Source of the DNA: Candidatus Caccoplasma merdipullorum
GTDB lineage: Bacteria; Bacteroidota; Bacteroidia; Bacteroidales; G3-4614
Reading direction: 5' to 3'
Assembly: GCA_017694415.1 (NCBI GenBank)
Contig: JADIMW010000078.1
Location: 1-54,178 of the forward strand
DNA: 54,178 nt
Below are positions 1 through 54,178 of the stretch, in pieces. Positions within the stretch are counted from its first letter, which is position 1. Each line of letters opens with the position of its first letter. A model generated the notes under the pieces. The model was not told the origin of the DNA and did no database searches. It saw only the letters and a list, made by a program, of their open reading frames with translations. The position numbers were made by a program, and so were the translations under genes.

Positions 1-7
1 ATATTAG

Positions 8-15
8 TATCTTTG
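8..15 (+). promoter_or_regulatory. Promoter -7 element of the cobalamin operon
   Basis: TATCTTTG matches the Bacteroidota -7 consensus TAnnTTTG exactly and lies about 10 bases before the conserved start of the cobalamin riboswitch. The -33 TTTG element would fall outside the window. Transcription would begin near position 22. Confidence 0.6.
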
Positions 16-23
16 CCCCCGCA

Positions 24-190
24 TCGGTTCTCATGGTAGATTAAAAGGGAATCGGGTGAAAATCCCGGACAGTCCCGCTGCTGTAAGTTCCGACAAAAGC
101 TCGGGCCGAACAGAGCCACTGACAACTGCCAAGGTTGTCGGGAAGGCCGCCCGCTAAGAGCTGGAACAAGTCAGAAGACCTGCCGGTGCG
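24..190 (+). promoter_or_regulatory. Cobalamin (adenosylcobalamin) riboswitch
   Basis: The run has the hallmarks of the B12 riboswitch: an opening GGTTC, then TTAAAAGGGAA, the GGTGAAAATCCCGGACAGTCCCGC core, GCTGTAA, and a closing B12 box AGTCAGAAGACCTGCC at 169-184. It sits between a promoter and a TonB-dependent receptor gene, the usual place in Bacteroidales. When cobalamin is abundant the folded RNA should lower expression of the uptake genes. No strong terminator is visible between the aptamer and the start codon, so control may act on translation initiation (inference). Confidence 0.95.
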
Positions 191-303
191 TCGATAAACA
201 AAAGCTTTCGAGGAAAAAGCGTTTTGATTCTCCATACCCGGGATTCCATTTCCCGCGCTCGGTTTTTCATCCGCAACCTCCCCGCAGGCTATTATCAAAA
301 AAG

Positions 304-2349
304 ATGCGGATGATAAAAATCAAAACATCGACAATACGGCGACAACTCATTCTGTTTGCGATATTCCTCATGTCGCATCAAAACCTGCATGCAGCCGAAT
401 ACAGCGACAGTCAGGTCGATTCCATACTGTTACAGCTCAACCTGCGTGAAGTAACCATAACCGGCGACAACTTCCGCGAAATGGTACCCGTACAGCGGCT
501 GACAGGCAAAACCCTCCAAAACCTCAACAGCTATTCCGTAGCCGACGCCCTCCGTTATTTCAGCGGCGTACAGCTCAAGGACTACGGCGGAGTGGGAGGC
601 GTAAAGACAATCGACATACGCAGCATGGGAGCCAATCACGTAGGCGTATTCTACGACGGCATACAGCTCGGCAATGCCCAGAACGGACAAATCGACCTCG
701 GCATGTACTCTCTCGACAATGTCGATGAAATAGCCGTTTACAACGGGCAGAAAGGCGAAATATTCCAATCCGCCAAAGACTTCGGGTCGGCAGGAACACT
801 CTATATAAAATCGCGCACCCCCAAATTCGAGGACGGACGCAACTATCATGTAAAAGCAAGCATGCGAGCCGGATCTTTCGGAGTGGTAAACCCCGCCTTC
901 CTGCTCGAAAGCCGCATAACCGACAGCATCTCCGTCTCCGTCTCGGCCGAATACCTAACGGCCAACGGCAAATACAAGTTCCGATACAAACGCATAACCC
1001 CCGCAGGCGATGTGGCATACGACACCACCGCCGTACGCGAGAACGGCGACATACGCTCCCTCCGTGCAGAAGGAGGCATATACGGCTATATCGACAACGG
1101 ATACTGGCGCGTAAAATTCTACACGTACAATTCCGAGCGCGGAATACCCGGAGCAATCGTAAACAACGTATGGCGTCGCGGCGAACGCCTCACCGACAAC
1201 AACACCTTTGTACAAGGGACGTTCCAGAAAGACATCACCCGCAAGTACAAGACGATGCTGAATGCAAAATACGCATATTACAACACCCGTTACGAAAACA
1301 ACGACGAAAAGCTGATAAACGTAGATAACCGTTACCGGCAGAAAGAGTTCTATCTCTCCACGTCGCACGCCTATTCCGTATTCCGTTTCTGGGACGTGGC
1401 GCTGGCATACGACTACCAGTGGAACAGCATGTGGTCCGACATGAACAACTTCGCCTTCCCCAAGCGGAGTACCCACATGCTTGCAGCAGCCACGTCGTTC
1501 CAGATATGGCGCGTAAAACTCGATGGAAGCTGTCTCGGCACATTCATCAACGACCGAACCGAAACCGGCGTGAACAGTTCCCGACGGCACGCCTTCTCCC
1601 CGTCGGTACTCTTTTCGATGAAACCGCTCCGCAGCGGCGACCTCACCCTCCGCGCCTTTATAAAAAAGAGTTTCATAATGCCCACGTTCAACGACCTGTA
1701 CTATACCGACCTCGGCAATGCATCGCTCAACCCCGAATATGCCGTGCAGTACGACGGCGGCATAACCTACCGCAAAGAGTGGACGGGCAAATTCGTCCGT
1801 GCCGTCGGGATAAAGGCCGACGGTTACTACAACCGCGTAACGGACAAGATAGTAGCCTACCCCAAAGGGCAGCAGTTCCGTTGGACAATGCTAAACCTCG
1901 GTAAAGTCGATATAAAAGGTGCCGACGTATCGGCCGACATAACGGTAGCACCGGCAAAAGAACTCTTCATAACCCTGCGCGGACAATACTCGTACCAGCA
2001 GGCAAGAGACGTAACCGACCCGTCCGACAGCTACTACGGCGACCAAATACCGTACGTTCCCCTCCACAGCTGCTCGGCGATAGTGCAGGCCGACTATAAA
2101 GGGTGGATGCTCAACTACAGCTTCATCTATGCAGGCGAACGCTACTCCCAGCAGCAGAACATAGCAGCCAACTACATGCAGCCGTGGTACACCCACGACA
2201 TATCGCTCTCCAAGGAGTTTACCACGCGGTTCGGCAAAATCAAGGGGACGGTGGAAGTAAACAACTTCCTCAACCAGTCGTACGACGTAATACTCAACTA
2301 CCCTATGCCCGGCATAAATTTCGCAGGCAAAATAACATTCGAAATATGA
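304..2349 (+). CDS. btuB: TonB-dependent cobalamin receptor, BtuB-like
   Basis: A 681-residue outer membrane receptor expected to import cobamides using TonB energy. After a signal peptide (hydrophobic stretch about residues 15-30), a plug domain covers roughly residues 50-170, with the family pattern of a QRLTGKTLQ segment, ADALRYFSGVQLKDYGG and RSMGANHVGVFYDGIQLG. The rest is a beta-barrel with alternating aromatic strands, ending in KITFEI as outer membrane barrels do. Length fits BtuB rather than the much longer SusC family, and there is no SusD partner. The cobalamin riboswitch upstream and the BtuG-like gene overlapping its stop codon give the substrate. ATG at 304 is used; an in-frame ATG two codons on is equally possible. 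Confidence 0.9.
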   Translation: MRMIKIKTSTIRRQLILFAIFLMSHQNLHAAEYSDSQVDSILLQLNLREVTITGDNFREMVPVQRLTGKTLQNLNSYSVADALRYFSGVQLKDYGGVGGVKTIDIRSMGANHVGVFYDGIQLGNAQNGQIDLGMYSLDNVDEIAVYNGQKGEIFQSAKDFGSAGTLYIKSRTPKFEDGRNYHVKASMRAGSFGVVNPAFLLESRITDSISVSVSAEYLTANGKYKFRYKRITPAGDVAYDTTAVRENGDIRSLRAEGGIYGYIDNGYWRVKFYTYNSERGIPGAIVNNVWRRGERLTDNNTFVQGTFQKDITRKYKTMLNAKYAYYNTRYENNDEKLINVDNRYRQKEFYLSTSHAYSVFRFWDVALAYDYQWNSMWSDMNNFAFPKRSTHMLAAATSFQIWRVKLDGSCLGTFINDRTETGVNSSRRHAFSPSVLFSMKPLRSGDLTLRAFIKKSFIMPTFNDLYYTDLGNASLNPEYAVQYDGGITYRKEWTGKFVRAVGIKADGYYNRVTDKIVAYPKGQQFRWTMLNLGKVDIKGADVSADITVAPAKELFITLRGQYSYQQARDVTDPSDSYYGDQIPYVPLHSCSAIVQADYKGWMLNYSFIYAGERYSQQQNIAANYMQPWYTHDISLSKEFTTRFGKIKGTVEVNNFLNQSYDVILNYPMPGINFAGKITFEI

Positions 2350-3494
2350 AAGCGGCAAGATACATGATATTGACGGCGATAATACTTGCGGCAGTATCGT
2401 GCCGCACCGACGACGTCGTGCTCCTCTCCGAGAGCGAAGGAGTGGAGGGGCTTGCCCCCGATGCCGCAGCCAATCCTTACGGCTTCTACCTGCTCAACGA
2501 AGGGAACATGGGGAGCAACAAGGCCACAATCGACTTCATGGACTACCGCACTGCGGTTTACAGCCGCAACATATACGGCGAGCGCAACCCTTCGGTCGTA
2601 AAAGAGCTGGGCGACGTAGGCAACGACATAAAGATATACCGCGGGCGCATATATGCCGTAATAAACGCATCGCACAAGGTAGAAGTAATGAATGCCGGCG
2701 ACTGCACACGGATAGGTCAGGTCGATATACCCAACTGCCGTTACATAACATTCGACGGCGACAACGCTTACGTAACCTCATACGTCGCCCCCATAGGTAT
2801 CTCGCCCGACGCAGAAGAAGGAGCGGTATATCGTTTCGACACCGCCACACTTGCCGTTACGGGAACGGTAAAAGTAGGATACCAGCCCGAAGAATCCGTC
2901 ATCTCCGACGGCTATCTCTATGTAGCCAATTCGGGCGGATACCGTGCCCCCGATTACGACAATACCGTGTCGGTAATACGCCTCTCCGATTTCAAACAGA
3001 CCGCCAAATACCCCGTGGCAATCAATCTGTCGCAAATACGCAAGGACGGTTACGGCAAGCTCTGGGTATTGTCGCGCGGCGATTACTACACGCACCCCTC
3101 GCTGCTATACCGTCTTACCGTAAACGGCGGCGAGATAACCGACGTGGAGAACACCGGCATACAGGCATCAGGCTTTACAATCGAAGGCGACCGGCTCTAT
3201 CTGTACAGTTCACCGTGGAACAACAATGTACAGACAGGCAACACGGAATACAAAACCGTCGATACCCGCACGGCATCCGTCATCGACGACGCATTTATCC
3301 GCGACGGCACGCAAACCGACATAAAAGTCCCGTACGGAATCTTCGTAAACCCCTCCACGGGCAGCATCCTTATATGCGATGCAAAAAACTACGTATCGTC
3401 GGGGACAATAACCTCCTACACCCCGCAGGGAATAAAAGAATGGAGCGTATATACGGGCGACATACCCGCACATGTGGCATTTACATACAAATAA
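2346..3494 (+). CDS. btuG: BtuG-like surface lipoprotein (YncE/DUF5074-type beta-propeller)
   Basis: A 382-residue lipoprotein. The signal peptide ends in lipobox AVSC with Cys19, followed by the acidic residues RTDD, which resemble the Bacteroidota surface-export signal. The mature part has repeated beta-propeller segments of the YncE/DUF5074 kind (for example NPYGFYLLNEGNMGSNKATI and VEVMNAGDCTRIGQVDIP). In Bacteroides thetaiotaomicron the BtuG protein next to BtuB is a seven-bladed propeller that captures B12 on the surface and caps the receptor; position and fold suggest the same role here. The start ATG overlaps the btuB stop as ATGA, indicating translational coupling. The longer ORF-track start at 2103 lies inside btuB and lacks a signal peptide, so it was not used. 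Confidence 0.82.
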   Translation: MKAARYMILTAIILAAVSCRTDDVVLLSESEGVEGLAPDAAANPYGFYLLNEGNMGSNKATIDFMDYRTAVYSRNIYGERNPSVVKELGDVGNDIKIYRGRIYAVINASHKVEVMNAGDCTRIGQVDIPNCRYITFDGDNAYVTSYVAPIGISPDAEEGAVYRFDTATLAVTGTVKVGYQPEESVISDGYLYVANSGGYRAPDYDNTVSVIRLSDFKQTAKYPVAINLSQIRKDGYGKLWVLSRGDYYTHPSLLYRLTVNGGEITDVENTGIQASGFTIEGDRLYLYSSPWNNNVQTGNTEYKTVDTRTASVIDDAFIRDGTQTDIKVPYGIFVNPSTGSILICDAKNYVSSGTITSYTPQGIKEWSVYTGDIPAHVAFTYK

Positions 3495-3502
3495 AAAGAA
3501 CC

Positions 3503-4720
3503 ATGAAAACAAGAACGGCAAACCACATAACGGCTAAACTGACACGTGCGGCAGCGGCGGCAACCCTTTTGCTGGCAGCAGTCGGGTGCAACGGCGGAGA
3601 AGACAAGTTCACATCGGTAGGGCTCGACGACAGCTATGCCGTAGTCCGCATGCAAAAACTCAAACTCGCCACCGGCGCACCCGGCGACAGTTACATGTGG
3701 AGAGCCATATCGCCCGACGGGACATCGACACTCCTCTCCGATTCGGCAAGCTGTATCTTCGTGGCCGCCACGGTAGGGACATACACCATACAGCTCGACA
3801 TAACCGACGGGACTACGACAATGCAGGAGACCAGCCGGGTGGCGGTAATTGCCGAAGAAATAGAATATTCCGGAACTATATCTGCCGTATATGACTATCT
3901 TCCCGCACCCGGGCAGTTCATAAACACTATGCCCGAATACGAAGAGGGGGATACCCGCGCCGACATGAACGCGAAAGCCCTCGCCTCGCTGCAGGCCGGA
4001 GGACTGGTATCGCTCGGGGCGTGCGGCGGATACATGATATTCGGGTTCGACCATACCGTAGCCAATGTTACCGGAGCAAAAGACTTCGCCCTGTACGGCA
4101 ATGCAGTGCTTAACACCAATGCGCATGGTGAAGTAACAGGCGGCAGCGCCGAGCCCGGGGCAGTATATGTATCGCTCGACGAAAACGGGAACGGCCTGCC
4201 CGACGACCGGTGGTACGAACTTGCGGGCAGCGAGCACGGCAAGGACGGCACGCTGCGCGGATACACGATAACATACCGGCGTCCCGACGATAACAAGACA
4301 CCCGTGGCAGGTGTGGCAGGCGTAACCGACTGCGAATATATAGCGTGGAGCGATAATGCGGGCGGGAGCGGGTACGTCGAAAAAAACACATTCCACCCGC
4401 AGAACTATTACCCGCAGTGGATAAACGCCGATGAACTAACATATACCGTAACGCGGTTGCCGGCAAACGGAACCGACGTGTCGGGCAACGGCTCGAATTA
4501 CGTCCTCAAGCCGTACGATTGGGGGTATGCCGACAACCATCCCAACAGCGACAAGGATAAAAACAGCTTCGACATATCGTGGGCAATCGACGAAGAAGGA
4601 AACAGCGTATATCTCCCCGGCGTCGATTTCATAAAAGTCTCCACAGCCGTAATACAATCGTGCGGTTGGATAGGGGAGACCTCCACCGAAATATCCGGAG
4701 CAGAAGATTTGCATTTATAG
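3503..4720 (+). CDS. PKD-like surface lipoprotein of the cobalamin locus
   Basis: A 405-residue predicted lipoprotein with lipobox AAVGC (Cys29) followed by NGGED. Residues about 45-110 look like a PKD/Ig-like module (YMWRAISPDG, then VGTYTIQLDITDG). The larger C-terminal part contains ENGNGLPDDRWYELAGSEHG and a TYTVTRLPANG segment typical of Bacteroidales 'cell surface protein' entries in B12 loci. It starts 8 bases after btuG and ends 43 bases before the next gene, so it shares the riboswitch-controlled transcript. Its biochemical role cannot be read from sequence. By context it is an accessory surface protein for cobamide capture, possibly in the class that includes BtuH, but I cannot confirm that homology. 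Confidence 0.7.
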   Translation: MKTRTANHITAKLTRAAAAATLLLAAVGCNGGEDKFTSVGLDDSYAVVRMQKLKLATGAPGDSYMWRAISPDGTSTLLSDSASCIFVAATVGTYTIQLDITDGTTTMQETSRVAVIAEEIEYSGTISAVYDYLPAPGQFINTMPEYEEGDTRADMNAKALASLQAGGLVSLGACGGYMIFGFDHTVANVTGAKDFALYGNAVLNTNAHGEVTGGSAEPGAVYVSLDENGNGLPDDRWYELAGSEHGKDGTLRGYTITYRRPDDNKTPVAGVAGVTDCEYIAWSDNAGGSGYVEKNTFHPQNYYPQWINADELTYTVTRLPANGTDVSGNGSNYVLKPYDWGYADNHPNSDKDKNSFDISWAIDEEGNSVYLPGVDFIKVSTAVIQSCGWIGETSTEISGAEDLHL

Positions 4721-4763
4721 AGAAACAGAAAACAAATAAAGACTAATTTAAAATCAAACGAGT

Positions 4764-5807
4764 ATGAAAAAATTTTACATTGCATTGAGTTTTGCAGCAG
4801 CACTTCTTGCCATGCCTGCAACAACCGTATCGGCAGAAGGAAACAAGATTGTCCTCGACCTCGCCAACCCGGCAAACCCCGAATCGTTCGACTTCGACGA
4901 TAAAGGCGTATGGACGGGAACATACAGCGAAGACTACATGTATTGGGAATCGCAAGTATTCATGTTCACCCACATCCTCGGCGGAAGTTCGTGGGGCGGC
5001 TCGTATTGGGACGGATTCACCGTAAGCCGCAATTCCGACAATACCGACCATGCCGCCGACGGTTGGCTTGCGTACCAATGGGGTTGTATGGCCGGCGGAG
5101 GAATAACAAACGTCGATGAAACGACAGGCGAAGTCTCCGTAAGCGCCGACCGCCCCTATATACTCGGATATTGGAGCGGATTTCCCGAAGACTGTTGTAC
5201 CATACTCTTCAACGACGGCAACAGCTATTCGCCCGCAGGAGTATATATCTCGCTCAGCCCGTACGCATACTATGCCAATATAAACGGAGCATCGCCCGCA
5301 TCGCCCATGCAGAACGAAGGCGATTTCCTGAGCATTACGGCAACTGCAGTCGATGCGGATGGAGGCAAGACTTCGGTAACCAAGATACTTGCCGAGTACC
5401 GTAACGGCAAACTCGAGCAAAGCGACAAATGGGAGTGGTTCGACCTCTCATCGCTCGGGAAAGCCGAACAGATAATCTTTACGATGGATTCGTCCGACAA
5501 AAGTTACGGCTATATGAATACCCCCGCATACTTCTGCCTCGACCGTCTTACCGTAACAACCGACGACCTCAGCGGCGTAGAAGAGAGCAAGGCGGTATCG
5601 TCCGAATTCAAGATATATGCGGCAGGCGGTACACTCAACATCGAAGCCCCGACAGCAGCAGTGGCAGCAATCTATTCGATGAGCGGTACGCAGGTTCGCA
5701 CCGCACAGGTAGCCGAAGGGTACAATACCGTACAGATAGCCGACCTCCCCGCAGGCGTATATATAGTAAAATGCGCAGGAGAGACAACCTGCATAATAAA
5801 AAAATAG
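4764..5807 (+). CDS. Secreted DUF4465-like protein with type IX sorting tail
   Basis: A 347-residue protein with an N-terminal signal peptide (MKKFYIALSFAAALLAMPATTVSA) and no lipobox. The body has the DUF4465 look: FDFDDKGVWTG near the start, SSWGGSYWDGFTVS, and a late FCLDRLTVT strand. The last 70 or so residues resemble a type IX (type A) sorting domain, with IYSMSGTQV, the DLPAGVYIVK turn and a basic end IIKK. PorU and PorV are encoded in this window, so the machinery is present. As the fourth gene of the B12 operon it is probably an extracellular cobamide-related accessory factor (inference). DUF4465 assignment is from pattern memory, not a search. Confidence 0.7.
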   Translation: MKKFYIALSFAAALLAMPATTVSAEGNKIVLDLANPANPESFDFDDKGVWTGTYSEDYMYWESQVFMFTHILGGSSWGGSYWDGFTVSRNSDNTDHAADGWLAYQWGCMAGGGITNVDETTGEVSVSADRPYILGYWSGFPEDCCTILFNDGNSYSPAGVYISLSPYAYYANINGASPASPMQNEGDFLSITATAVDADGGKTSVTKILAEYRNGKLEQSDKWEWFDLSSLGKAEQIIFTMDSSDKSYGYMNTPAYFCLDRLTVTTDDLSGVEESKAVSSEFKIYAAGGTLNIEAPTAAVAAIYSMSGTQVRTAQVAEGYNTVQIADLPAGVYIVKCAGETTCIIKK

Positions 5808-5849
5808 CGGCGGCGCAGTTCGGATAGAGGCGAACGCCATTAAAAAACA

Positions 5850-5930
5850 TTACGGTACGATACGGGTTATAACAGTGTTTGATAACAAATGCCATTGTCC
5901 GTCAGCATAAACCGCCGTATCGTACCGTAA
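5850..5930. repeat. Perfect 16-bp inverted repeat with 49-base interior
   Basis: TTACGGTACGATACGG at 5850-5865 is repeated as its exact reverse complement at 5915-5930. The interior contains a smaller GTTAT/ATAAC pair. It lies in the 3' untranslated region after the B12 operon. It could be a structured RNA end or a very small non-autonomous element; no flanking target duplication was seen. Confidence 0.6.
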
Positions 5931-5936
5931 AAGCCA

Positions 5937-5988
5937 ATCGCGGAGGGAAACAGGCCGACAAGATGCCGTTCCCCCCCGCGATATTTTT
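5937..5988 (+). terminator. Probable intrinsic terminator of the cobalamin operon
   Basis: ATCGCGG pairs with CCGCGAT, with an inner GGGAA/TTCCC pairing, and is followed by ATATTTTTAT. It lies 130 bases after the last gene and before the next promoter. The stem has an internal bulge, so strength is uncertain. Confidence 0.5.
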
Positions 5989-6065
5989 ATGCCTATTCCT
6001 GCGCAGCCGCGCTCTCCCTGCAAAACAAAAAAACCGGCAGACAAATATCGGTAAAAGAACTTGAG

Positions 6066-6073
6066 TATCTTTG
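6066..6073 (+). promoter_or_regulatory. Promoter -7 element before queH
   Basis: TATCTTTG matches TAnnTTTG exactly, 51 bases before the chosen ATG. No clear -33 TTTG is found at the right distance. Because this box overlaps the ORF-track start at 6071, that longer start is unlikely. Confidence 0.5.
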
Positions 6074-6124
6074 TACCCGATACAGGGCACTCCCGCAAGA
6101 AACAGACAAGATAAACGGCAAAAT

Positions 6125-6754
6125 ATGGAGAGCGTAAAAAACAAGATAAAACTGATGCCGCCCGCAGGCGTTTCCCGCATAGTGCTTCATTCCTGTTGCG
6201 CCCCATGTTCGTCGGCCATAATCGAAGCTTTGCTGTACAACGGCATAACTCCGCTGATATATTACTGCAATCCCAATATATACCCGTTCGACGAATATCT
6301 GAAACGCAAAGACGAAATCACCGCGTACGCCGGAAAGTTGGGGCTGGAGATAGCCGACGGCGATTACGACCACGACAGTTGGCTCGCCTCGGTAACGGCG
6401 ATAGCAGGAAGAGAAGACGAACCCGAACGCGGAGCCCGCTGTCTCGACTGTTTCACACACCGCCTGTTGCAGGCCGCACGCTTTACCCGCGAAAAAGGAT
6501 ATGCCGTTTTCACCACCACGCTTGCATCATCGCGCTGGAAAGACATAAACCAGATATGTGCGGCAGGAAGAGCCGCGGCCGCAGCCGTCGGCGATGTGAT
6601 ATTCTGGGAACAGAACTGGCGCAAGGGAGGCCTCTACGAACGGCGCAACTACCTGCTGAAAGAAGAGAAGTTCTACAACCAGCAATATTGCGGATGCGAA
6701 TACAGCCTGCGCAACATGCAGAAGCACCGTTCCGGCAAGGAAGAAGGCAAATAA
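6125..6754 (+). CDS. queH: Epoxyqueuosine reductase QueH (DUF208)
   Basis: A 209-residue protein of the QueH family, which carries out the last step of queuosine tRNA modification (epoxyqueuosine to queuosine) in bacteria lacking QueG. The visible signature is VLHSCCAPCSS near the N-terminus, then YYCNPNIYPFDEYLKRK, a C..C pair in GARCLDCF, FTTTLASSRWKD, and a late QQYCGCEYSL cysteine pair. These cysteines would hold an iron-sulfur cluster and a metal. The start at 6125 gives the usual length; the track start (TTG at 6071) overlaps the promoter. It stands alone between the B12 operon and a convergent phosphorylase gene. Confidence 0.9.
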   Translation: MESVKNKIKLMPPAGVSRIVLHSCCAPCSSAIIEALLYNGITPLIYYCNPNIYPFDEYLKRKDEITAYAGKLGLEIADGDYDHDSWLASVTAIAGREDEPERGARCLDCFTHRLLQAARFTREKGYAVFTTTLASSRWKDINQICAAGRAAAAAVGDVIFWEQNWRKGGLYERRNYLLKEEKFYNQQYCGCEYSLRNMQKHRSGKEEGK

Positions 6755-6846
6755 CGGCAAAAAATAGGTCAAAACGGCGACGACACGAAAAAAAACATGC
6801 CCGCCGCCATACAACTTGTAAAAACGCAGGGCCTGTCCCGCCCCTT

Positions 6847-7716
6847 TCAGATTCTTTCCATAACCTTTTCGAGCAGCGGCATCATGCCGTCCGAATATTT
6901 AGTATCGGCCGTACCGTCCGTTCTCCCCGCAATAATATCGCATACGGTAACGGCGCGGTGTCCCAGCATTGCCGCAAGAGCCGCAAGAGCCGCCCCTTCC
7001 ATTTCATAGTTCACAATCCTCTCGTCGCCGTAGCGGAAACTCTCAATCTTGCCGTTCAAAAGAGGGTCTTCCGTCATAAGCCGCAAAACGCGCCCCTGCG
7101 GGCCGTAAAACCCGTTCGCCGATATGGTAACCCCCTCCACCATGTCGCCCGCATTTATCCTGTGCAGCAGCGAGGCATCGGCCGATACCACATAAGGAGC
7201 GGCATGGAGCGGCGACCACCCCGTATAATCGACAAAAGCCTTTTCAAAATCGAGGTCGCAAACTCTGTTGCGGTCGGCATAGAAATTGGCAACGCCGTCA
7301 AACCCTATCGACCTCGCCGAAATCACGTACGACCCCGTCGGCACGTCCCGTTGCAGGCTGCCCGAAGTCCCCACGCGCACAATCTCCAAAGACCTCTTTT
7401 CGCTTTTAACCGTACGGGTTTCGAGGTCGATGTTGGCAAGAGCGTCGAGCTCGTTCAAAACAATATCGATATTGTCGCCCCCTATCCCGTGCGACATTGC
7501 CGTAACCTGTTTCCCCTTATAACGGCCGGTAACACTCTTGAACTCCCGGTTTTGAACCGAGCATATCCGTTCGTCGAAGAGCGATGCCGCCATATCCACC
7601 CGTTTCGGGTCGCCCATCATCACTATCTTGTCGGCCAGCTGTTCCGGCAGCAGATGCAGATGAAATATCGTACCGTCGGGGTTTACAATCAATTCCGATT
7701 CAGGTATCCGTCTCAT
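6847..7716 (-). CDS. Nucleoside phosphorylase, uridine phosphorylase-like
   Basis: A 289-residue cytosolic PNP/UDP-family phosphorylase that would cleave nucleosides with phosphate to give the base and ribose-1-phosphate. Evidence: the phosphate-binding start KIVMMGDPKRVD, the MSHGIGGDNIDI segment, RVGTSGSLQ in the sugar/phosphate site, and VNYEMEGAALAALAAMLGHRA with the conserved Met-Glu that binds ribose. Family membership is clear; whether uridine or a purine nucleoside is preferred is not. It converges with queH, and no clear terminator lies in the 92 bases between them. Confidence 0.85.
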   Translation of the reverse strand: MRRIPESELIVNPDGTIFHLHLLPEQLADKIVMMGDPKRVDMAASLFDERICSVQNREFKSVTGRYKGKQVTAMSHGIGGDNIDIVLNELDALANIDLETRTVKSEKRSLEIVRVGTSGSLQRDVPTGSYVISARSIGFDGVANFYADRNRVCDLDFEKAFVDYTGWSPLHAAPYVVSADASLLHRINAGDMVEGVTISANGFYGPQGRVLRLMTEDPLLNGKIESFRYGDERIVNYEMEGAALAALAAMLGHRAVTVCDIIAGRTDGTADTKYSDGMMPLLEKVMERI

Positions 7717-7941
7717 GCTTTTGTCCTCCGTAAAACTATCTAACGGCTAAGATAAGAAAAAATATTATACAGGCAGACATTAATAAGGCAATGCACCATA
7801 TATGACGCCGTGATAAGAAGCGTCAGAATTGCATGCAACGCTACTCCTGTCAATACTCTGATTTCCGTCCGACCTCGGTGCAGACCGACATAAACAATAA
7901 GCGGTAAAGAGTCCCTTTTGTGAAAATTTCTGTATATATTT

Positions 7942-7972
7942 TTTGTACTTTGTGTTAAACATGCTAAATTTG
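7942..7972 (+). promoter_or_regulatory. Promoter for the DUF4234 gene
   Basis: TTTG at 7942-7945, a 19-base spacer, then TAAATTTG at 7965-7972, an exact consensus promoter. It predicts a leader of about 110 bases. The remaining sequence between 7717 and 8089 is A+T-rich, and I see no RNA gene or repeat in it. Confidence 0.65.
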
Positions 7973-8089
7973 AAATCGGAAATATCAAAAACAGTTATCG
8001 TTGTAGTGCGCTGATTTTGCGTCGTTACATTATGCTTATAAAGATAGAAGCACTAAATTTAACAATCTATTAATCTAATTCTTGTTAAA

Positions 8090-8497
8090 ATGGAAAAACT
8101 AACAACTAATCGCGGCTTTTGGTTAGCCTTTTTATTATCGATTGTAACACTCGGTTTCTATTCATGGTATCTTATTTATGCTTTTGCAAAGGAGACGAAT
8201 ATCGCCTGTAAAGACGACGGTAAAAGTACGTCAGGATTGCTGGTATATATCTTGTTGTCGATAATCACATTGGGAATATATTCCTTAGTATGGTATTATA
8301 AATGGATAAACCGTTGCAACGCTTATCTTATAAGAAACGGCAAGCCCACAGGGTTGAGCGCATCTACCTACCTCTTGACCGTATTTATCTTGGGGTGGCT
8401 TACGCTCGGTATTATGTATCTGGTTGTATTCTGCAAGATGCTTTATTTGCAGAATGCCGTTAATGCTACATATAACGAAAAAAACAATCTGGTGTAA
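8090..8497 (+). CDS. DUF4234 membrane protein
   Basis: A 135-residue protein with three hydrophobic segments: about residues 9-31 (FWLAFLLSIVTLGFYSWYLI), 49-69 (LLVYILLSIITLGIYSLVWY) and 90-112. The first two share the repeated pattern LSI(V/I)TLG(F/I)YS, which is characteristic of the DUF4234 family of small inner membrane proteins. Function is unknown. The gene is more A+T-rich than its neighbours and stands alone, with its own promoter, between a minus-strand phosphorylase and the end of the trp operon. Confidence 0.75.
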   Translation: MEKLTTNRGFWLAFLLSIVTLGFYSWYLIYAFAKETNIACKDDGKSTSGLLVYILLSIITLGIYSLVWYYKWINRCNAYLIRNGKPTGLSASTYLLTVFILGWLTLGIMYLVVFCKMLYLQNAVNATYNEKNNLV

Positions 8498-8756
8498 TCC
8501 TTACGGAAAACGCAAACAGCCAACAACAACGCGGCGCTGCGTCGAAACTAAAATCTTCGGCACAGCTCCGCGCTGTTTGTTTTTACGTAGCAAATGCCAT
8601 GATTCCGCGACGCTTGCGGAAAAATATGTTTTCGGATACGGACATAAGGCTGACGGCCTACAAAAATTACATGCTCTCCATAACAGCGTAGAATCTGTCG
8701 GAATTTCGGATGTCCCGACACTGTTGTAGAGTCGTATGGCAAAACCGTAAGGTCTG

Positions 8757-9548
8757 CTATCGCGACAGTTCCTCCTTCAATTGCCGTATTCCCGTCTCCG
8801 CATCGCCGCATTCGCCCATAATGCTGATAAAGCGGCTTCCTATTATACCCCCAGCAGCATTGGCACAGGCGGCGGCGAACGTGGCGCGGTTGCTTATCCC
8901 GAACCCTATCATGCGCGGATTGCGCAGGTTCATCGAATTTATCCGTTCGAAATATCTTATCGTTTCATCGTCGAACCGCTCTTTCGCCCCCGTTGTGGAA
9001 GCCGTCGAAACCATATAGATAAAGCCGTCGGTATTATCGTCTATCTTGCGAATCCTGTCGTCCGACGTTTCGGGAGTAACAAGCATTATGACGCTGACCG
9101 AATATTTGTCGGCAAGAGGTTTTATATCCGTCATGTAATCCTCGAACGGCAGGTCGGGGATGATACATCCGTCGATGCCGCATTCCGAACAACTTTTGAA
9201 AAACTCCTCAAAACCGTACTGCATTATCGGGTTCATATAACCCATAAGAACGAGCGGTATCCTCACCGTGCGACGGATCCCCGCAAGCTGGACAAAGATT
9301 CTTTTCAGGCTCATCCCGTTGCGGAGAGCCTTTGTCGCGGCGTCCTGTATCACTTTGCCGTCGGCTATGGGGTCGCTGAACGGGATACCCACTTCAACCA
9401 TATCCACCCCGTACCTCTCCAGTCCCGATATAACCTCCGCCGTATTCTCCGCTTTCGGAAACCCTGCACAAAAATAGACCGACAATATCTCTTTCCCCTT
9501 TTCGTCGAAAAGAGCCTTTATTCTGTTACTCTTCATCTTGTTTACCAT
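8757..9548 (-). CDS. trpA: Tryptophan synthase alpha subunit
   Basis: A 263-residue TIM-barrel enzyme that splits indole-3-glycerol phosphate to indole and glyceraldehyde-3-phosphate, handing indole to TrpB. Family marks are YFCAGFPKAENT, the catalytic-Glu region MVEVGIPFSDPIADGKVIQDA (the Asp in the same stretch is also catalytic), PLVLMGYMNPI, and GFGISNRATF in the phosphate-binding end. It is the last gene of the operon and overlaps trpF by 23 bases. ATG at 9548 or 9536 could start translation. The 259 bases after its stop contain only loose inverted repeats. Confidence 0.95.
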   Translation of the reverse strand: MVNKMKSNRIKALFDEKGKEILSVYFCAGFPKAENTAEVISGLERYGVDMVEVGIPFSDPIADGKVIQDAATKALRNGMSLKRIFVQLAGIRRTVRIPLVLMGYMNPIMQYGFEEFFKSCSECGIDGCIIPDLPFEDYMTDIKPLADKYSVSVIMLVTPETSDDRIRKIDDNTDGFIYMVSTASTTGAKERFDDETIRYFERINSMNLRNPRMIGFGISNRATFAAACANAAGGIIGSRFISIMGECGDAETGIRQLKEELSR

Positions 9549-10161
9549 TTATCCTGTTTATAAATAATTTTATCGACTCAATATCCTTTATCCCGGGAGC
9601 CGTTTCGAAACGGCTGTTTATGTCCACACCCGCCATTTTGGGGCATTTCAACGCGGCAATACGCCCGGCGCACGACAGGTCGATGCCCCCGCTTAAAAAA
9701 AACGGCACTTCGAGGTTGTAAGCATCGAGGATGCCCCAGTCGAAACGGTTGCCCGACCCTCCGTATCCGTTGCAAGCCGTATCCAGCAGCAGGAAATCGC
9801 AGCAACCGGCGTATGCCTTGCCCCCGGCAATATCGGCAGCCGACGATATGTGCAGAGCCTTTATTACCTCCGCACCGGTTTCGCGGCCGACCCTCTTGCA
9901 GAAGTCGGGCGACTCCCCGCCGTGCAGTTGTACGGCCGAAAGAGAGTATTCCGCCGCCTTCTCCATGATAACCTCTATCGGCGCATCGACGAAAACCCCC
10001 GTAAGTTTTATGCCGCTCGACGCGTAGGGAAGGAACTTGGGGCATTCCGCAACATGGCGCGGCGATGCAGGGTAAAAAATCAGCCCCATGTAGTCTATCC
10101 CCGTTTCGGCAAGCTGACGGATATTCTCCGCATCCCTCATCCCGCAGACTTTTATCTTCAT
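9526..10161 (-). CDS. trpF: Phosphoribosylanthranilate isomerase
   Basis: A 211-residue (beta-alpha)8 enzyme for the Amadori rearrangement of phosphoribosylanthranilate. It begins with the classical KVCGMRDAENI (catalytic Cys7), followed by GLIFYPASPR, LTGVFVDAP, VQLHGGESPDF, a LLDT...GGSGNRFDW region containing the catalytic Asp, and FFLSGGI for phosphate binding. The start codon overlaps the trpC stop as ATGA, so the two are translationally coupled. It is a separate gene here, not fused to trpC as in enteric bacteria. Confidence 0.95.
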   Translation of the reverse strand: MKIKVCGMRDAENIRQLAETGIDYMGLIFYPASPRHVAECPKFLPYASSGIKLTGVFVDAPIEVIMEKAAEYSLSAVQLHGGESPDFCKRVGRETGAEVIKALHISSAADIAGGKAYAGCCDFLLLDTACNGYGGSGNRFDWGILDAYNLEVPFFLSGGIDLSCAGRIAALKCPKMAGVDINSRFETAPGIKDIESIKLFINRINGKQDEE

Positions 10162-10958
10162 CTTTCGGCCTCCTCAATCAATCTGCGCAGGTTATCTCCC
10201 GGATTCTCTCCCCTCATCAGGCTCTCGCCGACAAGAAACCCTCCGTATCCGGCACGTTTCAGTTCGGCAATTACCCTGCCCGATGTTATCCCGCTCTCCG
10301 ATACCAACAAAGGCGCAGAGGCGAAACCCTTTGTCGCTTTCCGTACAGCCTCGGCCATGCGGAGCGAGTTGCCGGTGTCGGTAAAAAAACTGCCGAGGTT
10401 GCGGTTGTTGATACCGAGCATCTCCATATCGCCGTTCAGCGCGCACAATTCGTCGGCTGTATGCACCTCCAGCAAAACCTCCATGCCGAAATCGTGGATG
10501 CGGCGGGCAAGTGCGGCAATCTCCCCGGGCGGCAGTACCGACGCAATAAGCAGTACGGCATCGGCGCCCGCGCTGAAAGCCTGCATTATCTGATACTCGT
10601 CTATTACGAACTCCTTGAAAAGGAGAGGCAGGTTCGCTGCGTTGCGGGCTCTCGCCACGTCGTCGGGCGACCCTCCGAAAAACTCCCTGTCGGCCAACAC
10701 CGAACAGGCCGAAGCCCCCGCCCCCTCGTACAGCGGCAAAACCTGTTCCGGCCGTGCATCGCGGTTTATCCACCCCTTCGACGGAGAGCGGCGTTTAAAC
10801 TCGGCTATTATCCCCGTTGAGGCAGCGGCCAGACGTTCCCGCATCGAAACAGGCATCCGTCCGTTCCTGATTATTGTTTTCGGCGAAAGAGGCGATACCC
10901 TTTTCAGCATCTCCACTTCCGTACGCTTATGCTTTACTATTTCAGCAAGAATATCCAT
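10158..10958 (-). CDS. trpC: Indole-3-glycerol phosphate synthase
   Basis: A 266-residue TIM-barrel enzyme that closes the indole ring. Signature segments are ILAEIVKHKRTEVEMLK at the start, IIAEFKRRSPSKGWIN (catalytic Lys), VLADREFFGGSPDDVA, LLFKEFVIDEYQI, EVLLEVHTADEL (Glu), and LVSESGITSG for phosphate binding. It begins 6 bases after the trpD stop and overlaps trpF by 4 bases. Confidence 0.96.
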   Translation of the reverse strand: MDILAEIVKHKRTEVEMLKRVSPLSPKTIIRNGRMPVSMRERLAAASTGIIAEFKRRSPSKGWINRDARPEQVLPLYEGAGASACSVLADREFFGGSPDDVARARNAANLPLLFKEFVIDEYQIMQAFSAGADAVLLIASVLPPGEIAALARRIHDFGMEVLLEVHTADELCALNGDMEMLGINNRNLGSFFTDTGNSLRMAEAVRKATKGFASAPLLVSESGITSGRVIAELKRAGYGGFLVGESLMRGENPGDNLRRLIEEAER

Positions 10959-10964
10959 GACCTG

Positions 10965-11960
10965 TTACGAATTAAGCGATAAAAACTTGTTGAAAACCTC
11001 CAGAGCCTTCATCCCGTAAAGCGAATTACGGGCTTCGTCGATGCCCTGTTCGATGCTCTTTTGCGGATTAATAACCCTTATGGCGAAAGCCGCATTGGTA
11101 ATGACGCAGTTCATTTTGGCGCGCGAAGCCTTCGTCTGCAGCACATCGTCGAATATGCGGCTCGCCTCTTCCACGCTGTCGCCGCCGTAAAGCTCCTCCT
11201 CGCGGCACCGCTCCATGCCGAGCATTTCGGGCGTGTAAACCTTTTCGCTTTCGGCCGTGGTAACCTTGAACTCCGAAGTAAGGGAAATCTCGTCGTATCC
11301 GTCCATGCTGTGTACCACGCCGAAGCGGACGCCGCTCTGCTGGTACGTATAGCTGTAAAGTCGCAGCAGCGGCAGGTTATATACCCCCAAAAGCTGATAT
11401 GCAGGTTTTGCAGGGTTCACCAGCGGGCCGAGCAGGTTGAAGAAACTCCTTACCGCAAGACTTTTCCTTACGGGAGCTACAGCCTTAAGGGCAGGGTTGA
11501 AAAGCGGGGCGTGAAGATATGCCATGCCGCACTCTCCTATGGAGCGAGCCAGTTTGTCCCTGTCCGATGAAAACTTCACACCGTGCATCTCCATTACGTT
11601 GCTGGCTCCGCTTATCGACGTAGCCCCGTAATTCCCGTGCTTCACCACGGGGTATCCCGCTCCCGCCACGACGAAACATGCTGCGGTGCTGATGTTGAAT
11701 GTGTTTTTCCCGTCGCCGCCTGTGCCGACGATGTCGATAGGGGAGTATTCCGACAAGTCGATGTTAAGGCGCATATCCATAAGAGCGTCGCGAAACCCCG
11801 ACAGTTCCTCTACCGATATGCTCCGCATCAGAAATACGGTAATAAGCGCGGCCACCTGAGTATCGGAATATTTCCCGGCCGCAATCTCCTCGAGTATCTT
11901 CCGAGCCTCCTCGCGTCCGAGATATTGATGCTCGAAGAGGCGGTATAATATCTGTTTCAT
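10965..11960 (-). CDS. trpD: Anthranilate phosphoribosyltransferase
   Basis: A 331-residue enzyme joining anthranilate to PRPP. The glycine-rich PRPP site DIVGTGGDGKNTFNIST is present, then VVKHGNYGATS, the ARSIGECGMAYLHAPLFNPA segment and FFNLLGPLVNPA, all in family order. It is separated from trpG by 87 bases, the widest gap inside the operon; I see no promoter or terminator in that gap. It is not fused to TrpG. Confidence 0.95.
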   Translation of the reverse strand: MKQILYRLFEHQYLGREEARKILEEIAAGKYSDTQVAALITVFLMRSISVEELSGFRDALMDMRLNIDLSEYSPIDIVGTGGDGKNTFNISTAACFVVAGAGYPVVKHGNYGATSISGASNVMEMHGVKFSSDRDKLARSIGECGMAYLHAPLFNPALKAVAPVRKSLAVRSFFNLLGPLVNPAKPAYQLLGVYNLPLLRLYSYTYQQSGVRFGVVHSMDGYDEISLTSEFKVTTAESEKVYTPEMLGMERCREEELYGGDSVEEASRIFDDVLQTKASRAKMNCVITNAAFAIRVINPQKSIEQGIDEARNSLYGMKALEVFNKFLSLNS

Positions 11961-12047
11961 TTTATTTCAATATAACAGTAGGTAAATGATAAAATGTAAT
12001 CCATCTCTCCGTCCTTCTGCCGGTTGCGGCAGTCCGACGGGCTGGTG

Positions 12048-12626
12048 TCATAACTTCAGCCAGTTCTCGATTATCCTGCTCCCCGACGGGGTCATCAGCG
12101 ATTCGGGGTGGAACTGTATCCCGCGGACATCGTACCGTTTGTGGCGGATACCCATAATCATACGCTCCTCCTTGTCCTCGGCCGTTATCTCCAGCACATC
12201 CGAAGGAAACCCCTCTTTCGACACCACCCACGAATGATAGCGTCCTGCGGTGATTTCATTGCCGAGCCCTTCAAAAAGAGGGTCGTCCGCCGTAATCAAT
12301 ATCTGCGATTCCACGCCGTGGAATACGCGGCTCAGGTTCTCCAGCCTTGCGCCGAATACTTCGGCAATAGCCTGCTCCCCGAGGCATACGCCGAGGATGC
12401 TCTTTTCGGGTGCGTACCGTTCAATCAACGGCAGCAGAATGCCCGCCTCCGACGGGATGCCCGGGCCCGGCGACAGCAGAATCTTGTCGAAGCGCCCTGC
12501 CTCCTCTACCGTAATCTTGTCGTTGCGGAACACTTCGGTATCCGCCCCCAGCTCCCGTAAAATATGCAGCAAGTTGTAAGTAAACGAGTCGTAATTGTCC
12601 AATAAAAGTATTTTATTCCGTTTCAT
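12048..12626 (-). CDS. trpG: Anthranilate synthase component II (glutamine amidotransferase)
   Basis: A 192-residue class I glutamine amidotransferase supplying ammonia to TrpE. It opens with LLLDNYDSFTYNLLHIL, has the SPGPGIPSEAG oxyanion segment, the nucleophile elbow ILGVCLGEQAIAEVFG (catalytic Cys) and the GIQFHPESLMT His/Glu pair. The residue after GVCLG is Glu where many homologues have His. It begins 16 bases after trpE. A dual role in folate synthesis (PabA) is possible because no other copy can be seen here, but the operon position makes TrpG primary. Confidence 0.94.
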   Translation of the reverse strand: MKRNKILLLDNYDSFTYNLLHILRELGADTEVFRNDKITVEEAGRFDKILLSPGPGIPSEAGILLPLIERYAPEKSILGVCLGEQAIAEVFGARLENLSRVFHGVESQILITADDPLFEGLGNEITAGRYHSWVVSKEGFPSDVLEITAEDKEERMIMGIRHKRYDVRGIQFHPESLMTPSGSRIIENWLKL

Positions 12627-12642
12627 ATCTCCGTAATAAGTT

Positions 12643-14046
12643 TCAGTTAATCAAATTCCCGGCTTCCCTGACAGCTTTGAACAGCGCGCCGAGTTTGCTG
12701 TTTACCTCCTGCAGTTCCCTGTCCGCATCGCTCTTTGCGACAATCCCCGCGCCGGACTGGAAATAGAGCTTGTTGCCGCGGCTTACGAATGTGCGGATTG
12801 TGATTGCCTGATTCAGGTCTCCGTTCAACCCGATAAACCCTATGCACCCTCCGTAAGCACCGCGGTTGTGTTTCTCCAGTTCCGTGATAATCTGCATTGC
12901 CCGCACCTTGGGCGCACCGCTCAACGTACCGGCGGGAAACGTGTCGATAAACGTCTTTACCGGGGTATGCCCCTCGCGTATCCTTCCGCTCACGCGCGAA
13001 ACGAGGTGTATAACATGGCTGTAATACTGCACCTCCTTGTAAAATTCCACCTTCACCCCGTCGGCGTTGCGGCTTAAATCGTTGCGTGCCAAATCCACCA
13101 GCATCACATGTTCGGCGTTCTCCTTCGGGTCGGCGAGCAGAGCCTCCGTCCGTTCGCGGTCTATGTTCATGTCCCCCGTGCGGAATGCCGTTCCCGCAAT
13201 AGGGTCGATGCTTGCCGTTCCGTCCGTTACCTTGCAGTGCGTTTCGGGCGACGACCCGAAAATCCTGAACCCTCCGAAATCGAAATAGAACAGGTACGGC
13301 GACGGGTTTATGCTCCGCAGGGCGCGATACACCTTGAAATCGTCCCCTTTGAATCCCTGTTCGAAACGGCGGCTCAAAACCACTTGGAACACGTCGCCGC
13401 GCAGACAGTGCCTAATACCTTCCCTTACCATCTCCTTGTACTCTTCGTCGGTAATCGGCGAGGTGGTCTCCCCGGCAAGTTCGAAGTTGTACGAGGCGAA
13501 ATTACGGTCCTTTATAACCGCTTCAATCTCATTTATCCTGCTTGTCTCTCCTTCCGGAACGGCTTCTATTATTTTCAGACGGTTGGTAAAATGATTGAAA
13601 ACAAGAATGAAACGGTAAAAAACATAAAACATGTCCGGGGCATCGTTCTCCTCATGGTGATATTCGCATACCGGGATATTCTCGAAATAACGCACCGCAT
13701 CGAACGCCGTATATCCGAAGACGCCGCAGGCGTTCCTGTCGTCGCCTGCAACATGCAACCGTTTCAAAAACCCCGTAATCCGTTCCGCAATATCGTTGCC
13801 GCCCCGTACGGGGGCAATCTCGCGGCTGCCGTCGGGAAAACGCGACGTTATTTCGCGGTTGTTTACCCCGATGCTTGCAACGGGGCAGAGCGCGATGTAC
13901 GACAAACTGTTTTCCCCGCCGTGATAATCCGAACTCTCGAGCAGTGCCGATTCGGGATAAATATCCCTCAGTTTAAGATAGAGGCATACGGGAGTGTACA
14001 TGTCGCCCAGAACCTCTTTGCTTACAGTGTAAAAATCGTAATTCAT
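12643..14046 (-). CDS. trpE: Anthranilate synthase component I
   Basis: A 467-residue chorismate-binding enzyme that makes anthranilate from chorismate with ammonia from TrpG. The N-terminal LLESSDYHGGENSLSYIA carries the feedback-inhibition (Trp-binding) LLES motif. The C-terminal half has IDPIAGTAFRTG, AEHVMLVDLARNDL, SGAPKVRAMQIITELE and RGAYGGCIGFIG. The ORF-track start at 14058 is a TTG. ATG at 14046 is preferred because GAAGAGAG stands directly before it and it lies 8 bases after the trpB stop. Catalytic domain and order identify it as TrpE, not PabB. Confidence 0.95.
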   Translation of the reverse strand: MNYDFYTVSKEVLGDMYTPVCLYLKLRDIYPESALLESSDYHGGENSLSYIALCPVASIGVNNREITSRFPDGSREIAPVRGGNDIAERITGFLKRLHVAGDDRNACGVFGYTAFDAVRYFENIPVCEYHHEENDAPDMFYVFYRFILVFNHFTNRLKIIEAVPEGETSRINEIEAVIKDRNFASYNFELAGETTSPITDEEYKEMVREGIRHCLRGDVFQVVLSRRFEQGFKGDDFKVYRALRSINPSPYLFYFDFGGFRIFGSSPETHCKVTDGTASIDPIAGTAFRTGDMNIDRERTEALLADPKENAEHVMLVDLARNDLSRNADGVKVEFYKEVQYYSHVIHLVSRVSGRIREGHTPVKTFIDTFPAGTLSGAPKVRAMQIITELEKHNRGAYGGCIGFIGLNGDLNQAITIRTFVSRGNKLYFQSGAGIVAKSDADRELQEVNSKLGALFKAVREAGNLIN

Positions 14047-14054
14047 GACTCTCT

Positions 14055-15251
14055 TCAATAATTGTTCATTTCCCTTATATAAGTATCCATATCCTTGTCG
14101 CCCCTTCCCGATACGGTAAGGACAACGACGCTGTCAGGTTTCAGGTTCGCCTTTTTCAGTACGCCCAACGCATGTGCGCTTTCCAGAGCGGGGATAATCC
14201 CTTCGGTGCGGGTCAGTTCAAAAGCCCCGTCCAGAGCCTCGCTGTCGGTAACGGCATATACCTCTGCGCGGTGGCGTACGGCAAGATTCGCATGCATCGG
14301 CCCTATGCCGGGATAATCCAGCCCCGCCGATATTGAATAAGGCTCTTCTATCTGCCCGTTCTCGTCCTGTATCACCAACGTCCTCGCACCGTGGATTATG
14401 CCGGCCTTGCCGAGGTGTATCGTAGCCGCACTGCGTCCCGACAAGATACCTTCCCCTCCCGCTTCGGCAAGTATTATTTTTACCCGTTCATCATCGATAT
14501 AGTGGTATATCGTGCCGGCTGCATTGCTCCCTCCTCCGACACAGGCTATAAGATAATCGGGGTAATCGCGCCCCTCCTTTGCGAGCAGTTGCGACTTTAT
14601 TTCGCTGCTTATCACCGACTGCAGGCGGGCAACCATGTCGGGGTAGGGGTGGGGCCCCACGGTAGAACCGATAACATAAAACGTGTCCGACGGGTGGCAG
14701 CACCAGTCGCGTATCGCCTCGTTGGTTGCATCTTTCAACGTCATGTTGCCCGAAGTAACAGGGACGACCTCCGCTCCCAGCATCTGCATCCTCTTTACGT
14801 TAGGCTGCTGTCTCTCAACATCTGTCTTGCCCATATACACCACGCACGGCATCCCCATAAGGGCGCATACCGTTGCAGTGGCCACGCCGTGCTGTCCCGC
14901 GCCCGTTTCGGCTATGATTCTCGTCTTGCCCATTTTGCGGGCGATAAGTATCTGGCCTATGGCGTTGTTTATTTTGTGCGCCCCCGTATGGTTCAGGTCT
15001 TCCCGTTTCAGATAGAGCCGGCATTCGTACTTGCGGCTCATCCGTTCGGCAAAGAAGAGCGGCGACGGGCGGCCGGCAAAATCGGCGAGCAGCATCGCGA
15101 ACTCTTTCCTGAACTCCGCGCTCTCCATTATCTTCAAATAACTCTCCTGCAATTCCTTTACGCATTTGTGCAGGATTTCGGGGATATATGCTCCGCCGAA
15201 ATAACCGTAATAGCCGTTTTCATCTACTCCGAATCTTGTTCTTGTTGTCAT
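14055..15251 (-). CDS. trpB: Tryptophan synthase beta subunit
   Basis: A 398-residue PLP enzyme condensing indole with serine. Visible motifs are the N-terminal [32 protein letters not shown] with the PLP lysine, [14 protein letters not shown], and [16 protein letters not shown] for PLP phosphate. This is the TrpB1 type that pairs with TrpA. It is the first structural gene of the operon, 17 bases downstream of the T-run of an intrinsic terminator in the leader, so its transcription would depend on antitermination. Confidence 0.96.
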
Positions 15252-15268
15252 GGTTTTTGAATATTGAT

Positions 15269-15308
15269 AAAAAAACAGGGACCTGCCGTGAGTTCGACAA
15301 GTCCCTGT
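15269..15308 (-). terminator. Attenuator terminator of the trp operon
   Basis: Read on the minus strand, ACAGGGAC pairs perfectly with GTCCCTGT across an 18-base loop and is followed by seven T residues, ending 17 bases before the trpB ATG. Lying between the trp promoter and the first gene, it fits an attenuation terminator and not a normal end of transcription. Confidence 0.85.
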
Positions 15309-15323
15309 TCAGATATTGTTTAC

Positions 15324-15394
15324 TATTGAATATATGCACGCGACAAGCTACTCACAATTGAAGAATTGCAAGCGCCACCACCATATATTCAATA
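15324..15394 (-). promoter_or_regulatory. Alternative stem of the trp leader (13-bp inverted repeat)
   Basis: CATATATTCAATA at 15382-15394 (plus strand) is the exact reverse complement of 15324-15336. In the RNA the upstream arm covers trpL codons 4-8, just before and into the three Trp codons, and the downstream arm lies 12 bases after the trpL stop. A ribosome stalled on the Trp codons would mask the upstream arm and free the downstream one, as the 1:2 stem does in classical attenuators. The 2:3 antiterminator pairing is not obvious by eye. Confidence 0.65.
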
Positions 15395-15404
15395 TCGAAA
15401 TCAT
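15348..15404 (-). CDS. trpL: trp operon leader peptide with three consecutive Trp codons
   Basis: An 18-residue ORF, MISILNIWWWRLQFFNCE followed by TAG, read directly from the minus strand; it is too short for the ORF track. Codons 8-10 are TGG TGG TGG. It lies about 20 bases after the predicted transcription start and is preceded by the purine-rich GAGAGAAAAAGAA. It is followed by a 13-bp alternative stem and an intrinsic terminator before trpB. Three tandem codons for the pathway's own product in a short ORF in this position are very unlikely by chance. The expected role is to sense charged tRNA-Trp through ribosome stalling. Confidence 0.88.
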   Translation of the reverse strand: MISILNIWWWRLQFFNCE

Positions 15405-15428
15405 TTCTTTTTCTCTCGTTTACGGTTG

Positions 15429-15459
15429 CAAATGTAACGATAATTTACAACTGTGCAAC
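15429..15459 (-). promoter_or_regulatory. trp operon promoter
   Basis: On the minus strand GTTG (15456-15459), a 19-base spacer and TACATTTG (15429-15436) match the Bacteroidota promoter, with an exact -7 box. The predicted start near 15422 puts the whole trpL-attenuator leader, about 170 bases, on the transcript. Confidence 0.75.
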
Positions 15460-15510
15460 AGGTTTGAAAAAAATATTTTTTTTTACATGCGAAAAACGCC
15501 CCTGCCCGTT

Positions 15511-17184
15511 TTACCGTTTTCCCCCGTCCACATGCTCTATAAAGACCCCTTTAGTGTCGGGCTCACGGCCTCCCAAAAAGTGCAGATACGATACACCGTG
15601 TTCCGTCTCCGCAACCACGGGGAGTTTTCCGCGCCTGCGTCCGTCCACGAGCAGTGTTGCCGGGGCGTTCTTTTCCCATTCCACCGTTACCGTATGCCAC
15701 TTGTCATCCCTTATCCGCAACGTCTCGCGGTTAAGGTCGAGTCTGTACATGCACTCATAGCGGGCGACGGTATCGGTAGGGTTGAACCACCTGTCGTTCA
15801 AAATCAGTTGCGCCCCTTTCGACCCTTCCGGAATTTTCAGTGAAACATTTACCGAGCCGTCAGGCGCCGCAGGGAAGTTCCACACAGCCCCGTCGTTATC
15901 CTGAACCAGCGAGTCGTTCGGCGTATAGCCGATATGCAGAACCTTAGCCCCCTCCCTGTCGGGGTGTGCCGCCAAAAGAGGCATCTCCTGACGGTTGTAG
16001 CAGCAGTGTCCGGTAATCCCCTTGTAGTATCTGAAAGCCGACCAGTTGTCCAGCCCCTCGTCGAAATCGCACGAGCGGCGCGGTTCATACAGCCATGCCG
16101 CATCGAACAGCACCAGTTTGCGGCAGAGAGGGTGTTGCCCTACCGATACCAGAATCTTGCCGGGTGCGACCTCCACGGCCTGAACCTGATGCACGCTCTT
16201 GTCCTGCCCCGGGCGCGTATCGCCGAAGTTGGCCGAGTTGCGTTCGGTGTTCAGCAGCAGTTCGCGGAACCCGAACCATGTTTTACCGTCATCCTCCGAT
16301 ATTGCAACATGAACTGCGTCGCGGTTTGTAAAGACATCATCCCATACGCCGGTAGCCGTAGGAAGTTCCGGCAGGGGAGTGGTGTTGCACCAAAAGAAAA
16401 GCAGACGCCCGTCGCCCATTCTGAATAGCGTCGGCATGGTTATCGTACCGTAAAAAGGGGAGGGTTCGGCTTTGCTCCATGTTTCGCCTCCATCCTCCGA
16501 GAACGACTGGTAGTGCTTGTCCTGCGACGTACGCATAATCATCCACAACCTGCCGTCGTTCAGTTCCGTTACGGTAGGCTCCACGGCGCCGTGGTTCCAG
16601 CGCACCCCTTCGTGAAACCCGCCCTTTTCGTGCAGGGGAGCGTTCACTTTCGACGAAACTTTCCATGTCCGTCCGTCGTCATCCGAATAATAGACGAAGG
16701 CTCCGCTGCGGTCGGTACGGTGCGCGCCCGATATTACCCGTTTCCCGCCCCGTATAAAAAGAGGCGGTTTGTTCATTATGCCGAGTGTATCGTCTATTTT
16801 CACTATCGACCTGCCCCCTTCCAGACCCCCTTCCGTGCGCAGGGCATATACCCCCGAACCCGTGCAGAAAAGCCTGACGAATTCCCCGCTGACGGGCGAC
16901 TGTATGTCGGCATACGGAAGTTCGTACGGAAGAGTTACGCTTTTCCAATTCAGTCCTCCGTCGCGGCTCGACAAGTAAACGGGGCGCTCCGGTTTCGGGT
17001 GCGAACCGTAGTTGTAGTGTCGCACTTCGCCGTCCGTCATAAGCGAAAGACCAATAAACGCATCGCTCGGAGGAGTCCCGACAATTACGGGAGCAAATAC
17101 GTGTTCTAACAAGTCGGGAATTTCTCCTCTCGCCGGAAGAGACAAACTGCATAATAGAGCAACAATAAAGAAGGAGTGTTTCAT
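15511..17184 (-). CDS. Secreted sialidase-like BNR propeller with C-terminal LamG-like domain
   Basis: A 557-residue protein with a signal peptide (MKHSFFIVALLCSLSLPARGE). Four Asp-box (BNR) repeats of form S-x-D-x-G-x-T-W lie near residues 72-80, 167-174, 228-236 and 295-303, so a six-bladed sialidase-type propeller is expected. The last 180 residues look like a concanavalin/LamG jelly roll (KWHTVTVEWE then LLVDGRRRGKLP). Sialidase-family propellers cleave terminal sialic acid or related sugars from host glycans, but the catalytic arginines cannot be assigned by eye and no sialic-acid catabolism genes are nearby. The ATG at 17184 is chosen because the signal peptide begins there; the track start is 15 codons longer. 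Confidence 0.78.
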   Translation of the reverse strand: MKHSFFIVALLCSLSLPARGEIPDLLEHVFAPVIVGTPPSDAFIGLSLMTDGEVRHYNYGSHPKPERPVYLSSRDGGLNWKSVTLPYELPYADIQSPVSGEFVRLFCTGSGVYALRTEGGLEGGRSIVKIDDTLGIMNKPPLFIRGGKRVISGAHRTDRSGAFVYYSDDDGRTWKVSSKVNAPLHEKGGFHEGVRWNHGAVEPTVTELNDGRLWMIMRTSQDKHYQSFSEDGGETWSKAEPSPFYGTITMPTLFRMGDGRLLFFWCNTTPLPELPTATGVWDDVFTNRDAVHVAISEDDGKTWFGFRELLLNTERNSANFGDTRPGQDKSVHQVQAVEVAPGKILVSVGQHPLCRKLVLFDAAWLYEPRRSCDFDEGLDNWSAFRYYKGITGHCCYNRQEMPLLAAHPDREGAKVLHIGYTPNDSLVQDNDGAVWNFPAAPDGSVNVSLKIPEGSKGAQLILNDRWFNPTDTVARYECMYRLDLNRETLRIRDDKWHTVTVEWEKNAPATLLVDGRRRGKLPVVAETEHGVSYLHFLGGREPDTKGVFIEHVDGGKR

Positions 17185-17473
17185 ATACATTAACGATTTA
17201 TTATCTGCCGACAAAAACGGTTTTGGCATATCGTACTAAATGCTAACGAGTTGCAATATAGGAAAAATAAATACCTCGTACAAAAAAAATTATTTACCAT
17301 GTATAACGGCAGGGAATCGCAAACGCATGCTGTAGGAATAAGAGTTATGAATTATGATATATAGCTGATAAATAGAGCTTTGCAATATTTTTGATAGGCC
17401 GTTTAAAAAAACGGAGGCACAAAAATGAAACCGCTTAAAGCCGAAAAAAATATTCTATTTTATAAAGTTTGCA

Positions 17474-17515
17474 AAACAATTCTATTGTTTGTATTAAATA
17501 AAAAACATATCTTTA
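17474..17515 (+). promoter_or_regulatory. Possible promoter and small dyad before the OmpA-family gene
   Basis: TATCTTTA at 17508-17515 differs from TAnnTTTG by one base. A TTG at 17485-17487 lies 20 bases upstream, inside the dyad AAACAAT-TCT-ATTGTTT (17474-17490), which could be an operator. The rest of the gap 17185-17604 is A+T-rich with nothing else recognised. Confidence 0.35.
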
Positions 17516-17604
17516 AAGGCAGAAGGAATATACCGAAACGCGGAGGAGCAATGATAATTGTAGAAACGGTAGATTAAATGTCGAACTAAAATCAATGTAT
17601 CACT

Positions 17605-18885
17605 ATGAGAAAGAGTTTTTTATTTGTGTTTCTCGCATTGTTTGCGATAGGCGCTACTGCTCAGGAAAAGTTCAACGAGAAGAAGAGCTATATCGTTGAA
17701 CGCGCGAAAAACAACTGGTTCATGGACTTCAGCGTAAACGGCAACGTTTATTTGGGTCAGCAGGACAATCTGGTAAAATTCAAGGACCGTATAGCTCCCG
17801 GAGGGGCAATCTATGCAGGTAAGTGGGTAACGCCGTGGATGGGTTTCAAATTCGGGTTGGACTTTACCCAGTATAAAGGAGCCGCATATAACCAAAGCGG
17901 AAATTTCATAAGAGGCAATATATGGGATATGAGCCGTTTGAGGTATGATTTGAACAATGTATATGTTCAAAAATACTTCGCTTTCAATCCCAATGTGGAT
18001 ATTTTCTTCAGCATGATGAACCTTATGGGAAATATCAAACCCGACAGAGTTTATGACATTATAATACAAGTAGGCGGAGGATTTATGGTAAACAGCGGCA
18101 ACAAGGTGAAACCCGACTATTGGCACGGCGACATAGGTTACGGCAAGCATGTTTACTATGCCCCCACGCTCAACATAGGCGTAATACAGAAGTTCCGCGT
18201 AAGTGAAGCCTGCGATATAAACATCGACATAAAAGGCGGTTGGGTAGGCAACGACTTCGACGGACAGATGACAACGATAGACAATGGAACGCAATATCGT
18301 GCCGGCGACTTTACCGCATCATTGGGAATAGGATTTACCTATAACTTCAAGCCCCGCAAATGCACACAGTACCGTCCGTGGATAATAAAGGACACGGCCG
18401 AGTCGGCAGCATGCTATGCCAAGTATAAAGAGTTGCAGGCAGCCAAGGCAAAAGTCGATAATGACAACAAGGCGCTCCGCGACAGCATAGAATACCTCAA
18501 AAAGAACCCGACACTCGTACGCGATACCGTTGTAGTAACCAAAACCGAATTAAAAGACATGCCGCGGACTATGCTCGGATATGTTGAATTTGCCAACGGA
18601 TCGGCCAAGATATCGGCATCCGACAAAGCTAAACTCGTAGATATAGCCGAGGTGATAAAGGCAAGTCCCAACTGCCAGTACGAGATATGCGGATACGCCG
18701 ACAACAGCACAGGCTCGAAAGCCCTTAACGACCGCTTGCGCAATCAGCGTGCCGATGCTGCAATAAAAGTGCTTCAGGACTGCGGCGTAAGCCCCAATAT
18801 CCTCAAAAAAGCCACCAACGACGGCAAACCCGGCAAAGGAATATCGCCGCGTGCAATCCTTATAAACCAGTACGACTGCAAATAA
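17605..18885 (+). CDS. OmpA-family outer membrane protein
   Basis: A 426-residue envelope protein: signal peptide MRKSFLFVFLALFAIGATAQ, an eight-strand-type beta-barrel to about residue 260, a helical linker about residues 270-300 (ELQAAKAKVDNDNKALRDSI), and a C-terminal OmpA domain that binds peptidoglycan. In that domain MLGYVEFANGSAKISASDKA and YEICGYADNSTGSKALNDRL precede the LRNQRADAAIKVL helix typical of the family. It probably ties the outer membrane to the cell wall. Monocistronic, with a strong terminator behind it. Confidence 0.88.
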   Translation: MRKSFLFVFLALFAIGATAQEKFNEKKSYIVERAKNNWFMDFSVNGNVYLGQQDNLVKFKDRIAPGGAIYAGKWVTPWMGFKFGLDFTQYKGAAYNQSGNFIRGNIWDMSRLRYDLNNVYVQKYFAFNPNVDIFFSMMNLMGNIKPDRVYDIIIQVGGGFMVNSGNKVKPDYWHGDIGYGKHVYYAPTLNIGVIQKFRVSEACDINIDIKGGWVGNDFDGQMTTIDNGTQYRAGDFTASLGIGFTYNFKPRKCTQYRPWIIKDTAESAACYAKYKELQAAKAKVDNDNKALRDSIEYLKKNPTLVRDTVVVTKTELKDMPRTMLGYVEFANGSAKISASDKAKLVDIAEVIKASPNCQYEICGYADNSTGSKALNDRLRNQRADAAIKVLQDCGVSPNILKKATNDGKPGKGISPRAILINQYDCK

Positions 18886-18902
18886 GCGATAACCCCCGAT
18901 AA

Positions 18903-18946
18903 AAAAGCGGTCTGTCAGGAGTTTATCCGACAGACCGCTTTTATTT
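18903..18946 (+). terminator. Strong intrinsic terminator
   Basis: AAAAGCGGTCTGTC pairs perfectly with GACAGACCGCTTTT across a 12-base loop, ending in a T-rich run. The A-run on the other side lets it also work for minus-strand transcription. Confidence 0.9.
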
Positions 18947-19019
18947 ATCAATGTAATAATATTGCCGCCGCTTTCCCGTACATTAAAACACCGACGAGAA
19001 GAACTGCTGTATATCAGAA

Positions 19020-19706
19020 TCAGACCCTGCGGCCGACATACGAAAAATGCGACAAACACGGAGGATAAAGGTCGGCAAGCTGCGGCACCGTTACCGCCGC
19101 GCCTGTTCCGTTGGCAGAGCGTAAAACCGTCCCGTTCTCGACAGTGAAAAAGCCGTTGTTCTCCTCAATTGCCGAATCGGAAACAGCAACCGAAAAAGAA
19201 GAGCCAGTCCTTTCGGAATATAGAGCAAGATAAGCAGCCACATCCGCAATACGGAATTGTACCCTGTTCAACTCCGAGCAACCCGTGCCGAAATCGAAAC
19301 TGCCGTCGGACGATACCAACGATACAGGTTCCGCAAACCGCGAAGAAAAGCCGAACCCCTTATACCATTCCGCAAGAGAGTCATCCCCCGCAATAAGCAT
19401 TGCCAGACAACACCCCGCATTCCTCACGCTCTCCAGTATCTCCGCAACAAGCGACGAGGCAAGCCCTCTGCCCCTGTAACGCCTGTCTGTCATAACCCCG
19501 AAGATATACGCCACATCCGTTCCGTCGCATCCGAACAGGTGTACGTCAGCGGCCGCCACGATATGCCCGTCCGCCCTTTTGACAAACGATTTCCCCTTCG
19601 GTCGCCACGACAGCAGGTAATCGCGCACATACGCTTCGTCATCGCCGAAACACTCGCGCCACAGACGCATCATATCGCCGAAATCCTTTTCTCCGATACC
19701 GTCCAT
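19020..19706 (-). CDS. GNAT-family N-acetyltransferase
   Basis: A 228-residue protein with the acetyl-CoA-binding core YIFGVMTDRRYRGRGLASSLVAE (the R-G-x-G-x-A type loop) followed by AGDDSLAEWYKGFGF, where the family's Tyr lies. The substrate is unknown. The ATG at 19706 is chosen because the extra N-terminal residues of the longer track ORF are arginine-rich and overlap the upstream gene. It starts 5 bases after the stop of the DUF2156-GNAT gene, so the two form one transcript and probably act on related substrates. Confidence 0.8.
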   Translation of the reverse strand: MDGIGEKDFGDMMRLWRECFGDDEAYVRDYLLSWRPKGKSFVKRADGHIVAAADVHLFGCDGTDVAYIFGVMTDRRYRGRGLASSLVAEILESVRNAGCCLAMLIAGDDSLAEWYKGFGFSSRFAEPVSLVSSDGSFDFGTGCSELNRVQFRIADVAAYLALYSERTGSSFSVAVSDSAIEENNGFFTVENGTVLRSANGTGAAVTVPQLADLYPPCLSHFSYVGRRV

Positions 19707-19711
19707 ACAAT

Positions 19712-21268
19712 CTAATCCTCGAAAATAAAATCCTTTCCCGCAAGCGGCAGCAGCCTGAAAAGGCCGTAAGGCGTTATCCCCCCGTCGCCGCTGCCGGGAG
19801 TAAACGAAACACGTCCGCCCGAAATGACATAGCTGCCGCAATTACCGTCTATAATATCGTCATGCAGCACTATTTCAGTTTCGGTATCTGGAAAATACCC
19901 CACATACCTTTGCAGGTACTCTTTAGCATTTACAACCCTGAATACCGTCTCATTCTCCTCATTGCCCTCCCACCAGATAAACGGGTATGCCACTGAAATC
20001 ACCCCCGTTTCCGAAACCTCGCCGGCACAGGCAAACCCCAGCGACGAAGCCAGATTCTTCAGCCGGTTGCAGTTTATCCTCGACATTACTACCGCCTCAC
20101 CCGCATCGAACATCTTCAACAATGCCCGTTTTACCATGCCGATACCGAGACCGCGCTTCTTGAACTGCGGCATTACCGTAACGGCGCAGATATACGGGAT
20201 AGAGCCGTATTCATACTTTAAACGATGTATGAAAATTGCAGCAGCCGGAATCTCCCCCTCATTTAAAATAAAGACGTTCTCCTTTTCGTAGAAAGCCGAT
20301 ATGTAAGAGGCGATATTCGACGCGTCCGCATTGAAGCCGTTTTCGAGAAAACGCCATATCGTCATTTCCGTACTGTCGCGTTCTATTGCATAAAACTTCT
20401 TATAAAGCTCTTCGGGGTGATACGACAGTTTAGAGCCCCTCAACCCTTTCAGTCCGAGGTCCTCCTCGCGGTTTATATGCCGATATTTCTCCGGGAGAGA
20501 ATTGACAAAAAGACGGTTAATCATCGGAAATGCACTTTCAAATTCCGTATCAGCCTTTTCGATATGTATGCAGAAAGTCTCCTCGTTAATCGGCGACCCG
20601 TAAGTAAAGGCAATCATCCTGCCGTTTACATACAAAGCCCCTCCACGAAGCCCGAGAGCATCGAAGTTTTCCATGCCCGTACGTATAACGTTCTCTTCCA
20701 CCTCCAACGAACGGTTGTCCGAATTTTTCCCCTCGCGCCATTTGTGCAACAGGGAAAAAACCTCTTCCCCGTGTGCAGGAGTCAAAGCCTCGTAACGATA
20801 TTCATATTCGCGCATGAACTGATTTATGTGATTCCGTTTCGGTTGCAGCTTCTTTCCGCTTAACGTCCGCAGCGATTCGGCAGGATAGATATAATCGAAA
20901 AAATCCCTGTTCTCGAAAACAAAAAGCTCTTTGTCGAGATGCATACCCGACAGCCTTTCGGCAAACCCCTGCGAAAGGCTTTGCAGTCTCAGCGGCTCAC
21001 CGGCCGCCGCCGCATCGTCGGCAAGCAATCTTACTGCATGTTCAATATCCCCTTCGCCGAGAGGTTCGAAATAGCCGGTTTTCCTGCGTCCGTCAATCTT
21101 TATGCGCATCAGCAGAAAACCGTCCGATTCGCAAATCTCGTTACGGTAAAACGATGCCCAGCAGAAGACATTGGCAAAAGCCATATCGCAGTTCCTTCCG
21201 CCATACAGGTAAGAATATTTTTCAAAAAGAGGTTTATCCGCAACAGTAACAGGCCTGAAGTCGAGCAT
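19712..21268 (-). CDS. DUF2156 (lysyltransferase-like) fused to a GNAT domain
   Basis: A 518-residue two-domain protein. Residues 1 to about 295 match the DUF2156 family, related to the C-terminal domain of phosphatidylglycerol lysyltransferases (NHINQFMREYEYRYEAL, FTYGSPINEETFCIHIEKAD, then NREEDLGLKGLRGSKLSYHP). From about residue 305 a GNAT domain follows, with a CoA-loop region YICAVTVMPQFKKRGLGIGM and a RLKNLASSLGF end. DUF2156 domains use aminoacyl-tRNA-like donors in characterised relatives; the role of this cytosolic version is unknown. A second, free-standing GNAT gene follows 5 bases later. No membrane segments are seen, unlike MprF. Confidence 0.78.
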   Translation of the reverse strand: MLDFRPVTVADKPLFEKYSYLYGGRNCDMAFANVFCWASFYRNEICESDGFLLMRIKIDGRRKTGYFEPLGEGDIEHAVRLLADDAAAAGEPLRLQSLSQGFAERLSGMHLDKELFVFENRDFFDYIYPAESLRTLSGKKLQPKRNHINQFMREYEYRYEALTPAHGEEVFSLLHKWREGKNSDNRSLEVEENVIRTGMENFDALGLRGGALYVNGRMIAFTYGSPINEETFCIHIEKADTEFESAFPMINRLFVNSLPEKYRHINREEDLGLKGLRGSKLSYHPEELYKKFYAIERDSTEMTIWRFLENGFNADASNIASYISAFYEKENVFILNEGEIPAAAIFIHRLKYEYGSIPYICAVTVMPQFKKRGLGIGMVKRALLKMFDAGEAVVMSRINCNRLKNLASSLGFACAGEVSETGVISVAYPFIWWEGNEENETVFRVVNAKEYLQRYVGYFPDTETEIVLHDDIIDGNCGSYVISGGRVSFTPGSGDGGITPYGLFRLLPLAGKDFIFED

Positions 21269-21294
21269 ACGGTAAAAAAGTTAGTTCCCGAATA

Positions 21295-21324
21295 CAAACA
21301 TAACTAAATAACTCCGCACCCAAA
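21295..21324 (-). promoter_or_regulatory. Promoter for the DUF2156-GNAT/GNAT pair
   Basis: On the minus strand, TTTG (21321-21324), an 18-base spacer and TATGTTTG (21295-21302). The -7 box is an exact match and the spacer is one base short of usual. The start codon is 27 bases downstream. Confidence 0.5.
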
Positions 21325-21503
21325 AGAGAAAAGTAATATAACTTGTGAAACAACGATTGGTATGTAAAGAAAGCTGAACCCTTATCCTCCACTTATCGTT
21401 AAAATACGTAAGCAATTTACAGCAAGTGTTTTGCCGTAAGTTATAAGAAATAAGAAAAAATGTTATTTTTTTGCAGCAGACAGGCTAAGACCCGTCAAAT
21501 ATG

Positions 21504-21522
21504 TATCTCTTCATAAGAGATA
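21504..21522. repeat. Left copy of a paired dyad (TATCTCTT-CAT-AAGAGATA)
   Basis: A perfect 8-bp palindrome with a 3-base centre. The 17 bases 21506-21522 recur as an exact reverse complement at 21681-21697. The two copies flank a 158-base segment containing a promoter. Confidence 0.7.
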
Positions 21523-21635
21523 TACATCACACATACATAAGTTAATAATAAAGGGTTTATATACTTGCTATCGAGAACGCGACTAATAACGCTTCACGCG
21601 TTTTAGCATTTCATCGGAATTTTATTTTCTAAAAG

Positions 21636-21666
21636 TTTGTTATTATTAATGTTTTATATATCTTCG
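21636..21666 (+). promoter_or_regulatory. Promoter between the paired dyads, facing the beta-barrel gene
   Basis: TTTG at 21636-21639, a 19-base spacer, and TATCTTCG at 21659-21666 (one mismatch to TAnnTTTG). It points toward the gene at 21829, with a predicted leader of about 155 bases that begins just before the right dyad. Confidence 0.5.
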
Positions 21667-21680
21667 TAGCGTGATATATG

Positions 21681-21697
21681 TATCTCTTATGAAGAGA
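21681..21697. repeat. Right copy of the paired dyad, inverted
   Basis: TATCTCTTATGAAGAGA is the exact reverse complement of 21506-21522. Because each copy is itself nearly palindromic, only the centre (CAT versus ATG) and flanks show the inverted orientation. It could be a recombination site or an operator, or form a 5' hairpin on the transcript. Confidence 0.65.
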
Positions 21698-21828
21698 CAC
21701 GTTAATGGAACGGGACGGTACGAAGGATATGATGAGATTTTCAGTGTAGTAGCAATAAGCTAAAAAGTAGTGGAATAGAGGTGCTTAGGAAGCTGTACGA
21801 TAATAATATAAACATAAATTAAAGAACT

Positions 21829-22668
21829 ATGAAGAAAACTATTTTAGCGATTTTTGTCGCTGCCATAACAATGCCTGTTATGGCGCAATTGAACGACATT
21901 AATGAGAAGAAATTCTCTGTAGGAGTTCGCACAGGGGTAACGATAGGAGGATTGACAGGAGTTGCCGACATGTTGAATTACGACCCGTCAGGAATAGCAC
22001 CTGTAAATCCTTATGATTCAAAAGCCGGAGCGGGAATAAGTTTGGGCGTAGTGTTCAACACCCGCATAAACGACTGGTTTTATATACAGCCGGGTTTGGA
22101 GTATGCAATGCTTTCAAGCAAGGCAAAAATGGAGTTGCCGGCCAAAGATCTCGACGGTACGGGATTATCCGAAGATAAATATTCTACTGTTGTAAGAGGA
22201 CACTACCTTAGAATACCTATTCTCGCCTCTTTCCGAATCAATTTCGATAAATGCCAGCTTCAGGTAAATACAGGACCTTATCTGGCGGTAGCACTTGCAG
22301 CAAGACAGATAGATTCACGTGCATTTACTTATGCTGCAGACCAAGGAGCATATTCAGGGATGACGTTTAAGGAAAAGACCATAACAGACCCCTTGGCTAC
22401 ACAATATAACATGGTTTACGACAATACGGGGAATTTAACCGAAATTGATGAATACAGCGTATACAATCGTTTCGATGTAGGATGGGATATCGGTATCGCT
22501 TTGAATTACAAAAATATCGTATTCGGAGCCAAATATAACGTAGGATTCGTGAACATGCTTAATGAAGAGATGTTCAATATTGTAAACGCATCAGATCCCG
22601 GAGATGTTAAATTCGACAAGACAATGCGCAACTCGTCATTCTCCTTATCGATAGGATACGACTTCTAA
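21829..22668 (+). CDS. Outer membrane beta-barrel protein (porin/PorT-like family)
   Basis: A 279-residue protein with signal peptide MKKTILAIFVAAITMPVMAQ and an all-beta pattern of alternating aromatic strands: VGVRTGVTIGGLTG, WFYIQPGLEYAMLSSKAKM, LRIPILASFRINF, VGWDIGIALNYKNIVFGAKY and a final SFSLSIGYDF ending in Phe. It resembles the Bacteroidota 'outer membrane protein beta-barrel' family, whose roles vary, and no specific cargo can be proposed. Its long upstream region (21269-21828, no other gene) carries the inverted dyads and promoter, suggesting unusual regulation, perhaps phase variation. Confidence 0.8.
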   Translation: MKKTILAIFVAAITMPVMAQLNDINEKKFSVGVRTGVTIGGLTGVADMLNYDPSGIAPVNPYDSKAGAGISLGVVFNTRINDWFYIQPGLEYAMLSSKAKMELPAKDLDGTGLSEDKYSTVVRGHYLRIPILASFRINFDKCQLQVNTGPYLAVALAARQIDSRAFTYAADQGAYSGMTFKEKTITDPLATQYNMVYDNTGNLTEIDEYSVYNRFDVGWDIGIALNYKNIVFGAKYNVGFVNMLNEEMFNIVNASDPGDVKFDKTMRNSSFSLSIGYDF

Positions 22669-22753
22669 CAAACAGCTTTTTTATGCTTTCCCACTTGCCC
22701 TATTCGTACAGTTAAACCAAAAAGCAAGAGGACAAGTATTAAAATACATGATA

Positions 22754-22789
22754 AAGGCGGTGCAGTGAAGATTCTTCCTGCGCCGCCTT
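22754..22789. terminator. Bidirectional terminator-like hairpin
   Basis: AAGGCGGTGCAG pairs with CTGCGCCGCCTT (one G-U) across a 12-base loop. It lies between the convergent beta-barrel gene and mscS. The T-runs on either side are short. Confidence 0.65.
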
Positions 22790-22931
22790 CTTATTATATA
22801 TATCCAAATCACAGTTGCCCGTTCACCATATTCCCCGAATATGGCGGGTAATACGTAACCCCGTATTTACGAACCCTATATAACTCAACTTGGCATTTCC
22901 CGTAAATATACAGGAGAAAAACCGATACCCC

Positions 22932-24251
22932 TTATAATTTGCAGTTCAGCGAGTCGGGCACCTGTTTCCCCGCCGTAATGTAAGCCGCGGCAAGATAATC
23001 AATACCCGAAGCGTTTTGGTACAGCCTCAGTTTGAACAGTGCGGCCGATGAAAAGACCCTTTCGATAATCTCCGACTTTATAGCCTCGTACTCTTTCCAA
23101 ATCTTGTCGGCCGAAAAACAGTATATCTCCAGCGGTACGCCGTTGTCGGTAGGTTGCAGCAGCCGTGTCATTACCATAAGTTCGCGGCTTATATAAGGAT
23201 TGCCGATAAGGTAAAGCGAAAGATAAGCCCTGAACATGCCCAGATTCGTCGCCGTAGAACCGAATACCCCTTCCGAGCCCCACCCCTCCATGCCGAAGTC
23301 GGGTTTGGCGGGCGACAATCCGTTTTTCTCGATAAACCCTTTCAGTAACTCCAGATTCCCAATCGAAGCAAACAGGTCGGGACTCATCGTTACTATCGAG
23401 TCGGTATCCACATCTACGCTGAACTTTATCCTGCGTCCTCCCGATTCCTCCATTCCGCGCCAGTTCTGTACAGGTTGCGAAATAAGCCAGTAGGGAGGGA
23501 GAGTGAGAATGGTATTGTCGAAGTTCCGCACCTTTACCGTGTTGAGGGTAATATCCAGAACGTGTCCGTTTATCGTACCGTCGGCGGTATTAATCCAGTC
23601 CCCCTTCCTTATCATGTCGTTCTGCGACAACTGCACCCCCGATACGAACCCTATTATACTGTCTTTGAAAACGAGCATCAGCACCGCCGCAAAAGCCCCC
23701 AACCCCGTAATAAGCTTCATCGGCGACTTATCCAAAATAATCGCCACGATAATTATCGCGCCTATACCCGCCACAATGCCGCGGACAAGTTGTAAAATCC
23801 CGTGCAGAGGACGTGTTCGGTTGGCCTCGCTTACCGACAGTATTCTCCATAGGGCAGAAATAAAGAAGTTGGCATAAACCAGAACGGAAATTACGAAATA
23901 GAGCCAGCAGGCTCTTTCCACGTTATCGATAAACCTCGGATATTCTCCGTAAGCCAGCGGAATAAGGGTTATCATTATAAGAGGTGGCAGAACGTATGTG
24001 GCGCGGGCAAAAACTTTTCGGCCAATAAGTTCCTTTATTGTTTCGTTCCCGTGATTCCTTGCGTACGAGACCAAGATGCGGTGAACAATAAGGCGCAATA
24101 CAAAAGCTACGGCGAAGGCAAGCAGGATAATGACGATTACATAAATCCACCCCTCCATTTTATCGGCCTTTTCAGCCTCCACGCCCATATTGTCGAGCAG
24201 CGTTCCGATATAGAAAACAAGTTTTTTTGCAAGTGGATGAGTAACTTCCAT
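22932..24251 (-). CDS. Mechanosensitive ion channel, MscS family (YbdG/MscM-like)
   Basis: A 439-residue inner membrane channel that opens under membrane tension and protects against osmotic shock. Four to five hydrophobic helices occupy residues about 30-185; the pore helix and entry to the MscS beta-domain are seen in ITGLGAFAAVLMLVFKDSIIGFVSGVQL, followed by MIRKGDWINTADGTINGHVLDITLNTVKVRNFDN, the hallmark of the family. The long N-terminal membrane part and the insertion-rich C-terminal domain are closer to YbdG than to the small MscS. No clear promoter was found before it. Confidence 0.88.
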   Translation of the reverse strand: MEVTHPLAKKLVFYIGTLLDNMGVEAEKADKMEGWIYVIVIILLAFAVAFVLRLIVHRILVSYARNHGNETIKELIGRKVFARATYVLPPLIMITLIPLAYGEYPRFIDNVERACWLYFVISVLVYANFFISALWRILSVSEANRTRPLHGILQLVRGIVAGIGAIIIVAIILDKSPMKLITGLGAFAAVLMLVFKDSIIGFVSGVQLSQNDMIRKGDWINTADGTINGHVLDITLNTVKVRNFDNTILTLPPYWLISQPVQNWRGMEESGGRRIKFSVDVDTDSIVTMSPDLFASIGNLELLKGFIEKNGLSPAKPDFGMEGWGSEGVFGSTATNLGMFRAYLSLYLIGNPYISRELMVMTRLLQPTDNGVPLEIYCFSADKIWKEYEAIKSEIIERVFSSAALFKLRLYQNASGIDYLAAAYITAGKQVPDSLNCKL

Positions 24252-24425
24252 ACGTTTTTTTACAGAAAAACAGTTTTGGTTGCCGCACTGTTCAACTCAT
24301 AGGCGAAGGCATAACCGGATAATACGAATCCATTACTGCATGAAAATCAAAATCCGCAAAAACGAATCAAGCCGTTGCGTTAAACGCATGCAGTCGCTTT
24401 CCGTTTCCAATTATTTCGCAAAAGA

Positions 24426-24461
24426 CAAAAAAAACAGGATATGCGATTTTCGCATATCCTG
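24426..24461 (-). terminator. Intrinsic terminator of the ferredoxin gene
   Basis: On the minus strand CAGGATATGCGA pairs perfectly with TCGCATATCCTG around a 3-base loop and is followed by eight T residues, 36 bases after the ferredoxin stop codon. Confidence 0.9.
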
Positions 24462-24496
24462 TATCTGTTCTGGTCGGTAAAGACCGTTTACGGAGG

Positions 24497-24664
24497 TTAT
24501 CCCTCGATGATTGCACCTGTGGGGCAAGCAGCGGCGCAACTTCCGCAGCTAATGCATTTGTCAGCATCTATTTTGTAGATGTCGCCTTCAGATATAGCCT
24601 CTACGGGGCACTCTCCTGCGCATGTTCCACATGCAACGCAGTCTTCAGTTATTACGTAAGCCAT
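24497..24664 (-). CDS. Small 2[4Fe-4S] ferredoxin
   Basis: A 55-residue protein missing from the ORF track because of its length. It contains two complete CxxCxxCxxxCP motifs, CVACGTCAGECP and CISCGSCAAACP, in the symmetrical layout of clostridial-type ferredoxins (MAYVITEDCVACG start). It carries single electrons at low potential for enzymes such as pyruvate:ferredoxin oxidoreductase in anaerobes. It has its own exact promoter and a strong terminator, so it is expressed alone and probably highly. Confidence 0.95.
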   Translation of the reverse strand: MAYVITEDCVACGTCAGECPVEAISEGDIYKIDADKCISCGSCAAACPTGAIIEG

Positions 24665-24698
24665 TTGTATAAAATTTAAATTAGTACTAATACGGGAG

Positions 24699-24729
24699 CA
24701 AAGTTACGTATTTGCTCACAAAATACAAA
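24699..24729 (-). promoter_or_regulatory. Ferredoxin promoter
   Basis: On the minus strand TTTG (24726-24729), a 19-base spacer and TAACTTTG (24699-24706): an exact match in both boxes, 35 bases before the ATG. Confidence 0.8.
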
Positions 24730-24744
24730 CGAAAATAAATTATT

Positions 24745-25230
24745 CTATCTAATTTTTGCTGCAAGTACCGCCATTTTGATAGCCGTAACGGCAGCTTCGT
24801 CCCCTTTGTTGCCGAGAATTCCGCCGGCGCGGTCGTGAGCCTGTTTCATGTCGTCGGTTGTGAGAACGCCGAAAATTACCGGTATGTCTATCGTCGCGTT
24901 CAAAGCAGACACACCGTAGGTAACCCCTTGACAAACGTATTCGAAATGCGGAGTTCCGCCGCGTACCACGCTTCCGAGCACAATAACAGCATCGGGTCTG
25001 TAATGAAGGGCAGCCCTGCGCGCTCCGTAGGTAAGTTCGAATGTTCCCGGAACATGTTCTACAAAGATGTTTTCGGGCTTGACACCGTTCTCGACGAGGG
25101 TATTGTAAGCCCCCTTAAGCAGGTTCTCGGTAATTTCGGAATTCCATTCCGAGCATATTATCGCAATTCTCAGACAAGAAGCATCGGGCAGCGAGTTCTT
25201 GTCGTAACTTGAAAGGTTGGTAGTTGCCAT
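24745..25230 (-). CDS. ribH: 6,7-dimethyl-8-ribityllumazine synthase
   Basis: A 161-residue riboflavin-pathway enzyme that condenses the ribityl pyrimidine with dihydroxybutanone phosphate and assembles into icosahedral or pentameric shells. Diagnostic segments: [48 protein letters not shown] and the [18 protein letters not shown] region with the catalytic His. Length is typical. It follows the TPR gene by 92 bases on the same strand; other rib genes are not in the window. Confidence 0.95.
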
Positions 25231-25322
25231 TGTGTCGTATCTTATCTGTTAAATTTAAGGCTTCACGCCTCTCTTTCGACAGGGGGAAGCCTTTAAAAAG
25301 TTGTTTGTATGGAGAACTTCTG

Positions 25323-26021
25323 CTATTTCCCGGACAGAAGTTTTGCTCTTTCGATATATTTGTCTATGTCCCGACCTACGTACGAGTTCGAATAATCATC
25401 CTTAATCTCCTCATAGAACTTGATGGCCTTTGCATAGTCCCCTTTCTTTTCGGCCACTACGGCAGCCTTTTTGAGGAAAATCGGCGAAGTCAGTTCGTTG
25501 TCGGCCTTATCGGCAGCTTTCACGAAGTTCTTTATAGCCAAATCATATTCGCCCATATTTGCATAGCAGTTGCCAATCATACCGGTAATGTTCGTTGCGA
25601 ATATGTCATCATCGCCGTCGTATTTCTTGAAATATTCGAGAGCCTCTTCGTTATTGCCGAGGTTATAGCAGCAAATACCGGCATAGGCCTTTGCCAGATT
25701 CCCGGCAGTAGTATTCGAATATTTGTCCGCGATAGCCTTGAATCCGAGGTAATCGCCGCCGTCGCCGTTGAGAGCGAGGTTGAAAGAATCCCTCTCGAGG
25801 TAAATCTCCCCTTTGTACATTTCTGCGCGAGCCTGTTCGCCGCGGGGTTCAAGATAGAAGTGCCGCAGAGCAAGATACCCCGCAACCACTGCTATTATTA
25901 CAACTATGGCGGTAATTATCCATTTCTGGTTATCCTCTATCCATTGTTCAGTAACAGAGAGGACATTGTTCATTTTATCCACCTCATCCTGCTGCTGTGC
26001 TTTATTCTCGTTTTTAGCCAT
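25323..26021 (-). CDS. Membrane-anchored tetratricopeptide repeat protein (YfgM-like)
   Basis: A 232-residue protein with a charged N-terminal stretch, one transmembrane helix at about residues 34-53 (WIITAIVVIIAVVAGYLAL) and a periplasmic part of several TPR units, clearest in AYAGICCYNLGNNEEALEYFKKY, IGNCYANMGEYDLAIKNFVKAA and KGDYAKAIKFYEEI. The layout matches YfgM-type proteins, which associate with the Sec translocon and periplasmic chaperones; that role is inference. It shares a strand with ribH and may be its operon partner. Confidence 0.8.
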   Translation of the reverse strand: MAKNENKAQQQDEVDKMNNVLSVTEQWIEDNQKWIITAIVVIIAVVAGYLALRHFYLEPRGEQARAEMYKGEIYLERDSFNLALNGDGGDYLGFKAIADKYSNTTAGNLAKAYAGICCYNLGNNEEALEYFKKYDGDDDIFATNITGMIGNCYANMGEYDLAIKNFVKAADKADNELTSPIFLKKAAVVAEKKGDYAKAIKFYEEIKDDYSNSYVGRDIDKYIERAKLLSGK

Positions 26022-26062
26022 TTTATATTTGTATTAATTGATTTCTTCCCAATTAGAGGCCA

Positions 26063-26070
26063 CAAAATTA
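26063..26070 (-). promoter_or_regulatory. Promoter -7 element before the TPR gene
   Basis: On the minus strand TAATTTTG matches TAnnTTTG, 42 bases before the ATG. No convincing -33 box. Confidence 0.4.
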
Positions 26071-26272
26071 ATCTATTTGCGGATATTTATAAAATTTCGA
26101 CGCTTAAAAATTGCATGTAAACCTCTATTTTCGGGAAAGTTTGCTGTTTTTCTCGCAGAATCATGCATACGTACGGACAAGAGTTTTGGGTTTTCGGCGG
26201 CAAAACAAGCATGCAGCCGTTTATCCTGCTCAGTTTAACGCCGTTTTACGGAGCATTACGTATCCGCCCGAT

Positions 26273-27466
26273 TCATCTCAATTTGTTGGCTGAGAAATGC
26301 GGAGCAGTAACCTTGCGGAAAAAGACAAGTCCCGCAGCCACGAGAACAACGGCGAAAATATAAGCAGCCGTATAACTCTCCACATCGGCGATAGCGCCGC
26401 CGATTACCACACCGAGGCCGACCCCCACATCCCACGAAGTCAGGTACGTTGAGTTTGCCGTACCCCGTTGGTCGTGCCGGGCAAGATTTATAAACATCGT
26501 CTGCATCGGCGGACAAATCATCCCGTACGAGTATCCGAGAACAAAAGCCGATGCGAAGAAAGCAACCGGAACCTTGATGAAAATAAACATCCCGTAACCG
26601 ACGAACAGCAGCAATATGCCGCACGTAATCAGTTTTATCAGAAGTCCGTTCCGCAGCGGTTTGCCGGTAGTTATGCGAGCCCCTATCAACCCGGCCGCCA
26701 TAAGCATGAAAAATCCGCCGGTGCTCTCGTCTATACCTACCTCGTCGCGGGCATAAACGGCAAGATAAGTCGAAAGAATCCCGTAGCTGAACGAAAGCAG
26801 GGCAAGCGTCAGACTCTCGCGTTTCCCTTTAAGAAGGAAGAAGCGGTCGAGCGATACAGGCATACGCTCCTTCGGCTTTGCCTTAGCCTCCCTGTGCCGG
26901 TCGGGCATTTTAACCGTAGATACGAGTATGAACCCAATAACACATGCAGCGAACGCACACAGGAAAAGAGCGTTGTACGAGCCGAAAACATGCAGTACCG
27001 TAAACGATATTGTAGGGCCGAGAGCCATTCCGAGATTATTGCTTATTCCGTAGTACCCAATCCCCTCGTTACGTCTTGTAGGAGCAAGTACATCTATCGC
27101 CACCGTACTGTTCGCTACCGTTATGACGCCGAAGACAAAACCGTGCAGGGCACGGGTAACGGCAAACAGCACAATCCCGCCCGGCAGCAGGTACATGCAG
27201 AAAAGAAGAGTAAACGCCGCATAAAAAAGCATCTGCATAGGGTGGCGCGGCAGAGTGTCGATAAGGAATCCGGCGAACGGGCGGACAATAAGAGCCGTTA
27301 TCGTATAAAGCGACAGCACGACACCAATTTCGGTGTGTGAGGCGTTGAACTCGTTCTGCATATAAATAGGCAAAACGGGCAGCAACGTGAAAAATGCGAA
27401 AAACAGAAGGAAGTTTCCCCCTAAAACCGCCAGAAAATTACTGTTCAGAAGTTTCTCCTTAACCAC
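26273..27466 (-). CDS. Major facilitator superfamily transporter
   Basis: A 397-residue inner membrane protein with about twelve hydrophobic helices. MFS marks include the N-terminal FFTLLPVLPIYMQNEFNASHTEIGVVLSLYTI, the loop 2-3 region FAGFLIDTLPRHPMQ in place of the canonical GxLaDrxGRrr, a helix 4-5 RALHGFVFGVITVAN segment, and a charged central loop (MPDRHREAKAKPKERMPV). It looks like a drug/metabolite efflux type, but the substrate cannot be told. The start is a GTG in the track; no in-frame ATG lies nearby, so the exact start is uncertain. Confidence 0.82.
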   Translation of the reverse strand: MVKEKLLNSNFLAVLGGNFLLFFAFFTLLPVLPIYMQNEFNASHTEIGVVLSLYTITALIVRPFAGFLIDTLPRHPMQMLFYAAFTLLFCMYLLPGGIVLFAVTRALHGFVFGVITVANSTVAIDVLAPTRRNEGIGYYGISNNLGMALGPTISFTVLHVFGSYNALFLCAFAACVIGFILVSTVKMPDRHREAKAKPKERMPVSLDRFFLLKGKRESLTLALLSFSYGILSTYLAVYARDEVGIDESTGGFFMLMAAGLIGARITTGKPLRNGLLIKLITCGILLLFVGYGMFIFIKVPVAFFASAFVLGYSYGMICPPMQTMFINLARHDQRGTANSTYLTSWDVGVGLGVVIGGAIADVESYTAAYIFAVVLVAAGLVFFRKVTAPHFSANKLR

Positions 27467-27494
27467 GGTACGACATTCAATAACGACAATACTG

Positions 27495-27502
27495 CAAATG
27501 TA
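27495..27502 (-). promoter_or_regulatory. Promoter -7 element before the MFS gene
   Basis: On the minus strand TACATTTG matches TAnnTTTG exactly and lies 28 bases before the GTG start. No -33 TTTG is found at the usual distance. Confidence 0.4.
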
Positions 27503-27508
27503 GCAATA

Positions 27509-28135
27509 TTAAATTTCAACAGGCTCCTTTTTCAGCAGAAACATCGATTCGGGACCCATGTTGAACAGCAAATCCAGAATCGACAAATCGGCGATAAACC
27601 CGTTGCGCTGCTCAAACACCTGATAATATCGGAGCAGGTTCTCCTTTTCGGGCGACACCCGTTTAGGGTGTATGGCTTCGCGCAGATCGTTCGCCCCCGT
27701 TACATCATCCACATACGAAACGCTGTATCGCACGTCGCATTCAAGACCCAAAAGACGGCAAACCGTTTCGCGCAGCGCCTCGTTGAAATCGAACAAGAAC
27801 CTGTATTTAAAAGGATTTTCGAAAAAAGGACGAATATCGTCGCAGTAGTACATGAAAAACGGCGACGAGTTGTAAGCCGACGTAATGGCCGTCCAATGCA
27901 GATGTGCCCAGTTCCCGTGGTCGCACAACAACATGTCGCGCGTCGGCACATTTCCCGCATGAGGTTTCTCCACCGGAACCGACAGAGTCATCACACCCGC
28001 TTCCGTGGCGATGCGGCATCTGTTCCTGTAGCTCTGTTTAAGATAATTGCAATACCCGTCGATAATGACGCTGTTGTTGTACAGCCGTCGGTAATACGAT
28101 ACCGGAGCCAGATATGCCGAAGACAAGATGTCCAT
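27509..28135 (-). CDS. WbqC-family protein
   Basis: A 208-residue protein of the WbqC-like family, found near polysaccharide or housekeeping genes in Bacteroidales and of uncertain biochemical role. Characteristic stretches are LSSAYLAPVSYYRRLYNNS at the start, KQSYRNRCRIATEAGVMTLSVPV, and SAYNSSPFFMYYCDDIRPFF. It begins 13 bases after lepB and ends the dapB-lepB-wbqC run. The same association of wbqC-like genes with lepB and dapB is common in this order (from memory), suggesting cotranscription rather than shared function. Confidence 0.85.
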   Translation of the reverse strand: MDILSSAYLAPVSYYRRLYNNSVIIDGYCNYLKQSYRNRCRIATEAGVMTLSVPVEKPHAGNVPTRDMLLCDHGNWAHLHWTAITSAYNSSPFFMYYCDDIRPFFENPFKYRFLFDFNEALRETVCRLLGLECDVRYSVSYVDDVTGANDLREAIHPKRVSPEKENLLRYYQVFEQRNGFIADLSILDLLFNMGPESMFLLKKEPVEI

Positions 28136-28148
28136 TTCCCTCCCGAAG

Positions 28149-29588
28149 TTATTTTACCAGCGATTCCACCGAACGGAATACGCGGTCGAAACGGATGTGG
28201 CCGTCGAACCACCCCTTGTCCGGGTCGAGCGACAACCATACGAAAATAGGCTTTCCGACGATATGGTCTTCCGGGACAAGCCCCCAGTATCGGCTGTCGG
28301 CCGAATTGTCGCGGTTATCCCCCATCATGAAGAAGTAGTCCATTTTAAAAGTATAACTCGTTGCTTCCTTGCCGTTTATAAAGAATTTCCCGTCGGACAA
28401 GCAGGCTTCATTCCCCTCATAATTCCTTATAGCCCGTTCGTAAACCTTCCAGTTCTCGGGAGTAAGGACAATGGTATCCCCCTTCCGCGGGATATAGAGC
28501 GGTCCGAAGTTGTCGCGCGACCATCCGAATCCCGAGCCGAGAGGGAAGACCTCCCCGCCGAACGCGCCGCCCGGTTCTTGAACCACTTTCGTAACAACCG
28601 GCATAGAAGCAAGCCGCTTTAGCCCCTTTTCGGTAAGAGGTAAGCGGTAGGCGGTGTTGAACCGTCCGTTTGCGTTCCGTTCAAACCCCAGATAAGAAAG
28701 AATATCGTAATATCTGTAATCGTTCGGGATAAGCGTCCTGTCCTCGACCGAAACCCCCAATTCCTCGAACTGGGCGTTTGAAAGCCTCGCTTCGGGGCTC
28801 GACAGCATTACATAATAGTTGAACTGCAAATTCGACGGGTTTTCCGCAGCCACCGAATCGATATAAATCTGATTATCCCTTATTTCAAACAAGTCGCCGG
28901 GCATACCCACGCATCTTTTCACATAATTCTCCCTTCTGTCCACCGGGCGATAAACAATGTCGCCGTAAACAGCCTTGTTGTTCCGCACCCTGTCGGCACC
29001 CTCCATATAGCAAAGAGTATAATAGTCGGGGTTTGAAATGCGGGTCGGTACGCTGTCGCCCGTAGGGAAGTTGAACACCACAATATCGTTTCGCCGTACC
29101 GTTCCGAGCCCCTTCAGCCTGCGGTATGCTATTTGCGGCTTCTCGAAATACGACTTGCAGTTGAAAACAGGCAGAGTATGTTGTGCAAGCGGAAAAGAGA
29201 GCGGCGTCATAGGTACGCGCGGCCCGTAACTCACTTTGCTGACGAAAAGATAATCCCCCACCAACAGCGACTTTTCAAGCGATGAAGTCGGAATCTTGTA
29301 GTTCTGGAACAGAAAGTTGTTAATCAGATAAACAGCTACAAGAGCGTACAATATAGCATCCACCCATTCCAGAGCCTTGTTAAGAGTCGGATTCTTGGTC
29401 TTTTTCCAGCATCCCCACGGGATATATTTGGTAAGGTAAATATCCACGAGAAGAATCAGCCCGAACAGCAGATAATAGTTGCCGAGCCATACGGTAAAAG
29501 CTATATAAAGAGCCGTGGCAAAGCCGAATCTTATCCAGCGGGTAACCTTTATCCCGGCAAAAGGATTTTTTCGTCTGCAGTTATCCAT
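28149..29588 (-). CDS. lepB: Signal peptidase I
   Basis: A 479-residue inner membrane protease that removes Sec signal peptides. Two hydrophobic helices lie in residues 15-55 and another at about 80-100, followed by the Ser box IPTSSLEKSLLVGDYLFVSK (catalytic Ser). The Lys box VKRCVGMPGDLFEI comes later and the GDNRDNSADSRYWGLVPEDHIVG box near the end. Bacteroidota LepB is much longer than that of Proteobacteria because of insertions between these boxes, and that is seen here. It starts 24 bases after dapB. Confidence 0.94.
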   Translation of the reverse strand: MDNCRRKNPFAGIKVTRWIRFGFATALYIAFTVWLGNYYLLFGLILLVDIYLTKYIPWGCWKKTKNPTLNKALEWVDAILYALVAVYLINNFLFQNYKIPTSSLEKSLLVGDYLFVSKVSYGPRVPMTPLSFPLAQHTLPVFNCKSYFEKPQIAYRRLKGLGTVRRNDIVVFNFPTGDSVPTRISNPDYYTLCYMEGADRVRNNKAVYGDIVYRPVDRRENYVKRCVGMPGDLFEIRDNQIYIDSVAAENPSNLQFNYYVMLSSPEARLSNAQFEELGVSVEDRTLIPNDYRYYDILSYLGFERNANGRFNTAYRLPLTEKGLKRLASMPVVTKVVQEPGGAFGGEVFPLGSGFGWSRDNFGPLYIPRKGDTIVLTPENWKVYERAIRNYEGNEACLSDGKFFINGKEATSYTFKMDYFFMMGDNRDNSADSRYWGLVPEDHIVGKPIFVWLSLDPDKGWFDGHIRFDRVFRSVESLVK

Positions 29589-29612
29589 AATACGATTCCA
29601 AATTTAAGGAAC

Positions 29613-30326
29613 TTAAAAATTCAGCATATCCTTCATCGACAGCAGTCCGCACCTGTCTTTTGTAAACTCTGCCGCAACCACCGCGCCGAGGGCGAATCCC
29701 GCACGGCTTTTGGCATTGTGTGTAATACTTATCGTATCCACGTCCGATTCGTAAATTATCGTATGGATACCCGGAACCTCGTCCCTGCGGATAGCCGTAA
29801 TACCTATTTCGTCCGAAGCCGGAGCTTTCCCCTCGACCCATCCCGACTTGCGGTCGAGCGATTCGATAATCCCTTCGGCAAGCGTTATGGCCGTTCCGCT
29901 CGGAGCATCCAGTTTGTGGACATGATGAACCTCTTCCATTCTCACGTCATATCCGGGGAAACCGTTCATTATCTTTGCCAGATATTTGTTAAGGGCGAAA
30001 AACACGTTTACGCCGAGGCTGAAATTAGAAGCGTAAAAAAGCGTTGCGCCGTTTCGGCAAGCCTCCTCCACTTCAGGCAGGTCATTCAGCCACCCTGTTG
30101 TTCCCGACACCACCTTCACCCCTGCCGCAAAAGCCCTGCGGTAATTCTGCAATGCCGTTTTAGGAGTGGTAAACTCAATTGCCACATCCGAACTTGCAAA
30201 CTCGGGCGAATCGAAATCCTCCTGATTGTTTATATCGATTCTTACACTTATCTCATGACCTCTGGCGATGGCAATCTGTTCAATTGCCCTGCCCATTTTC
30301 CCGTATCCAATAAGAGCTATTTTCAT
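29613..30326 (-). CDS. dapB: 4-hydroxy-tetrahydrodipicolinate reductase
   Basis: A 237-residue enzyme of the diaminopimelate/lysine pathway reducing HTPA with NAD(P)H. It starts with a Rossmann loop KIALIGYGKMGR, then VAIEFTTPKTAL, VVSGTTGW, ASNFSLGVNVF, and the catalytic segment EEVHHVHKLDAPSGTAITLAE (general-acid His and the KxDxPSGTA motif). The ATG at 30326 is chosen because the Rossmann fold begins there; the longer track start adds an implausible hydrophobic stretch. It leads the dapB-lepB-wbqC run and supplies peptidoglycan precursor. Confidence 0.94.
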   Translation of the reverse strand: MKIALIGYGKMGRAIEQIAIARGHEISVRIDINNQEDFDSPEFASSDVAIEFTTPKTALQNYRRAFAAGVKVVSGTTGWLNDLPEVEEACRNGATLFYASNFSLGVNVFFALNKYLAKIMNGFPGYDVRMEEVHHVHKLDAPSGTAITLAEGIIESLDRKSGWVEGKAPASDEIGITAIRRDEVPGIHTIIYESDVDTISITHNAKSRAGFALGAVVAAEFTKDRCGLLSMKDMLNF

Positions 30327-30344
30327 AACAAAAAAACTTAACTG

Positions 30345-30352
30345 CAAAAGTA
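30345..30352 (-). promoter_or_regulatory. Promoter -7 element close to dapB
   Basis: On the minus strand TACTTTTG matches TAnnTTTG exactly, 19 bases before the ATG. No -33 box at the right distance, so it may be an activated or weak promoter. Confidence 0.4.
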
Positions 30353-30490
30353 AAAACAAATAAGACAAAAAAGGTATGACTCAAAAGTCCGTGCCAAAAT
30401 TCCGTCAATATAACCTAAACAGAAAAGATTAACCCGTACCGCACTGTTGCACAGATAAAGCCGTTCTTCCCTCCTTAGGGTTTCCTTTGG

Positions 30491-30522
30491 CAAAAGTAGT
30501 GCAAACCGAGCGTACAGGCAAA
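30491..30522 (-). promoter_or_regulatory. Promoter embedded in a direct repeat, facing dapB
   Basis: On the minus strand TTTG (30519-30522), a 20-base spacer and TACTTTTG (30491-30498). Both boxes are exact and most of the promoter lies inside the 27-base repeat unit. Confidence 0.6.
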
Positions 30523-30523
30523 T
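30497..30523. repeat. 27-base direct repeat, copy 1
   Basis: TAGTGCAAACCGAGCGTACAGGCAAAT, repeated exactly at 30707-30733. Its last part forms a perfect 12-bp hairpin with ATTTGCCTGTAC at 30528-30539. The TGCAAACCGAG core recalls an interspersed intergenic motif of Bacteroidales genomes (from memory, not searched). Confidence 0.8.
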
Positions 30524-30706
30524 TTTTATTTGCCTGTACCTGTCGGGAAGCCATAACATGCAATCTGCGTCGTTGCCATCAGGTTTCGGGCTCGGCCGTT
30601 TACCATTAGTAAACTCAACTCGCCCTCACCTTCAGCGCCTTGCATCTTACACATTCTTGCTTCCCTTTAATCCCGTGCCTGCTTCCCCGACCGTACGGGA
30701 GAAAAA

Positions 30707-30733
30707 TAGTGCAAACCGAGCGTACAGGCAAAT
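30707..30733. repeat. 27-base direct repeat, copy 2
   Basis: An exact copy of 30497-30523, 210 bases downstream. Here the -7 position on the minus strand reads TATTTTTC, so the promoter match is lost by one base. The region 30327-30856 has no gene; it holds these repeats and a TTTACCATTAGTAAA dyad at about 30599-30613. Confidence 0.8.
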
Positions 30734-30856
30734 AAAATTCACTTGTACGCAAGAGCAGCCCGCTTCCTGCCCGAGCTGTTGCCCGTACTGCCATTAACCG
30801 CATGCCTGCTCCCTTTTTGCCCCCTGCTGCCGTTTTTATAGCCAGCGGCACTCGGA

Positions 30857-33800
30857 CTACTCTATTTCCACGATACGCCCCTCCGACAGATACCACAAAT
30901 ATCCCTTAACGTCGAAGTACCCCATACGTCTTACCAGCGACAAATAGTTCTGCATCTGTTTCCTGTGTTCGCCCCTTTCAGCTCCGAACTTGTAATCGAT
31001 AACCGAAACTTTACCGTTTCCGATAACAATCCTGTCGGGGCGCATCACCTGCGAGCCGGGTTGAAGAATCGACGTCTCGCGCAATACGGTTGCCTTGCCG
31101 TCGAACCACCCTTTTACACGCTCGTCAGACAAATGTGCGTTTATTAACGATGCCAATTTACGCCCCTCTTCAGCCGATATTTCCCCGTCCGATACGAACT
31201 GCCCTATACGTTTGTCCATGTCTTCTGCCGATACGATGCCGCTTAGCACTTCGTGCATCAGCGAACCGTAGTTACGAGCCGAAGCCGCATCGAAATATGT
31301 TGCGCCTCTCAGTTTCATTCGCAGCCTTTCGCCCGCCCGGACGGACTTGTATCGGAGGGTTTCGGCCTTTACCGCAACCTCTTCCCCGACACATTCAGGT
31401 TCATGTCCCGCGACATACCGCACAACCCTTCCGTTTTCGCTTTCCGTCCTTATCTCGTCAGGAAACTCGTCGGCCATTATGCTCAGAGCCCCTTGCAGAA
31501 CCTTATACATGTCGCCTGCGGGATTCTTGTTCGCACCCGTCAGTTCGGGAGCATATATTATCATATTGTGTCTGGCGCGGGTAAAAGCCACATAGGCGAT
31601 ATTCAGATTGTCGGTATAAGTCAGCATCTGTTCCGTCTCGTAAATGTCGGCATATTCCGATTCCCCCATATCTTTCTGCGCCTTTACCGGAACTTTCCAC
31701 GCCGGAGCCTCCGGGGTCTTGGCATTGCACCATACTATATTCCTGTCATCGACTCCCATTTTCCATTTGCAGAAAGGGATGAAAACCGTATCGAACTCCA
31801 GACCTTTCGATTTGTGTATGGTCATAATCCTTACCGCGTCGTTGCCCGGAGGCGATGAGAGCGATATTTTTTCCGACTCTCTCCCCCACCATTCAAGAAA
31901 GGCCGACAGGTTAGAACCGTGCCGCTCGGAATATTCCAGTACGCAATCCTGAAAAGCCTGTATGTACGGAACCTGCCTCTCGTCGTTGCCGATACCCAGA
32001 TAAGAAATAATCTCTTCGCACATGTCGAAAAGCGGCATGTTGGAAATCTTGTCAATCCATGCGGTCATGTTTTCATCCGCATCCTCCGTCTGTAAAGCAT
32101 ACCGTACCGCTTCCTCGCAATCCTTTCCGCGCAGCAGGGATGTTTCGTATCTCGCAAGAAAGCGATTGTTGCGGTTTTCCGGAGCCGCTATGAACCTCAA
32201 TATCGATATTATCAGACGGACACCCGTGGAGTTGCCGAGCAGCAGGGCTTCGTCCGATATGACCCTGAATTTCCGTGCCGTCTTCTCCTCCGACAACCGT
32301 TTCAGAATATATTCCGCAATAAACGCCGTCTCCTTCTTTTGCCTTACAAGTATGGCCATTCCCGACGGAGAAATCCCCCTTTCCGTCAATCGGCAAATAT
32401 CGTCGTACAGTTTTTCGGCGGCCGCAAGATTGAAATCGTTCGAAACCGCGCTCCTCTCGGCAGGAATAATATTTATGCTTACAAACCCCTCATCTCGGGC
32501 TTTCCCTTCGGGTAGCTTCTGGCACACATCGCCGTATGCCTCCCCGATAACGTTTCTCATCTCAGGCTTTTCGATAGAATTCTGAAGCAGTTTTACGGCA
32601 ATCGGGAAAAAACGGTTGTTGAAACCGACGATATTCCCGTCGCTCCGCCAATTCGTGTCCAGTCCGTAAACGCCCGTATCTTCGCGTCTTACAGGCGAGT
32701 CGTCCGAAGCCAGCGAGCGGAGCAGCCTCCAGTCCGAATTCCTCCAACGGTAAATACTCTGCTTAATATCCCCCACTATAAGGTTCTTGCCCCCCGACGC
32801 TATGCTCTCTGCAATAAGAGGGAAGAAGTTTTTCCACTGCATTCTCGACGTATCCTGAAACTCGTCTATCATAAAATGACGGATGAATACGCCGGTCTTT
32901 TCATAAACGAAAGGCGTATCGTTGCCGTCTATAATTTTGTTCAGCAACTCCGTCGTGTCCGACAGCAGCATTATGTTCCGTTCCCGCTCTATCTCCCGTA
33001 TATGTTTGTCTATGTCGCTCAAAATGCCGAAAGAGTAGAGTTCCTGACACGTCTTTTTAGCCGTAACGTAAGGTTTGTACTCCTTTTCGAACAGTTCGGC
33101 AATCTGTTCCACTGTTTTAGCCGCTTTCAGCCGTTCCACCGCATCGACCGTATGTTGCGAGGCATCCTTTTGCGCCCATTTGTCGGGGATGTCGGGCAGC
33201 GACAAAAACGTTTTGTTCGGTAATGTAACCTTCGTCAAAGGTTTCAGAAAGAAGTTCAGAGGCGATGCGCTCCGTTTGTACAGTTCGGTATTCTCCACTC
33301 CTTTCAGTATCGCCGCCCCTTCGGCATGCAGCTTGCGCACTTCCGACTCAAACGTCCGTATAATCCTCTTTAAAAACGAGTTGTAACTCTCTATCCCCGT
33401 CTTGTCGGGCAGTTCGTCTTCATCCGCGGCGTTTCGCCATTCCTTGTACCCTTCGTTAAACAACTGTTGCGACAGGCTGCTTATGCTGTTCTCGGGAGCA
33501 TTCCATTTCTTCCCCTCCTCGATAGCCTCCTCGTTGTATTTCAGCAGCCACCGCGTAAGTTCCCTGCTGTCGTCCGTGTCGAGCGACGAGTACATCCGTT
33601 CAATCGCTTCGTCGGTAACCCCTTTGGCGTTTATCTCCACATTATACCCCCCCTGCAACCCTATATCTCTTGCAAAGGCGCGCATGGTACGCTGGAAAAA
33701 TGCGTCTATCGTGGAGATGTTGAAATTCGAATAATCGTGCAGCAGATTGAACAGCGTCTCGCCGGCCTTTTGCGACAGCGCCCCTTTGTCGGCGGCGCAA

Positions 33801-34072
33801 CCCGCTTCAATAAGGCTGTCGGCAACCGAAGCCGGCTTCTGCTCGGAGTAGAGCGAAAACAGCGTCTCCACAACTCTCCGTTTCATCTCCTCGGTAGCTT
33901 TGTTCGTAAAAGTAACGGCGAGGATACGGCGATACCCTTTGTGCAGTTCCGACGGCAACATTCCCCCGTCGTCGTCCGACAACAGAATCTTCAGATAGTT
34001 CAGGGTAAGCGTATAGGTCTTCCCCGAACCCGCCGAAGCCATATATATGTCAAGAGGCTTTTCTCTGTTCAT
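30857..34072 (-). CDS. UvrD/RecB-type helicase-nuclease (AddA-like)
   Basis: A 1071-residue superfamily 1A helicase for double-strand break processing. Walker A is YMASAGSGKTYTL at the start, with AVTFTNKATEEMKRRV (motif Ia), MIDEFQDTSRMQWKNFFPLI (Walker B), IVGDIKQSIYRWRNSD (motif III), MTIHKSKGLEFDTVFIPF (motif V) and YVAFTRARHNMIIY (motif VI). Near the C-terminus, DRIVIGNGKVSVIDYKFGAE is the PD-(D/E)xK nuclease signature of AddA/RecB. The track start at 34078 is TTG; ATG at 34072 is preferred. No AddB-type partner nuclease is adjacent in this window; the neighbour is a SUI1 gene 35 bases upstream. Confidence 0.88.
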   Translation of the reverse strand: MNREKPLDIYMASAGSGKTYTLTLNYLKILLSDDDGGMLPSELHKGYRRILAVTFTNKATEEMKRRVVETLFSLYSEQKPASVADSLIEAGCAADKGALSQKAGETLFNLLHDYSNFNISTIDAFFQRTMRAFARDIGLQGGYNVEINAKGVTDEAIERMYSSLDTDDSRELTRWLLKYNEEAIEEGKKWNAPENSISSLSQQLFNEGYKEWRNAADEDELPDKTGIESYNSFLKRIIRTFESEVRKLHAEGAAILKGVENTELYKRSASPLNFFLKPLTKVTLPNKTFLSLPDIPDKWAQKDASQHTVDAVERLKAAKTVEQIAELFEKEYKPYVTAKKTCQELYSFGILSDIDKHIREIERERNIMLLSDTTELLNKIIDGNDTPFVYEKTGVFIRHFMIDEFQDTSRMQWKNFFPLIAESIASGGKNLIVGDIKQSIYRWRNSDWRLLRSLASDDSPVRREDTGVYGLDTNWRSDGNIVGFNNRFFPIAVKLLQNSIEKPEMRNVIGEAYGDVCQKLPEGKARDEGFVSINIIPAERSAVSNDFNLAAAEKLYDDICRLTERGISPSGMAILVRQKKETAFIAEYILKRLSEEKTARKFRVISDEALLLGNSTGVRLIISILRFIAAPENRNNRFLARYETSLLRGKDCEEAVRYALQTEDADENMTAWIDKISNMPLFDMCEEIISYLGIGNDERQVPYIQAFQDCVLEYSERHGSNLSAFLEWWGRESEKISLSSPPGNDAVRIMTIHKSKGLEFDTVFIPFCKWKMGVDDRNIVWCNAKTPEAPAWKVPVKAQKDMGESEYADIYETEQMLTYTDNLNIAYVAFTRARHNMIIYAPELTGANKNPAGDMYKVLQGALSIMADEFPDEIRTESENGRVVRYVAGHEPECVGEEVAVKAETLRYKSVRAGERLRMKLRGATYFDAASARNYGSLMHEVLSGIVSAEDMDKRIGQFVSDGEISAEEGRKLASLINAHLSDERVKGWFDGKATVLRETSILQPGSQVMRPDRIVIGNGKVSVIDYKFGAERGEHRKQMQNYLSLVRRMGYFDVKGYLWYLSEGRIVEIE

Positions 34073-34113
34073 AAACAACTATACCTTCAGACACGCAGCA
34101 TGTAAACCGTCCG

Positions 34114-34461
34114 TCAAATAATCCGGCATTTCGCATACCCCTCTTTTAACAGCAACTCCATTACCCTGTTTCGGAAATCACCCTGAATAATAATCTCGCC
34201 CTCCTTGGCCGACCCTCCGGTGCCGATTTTCGATTTCAGTTTCGTCGCAAGAGCGGCAATCTCGTCGTCGCTCCCTTCAATACCCGTAATCAGAGTAACC
34301 GTTTTACCGCCTCGGTTTCGCTTGTCCAGCTTAATCCGTACCTGCTGTTTCTCCTTAGGCGCGGCATGAACATCGTCCTCCTCCCCGTTGTCATATTTAA
34401 AATCGGGATTTGTCGAATAAACGATGTTAAGCCTGCTCTTCCAATCGTTGCTGTTGCTCAT
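34114..34461 (-). CDS. SUI1/YciH-family translation initiation factor
   Basis: A 115-residue eIF1/YciH-like protein. The SUI1 core is clear: VRIKLDKRNRGGKTVTLITGIEG, then IAALATKLKSKIGTGGSAKEGEIIIQGDFRN and the final LLKEGYAKCRII. The N-terminal 40 residues are poorly conserved, as usual. In bacteria these proteins bind the small ribosomal subunit and influence initiation fidelity; the exact role in Bacteroidota, which use few Shine-Dalgarno sites, is not established. It has an exact promoter and probably drives the helicase gene too. Confidence 0.92.
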   Translation of the reverse strand: MSNSNDWKSRLNIVYSTNPDFKYDNGEEDDVHAAPKEKQQVRIKLDKRNRGGKTVTLITGIEGSDDEIAALATKLKSKIGTGGSAKEGEIIIQGDFRNRVMELLLKEGYAKCRII

Positions 34462-34504
34462 CTTTAAAAATATGAATATGTTACTGTAAAAACATGCCGT
34501 AAAG

Positions 34505-34536
34505 CAAAGGTACTATTTCTGCCCAACCCCCGCAAC
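34505..34536 (-). promoter_or_regulatory. Promoter for the SUI1-helicase pair
   Basis: On the minus strand GTTG (34533-34536), a 20-base spacer and TACCTTTG (34505-34512), 44 bases before the SUI1 ATG. Confidence 0.7.
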
Positions 34537-34563
34537 CCGTACCGGCATATAAAAACTTTTTAC

Positions 34564-34571
34564 TATATTCG
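34564..34571 (+). promoter_or_regulatory. Possible -7 element before rex
   Basis: TATATTCG differs from TAnnTTTG by one base and lies 43 bases before the rex ATG. No -33 box is visible. No clear Rex operator (TTGTTAA-type dyad) was found around it. Confidence 0.35.
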
Positions 34572-34613
34572 CACAGTTAAAACAGAGGTTATAAACAATA
34601 TACGATTGAAAGG

Positions 34614-35246
34614 ATGATACTCCCGGAACCGACGTTAAGAAGACTGCCGTGGTACTTGGCGCACCTGAAGCTGATGGGCGACAGCGGGGCTGAATACGTT
34701 TCATCCACGCAGATAGCCGCCGCTACCAATGTCGATGCGTCGCAAGTAGCCAAAGACCTTTCGTTCATAGGAATCTCCGGTAAAACCCGTGTCGGATATG
34801 AAGTAAAATCTCTTGCTGCGGCGTTGGAAGACTTTCTCGGATTCACCAGCACACACAATGCCTGCATATTCGGAGTGGGAAGTCTCGGCGGCGCACTGCT
34901 GCAAGATACCGGACTGGAGCAGTACGGCATGAAACTCGTAGCCGGATTCGATGTGCGCAAAGATATGATAGGCCGTCGCATAAACGGCATCCCGATATAC
35001 GATGTGGCCGATTTCGCCAAAGTGCAGCGCGAAAAAAAGATAAACATAGGAATCCTAACCGTACCCGTCGAGAGGGCGCAGGCGACGGCCGATTTGATGA
35101 CGGCAGGCGGGATAAAGGCAATATGGAATTTCACCCCATACCGTATAAGAGTGGCAAAAGGAATAGTAGTTCAGAACACCTCCATATATGCGCATCTGGC
35201 CGTAATGTTCAACCGATTAAACGAATTAAACCGCGACGCCGAATGA
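34614..35246 (+). CDS. rex: Redox-sensing transcriptional repressor Rex
   Basis: A 210-residue NADH/NAD+-responsive repressor controlling fermentation and anaerobic respiration genes. The N-terminal winged helix is PEPTLRRLPWYLAHLKLM with SSTQIAAATNVDASQVAKDLS as recognition region and GKTRVGYEV as wing. The Rossmann domain begins NACIFGVGSLGGALL (GxGxxG) and continues FDVRKDMIGRRINGIPIYDV, ending in the domain-swapped C-terminal helix YAHLAVMFNRLNEL. The stop codon overlaps the start of the FAH gene as ATGA. Confidence 0.95.
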   Translation: MILPEPTLRRLPWYLAHLKLMGDSGAEYVSSTQIAAATNVDASQVAKDLSFIGISGKTRVGYEVKSLAAALEDFLGFTSTHNACIFGVGSLGGALLQDTGLEQYGMKLVAGFDVRKDMIGRRINGIPIYDVADFAKVQREKKINIGILTVPVERAQATADLMTAGGIKAIWNFTPYRIRVAKGIVVQNTSIYAHLAVMFNRLNELNRDAE

Positions 35247-35857
35247 AGATAATAGCAGTAGGGTGGAACTATCAGGCACACAATAAAGAACTCGATAATC
35301 CGTTATTACCCAAAGAACCGACGATATTTCTCAAGCCCGATTCAGCTTTGCTCAAGGACGGCAAGCCCTTTTTCCTCCCCGATTTCTCCTCGCGTATCGA
35401 GTACGAAGCCGAGCTGGTGGTAAGGATAAGCCGACTTGGAAAAAATATCGCAACCCGTTTTGCCTCGCGCTATTACGATGCGGTAACGGTAGGCATCGAC
35501 TTTACGGCACGCGACATACAGCAAAAGATGCGCAGCGAAGGCGGGCCTTGGGACATAAGCAAAGGATTCGATTCATCGGCAGTAATAGGCGAGTTCATTC
35601 CGATAGCGGAATCGGGGCTTCCCGGAGCGACGGAGTTCGCTCTTTCGATAAACGGAAACGAAGTACAGCGGGGAATAACCTCCGACATGATTTTCGGCAT
35701 AGACGAAATAATCTCGTACGTAAGCCGTTTCTATACGATAAAGACCGGCGACCTCATCTATACCGGAACGCCGTATGGAGTAGGCCCCGTAAAAATAGGC
35801 GACCACCTCGAAGGGTATATAGGCACGCGCAAGCTGCTCGATTTTTACGTTCGATAA
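35243..35857 (+). CDS. Fumarylacetoacetate hydrolase (FAH)-family protein
   Basis: A 204-residue cytosolic metal-dependent enzyme of the FAH superfamily, whose bacterial members hydrolyse or decarboxylate 2-oxo acids (acylpyruvase or oxaloacetate decarboxylase activities). Seen: KIIAVGWNYQAHNKEL, IEYEAELVVRISR with the metal-binding E-x-E, GIDFTARDIQ with the Asp, KGFDSSAVIGEFIP, and GDLIYTGTPYGVGPVKIGD. The start at 35243 overlaps the rex stop by 4 bases; the track start at 35123 lies within rex and is rejected. Its coupling to rex hints at central-carbon metabolism (inference). Confidence 0.88.
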   Translation: MKIIAVGWNYQAHNKELDNPLLPKEPTIFLKPDSALLKDGKPFFLPDFSSRIEYEAELVVRISRLGKNIATRFASRYYDAVTVGIDFTARDIQQKMRSEGGPWDISKGFDSSAVIGEFIPIAESGLPGATEFALSINGNEVQRGITSDMIFGIDEIISYVSRFYTIKTGDLIYTGTPYGVGPVKIGDHLEGYIGTRKLLDFYVR

Positions 35858-35922
35858 TCCGTGATTGCAAACGTCAAGTGCGGCGGCAGTCGGTTCAGAA
35901 AGAGAAAAAACAGTTTCTCGCG

Positions 35923-38900
35923 ATGCAGATTATGAAAAGACAATTGAACCGCATATACGCCATGTTGGCCGCGATGCTTATCACCGTGGAGAGTTTCGCA
36001 TTGCCCGCATCCGACTATACCGGCAAGTCGGTACTCGCCGAAGGACGGTGGGTAAAAATAAGCGTCGTAACAAGCGGAATCTACCAAATAACCCATTCCG
36101 AACTGCAATCGTGGGGATTCAATCCGTCAAAAGTAAAAATATACGGATACGGCGGAGCAATGCTCTCCGAGAAATTCAGCGACCCATATATCGACGACCT
36201 GCCCCAAATACCCGTACTGCGGACAGGCGACCGCATCCTCTTTTACGCACAAGGGACGGTTTTGTGGGAGAATAGCGGCAACGGTTTCACACACACCCAG
36301 AACTGTTACGCCACGGCAGGGTACTATTTCATAACCGAAAACGACGAACCCGTTGCCACAATTCAGCAAAAAGACGACAACGCCGCACGGCAGGCCACGA
36401 CGACAACACTATTCGACGATTACGCCCTATACGAAAACGAACTCTACAATATAGGGAACATGGGGCGCAATCTGTACGGCGAAGACTTCGTCTATACCAC
36501 CACGCGCGACTTTACGTTCGACATACCCGGAATATCGGGCGACGTAACCATGCAGGTCGATTTCGTCGCAAAACTCGCCACCTCCGCAAAACTGACGATA
36601 AAACACAACGGAACCGACCTTACCGCCGGCGATGCCAACAATATATCGGCATTCGGAAGCAGCGACGACTGGTATTATACGGCAGGCAAACTGACAACAA
36701 TAAAAAAGACGTTCACCCCCGACCCGTCCGCTCCCGACGTAATAACCCTGCAACTTAAGGCCACATCCTCCGTAACGGCGCGACTCGATTATATAAAGCT
36801 GCAGATGAAACGCGAACTGAAACTGTACGGAGGAGCGGTGAAGTTCCGTTCGCTGAACGCGTCGAACAGCTACATCCGTTACAACATAGACGTAACAGGT
36901 TACAATAACGTCCATGTATGGGATGTAAGCGAGCATCATTCGCCCGTGGAGATAAACGCGGCACGCGAAGGAAACACCCTGTCGTTCACCCCGCAGACGC
37001 TTGGCGTACACGAATACGCGGCGTTCGACGAAAACGTACAATATCCGTCGCCCGCCTATATAGGCGAAGTAGCCAACCAGAACCTGCACGGACTGGAGCG
37101 TGCCGACCTCGTTATAATATGCCCGTCGCAGTTCTATTCACAAGCCAAAAGGCTGGCCGAGTTCCACCTCGAGCACGACAACATCTCCTCCATTATAGTA
37201 AGCCCGGAACTGATATATAACGAGTTCTCGTCCGGCAAACCCGATGCCACGGCCTACCGCCGGTTTATGAAAATGTTCTACGACCGTGCCGAATCGGCAG
37301 GCGACGCAACCCTCTACCCCCGTTACCTCCTGCTCTTCGGCGACGGCTCGTGCGACAACCGCCACATAACCGAACAGTGGAAAGGGTACAACTATCCGTT
37401 CCTCCTTACATTCCAGTCGAAAGAGAGTCTCGACGAAAGGTCGGGATACGTAACCGACGACTACTTCGCCTTCCTTAAAGATTCCGACGGAACAAACCTC
37501 CTTTCCGACAAACCCGTAATAGGCGTGGGACGCTTCCCGGTACGCACCGTTACGGAAGCTACGGTGGCCGTCGATAAACTGATAAATTACAGTACAAGCA
37601 GCGACTACGGAATATGGAAAAACGACATCTGTCTGGTAGCCGACGACGGGAACGCCTCCGAACACATGAAACAGTGCGATGACCTCGCCGATATAATAAA
37701 CACGGGACACCCCGAGTTCCTCCCCTCAAAAATCTATATCGACGCCTATACAAAACAAGGAGCATCGAGCGGAGGCACATACCCCGAAGCCAAAGAAGAC
37801 ATGCTCAGGCAGCTCGACAACGGAGTACTCATACTCAACTACGTAGGGCACGGTTCGGCCAACGGGTGGACGGACGAAAAAATGCTGACGATGCAGGACA
37901 TAAAAAAAATGTACCTGAAGCGGTTGCCGTTGTTCATAACCGCCACGTGCGACTTCAGCCGTTTCGACGCCCTCACCAATTCCGGCGGCGAAGAACTCTT
38001 CCTCAACAGCAAGGGGGGCGGCATAGCACTTATCTCCACATCGCGTGTAGTCTATATAAGCAAGAACGGCACATACAACAAAATGCTGATAACGCACATA
38101 TTCGACAGGGACGAAAACGGCGAACGCTACCGTTTGGGCGATGCCATGCGTCTGTCGAAAAGCGCCGTAACCGATTATTACGGCAGCGACATGAACAAGC
38201 TGAACTTCATACTGCTGGGCGACCCGGCCCTTCAACTCGCTTTCCCCGGCTATAAAATAAAGGTAACCGAGATAAACGGCAAGGCCGTAACAGGCAATCC
38301 CGAAGATATAGAGATGCAGGCCCGCGCCGAGATAACCGTAAAAGGAATAATCCTCGATGAAGAAGGGAACAAGGACGAAACCTTCAACGGAACAATCGAA
38401 CAACGTTTGTACGATTCCGAAACAGAGATAACCACACACGGCAACGGCGACGCAGGAGAACCCTATACCTTCAAGCGGAGAACCAACAAACTCTATTCCG
38501 GAAGCGACAAGGTAGAAAACGGAGAGTTCACATTCACGTTCAAGATGCCCAAAGAACTGAACTATACCGACGAACCCGGCCTGCTCAACATGTACGCATA
38601 CGATACGAGCCGAGGCATAGAAGCGCACGGGACATCGCAGGACTTCATAGTAAACGGCATGGATACCGAAGCCGAAGCCGATACCGAAGGGCCGACGATA
38701 GAATCCTTCTACCTCAACACCTCGGCGTTCAGCTACGGAGTCACTATAAACGAAACCCCGGTATTTTTTGCGCAGGTATATGACAAATCCGGAATAAACG
38801 TATCGGGCATAGGGCTCGGACACGACATGACGATTAAAATCGACAACTCCTCCAGCATGGAGTACGTCGTAAACGACTATTTCTCATCCTCCCCCGGCGA

Positions 38901-39348
38901 TTTCGGACGCGGAACAGTCCAGTACCAGCTCCCCGCACTCTCCGCCGGCGAACACACCCTTACGTTCAAAGTCTGGGATACCGAAGGGAACTCATCCGAA
39001 AAAAGCACCATGTTCAAAGTCGATACAGGACAAGAGCCCGATATAATAATGCTCTATACCGACAAGAACCCGGTAAAGGAACAAGCCAACTTCTATATAC
39101 GGCACGACAGACCCGATATGATAATGGACGTAAAGATAACCGTTTACGACCTTACCGGAACACAACTGTGGAGTACGCAGGCAGAGAGCGTCTCCGACAA
39201 ATGGACAACCGAACCTGTAACGTGGAATCTTACCGACGCATCCGGCAAACGCGTTCCGCCGGGCATATACATATACAAGGCCGAGGCCAACACCGAAGGA
39301 AGCCGCATCTCATCCGAGTCCAAAAAAATCGTCGTGCTGGCACAATAA
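35923..39348 (+). CDS. porU: Type IX secretion sortase PorU (C25 family)
   Basis: A 1141-residue outer membrane-associated gingipain-like cysteine protease that cleaves type IX sorting domains and attaches cargo to lipopolysaccharide. A signal peptide ends near residue 28 (TVESFALPASD). The C25 core has LLFGDGSCDNR, catalytic His in ILNYVGHGSANGW (near residue 643) and catalytic Cys in PLFITATCDFSRFDAL (near residue 675), followed by NSGGEELFLNSKGGGIALIS. The C-terminus resembles a type IX tail (VYDLTGTQLW, PPGIYIYKAEA). Length is close to the Porphyromonas protein, and porV follows directly, the same pairing as in that genus. ATG at 35923 or 35932 may start it. Confidence 0.93.
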   Translation: MQIMKRQLNRIYAMLAAMLITVESFALPASDYTGKSVLAEGRWVKISVVTSGIYQITHSELQSWGFNPSKVKIYGYGGAMLSEKFSDPYIDDLPQIPVLRTGDRILFYAQGTVLWENSGNGFTHTQNCYATAGYYFITENDEPVATIQQKDDNAARQATTTTLFDDYALYENELYNIGNMGRNLYGEDFVYTTTRDFTFDIPGISGDVTMQVDFVAKLATSAKLTIKHNGTDLTAGDANNISAFGSSDDWYYTAGKLTTIKKTFTPDPSAPDVITLQLKATSSVTARLDYIKLQMKRELKLYGGAVKFRSLNASNSYIRYNIDVTGYNNVHVWDVSEHHSPVEINAAREGNTLSFTPQTLGVHEYAAFDENVQYPSPAYIGEVANQNLHGLERADLVIICPSQFYSQAKRLAEFHLEHDNISSIIVSPELIYNEFSSGKPDATAYRRFMKMFYDRAESAGDATLYPRYLLLFGDGSCDNRHITEQWKGYNYPFLLTFQSKESLDERSGYVTDDYFAFLKDSDGTNLLSDKPVIGVGRFPVRTVTEATVAVDKLINYSTSSDYGIWKNDICLVADDGNASEHMKQCDDLADIINTGHPEFLPSKIYIDAYTKQGASSGGTYPEAKEDMLRQLDNGVLILNYVGHGSANGWTDEKMLTMQDIKKMYLKRLPLFITATCDFSRFDALTNSGGEELFLNSKGGGIALISTSRVVYISKNGTYNKMLITHIFDRDENGERYRLGDAMRLSKSAVTDYYGSDMNKLNFILLGDPALQLAFPGYKIKVTEINGKAVTGNPEDIEMQARAEITVKGIILDEEGNKDETFNGTIEQRLYDSETEITTHGNGDAGEPYTFKRRTNKLYSGSDKVENGEFTFTFKMPKELNYTDEPGLLNMYAYDTSRGIEAHGTSQDFIVNGMDTEAEADTEGPTIESFYLNTSAFSYGVTINETPVFFAQVYDKSGINVSGIGLGHDMTIKIDNSSSMEYVVNDYFSSSPGDFGRGTVQYQLPALSAGEHTLTFKVWDTEGNSSEKSTMFKVDTGQEPDIIMLYTDKNPVKEQANFYIRHDRPDMIMDVKITVYDLTGTQLWSTQAESVSDKWTTEPVTWNLTDASGKRVPPGIYIYKAEANTEGSRISSESKKIVVLAQ

Positions 39349-39406
39349 AAAGCCGTATAAGCAGTTTTAAATAATACATGTACATACGCATACGAAAAGG
39401 AAAAAG

Positions 39407-40627
39407 ATGAAAAATCTGCAAATAATAACCATAACGCTATTATTGCTCACAAGCGGAAAAATCTCCGCGCAGAACGAAGTAAAAGACCAGTTCAACCCCA
39501 TAACGACCGGAGTAACATCGCTCGGAATAGCTCCCGACGCACGAGGCGGCGGTATGGGCGATTTAGGTGTCGCGACCGACCCCGACGTCAATTCGCAATA
39601 TTGGAATCCCGCCAAATACGCCTTTGCCGAAAGCAAGGGAGGGCTCGGAATCTCCTATACACCGTGGTTGCGTAAACTTGTAAACGACATAAACCTCGCG
39701 TATGTGGCCGGATACTGGAAATTCGGGCGCGACGGCAATGACCCGCAGGCACTCAGCGCAACCCTGCGCTACTTCTCGTTAGGTTCGATACAGACAACCG
39801 ACGAAGGAGGAAACATCCTCAGTTCGGTAAACCCCTACGAACTGGCGTTCGACCTCGGATACTCACGCCGCCTCTCCCGTTCCTTTTCAATGGCGGTGGT
39901 ATTCCGCTTCATCTATTCCGATTTGGGATACTCCTCCGACGGAGCCTCCGACGTAAAAGGCGCTCCCGCATTCGCCGCCGACATAGCAGGGTATCAGACA
40001 CTGTATCCCATAATAGGCCGAAGCGAATGCCAATGGTCGTGGGGATTCAACATCTCCAACATCGGAACCAAGGTGTCGTATGACGGCGGAACCAACAGCG
40101 CGTTCCTCCCCGCCAACCTGCGACTGGGAACATCATTCAAGTTCCCCGTGGCCGACTACCATACCATAGCAATAAACCTCGACCTCAACAAACTTCTTGT
40201 ACCCGCCGCACCCCGCCAGTCCGACTATCTCGATGCCGAAGGAAATTACGATACGCAAGCGTACGAAGCCGCCAAAGAGGATTACAACAACATGTCGTCC
40301 ATAACCGGAATCTTCAAGTCGTTCTCCGACGCCCCCGGCGGATTCAAAGAAGAGATGCGCGAAATACAGGTATCGGCCGGGTTGGAATATTCGTTCAACC
40401 GCCAGTTCTTCGCCCGTATGGGGTACTACTACGAAAACAAGTACAAAGGCAACCGTCAGTATCTGACGTTCGGAGCAGGATTCTCCCTCAACGTCTTCAG
40501 TCTCGATGCCGCATACGTACTTGCAACAGCACAGAGCAGTCCGCTCGACCAGACGCTCCGCTTCTCGCTCGCCTTCGACATGGCAGGACTTAAAGACATG
40601 ATAGGGCACAAACGCGGGCGCAGATAA
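39407..40627 (+). CDS. porV: Type IX secretion outer membrane protein PorV (LptO)
   Basis: A 406-residue 14-strand-type FadL-like barrel that collects cargo from the SprA translocon and presents it to PorU. After a signal peptide (ITLLLLTSGKISAQ) come the PorV hallmarks: ITTGVTSLGIAPDARGGGMGDLGVATDPDVNSQYWNPAKYAF, SYTPWLRKLVNDINLAYV, and a final SLAFDMAGL strand before a basic tail. It lies 58 bases after porU, so the two are cotranscribed. Confidence 0.94.
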   Translation: MKNLQIITITLLLLTSGKISAQNEVKDQFNPITTGVTSLGIAPDARGGGMGDLGVATDPDVNSQYWNPAKYAFAESKGGLGISYTPWLRKLVNDINLAYVAGYWKFGRDGNDPQALSATLRYFSLGSIQTTDEGGNILSSVNPYELAFDLGYSRRLSRSFSMAVVFRFIYSDLGYSSDGASDVKGAPAFAADIAGYQTLYPIIGRSECQWSWGFNISNIGTKVSYDGGTNSAFLPANLRLGTSFKFPVADYHTIAINLDLNKLLVPAAPRQSDYLDAEGNYDTQAYEAAKEDYNNMSSITGIFKSFSDAPGGFKEEMREIQVSAGLEYSFNRQFFARMGYYYENKYKGNRQYLTFGAGFSLNVFSLDAAYVLATAQSSPLDQTLRFSLAFDMAGLKDMIGHKRGRR

Positions 40628-40738
40628 ATCTCAGGCATGCGGCAAACCGAATAAAAGGCGCGTGTTGGAAAACAAAAAACTCCTTTAAAACGGTGGTAGA
40701 ATATGCCAGATAAACAAAACGTATAATTCGCACGTCAG

Positions 40739-41218
40739 ATGAAAACCAGAATAGGATTCGGATACGATGTACACCAGCTTGTCGCTGACAGAGAATTATG
40801 GCTCTGCGGAGTAAAGTTGCAGCACGAAAAAGGGTTGTTGGGGCATTCCGATGCCGACGTAGCCCTGCATGCCCTGTGCGACGCGCTGCTCGGAGCAGCA
40901 GCATTGGGCGATATAGGGAAACATTTCCCGCCGTCCGACAACCGATACAAGGGAATAGACAGCAAAATACTGCTCGCACGCTGCGTGGCAATGATACGCG
41001 AGAGCGGATATGAAATAGGGAACGTAGATATGACCATTTGCGCCGAACGCCCCAAGATAAACCCGCACATAGCCGAGATGAGGGAATGTGTGGCGCGAGT
41101 AATGCAGATACCGCAGGAAGACGTATCGATAAAAGCCACCACAACCGAAAAACTCGGATTTACAGGCCGCGAAGAAGGAATCTCCGCCTACGCCGTGGCT
41201 CTGATAGAAAGACGGTAA
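40739..41218 (+). CDS. ispF: 2-C-methyl-D-erythritol 2,4-cyclodiphosphate synthase
   Basis: A 159-residue trimeric enzyme of the MEP isoprenoid pathway. The metal site D-x-H is in RIGFGYDVHQL and the third ligand in GHSDADVALHALCDALLGA, followed by GDIGKHFPPSD, ICAERPKINPHI and the closing KATTTEKLGFTGREEGISAYAVAL. Length is standard. It follows porV by 111 bases on the same strand; whether it belongs to that transcript or has its own promoter (a poor TATAATTCG lies at 40721-40729) is not clear. Confidence 0.96.
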   Translation: MKTRIGFGYDVHQLVADRELWLCGVKLQHEKGLLGHSDADVALHALCDALLGAAALGDIGKHFPPSDNRYKGIDSKILLARCVAMIRESGYEIGNVDMTICAERPKINPHIAEMRECVARVMQIPQEDVSIKATTTEKLGFTGREEGISAYAVALIERR

Positions 41219-41361
41219 ACAATCCTCCAAAGTCAGAAAGAACGGGTTTGAAGAAATTATAATACCGATAAGCAACGCACAACTATTTGCTTAATGGCAA
41301 ACGTGTTTTGTCTTCTCCGCTGTATAGCAGCCTACGATAAAAACAATAAAAAACAGGAACA

Positions 41362-41410
41362 ACAAAAAAACAACCGTACCTATTATATGTTTTAGGTACG
41401 GTTGTTTTGC
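41362..41410. terminator. Bidirectional intrinsic terminator
   Basis: CAACCGTACCTA pairs perfectly with TAGGTACGGTTG around a 10-base loop, with TTTT on the plus side and a T7 run on the minus side. It serves the convergent ispF and hit genes. Nothing else was recognised in 41219-41577. Confidence 0.85.
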
Positions 41411-41577
41411 ATATCTGTACTGTAAGATGCAGGACGTTTTTGTTATGTCGGTATGCCCGAATATCCGGTTACTGTTGCGACAGCGGTCTGCCTGTTCCCT
41501 TTATCGGTGAGTTCCGTTCGTCATACCGCGGCCTTTGCCGGCGTTGTTCCTGCATAGAGCTTTTACCTGCCTGAAGT

Positions 41578-41973
41578 TTATGCGAACTCGGCGGCGATTG
41601 CGGCGGCAATCTGTTTCATCTCCGCATCCTGCAATTTAAGTTTCTCTTTGGCGAAGTTCATATCCTGTTCGCTGTTCATCGGAACAAGGTGGATATGTGT
41701 ATGAGGAACTTCCATGCCGAGCACTGCAACGCCTATTCTTTTGCACGGTACGGCTTTTTCCAGAGCTGCTGCAACTCGTTTGGCGAACAGCATATATTCG
41801 GCATACTCTTCGTCGTCGAGGGCGAACAGATAGTCTCCCTCATGCTTCGGAATCACCAAAGTATGCCCTTTGGCCAAAGGAGCAATATCGAGGAATGCGA
41901 AAAACCTGTCGTTTTCCGCCACTTTGTAACACGGTATCTCGCCGTTTACTATTCTTGTAAAAATTGTAGGCAT
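41578..41973 (-). CDS. HIT-family hydrolase
   Basis: A 131-residue histidine-triad protein (Hint/Ap4A hydrolase-like). The family motif H-x-H-x-H is VPHTHIHLVPM, with the N-terminal FTRIVNGEIPCYKVAENDRFFAFLDI and GHTLVIPKHEGDYLF in place. It hydrolyses nucleoside phosphoramidates or dinucleoside polyphosphates; the physiological substrate is not fixed. Its start lies 3 bases after the greA stop, so the two form an operon. Confidence 0.92.
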   Translation of the reverse strand: MPTIFTRIVNGEIPCYKVAENDRFFAFLDIAPLAKGHTLVIPKHEGDYLFALDDEEYAEYMLFAKRVAAALEKAVPCKRIGVAVLGMEVPHTHIHLVPMNSEQDMNFAKEKLKLQDAEMKQIAAAIAAEFA

Positions 41974-41976
41974 GGC

Positions 41977-42447
41977 TTATATCATTATATCTACGATTTC
42001 GAACTTGACAAGTCCCGACGGAACTTTTATCTCCACGATGTCGCCCACTTTCTTGCCGAGCAACCCTTTTGCTATGGGGGTGGTTACCGATATTTTGTGT
42101 TCGGCCAGATTGGCTTCGCTTTCGGTAACGAGCATATACTCCATTACTGCGCCGTTGGAGCAGTTTTTTATTTTCACCCTGTTCAGCATCTGTACCGTAT
42201 GGGTGTTCAGGTTGGCATCATTTATAATGCGTGCATTTGCAACCTGAGCCTTTAGCTGGGCGATTTTCATTTCCAGAAGACCCTGAGCCTCTTTGGCCGC
42301 ATCGTATTCGGCATTTTCCGACAGGTCTCCCTTATCGCGCGCCTCTGCAATCTGACGCGAAATTTCGGGGCGTTTTACACTCTCAAGATAGTTGATCTCG
42401 TCCATCATTTTATGATAACCCTCATCGGTCATATAAACAACAGCCAT
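41977..42447 (-). CDS. greA: Transcription elongation factor GreA
   Basis: A 156-residue factor that stimulates transcript cleavage by backtracked RNA polymerase. The N-terminal coiled coil (YHKMMDEINYLESVKRPEISRQIAEARDKGDLSENAEYDAAKEAQ) carries the acidic tip residues D and E in GDLSENAEYD. The C-terminal globular domain contains MLVTESEANLAEHKISVTTPIAKGLLGKKVGDIVEIKVPSG. AAGGAGAG-like sequence precedes the ATG, one of the few clear ribosome sites here. A terminator-like hairpin lies in its leader. Confidence 0.95.
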   Translation of the reverse strand: MAVVYMTDEGYHKMMDEINYLESVKRPEISRQIAEARDKGDLSENAEYDAAKEAQGLLEMKIAQLKAQVANARIINDANLNTHTVQMLNRVKIKNCSNGAVMEYMLVTESEANLAEHKISVTTPIAKGLLGKKVGDIVEIKVPSGLVKFEIVDIMI

Positions 42448-42479
42448 AATAATCTCTCCTTTTTTGTTCTTTTTTTAAT

Positions 42480-42521
42480 ATAAAAAAGAATTCCCGCACC
42501 GGATGTTCAGGTGCTGGAACC
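42480..42521 (-). terminator. Terminator-like hairpin in the greA leader
   Basis: On the minus strand GGTTCCAGCACC pairs with GGTGCGGGAATT (one A/G mismatch; the outermost pairs are G-U wobbles) across a 9-base loop, followed by CTTTTTTA. It lies between the greA promoter and the ATG, about 35 bases before the latter, so it could act as an attenuator or create a short leader RNA. Confidence 0.65.
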
Positions 42522-42628
42522 CTTTCTTATTTATAATTAATATAATTATTATCCGTCTAAAGCGTCAAATCGTTAGGTATCAACTGTTTTGTTCCGATAC
42601 CGCCGAGTTTGCCGTAATCGAACTATTG

Positions 42629-42660
42629 CAAAGATACGTATATAATTTGTCAAAAACAAA
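42629..42660 (-). promoter_or_regulatory. greA promoter
   Basis: On the minus strand TTTG (42657-42660), a 20-base spacer and TATCTTTG (42629-42636), an exact match in both boxes. It predicts a leader of about 175 bases. Confidence 0.8.
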
Positions 42661-42732
42661 TCTTTGCCGTTTTTTTTACAACAGTGTTATTATTTTATAA
42701 TCAACCGCTTAAAACATATATCCGTGCGGCGG

Positions 42733-43800
42733 CTATTTTATGACCAGTTGTTTGGTTACAGGGTCGTCGCCCGTGGGGAGCATCTTGTAAAGAATGGCGT
42801 TTTCCTGCCATATAATGGCATGTGCTCCGCCCCAGTCGTGAGTTTCGCCGGTTGAATATATCAATCCGTCATATTCCGTAATGGAGGTTACGTTCGACCG
42901 GTCTGCTCCGCCGTCCAGTTCGTAGTACGTGTTCCCGTCTTTCCATATTTTTGCAATCAGTTCGCCGTCCTCGTTGGTCTCCTGTCCGCCGACGAATACG
43001 TTACCCGGTCGGTTTACATATATTGCACCGGCATTGCAGTTCGCTCCGTCTGCTCCCGTTATTCTGTATTGTTCAATATTGTTTTTCCATACTATTACGG
43101 TATTTACAGGAGGATATTCCGAGAATTCCCCAACGGTATAAATGTCGCCGTTAATGTAAAAAGCGTCTTTAGCGTATGTATCTATACCGTCAGCCGAAGG
43201 CAGTGTATAAAGTTTGCTGCCGTTCTTGTATATGGCGGGTTTGGATTTTCCCGAAGAATACTCATTGGCAACCATATAAATTTCGTTTTCGTTTACGGGA
43301 AGAACCTTTACGCCGTTGCTGCTCTCCTGTGCGGTGAAATATTTTTCGCTTCCTTTCCATACGCAGGCCGACGGTTGCATGGGAGCGGTTTCATCATACC
43401 CGCAACTGTAAACCACGTCGCCGAGCAGGGCCATGCTGTTCAAACCGCACATCGAACCGCTTTTCTCCAATGTTAAGAGACGCTCGCCGTTTTTATATAC
43501 ATAAGAATTTGCATCATTCGATACCACCCCGGCATATAACGAGTTGTCGCCACCTATCGCAACTGCGTTGCAAATACCGCCGAATCCGTCGTTGCCCTGA
43601 TTCTTTGCAGTTCCGTTCACCCATACAACAGGTTGTGCCGTACCGCCGGAGTTTTCGCTGCCGGCAACGTAAAACGTTCTTGCCAAAGCAGGATTTTTAC
43701 CGCTTTTATCATCGTCATTATTATTGCATGACGAAAAAGCAAACACTATTCCCGCCATAATCGACAATGCCGGAATAAAACTGAAGATAAAACGTCTCAT
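42733..43800 (-). CDS. Lipoprotein with seven propeller-like repeats
   Basis: A 355-residue protein with a signal peptide ending in FSSC (Cys25) followed by NNNDDD, a strong surface-export type signal. Seven repeats end in a W/Y-K-(N/D)-G-like strand pair: PVVWVNGTAKNQ, SYVYKNGERLLTL, ACVWKGSEKYFTA, PAIYKNGSKLYTL, VIVWKNNIEQYRI, AKIWKDGNTYYEL and AIIWQENAILYKM. Between them lie YVAG/YTVGEF/FVGGQE/YSTGET strands. This spacing, about 45-50 residues, predicts a seven-bladed beta-propeller. Binding target unknown; such proteins usually bind glycans or other surface ligands. It has its own promoter and no operon partner. Confidence 0.75.
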   Translation of the reverse strand: MRRFIFSFIPALSIMAGIVFAFSSCNNNDDDKSGKNPALARTFYVAGSENSGGTAQPVVWVNGTAKNQGNDGFGGICNAVAIGGDNSLYAGVVSNDANSYVYKNGERLLTLEKSGSMCGLNSMALLGDVVYSCGYDETAPMQPSACVWKGSEKYFTAQESSNGVKVLPVNENEIYMVANEYSSGKSKPAIYKNGSKLYTLPSADGIDTYAKDAFYINGDIYTVGEFSEYPPVNTVIVWKNNIEQYRITGADGANCNAGAIYVNRPGNVFVGGQETNEDGELIAKIWKDGNTYYELDGGADRSNVTSITEYDGLIYSTGETHDWGGAHAIIWQENAILYKMLPTGDDPVTKQLVIK

Positions 43801-43905
43801 AGAAAAAATGTAAACATTAAAACAATATTCCTCTTATACATGTATATCTCCGCAACGTGCGTAATTATATAATCATTAAATGATTCCGTATTGGAGATAT
43901 AAAGC

Positions 43906-43937
43906 CAAAGATAATCAAATCTTTGAAAAATCCCAAA
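43906..43937 (-). promoter_or_regulatory. Promoter of the propeller lipoprotein gene
   Basis: On the minus strand TTTG (43934-43937), a 20-base spacer and TATCTTTG (43906-43913), exact in both boxes. It begins only 3 bases after the stop codon of the upstream glycosyltransferase gene. Predicted leader about 100 bases. Confidence 0.8.
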
Positions 43938-43940
43938 AGC

Positions 43941-44936
43941 CTATTTGAACTTGAGCCTTCGCATTTCAGCCTCTTTGTCCCCCTTTCGTTTAAATATCAC
44001 TTCCATAACAAAAGCCCTTATAAAACCGCAGGCATATCCCCAAAGTTGTATCGTTGCCGTAACGGGAGCGAGAGCGGCGACCTTTGCCGAACGGTTCTTT
44101 ATGGCAGCCTCGCAAACAAGAGCCGCATAGTAGATTCCGAGAGGCAGCAGAAACCACGGCGACAAGACAGACAGCAGCAGCAGCATTATTGAGCCGCACA
44201 TAAACACTGCGGGGAGCAGGTGTACAATCTTCAACGAATCGGGGTGCAGCAGATAAAGCTCTATGCGCGAACGGCCGAAAATAATCATCTGGCGTGAAAA
44301 GCTTCTCAGCGTATTGCGGCGTTTGTGAAAAACAAAAGCGTCGGTAAGCAGAACAGTGCGGAAACCGTTTTCCCTAATCCTCAAGCTCATGTCTATATCC
44401 TCGCCGAACATGTCTCGGAATCCCCCCACCTTTTTATAAACCTCCCTACTGAACCCCATGTTGAAAGTCCGCGGCAGGAATTTTTCCATTCCCCCTTTCT
44501 TGCCGCGAATACCGCCGGTAGTAAAGAACGAAGTCATCGAATAGTTTATGGCCTTTTGCAGCGTAGTAAACGAATCGTCGGCAGCATCGGGCCCGCCGTA
44601 GCAGTCAAATCCGGCATCGGCAATGCAACCCTTTACCGTCTTGAAATAGTCCCGAGGAATAATACAGTCCGAATCGAAAAATACGAGCCATTCCCCCGTT
44701 GCCCGTTCCATGCCGTAGTTACGTGCCGCACTACGCCCTTCATTCGCTTTAAAAAAGTACCGCACGTTGGCCGATTCGGTGAATCTTTCAGCAGCCTCGC
44801 GGCACGGTACTGCCGACCCGTCCTCCACGATTATCGTCTCAAAATCCTTTTCCGTCTGGAGCGATAGGCTCTCCAGCAGTTCTTTCGTTTCATCCGGGCG
44901 GTTATACACAGGTATTATTATCGAAAAAAGCGGCAT
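43941..44936 (-). CDS. Family 2 glycosyltransferase
   Basis: A 331-residue GT-A fold enzyme with C-terminal membrane segments. It starts LFSIIIPVYNRPDETKELLESL, then FETIIVEDGS, GRSAARNYGMERATGEWLVFFDSDCIIPRDYF with the metal-binding D-x-D, a conserved MGFSREVYKKVGGF acceptor region with FGEDIDMSLRI (the ED base motif). Two or three hydrophobic helices follow near residues 240-290, so it works at the inner membrane on a surface polysaccharide or glycolipid. Sugar and acceptor are unknown. It starts one base after the upstream exonuclease stop codon. Confidence 0.9.
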   Translation of the reverse strand: MPLFSIIIPVYNRPDETKELLESLSLQTEKDFETIIVEDGSAVPCREAAERFTESANVRYFFKANEGRSAARNYGMERATGEWLVFFDSDCIIPRDYFKTVKGCIADAGFDCYGGPDAADDSFTTLQKAINYSMTSFFTTGGIRGKKGGMEKFLPRTFNMGFSREVYKKVGGFRDMFGEDIDMSLRIRENGFRTVLLTDAFVFHKRRNTLRSFSRQMIIFGRSRIELYLLHPDSLKIVHLLPAVFMCGSIMLLLLSVLSPWFLLPLGIYYAALVCEAAIKNRSAKVAALAPVTATIQLWGYACGFIRAFVMEVIFKRKGDKEAEMRRLKFK

Positions 44937-44937
44937 C

Positions 44938-45513
44938 TTATTGTTGTTTTGAAGTAGTTACCCTTTTGTACAGTTCCATAGTAAGGCGAATATCATATAA
45001 AGCATCGTGCAAGGCATCGCGCTGTACAGCCACCCCGCACTCCTCAGCCACAGTGGCGAGTTTAAAATCTTTCATGTCGCAGCGCCTGTCGGCAAGAAAC
45101 TGCGAAGCCAGAACCATAACGTCGATAGAATTGCTCCAGAACCAGCTTCCGAAATAGTCGTCGCCGTTCTGTTTAAACCATGCCCTGAGGAACTGGTTGT
45201 CGAAAGGCGAGTTGTTGTAGCCCACAAGAAAAAACTTGTCTTTGCGGTCGTACTTGTCCACATACTTGCCGAGCATGGCTACAAACTCCTTATAGACATC
45301 CTCCATTGGCGGGTATCCGCAAATCTGTTCCCTCGTTACCCCCGACACAGAAAGAGCCGCATCGTCGATGCAGGCCTTTGGGTTGGGGCGGACGCGCAAA
45401 TCGAACGATTCCTTCATCACCCCGTCTATTACCACAGCTCCGCTCAACTGGTGAATACCGTTTTTCCAGAACATCGTTCCTGTAGTCTCAATATCGAAAA
45501 ACAAAAGTTTCAT
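44938..45513 (-). CDS. DEDDh 3'-5' exonuclease (DnaQ-like)
   Basis: A 191-residue nuclease of the DnaQ/RNase T type. Exo I is LLFFDIETTGTMFWKNGIHQLS (D and E ligands), Exo II is VGYNNSPFDNQFL (D), and Exo III is HDALYDIRLTMEL (H and D), so the full DEDDh set is present. Without a polymerase domain it may act in repair or RNA processing. Its role is not more specific. It forms an operon with the glycosyltransferase that follows, and a weak TATATTCG box lies about 30 bases before the start. Confidence 0.88.
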   Translation of the reverse strand: MKLLFFDIETTGTMFWKNGIHQLSGAVVIDGVMKESFDLRVRPNPKACIDDAALSVSGVTREQICGYPPMEDVYKEFVAMLGKYVDKYDRKDKFFLVGYNNSPFDNQFLRAWFKQNGDDYFGSWFWSNSIDVMVLASQFLADRRCDMKDFKLATVAEECGVAVQRDALHDALYDIRLTMELYKRVTTSKQQ

Positions 45514-45754
45514 CCCCTTTCAGAAAAAAGTTTAAAACAAAGTGCGAATATAGCGAAAGGCGAGAGCAGAAAAAACAAGTTCACTTAAAATTTTATGCCG
45601 AGCCGCCTCCCATGATAACGACAAACCAGTTAAAACCAGATAATATGACAAATAAAATCCGCGATATTATTCGGTGTTGAAATCCAGCAGGTAAAAAAAA
45701 TCCGTTATGCAAGCCGATTGCCTCGGTATGTCGGTTACATATAACCATAGCCAA

Positions 45755-45803
45755 CAAAAAAACAAACAAAACGTCCGGCAAAGTACATGTACATTGTCGG
45801 ACG
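45755..45803 (-). terminator. Terminator of efp with a 32-base near-perfect palindrome
   Basis: CGTCCGGCAAAGTACATGTACATTGTCGGACG (45772-45803) reads almost the same on both strands, with two mismatched positions. On the minus strand it is followed by TTTTGTTTGTTTTTTTG, as expected for a terminator after efp. Elsewhere in the 45514-45871 gap I see nothing. Confidence 0.7.
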
Positions 45804-45871
45804 CATATTTGGCTGCGGAACATGTTCGGCATTATATCCGAAAATCCGTCCCGACCCTTTTTGCTGAGATG

Positions 45872-46435
45872 TTATTTTACACGTTCTATATAAGAGCCGT
45901 CGCGCGAATCTACCACTATCGTCTCGCCCGTTTCTATGAAGAGAGGAACACGAACGGTAGCACCTGTCTCTACGGTAGCCGGTTTAGTGGTATTGGTAGC
46001 CGTATCTCCTTTAAGACCCGGTTCGGTATAAGTTACGGCAAGCTGAACCTTTATCGGGAGTTCGGCGAAAAGAACAGTCTCGGTCGAAGCATCCGAAACA
46101 ACCTCTACAACCATACCTTCCTTAAGGAAGTCCACGCCGGTTATAAGTTCCTTGTTTATTATTATGTCTTCCCATGTCTCCTGATTAAGGAAGTGGTATT
46201 GATCGCCTTCGTTGTACGAGTATTGGTACGGACGGCGTTCCACACGAACATCCTCCAGTTTCTCGCCGATATTGAAACGACGTTCCAGAACGCGTCCCGA
46301 AACGACATCTTTCAGTTTGGTACGCATTATGGTATTGCCCTTGCCCGGTTTAACATGTAAAAATTCGATGCAGAAATAGAGTTTTCCGTCCAAACGGATG
46401 CAAGTTCCGTTTTTAATGTCTTGTGAATTTATCAT
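45872..46435 (-). CDS. efp: Elongation factor P
   Basis: A 187-residue tRNA-mimicking factor that rescues ribosomes stalled at polyproline. The domain I loop [15 protein letters not shown] carries the lysine that is modified in many bacteria, followed by TFR-like [39 protein letters not shown] in domain II, and [33 protein letters not shown] in domain III. Length is standard. Divergent from rpmH, with an exact promoter of its own. Confidence 0.96.
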
Positions 46436-46477
46436 ATCAGGTAGTTATTATTTGATTTGTATTTTCATTTCCAGCCG

Positions 46478-46508
46478 CAAAAGTAATCGAAATAGAAAAA
46501 ATCTCAAA
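46478..46508 (-). promoter_or_regulatory. efp promoter
   Basis: On the minus strand TTTG (46505-46508), a 19-base spacer and TACTTTTG (46478-46485), 42 bases before the ATG. Confidence 0.75.
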
Positions 46509-46534
46509 AAGAAAATCCCAAAAATGGTCTCTTT

Positions 46535-46566
46535 CTTGGTTTATTAAAAAAAAGTATCTATTTTTG
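46535..46566 (+). promoter_or_regulatory. rpmH promoter
   Basis: CTTG at 46535-46538, a 20-base spacer and TATTTTTG at 46559-46566, 42 bases before the rpmH ATG. It shows that the ORF-track start at 46564 is too early. Confidence 0.75.
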
Positions 46567-46608
46567 CGCTCTGATTCGCGAAATTATAAACATAAATATA
46601 TTACGGAG

Positions 46609-46761
46609 ATGAAAAGAACATTCCAGCCCTCTAACAGAAAGAGAAAAAACAAACACGGATTCCGTTCACGCATGGCTACCGCCAATGGCAGAAGAGTACT
46701 CGCATCGCGTCGCGCCAAAGGAAGAGCCAAACTCACCGTATCTGACGAGTATAACGGATAA
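46609..46761 (+). CDS. rpmH: 50S ribosomal protein L34
   Basis: A 50-residue highly basic protein, [20 protein letters not shown] with [20 protein letters not shown], the unmistakable L34 sequence. The true ATG is 15 codons inside the track ORF and is preceded by TTACGGAG. The dnaA/rnpA neighbours common in other phyla are not seen here; efp is divergent instead. Confidence 0.97.
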
Positions 46762-46795
46762 TAAATCGCACACCTGCGGTTTACGATAAATCAAA

Positions 46796-46826
46796 AAAGG
46801 CTGTCGGCAAATAACCGGCGGCCTTT
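46796..46826 (+). terminator. Terminator-like hairpin after rpmH
   Basis: AAAGGCTGTCGG pairs with CCGGCGGCCTTT using two G-U pairs, loop of 7 bases. The following T-run is poor on the plus strand, while AAAAAA precedes it, so it may serve minus-strand transcripts as well. Confidence 0.5.
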
Positions 46827-47042
46827 CGTGCATAATAAAAACCGCATATCACCTCTGCTTTGAGAACCATGTAAAGCGTAAGTCAAGCAAAGGCATAGAT
46901 GCCGGCAAGCAGATACCCTCCATTTATTCAGCGGGGGAAAAACAGTATCCGCATAAGGCTATAAAAGCGGCGTTCCCTCCATGCGAGAACAAGAACGCCG
47001 CAAAATATATCAGTAAAAATCATCTCCGCCCGATACAGACAG

Positions 47043-48116
47043 TTAAAGGAACTCGTCGTCGAAACGGTCCTTTACATCGTTTACAATCTGCCTTACACGG
47101 CTTTCATCTCCCCGTCGGCAAATCATCAGTACATTTTTCGAGTCCGCCACGATATATCCGTCCAGACCGTCAATTACGGCAAGTTTCTCGGTAGGTACCG
47201 ATATAATGTTCCCCGAACTCTCGTAAATCAACGACCGCTCCTGCGTAACATTGGCATTATGGTCCTTCGGCGCAATCTCATACAGCGAATCCCACGACCC
47301 GACGTCGGCCCATCCCAAATCGGCGCAAAGCACATATACGTTAGAGGCTTTCTCCATAAGGCCGAAATCAATCGATATGTTAGGGAACGTGGGGAATACC
47401 TCATCTATAAATCCCTGTTCGGCATCAGTGCCGAATTTTCCCTTCTCGGCCTCCATTCTCGATATAATATCCGGCATATAACGCCCCATCGCATCAATAA
47501 TGCTCTTGCCGCTCCAGATGAAAATTCCCGAGTTCCAGAAAAATTCGCCGCTCTCTACAAATACCTCCGCCAGTTCCCTGTTCGGCTTCTCGGTAAAAGT
47601 CTTTACCTTGTTGATACCGTTTTCGCAGTAATCATCTATCTGGATATACCCGTAGCCCGTTTCGGGGCGCGTAGGTTTCAGTCCCAAAGTCAGCAGGGCG
47701 TTGTTCCTCTCGGCAAATTCCATTCCTTTATCCAGAACACCCCTGAAAACATCCTCCTTCAATATCAGGTGATCCGACGGCGACACCACAATAACCGCGT
47801 CGCTATCCATCGACATAATCCTGTAAACCGCATAGGCAATGCACGGAGCCGTATTCCTTCGGCGCGGTTCGCATAAAATACGGGAAGCCTCTATATCGGG
47901 GAGCTGTTTCATTACAAGCTCCCTGTAAGCGATATTAGTAGATATGAAAATATTATCCTTTGGAAAAAAACGAGAAAACCTTTCATAAGTCATCTGCAAA
48001 AGAGAGACACCCGTACCGAAGAAGTTCAAGAACTGTTTCGGTTTTTCAGGCCTGCTCACCGGCCAGAAACGACTGCCGATGCCTCCTGCCATTATAACGC
48101 AATACCTGTTTCCCAT
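47043..48116 (-). CDS. Mannose-1-phosphate guanylyltransferase
   Basis: A 357-residue nucleotidyltransferase making GDP-mannose for surface glycans. Signature loop CVIMAGGIGSRFWPVSRPEKPKQFLNFFG, then CEPRRRNTAPCIAYAVY, VVSPSDHLI, FTEKPNRELA, FFWNSGIFIW and DLGWADVGSWDSLYE. Only the single-domain (ManC-type) part is present, without the phosphomannose isomerase domain. The ATG at 48116 is chosen because the longer track ORF adds a residue stretch upstream of the promoter. No other sugar-nucleotide gene is adjacent. Confidence 0.93.
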   Translation of the reverse strand: MGNRYCVIMAGGIGSRFWPVSRPEKPKQFLNFFGTGVSLLQMTYERFSRFFPKDNIFISTNIAYRELVMKQLPDIEASRILCEPRRRNTAPCIAYAVYRIMSMDSDAVIVVSPSDHLILKEDVFRGVLDKGMEFAERNNALLTLGLKPTRPETGYGYIQIDDYCENGINKVKTFTEKPNRELAEVFVESGEFFWNSGIFIWSGKSIIDAMGRYMPDIISRMEAEKGKFGTDAEQGFIDEVFPTFPNISIDFGLMEKASNVYVLCADLGWADVGSWDSLYEIAPKDHNANVTQERSLIYESSGNIISVPTEKLAVIDGLDGYIVADSKNVLMICRRGDESRVRQIVNDVKDRFDDEFL

Positions 48117-48139
48117 ACGATAACAAAAAGAGAACAATA

Positions 48140-48171
48140 CAAATATACATTCATAACCCAACAAAAACAAG
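48140..48171 (-). promoter_or_regulatory. Promoter for the mannose-1-phosphate guanylyltransferase
   Basis: On the minus strand CTTG (48168-48171), a 20-base spacer and TATATTTG (48140-48147), 23 bases before the ATG. Confidence 0.7.
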
Positions 48172-48306
48172 CCACAGGCAACAAATAATGCAAAAAAACG
48201 ACCGGTAAAAACAGGAAAAAACCGACGGACGACACGTGGCAACAGCATCTCCCCGCCGATGCTCAGCCGATAAAAACAGATGTTCCGCATAATCGGATAT
48301 TTGAAT

Positions 48307-48314
48307 TATATTTG
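48307..48314 (+). promoter_or_regulatory. Promoter -7 element of the cytochrome c assembly operon
   Basis: TATATTTG is an exact -7 box 28 bases before the ATG at 48343. The -33 region has only a TGTT at 22 bases. It makes the track start at 48280 impossible. Confidence 0.6.
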
Positions 48315-48342
48315 CACGCATACAGCAACGATAAATCCACGT

Positions 48343-49239
48343 ATGAAACTTACGGCCAACATACTCTATATATCCATGCTAATACTCTCCGTAGCGGCAC
48401 AATGCCTGTTCGGTAATTTCCCGGCGGAATTTTTCGCCTTTCCCATGGATATAATAACCGCGCTGTTATGGATTGCACTTATCTGGTACGGATACAGAGA
48501 ATGCAGTACAAACCCGATAATACGGGCAATGCTTACCCCTTCAGCCACGTGGTGGGCAATAGGGTGGTTTATTGCCGGGAGTCTCGTAATAGGGCTCTTC
48601 CCGCAACTAACCCCAAGCGAGGCAGCGGCGCGGGAAGGAGTCTTTGCCGCACTCGGATGTTACGATTTCATGACGTCGTGGATTTTCGTGGCGGGACTTT
48701 TCATGCTGCTGACCAATCTGGGGCTGATAACCGTCCGTCGGGGATTCAAGGCAGGAAAAAACCGTTGGCGTTTCACACTGAACCATGCAGGACTCTGGAT
48801 AGCCCTCTTTGCAGGATTCGTCGGGAGTGCGAGCGAGCAGACCCTGCGCGTTCAGGTATTCAGGGCCGAGCCCAACAACGAAGCATACACCGCGCAGGGA
48901 AAACTGCAATATCTCGACAAACCGCTGCAACTCGCCGATTTCCGAACAGAATACTACGACAACGGCGTACCTCGCAACTTCTTTGCCGAAATACTGCTCG
49001 ACGGCAAACCCGTACATCTCGAAGTAAACGCTCCGTACAGCGAGCGGTGGGGTGAAGATTATTATCTGGCATCGTACGACACCATGTCGCCCGAACCCCG
49101 ATACTGTGTGGTACAGATAGTACGCGAGCCGATGAAATATATAATGCTGGCAGGAATAATAATGATGCTGAGCGGAGGATTTTTACTATTTTTGAGCGGT
49201 CCGGGAAAAAGTCGATACGCAGATGCCGCCGCAACATGA
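48343..49239 (+). CDS. ResB/CcsB-like cytochrome c assembly protein
   Basis: A 298-residue inner membrane protein with about four hydrophobic segments: residues 5-22, 29-48, 70-88 and 102-125, another near 145-160, then a periplasmic domain, and a last helix at about 265-288 (YIMLAGIIMMLSGGFLLFLSG). The order and the NHAGLWIALFAGFVGSASEQTLRVQVFR segment fit the ResB/CcsB half of System II, which with CcsA attaches haem to CxxCH proteins. The next gene is the CcsA partner and then a multi-haem peroxidase. ATG at 48343 is supported by the promoter. Confidence 0.78.
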   Translation: MKLTANILYISMLILSVAAQCLFGNFPAEFFAFPMDIITALLWIALIWYGYRECSTNPIIRAMLTPSATWWAIGWFIAGSLVIGLFPQLTPSEAAAREGVFAALGCYDFMTSWIFVAGLFMLLTNLGLITVRRGFKAGKNRWRFTLNHAGLWIALFAGFVGSASEQTLRVQVFRAEPNNEAYTAQGKLQYLDKPLQLADFRTEYYDNGVPRNFFAEILLDGKPVHLEVNAPYSERWGEDYYLASYDTMSPEPRYCVVQIVREPMKYIMLAGIIMMLSGGFLLFLSGPGKSRYADAAAT

Positions 49240-49291
49240 AGGGCGCAGATAAAGAGGATACAGAATAGCAGAACCGAAACAAGAGTAACAG

Positions 49292-50074
49292 ATGATAACG
49301 TGGGATAACTTTTACCTGTTCGCAATACCCGCCATAATACTTTGGGGAGCAGGAGCCGCATTGGCGTTGTTTCACAACGGGCGGAGCAGGGCGGCGATAT
49401 ACCTCACGCTTGTCGGGACGCTGCTATTTGCCGCATACATCATCTGTTTCTGGATAAGCCTGCAACGCCCGCCGCTGCGTACCATGGGCGAGACGCGCCT
49501 CTGGTATTCGTTCTTTATGGGAGTATCGGGACTCGTTACATACATCCGCTGGAAATACCGTTGGATACTGTCGTTCTCCACCGTAGTAGGCGGAGTATTC
49601 GCACTGCTCAACATGCTGAAACCCGAAATCCACGACCATACGCTGATGCCCGCCCTGCAAAGTTTCTGGTTCGTACCCCACGTAACAGTCTATATGTTCT
49701 CCTATTCGGTATTGGGGTGCGCCTTTATCCTCGCCTGCGCAGGGATGTTCCGCCACAAAGAAACCTATCTCGCAGCCGCCGACAAGCTGGTATATACCGG
49801 CGTCGCCTTCCTCACGATAGGGATGCTCACCGGAGCGATATGGGCAAAAGCCGCATGGGGACACTATTGGAGTTGGGACCCTAAAGAGACGTGGGCGGCA
49901 GTAACATGGGCAGGATACCTGCTCTACATGCATCTGCGCATCCTGCACCGCACCGCACCCCGCGCGCTCTACGGCATACTCATCGCATCGTTCCTGTCGT
50001 TGCAGATATGCTGGTACGGAGTAAACTACATGCCGTCCGCGCGGCAGAGCGTACACCTGTACAACAGGACATGA
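49292..50074 (+). CDS. ccsA: CcsA-like cytochrome c assembly protein (haem handling)
   Basis: A 260-residue protein with about eight transmembrane helices and the tryptophan-rich haem-handling motif KAAWGHYWSWDPKETWAAVTW that defines the CcmF/CcsA family. Histidines flanking it in PHVTVYMFSY and YMHLRILH would ligate haem. With the preceding ResB-like protein it forms a System II synthase. It starts 52 bases after that gene and ends 58 bases before the peroxidase, so the three appear cotranscribed. Confidence 0.9.
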   Translation: MITWDNFYLFAIPAIILWGAGAALALFHNGRSRAAIYLTLVGTLLFAAYIICFWISLQRPPLRTMGETRLWYSFFMGVSGLVTYIRWKYRWILSFSTVVGGVFALLNMLKPEIHDHTLMPALQSFWFVPHVTVYMFSYSVLGCAFILACAGMFRHKETYLAAADKLVYTGVAFLTIGMLTGAIWAKAAWGHYWSWDPKETWAAVTWAGYLLYMHLRILHRTAPRALYGILIASFLSLQICWYGVNYMPSARQSVHLYNRT

Positions 50075-50132
50075 AAAAACACACACAATAGAGATATATA
50101 AAAACAAGATGTTTAACTAAAAGCAGATTATT

Positions 50133-51521
50133 ATGAAGAAAAGTTCAAAAATCGTTCTGGCGCTATTGATTATCGCAGCGGTACTTTTCGGAGTATATCG
50201 GATGATGAACACGGCACCCTCGACCCAATTGGACAGCAATGCCCAAATGGTCGAGATTATCGAGAACAACGGCTGTCTGGAATGCCATACGGCAAACCCG
50301 CAGCTGCCGTTCTATGCCAACTTCCCCGTGGCAGGCAAACTCGTAAAAGAAGACATACGCCTCGCCTACCGTTCATTCGATATGACACCGATGACAGAAG
50401 CCCTCAAGACAGGAGCAAAAGTAAACGAAGTAGATTTGGCCAAAGTAGAAAAAGTAATACAGGACGGCACAATGCCCATGGCCAAATACTATCTGGTACA
50501 CTGGGGAACCTCAATCAGCAACACCGAAAAAGAGATGGCGCTGAATTGGGCGAAAGAATACCGGGCAGCAAACTATCCCAACCCGCTCGCAGCCGAAAAG
50601 TGGAACAACGAAGCAATCCGCCCCGTGCAGGACTCCATAGCAGTCGATATGCGTAAGGTAGCATTAGGAAACCTGCTGTTCCACGACGTACGCCTGTCGC
50701 TCGACAACACAATCTCCTGCGCATCGTGCCACGGCCTCAACACAGGCGGAGTCGATAACAAACAATACTCCGAAGGAGTAGGCGGACAGTTCGGCGGAGT
50801 CAATGCCCCCACCGTTTACAACGCATACTACAACTTTGTACAATTCTGGGACGGACGAGCCGTGTCGCTCGCCGACCAGGCAGCAGGCCCTCCGTTGAAT
50901 CCCGTAGAAATGGCAAACGAGTCGTTCGACGGAATATGTGCCAAACTCAAGGCCGACCGCGCCATGGTTAAAGCCTTCAAGGAGATATATCCCGACGGTA
51001 TAACACAAGCCAACATAACCGATGCCATACAAGAGTTCGAGAAGACGTTGCTGACCCCCAATTCCCGTTTCGACAAATACCTCAAAGGAGACGAAACAGC
51101 AATGACGGCCGAAGAAATAGCCGGATACGAACTCTTCAAGGAGTATAGCTGCGCCACCTGCCATGCCGGCGAAAACATGGGCGGGCAGACATACGAGCTG
51201 ATGGGAATAAAAGAAGACTATTTCGCCGACCGCGGGCTGGAAATGACCAACGAAGACAACGGCCGTTACAAAGAGACGCAGGACGAACGCGACAGACACC
51301 GCTTCAAAGTCCCCGGATTGCGTAACGTAGCCCTCACGGCGCCCTATTTCCACGACGGCACCCAAAAGACCCTCGACGAAGCCGTGGCAGCCATGGCAAA
51401 ATACGAAGTAGGAGAGGAGTTGACACAGCAAGAAGTACAGCAGATAGTAGCCTTCCTCAATACGTTGACAGGCGAATATCAAGGAAAAATACTGACCAAC
51501 GACAACTATTCGCAGCAATAA
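50133..51521 (+). CDS. Tri-haem cytochrome c peroxidase
   Basis: A 462-residue periplasmic enzyme reducing hydrogen peroxide with electrons from the quinone pool or cytochromes. An uncleaved or cleaved N-terminal helix (IVLALLIIAAVLFGVY) is followed by an extra haem domain with CLECH (Cys48), then the classical di-haem CCP domain with CASCH near residue 196 and CATCH near residue 340, plus FWDGRAVSLADQA, PLNPVEM and the late VPGLRNVALTAPYFHDGTQKTLDEAV. The extra N-terminal haem recalls the E. coli YhjA-type quinol peroxidase. It follows the haem-attachment genes directly, and no other c-type cytochrome gene is nearby. Confidence 0.92.
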   Translation: MKKSSKIVLALLIIAAVLFGVYRMMNTAPSTQLDSNAQMVEIIENNGCLECHTANPQLPFYANFPVAGKLVKEDIRLAYRSFDMTPMTEALKTGAKVNEVDLAKVEKVIQDGTMPMAKYYLVHWGTSISNTEKEMALNWAKEYRAANYPNPLAAEKWNNEAIRPVQDSIAVDMRKVALGNLLFHDVRLSLDNTISCASCHGLNTGGVDNKQYSEGVGGQFGGVNAPTVYNAYYNFVQFWDGRAVSLADQAAGPPLNPVEMANESFDGICAKLKADRAMVKAFKEIYPDGITQANITDAIQEFEKTLLTPNSRFDKYLKGDETAMTAEEIAGYELFKEYSCATCHAGENMGGQTYELMGIKEDYFADRGLEMTNEDNGRYKETQDERDRHRFKVPGLRNVALTAPYFHDGTQKTLDEAVAAMAKYEVGEELTQQEVQQIVAFLNTLTGEYQGKILTNDNYSQQ

Positions 51522-51550
51522 GGCGTTTACAAGCACATAAGCAATACACG

Positions 51551-51590
51551 AAAGCCGTTCCGAAGATTTTTCAGAACGGCTTTCCGTTTT
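51551..51590 (+). terminator. Intrinsic terminator after the peroxidase gene
   Basis: AAAGCCGTTC pairs perfectly with GAACGGCTTT across a 13-base loop, followed by CCGTTTT. Confidence 0.75.
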
Positions 51591-51745
51591 ATACAACAGC
51601 AGCACTGCAAGAACAAGCCCAGCCAATACGTCGGCAGCACACAAACAGAACCCCGTTCCGATGCCGCATAAAGCAGCAGTAAACCGGGAAAAAAGCAGAG
51701 TCGGACAAAACCGACCACCCAAAAAACAAAAAAAGTAACAGAATA

Positions 51746-51778
51746 TTTGGGCATTTAGCAAAAAACGTTCTATATTTG
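51746..51778 (+). promoter_or_regulatory. tRNA-Leu promoter
   Basis: TTTG at 51746-51749, a 21-base spacer and TATATTTG at 51771-51778, 33 bases before the tRNA: exact in both boxes. Confidence 0.8.
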
Positions 51779-51811
51779 CACCGCGAAAGCAAGCACATAA
51801 TGTATGGTGTT

Positions 51812-51895
51812 GCCCAGATGGCGGAATCGGTAGACGCGCTGGTCTCAAACACCAGTGGATTCACTTCCATGCCGGTTCGACCCCGGCTCTGGGTA
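51812..51895 (+). tRNA. tRNA-Leu (anticodon CAA)
   Basis: A class II tRNA of 84 bases. The acceptor stem pairs GCCCAGA with TCTGGGT (the first pair is G-U). The D-arm has ATCGGTAGACGC, the anticodon arm CTGGT-CTCAAAC-ACCAG gives anticodon CAA for the UUG codon, the long variable arm TGGATTCACTTCCA is typical of leucine tRNAs, and the T-arm is GCCGG-TTCGACC-CCGGC. CCA is not encoded. Its 3' end marks the junction with A+T-rich DNA carrying restriction-modification genes, a usual integration point for islands. Confidence 0.96.
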
Positions 51896-51937
51896 CAAGT
51901 AGCTGGATGATAATTTTAATCATCCAGCTACTTGTTT
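51896..51937 (+). terminator. Long-stem terminator directly after tRNA-Leu
   Basis: CAAGTAGCTGGATGAT pairs perfectly with ATCATCCAGCTACTTG, followed by TTTA. The stem is 16 bp and begins right at the tRNA 3' end. Confidence 0.8.
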
Positions 51938-52363
51938 ATAATACCATATTCCTTAATTTATAGCTGATTGTATGATTTTTCTAATGTAAATAGGATCTCT
52001 TTGGTATATTTTATTAAGAGAGTTTTAAATACGTGAGCGGTATATTTGCCTCAATATTAATTTAATGTTAACACGAGAATAGGACTTTATTAGTAATTTG
52101 TTTTTCTTTGTCTGTATTATGTGGTTATTATCAAAGCCGAGAATTGAGTGAAATAGCAAGGAACTCAATAATACAATTAATTCCTTCCCTTTTGTAGAAT
52201 AAGATAGTGATAGGTCGTTATAAATTGTATCCAAAAGTAATATGTATATATTTATAAAGTTGGAAACGATGACAGGAGCGATTATGAAGCATGTCGGTTT
52301 TGAAAAAATATATTTTTAAAAGTTTTAAACCTTTTGATTGAGACATGGCAATATTTTCTCAAT
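51938..52363. other. A+T-rich region without a recognised gene
   Basis: About 425 bases between the tRNA terminator and the methyltransferase stop codon. It is clearly A+T-richer than the window to its left. The only ORF of note (52025-52234, minus, 69 residues) has no recognisable motif. It could hold decayed coding sequence; no second copy of the tRNA end and no integrase was found. Confidence 0.6.
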
Positions 52364-53398
52364 TTAAATCATTTCGATAAAATCAAAAGGCTTATCGTTG
52401 TTAAATATGTTATTGTAATTAAGCCTTTTTTTTGCAACTTTAATTGCTACGTCTGAGTTGTCTATACCAATCCACTTTCTGCCTAATTCTTTTGCAACTT
52501 TTAATGTTGTGCCGGATCCGCAAAAACAATCCATAATTATTGAATCTTGATTGGAGGATGCCTCAATTATGAGTTTTAACATGTTTTCGTTTTTTTGTGT
52601 AGGAAAATCTGGATACATCGGATCTTTGAATTCCCAAATATCTTGAGCTTTTTTCCCTATCATTTCATCAGCGTAGTTTATTTTTCTCGGATTTCCGTTA
52701 GACGACCATTCAATCAATCCTGCTTGATCCAATGTTTCCAGTTCTGCAACAGAACACCTCCAGTGTCTCCCTGCAGGGGGATATATACCCTTAAACGGTT
52801 TAGAGGTTTCTCCGTTTTTTGTTTCTCCCGGAGCGTGAATAGGAACGGTAGTGTATCTTCGGCCATGTTTATCTATCTTGGGATACCCTTTTGCAAGTTC
52901 TTTTTCCGAATAAGGAAGTCTTGGTGTATTCCAAATAGGTTTGTCGCCTTTTGTATAGAATAAGATCATATCTTTTATATTCCCAAACCCAATCTTATTA
53001 AAGTTTTTCGGATTACATTTTATACGGGTAATATCATTTCTGAAATATTTTATTCCGAAAATTTCGTCCAACATTACTTTTACATAGTGACCAATTTTAT
53101 AATCTATATGTAAATAAAGCGATCCTTTATTTGATAGAAGTCTGTATATAAGTTTTACCCTTACTTTTAAGAATTCAATAAATTCTTTTCCTTTGAGAGT
53201 ATCATCATATGCAATAACAGAATTTAGAGATTTGCTTATAGTGGCAATCCGTCCATCATTATCAATAGAAAAAGTTCCACCGGTCGAAAAGGGTGGATCG
53301 ATATATACTAAGTCTATACACCCCTCATATCCGTTATCAATAAGCCACTGCAGAGCTTTTAAGTTATCGCTCTTTATTAATATATTATTCTCTATCAT
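52364..53398 (-). CDS. DNA methyltransferase, beta class (N6-adenine or N4-cytosine)
   Basis: A 344-residue modification enzyme. The catalytic motif IV is DLVYIDPPFSTGG near residue 30, and the S-adenosylmethionine motif I is MDCFCGSGTTLKVAKELGRKWIGID near residue 310; this order (catalytic motif first) defines the beta class. KGSLYLHIDYKIGHYVKVMLDEIFG and the KNENMLKLIIEASS helix are also typical. DPPF is most often seen in N6-adenine enzymes. Its ATG overlaps the stop of the upstream endonuclease gene as ATGA, so modification and restriction are coupled. The low G+C composition differs from the rest of the window and suggests transfer. Confidence 0.92.
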   Translation of the reverse strand: MIENNILIKSDNLKALQWLIDNGYEGCIDLVYIDPPFSTGGTFSIDNDGRIATISKSLNSVIAYDDTLKGKEFIEFLKVRVKLIYRLLSNKGSLYLHIDYKIGHYVKVMLDEIFGIKYFRNDITRIKCNPKNFNKIGFGNIKDMILFYTKGDKPIWNTPRLPYSEKELAKGYPKIDKHGRRYTTVPIHAPGETKNGETSKPFKGIYPPAGRHWRCSVAELETLDQAGLIEWSSNGNPRKINYADEMIGKKAQDIWEFKDPMYPDFPTQKNENMLKLIIEASSNQDSIIMDCFCGSGTTLKVAKELGRKWIGIDNSDVAIKVAKKRLNYNNIFNNDKPFDFIEMI

Positions 53399-54178
53399 AG
53401 CGAGTACAGAAATTCTCTTAAAACTAAAGCACTCATAACTGGAATATCCTTTTCTGTGATTTTCCTATATTTAGAGGTTCCTTCCCCTTTTCGTGGCTTT
53501 ATATATAGTACGCCATCCATAATTCCTATTTTTATGACTCCGTTTTTAGCGTTAGTCCCTATTGTCGAAATAGCATCGTTAAATTGTGCGTTTTGGTGTC
53601 CCCCTTCATCCGATATGAATTTTGCTTCCCCTATAATGTATTTACCATTAAAACGCGCTATAATATCAACGCCTTTGTCCCTTTTATAACCCAGTTTACG
53701 TATTGCATAATTTAATAGGGCAGAGTCAGATCCGTTAAGTATGGCATTCTCGTTGTTTGAATCAAAAATATCTTCCGATACGGGGAAAACACCAAGGACA
53801 CCGGAATTTACCCATCTTCTAAAAAGAGGACCCATTTGTCTGTTTGTTTCTTTGGGTTCCGCGCATCTTTCAAATAATTTTTCTAATCCTAATTCTCTAA
53901 CTCGACCACATATTCTGTTTACGGTTTGAGGGTTTCTCAAAATGGCACTTGGGTCTTTTCTTAGAAATGGGACGTAACCATCTTTTATAGGGAACAATTT
54001 TAAAGATAGCAAAGCATTTATAAGAGCAGTATTATCTTCCTTATTATACGATTCAACAATTCTTTCCCAAATATTTGGATCTATATTTCTAATAGAGTCC
54101 GGGCTTAAAGGATATACTTTAAATAATTGGTCAAGATAATCTTTTTGATTTGCTAAGTCTATACTGATTTTTGTGAAA
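53395..54178 (-). CDS. Type II restriction endonuclease, Tsp45I-like (5' end outside window)
   Basis: At least 260 residues are visible and the frame stays open to the window edge, so the N-terminus is missing. The track start at 54012 is an internal TTG, and upstream codons continue as NIDPNIWERIVESYNKEDN. The nuclease site is RDKGVDIIARFNGKYIIGEAKFISDEGGHQNAQF, which gives a D...E-A-K PD-(D/E)xK core followed by the G-H-Q-N stretch I associate with the Tsp45I family. An adenine-type methyltransferase follows, overlapping by 4 bases. Recognition sequence cannot be told from this. No control protein is seen. Confidence 0.78.
   Translation of the reverse strand, partial: FTKISIDLANQKDYLDQLFKVYPLSPDSIRNIDPNIWERIVESYNKEDNTALINALLSLKLFPIKDGYVPFLRKDPSAILRNPQTVNRICGRVRELGLEKLFERCAEPKETNRQMGPLFRRWVNSGVLGVFPVSEDIFDSNNENAILNGSDSALLNYAIRKLGYKRDKGVDIIARFNGKYIIGEAKFISDEGGHQNAQFNDAISTIGTNAKNGVIKIGIMDGVLYIKPRKGEGTSKYRKITEKDIPVMSALVLREFLYSL

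Follow-up and report, generated by a model that had tools for sequence, protein, structure and literature searches.

The window, meaning the whole stretch of 54,178 nt of Candidatus Caccoplasma merdipullorum DNA analysed here, is one contig (C54) of the genome designated G000, whose congeners are designated G001–G007. The locus of interest is the intergenic region between two divergent genes, one encoding an outer-membrane beta-barrel protein and the other a protein with an LPG_synthase_C domain (Table 1). The 17-bp inverted repeats reported there by the earlier note are both exact: TCTCTTCATAAGAGATA is found at 21506–21522 on the plus strand and at 21681–21697 on the minus strand, and at up to three mismatches the window holds four matches to it, against 0.10 in window shuffles. 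These repeats are enclosed in 30-nt arms (21503–21532 and 21671–21700) with a complementarity of 83%, and the pair is the longest among all inverted repeats of at least 14 nt lying within 400 bp of each other in the whole window. Since each copy is itself a dyad, TCTCTT-CAT-AAGAGA, the repeat unit is better regarded as a 15-bp palindromic site with an asymmetric 3-base core than as a plain inverted repeat.

Between the repeats, as also noted earlier, TTTG-N19-TATCTTCG (21636–21666) faces the gene at 21829; it outscores every other plus-strand promoter match of the intergenic region, the Bacteroidetes −33/−7 consensus being taken from published work (PMC8748976), and it lies near the right end of the interior. 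The Pfam assignment of that gene bears out its description as an outer membrane protein gene. Two features of an invertible promoter are thus seen at the window locus: a promoter that faces a gene from between inverted repeats, and a core (CAT) shared by both copies. The ortholog of the beta-barrel gene in G007 (contig C26) also adjoins a site pair, and a search of GTDB contigs gave no relatives of the protein. No published description of the exact window repeat was found by a full-text search with its halves, most of the subscription literature lying outside the scope of that search.

Table 1. Features of the candidate invertible promoter locus and its surroundings, in window coordinates
Feature	Position	Strand	Basis
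Left recombination site (predicted), TATCTCTT-CAT-AAGAGATA	21504..21522, core 21506–21520	+	exact match to right copy; motif paired at four other G000 loci
Right recombination site (predicted), inverted copy with matching CAT core	21681..21699, core 21683–21697	-	sequence
Predicted invertible segment, 162 bp between sites	21521..21682	.	interiors of 19 pairs: 148–175 bp
−33 element TTTG, Bacteroidetes-type promoter	21636..21639	+	consensus match TTTG-N19-TATCTTCG
−7 element TATCTTCG, ON orientation	21659..21666	+	consensus match; orthologous interior on G007 C26 aligns the same way
Target gene: outer-membrane beta-barrel protein, 279 aa, signal-peptide-like start	21829..22668	+	PF13568 OMP_b-brl_2, 3.7e-20
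Putative separate promoter of the divergent left gene, TTTG-N18-TATGTTTG, outside the invertible segment	21295..21324	-	best minus-strand match in the intergenic region
Divergent neighbour, LPG_synthase_C-domain protein; the promoter would face it after inversion	19712..21268	-	PF09924, 1.2e-50

Another inverted repeat of the window (30524–30539 and 30722–30737) was considered as a further switch; it lacks other copies in the genome and was set aside. The region comprises the direct repeat GTGCAAACCGAGCGTACAGGCAAAT and an inverted copy of its end (30497–30540 and 30708–30737), with 16-nt arms 182 nt apart that are found nowhere else in the genome.

The TCTCTT site, on the other hand, is not confined to the window. 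At up to two mismatches, TATCTCTTNNNAAGAGA forms close inverted pairs at five G000 loci, situated on C2, C32, C54 (the window), C58, and C88, and a pattern search for the exact core TCTCTTNNNAAGAGA returned 10 sites in G000, none for the reversed control, and many sites in G004 and G007. The motif was thus found, as the earlier note had proposed to look for it, beside other surface genes: at least three of the four other G000 pairs accompany genes for surface or secreted proteins. A further 14 close pairs around promoters are present in G007, G004, and G001, and in the resulting set of 19 pairs from four species of the genus the sites are 163–190 bp apart, their arms being less extended in G000 than in G007. 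One of the G004 pairs (C44, 8054–8243) lies between a polysaccharide deacetylase gene and groES/groEL. In G002, G005, and G006 there are no pairs, and the sites occur singly as strays, one lying within a Xer gene; the completeness of G002 and G005 is only about 85%, and that of G006 is 99%.

Strand exchange by tyrosine recombinases requires matching cores in the two sites, and an operator is under no constraint to match the central bases of its partner. In 18 of the 19 genus pairs the central 3 bases agree when one site is read inverted, though they vary among loci; permutation gave a mean of 1.4 matching pairs and a maximum of 10 in 100,000 trials. Cores that match within a pair and vary by locus are therefore to be expected at a site of strand exchange but not at an operator. 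The sole exception, on contig C27 of G007, is mismatched at the central base only: its sites (8319–8333 and 8509–8523), upstream of a BspA-like gene, both read AAT on the same strand. This pair, which counts against the switch reading, is possibly locked or the product of an assembly error. All five G000 cores are distinct, which is not unlikely by chance given 32 classes, and some cores are common to several loci in G007. The locus-specific core might serve as an address by which a single trans-acting recombinase is restricted to partners within one locus, so that the five switches flip independently and no large inter-locus rearrangements arise, but we regard this idea as rather doubtful.

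In most interiors the promoter lies at a nearly constant distance from one of the sites. Relative to the gene starting beside the segment it is ON in the window and OFF on C2, C32, C58, and C88, so that orientations vary within one genome. They also vary between orthologs: G007 C10, with the same flanking genes as G000 C32 in mirror order, is ON whereas C32 is OFF, and the two interiors can be aligned only if one is turned around with respect to its flanking genes (z 3.6 vs −0.8), a weak alignment because the interiors diverge fast. The G007 ortholog of the window locus is ON as well, its interior aligning in the same relative orientation (z 6.1 vs 1.7). Among the targets are, in G000, a leucine-rich repeat protein of BspA type and lipoprotein-like proteins, the small gene on C2 having no Pfam match, and, in G007, a large protein with Fn3/GEVED domains and additional leucine-rich repeat proteins.

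The assembly of G007, a metagenome bin (locus L120 lies in an apparently identical genome), is broken at these sites more often than expected: five of them lie within 140 bp of contig ends, where about 0.08 would be expected (p about 1e-8). Three contigs end at most 6 nt from a site and two others 121 and 126 nt beyond it; either length, with the site added, comes to about 141, the k-mer size of sister bins from the same project, from which we infer that these two ends reflect the assembly k-mer size. Were both orientations present in the population, a de Bruijn assembler would break at the repeats, as is seen in the G007 contigs. Paralogous leucine-rich repeat loci could also contribute to the breaks; the interiors of C9 and C27 are alike at 82%, too little for them to collapse at that k.

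Neither a tyrosine nor a serine recombinase match is present on the window contig, in keeping with the earlier note, but the same genome does encode a candidate. A profile search of the G000 contigs gave five matches to PF00589 and none to the serine recombinase profile PF00239 (Mpi-like). Two of the five are Xer-like, one is an apparently disrupted Xer-type copy, and the other two, on C74 and C75, are members of a family whose proteins combine an arm-binding, a SAM-like, and a catalytic domain. On C6 two Xer-type genes (5243–6178 and 8542–9417) are separated by about 3 kb; in the second, similarity falls off toward the C-terminal end, as if it were a disrupted duplicate. The C74 product, of 401 aa, combines PF17293 (Arm-DNA-bind_5), PF13102 (Phage_int_SAM_5), and PF00589 (Phage_integrase), and the R, K, RH, H, and Y columns are conserved in an alignment of eight family members from the genus. 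With these domains and catalytic residues it can be predicted to be a Bacteroidales tyrosine invertase of the Tsr type.

There is no site pair within 600 nt of the C74 recombinase gene, nor beside its syntenic ortholog on G007 C4, with which it forms one strongly supported clade inside the family. The enzyme therefore probably acts in trans; what ties it to the sites is the family to which it belongs and the joint occurrence of the two. The recombinases among which C74 is nested have TCTCTT-N3-AAGAGA, or a close variant of it, as their adjacent site, whereas C75, of the same broad family and 48% identical to C74, forms a long outlying branch. A TCTCTT site lies directly downstream of a recombinase gene in G004 (three genes), G001, and G003. 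No member of the C74/C75 family was found in G002, G005, or G006, and Xer proteins occur also in genomes without site pairs. The earlier note had held that dyads found singly elsewhere would speak against a switch; paired copies predominate in the genomes that carry the recombinase, and single strays in those without it. C75 has a different inverted-repeat pair of its own, TATCCGTTTTCTTATAAGAAACGGA, directly downstream (3296–3498, with 153 nt between the arms; recombinase gene at 3511–4716 on the minus strand), which occurs as a close pair only there and is likely a second, self-linked switch.

The association of site and recombinase extends across the Bacteroidales. A GTDB scan with the genus recombinase alignment yielded 476 relatives. 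Eighty of them were retained, and in 76 the downstream sequence was long enough for use. The exact motif occurs within 260 nt downstream of the end of the match in 34 of these 76 loci, the reversed-motif control in none, and the remainder of the loci (758 kb) contains a single copy; at many other loci that position is taken by a close variant, for example CTCTATGTAAGAG. All 22 exact recombinase-linked pairs have matched inverted cores, these loci being non-independent of one another. The placement of the motif downstream of the recombinase genes of relatives suggests that TCTCTT-N3-AAGAGA is very probably the cognate site of the C74-type family. Two of the contigs in this set, binned as Oscillospiraceae (L126) and Lachnospiraceae (L156), carry a Bacteroidales-type recombinase and are probably misbinned.

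We are highly confident that 21506–21697 is a phase-variable invertible promoter flipped by a Tsr-type tyrosine recombinase, most likely the one encoded on C74. The enzyme would bind both TCTCTT-N3-AAGAGA dyads, exchange strands within the central core, where the two sites have to agree, and thereby invert the 162-bp segment that separates them. As assembled, the promoter would read through the right site into the beta-barrel gene (ON); after inversion it would face away, toward the divergent gene at 21268 (OFF), so that expression of the 21829 gene is predicted to switch with orientation. The C74 recombinase would likewise serve the four further G000 loci in trans, including the three or more with surface or secreted-protein genes. 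Inversion at the window locus and assignment of the TCTCTT sites to this enzyme are inferred from sequence; action of C74 in trans on the five loci would be the simplest assignment. The window switch would then be one of five or more in G000, which probably all depend on a single recombinase encoded elsewhere in the genome. The switch proposed in the earlier note gains support from the genome-wide inverted pairs with matched, locus-specific cores, from the presence of this kind of site pair next to tyrosine recombinase genes across the Bacteroidales, from the co-occurrence of pairs and recombinase within the genus, from the opposite promoter orientation at one orthologous locus, and from the G007 contig ends at the repeats.

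That the segment is inverted by C75 or by XerC/XerD instead of C74 is quite unlikely. All of them are encoded in G000, which counts against the C74 assignment, and C75 shares its broad family; yet C75 has its own pair TATCCGTTTTCTTATAAGAAACGGA and stands apart from the recombinases adjoining TCTCTT-N3-AAGAGA among which C74 is placed, and Xer proteins are not restricted to genomes with pairs. Very unlikely, too, is a locked relic, in which an ancestrally invertible segment has ceased to flip in this strain, leaving a promoter that does no more than drive the beta-barrel gene. The shared ON orientation of the window and its G007 ortholog, which counts against the switch, and the less extended site arms of G000 would fit such a relic, but the core dyads and CAT cores are perfect, the recombinase in the genome is apparently intact, and the other four G000 loci are OFF.

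The earlier note had also offered the palindromic copies as protein-binding sites, and in part this holds, since they are most likely the binding sites of the recombinase itself. Its other part, that they are operators for a dimeric regulator looping the DNA over the promoter with no inversion, is highly improbable: although each copy is palindromic and the spacing of 163–190 bp is fairly constant, operators have no need of the inverted core match seen in 18 of 19 genus pairs and 22 of 22 recombinase-linked pairs, the promoter direction differs among loci and between orthologs, and the gene linked to the sites in relatives encodes a recombinase and not a regulator. An invertible promoter remains our preferred reading.

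The mechanism of inversion is already known in Bacteroides, so that the surprise of this new example is modest. It extends promoter inversion by an unlinked tyrosine recombinase to a little-studied genus of gut Bacteroidales, and the predicted pairing of recombinase and TCTCTT-N3-AAGAGA can be searched for across the whole order. A beta-barrel protein, a BspA-type leucine-rich repeat protein, and lipoprotein-like proteins are predicted to vary between cells.

Among the known systems, adjacency of the invertase gene to the invertible segment is usual but not required, as global invertases act at a distance (PMC4747536). In Bacteroides fragilis the tyrosine recombinase BF2766/Tsr19, with IVp-I and IVp-II, flips a local and a distant promoter with the −7 element TAnnTTTG and so controls surface functions (PMC4747536). 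Both Tsr19 and Tsr0667 set a precedent for the action of a single tyrosine recombinase on promoters at a distance (PMC4747536). The likeness to Tsr19, judged by arrangement and not by site sequence, lies in the control of unlinked promoters by a tyrosine recombinase; IVp-II also adjoins groES/EL (PMC4747536), as does the G004 C44 pair. The G000 gene differs in having no local site pair and at least five predicted distant ones. Tsr0667 and Mpi are global invertases controlling many dispersed promoters from a distance (PMC4747536), the arrangement of one enzyme and many promoters proposed for G000; Tsr0667 also shuffles SusC/SusD gene clusters (PMC4747536), and Mpi is a serine-type recombinase (PMC5903667), a type for which G000 has no match. 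Invertase genes also occur directly upstream of invertible promoters, for example in the IP-ARG classes (PMC8748976). These systems share with the window locus the −33/−7 promoter type and the inverted-repeat architecture, and their linked arrangement is that of the GTDB recombinase relatives, whereas in G000 the switch is not linked to the recombinase and has as its target a gene for an outer-membrane protein, not a resistance or glycan gene.
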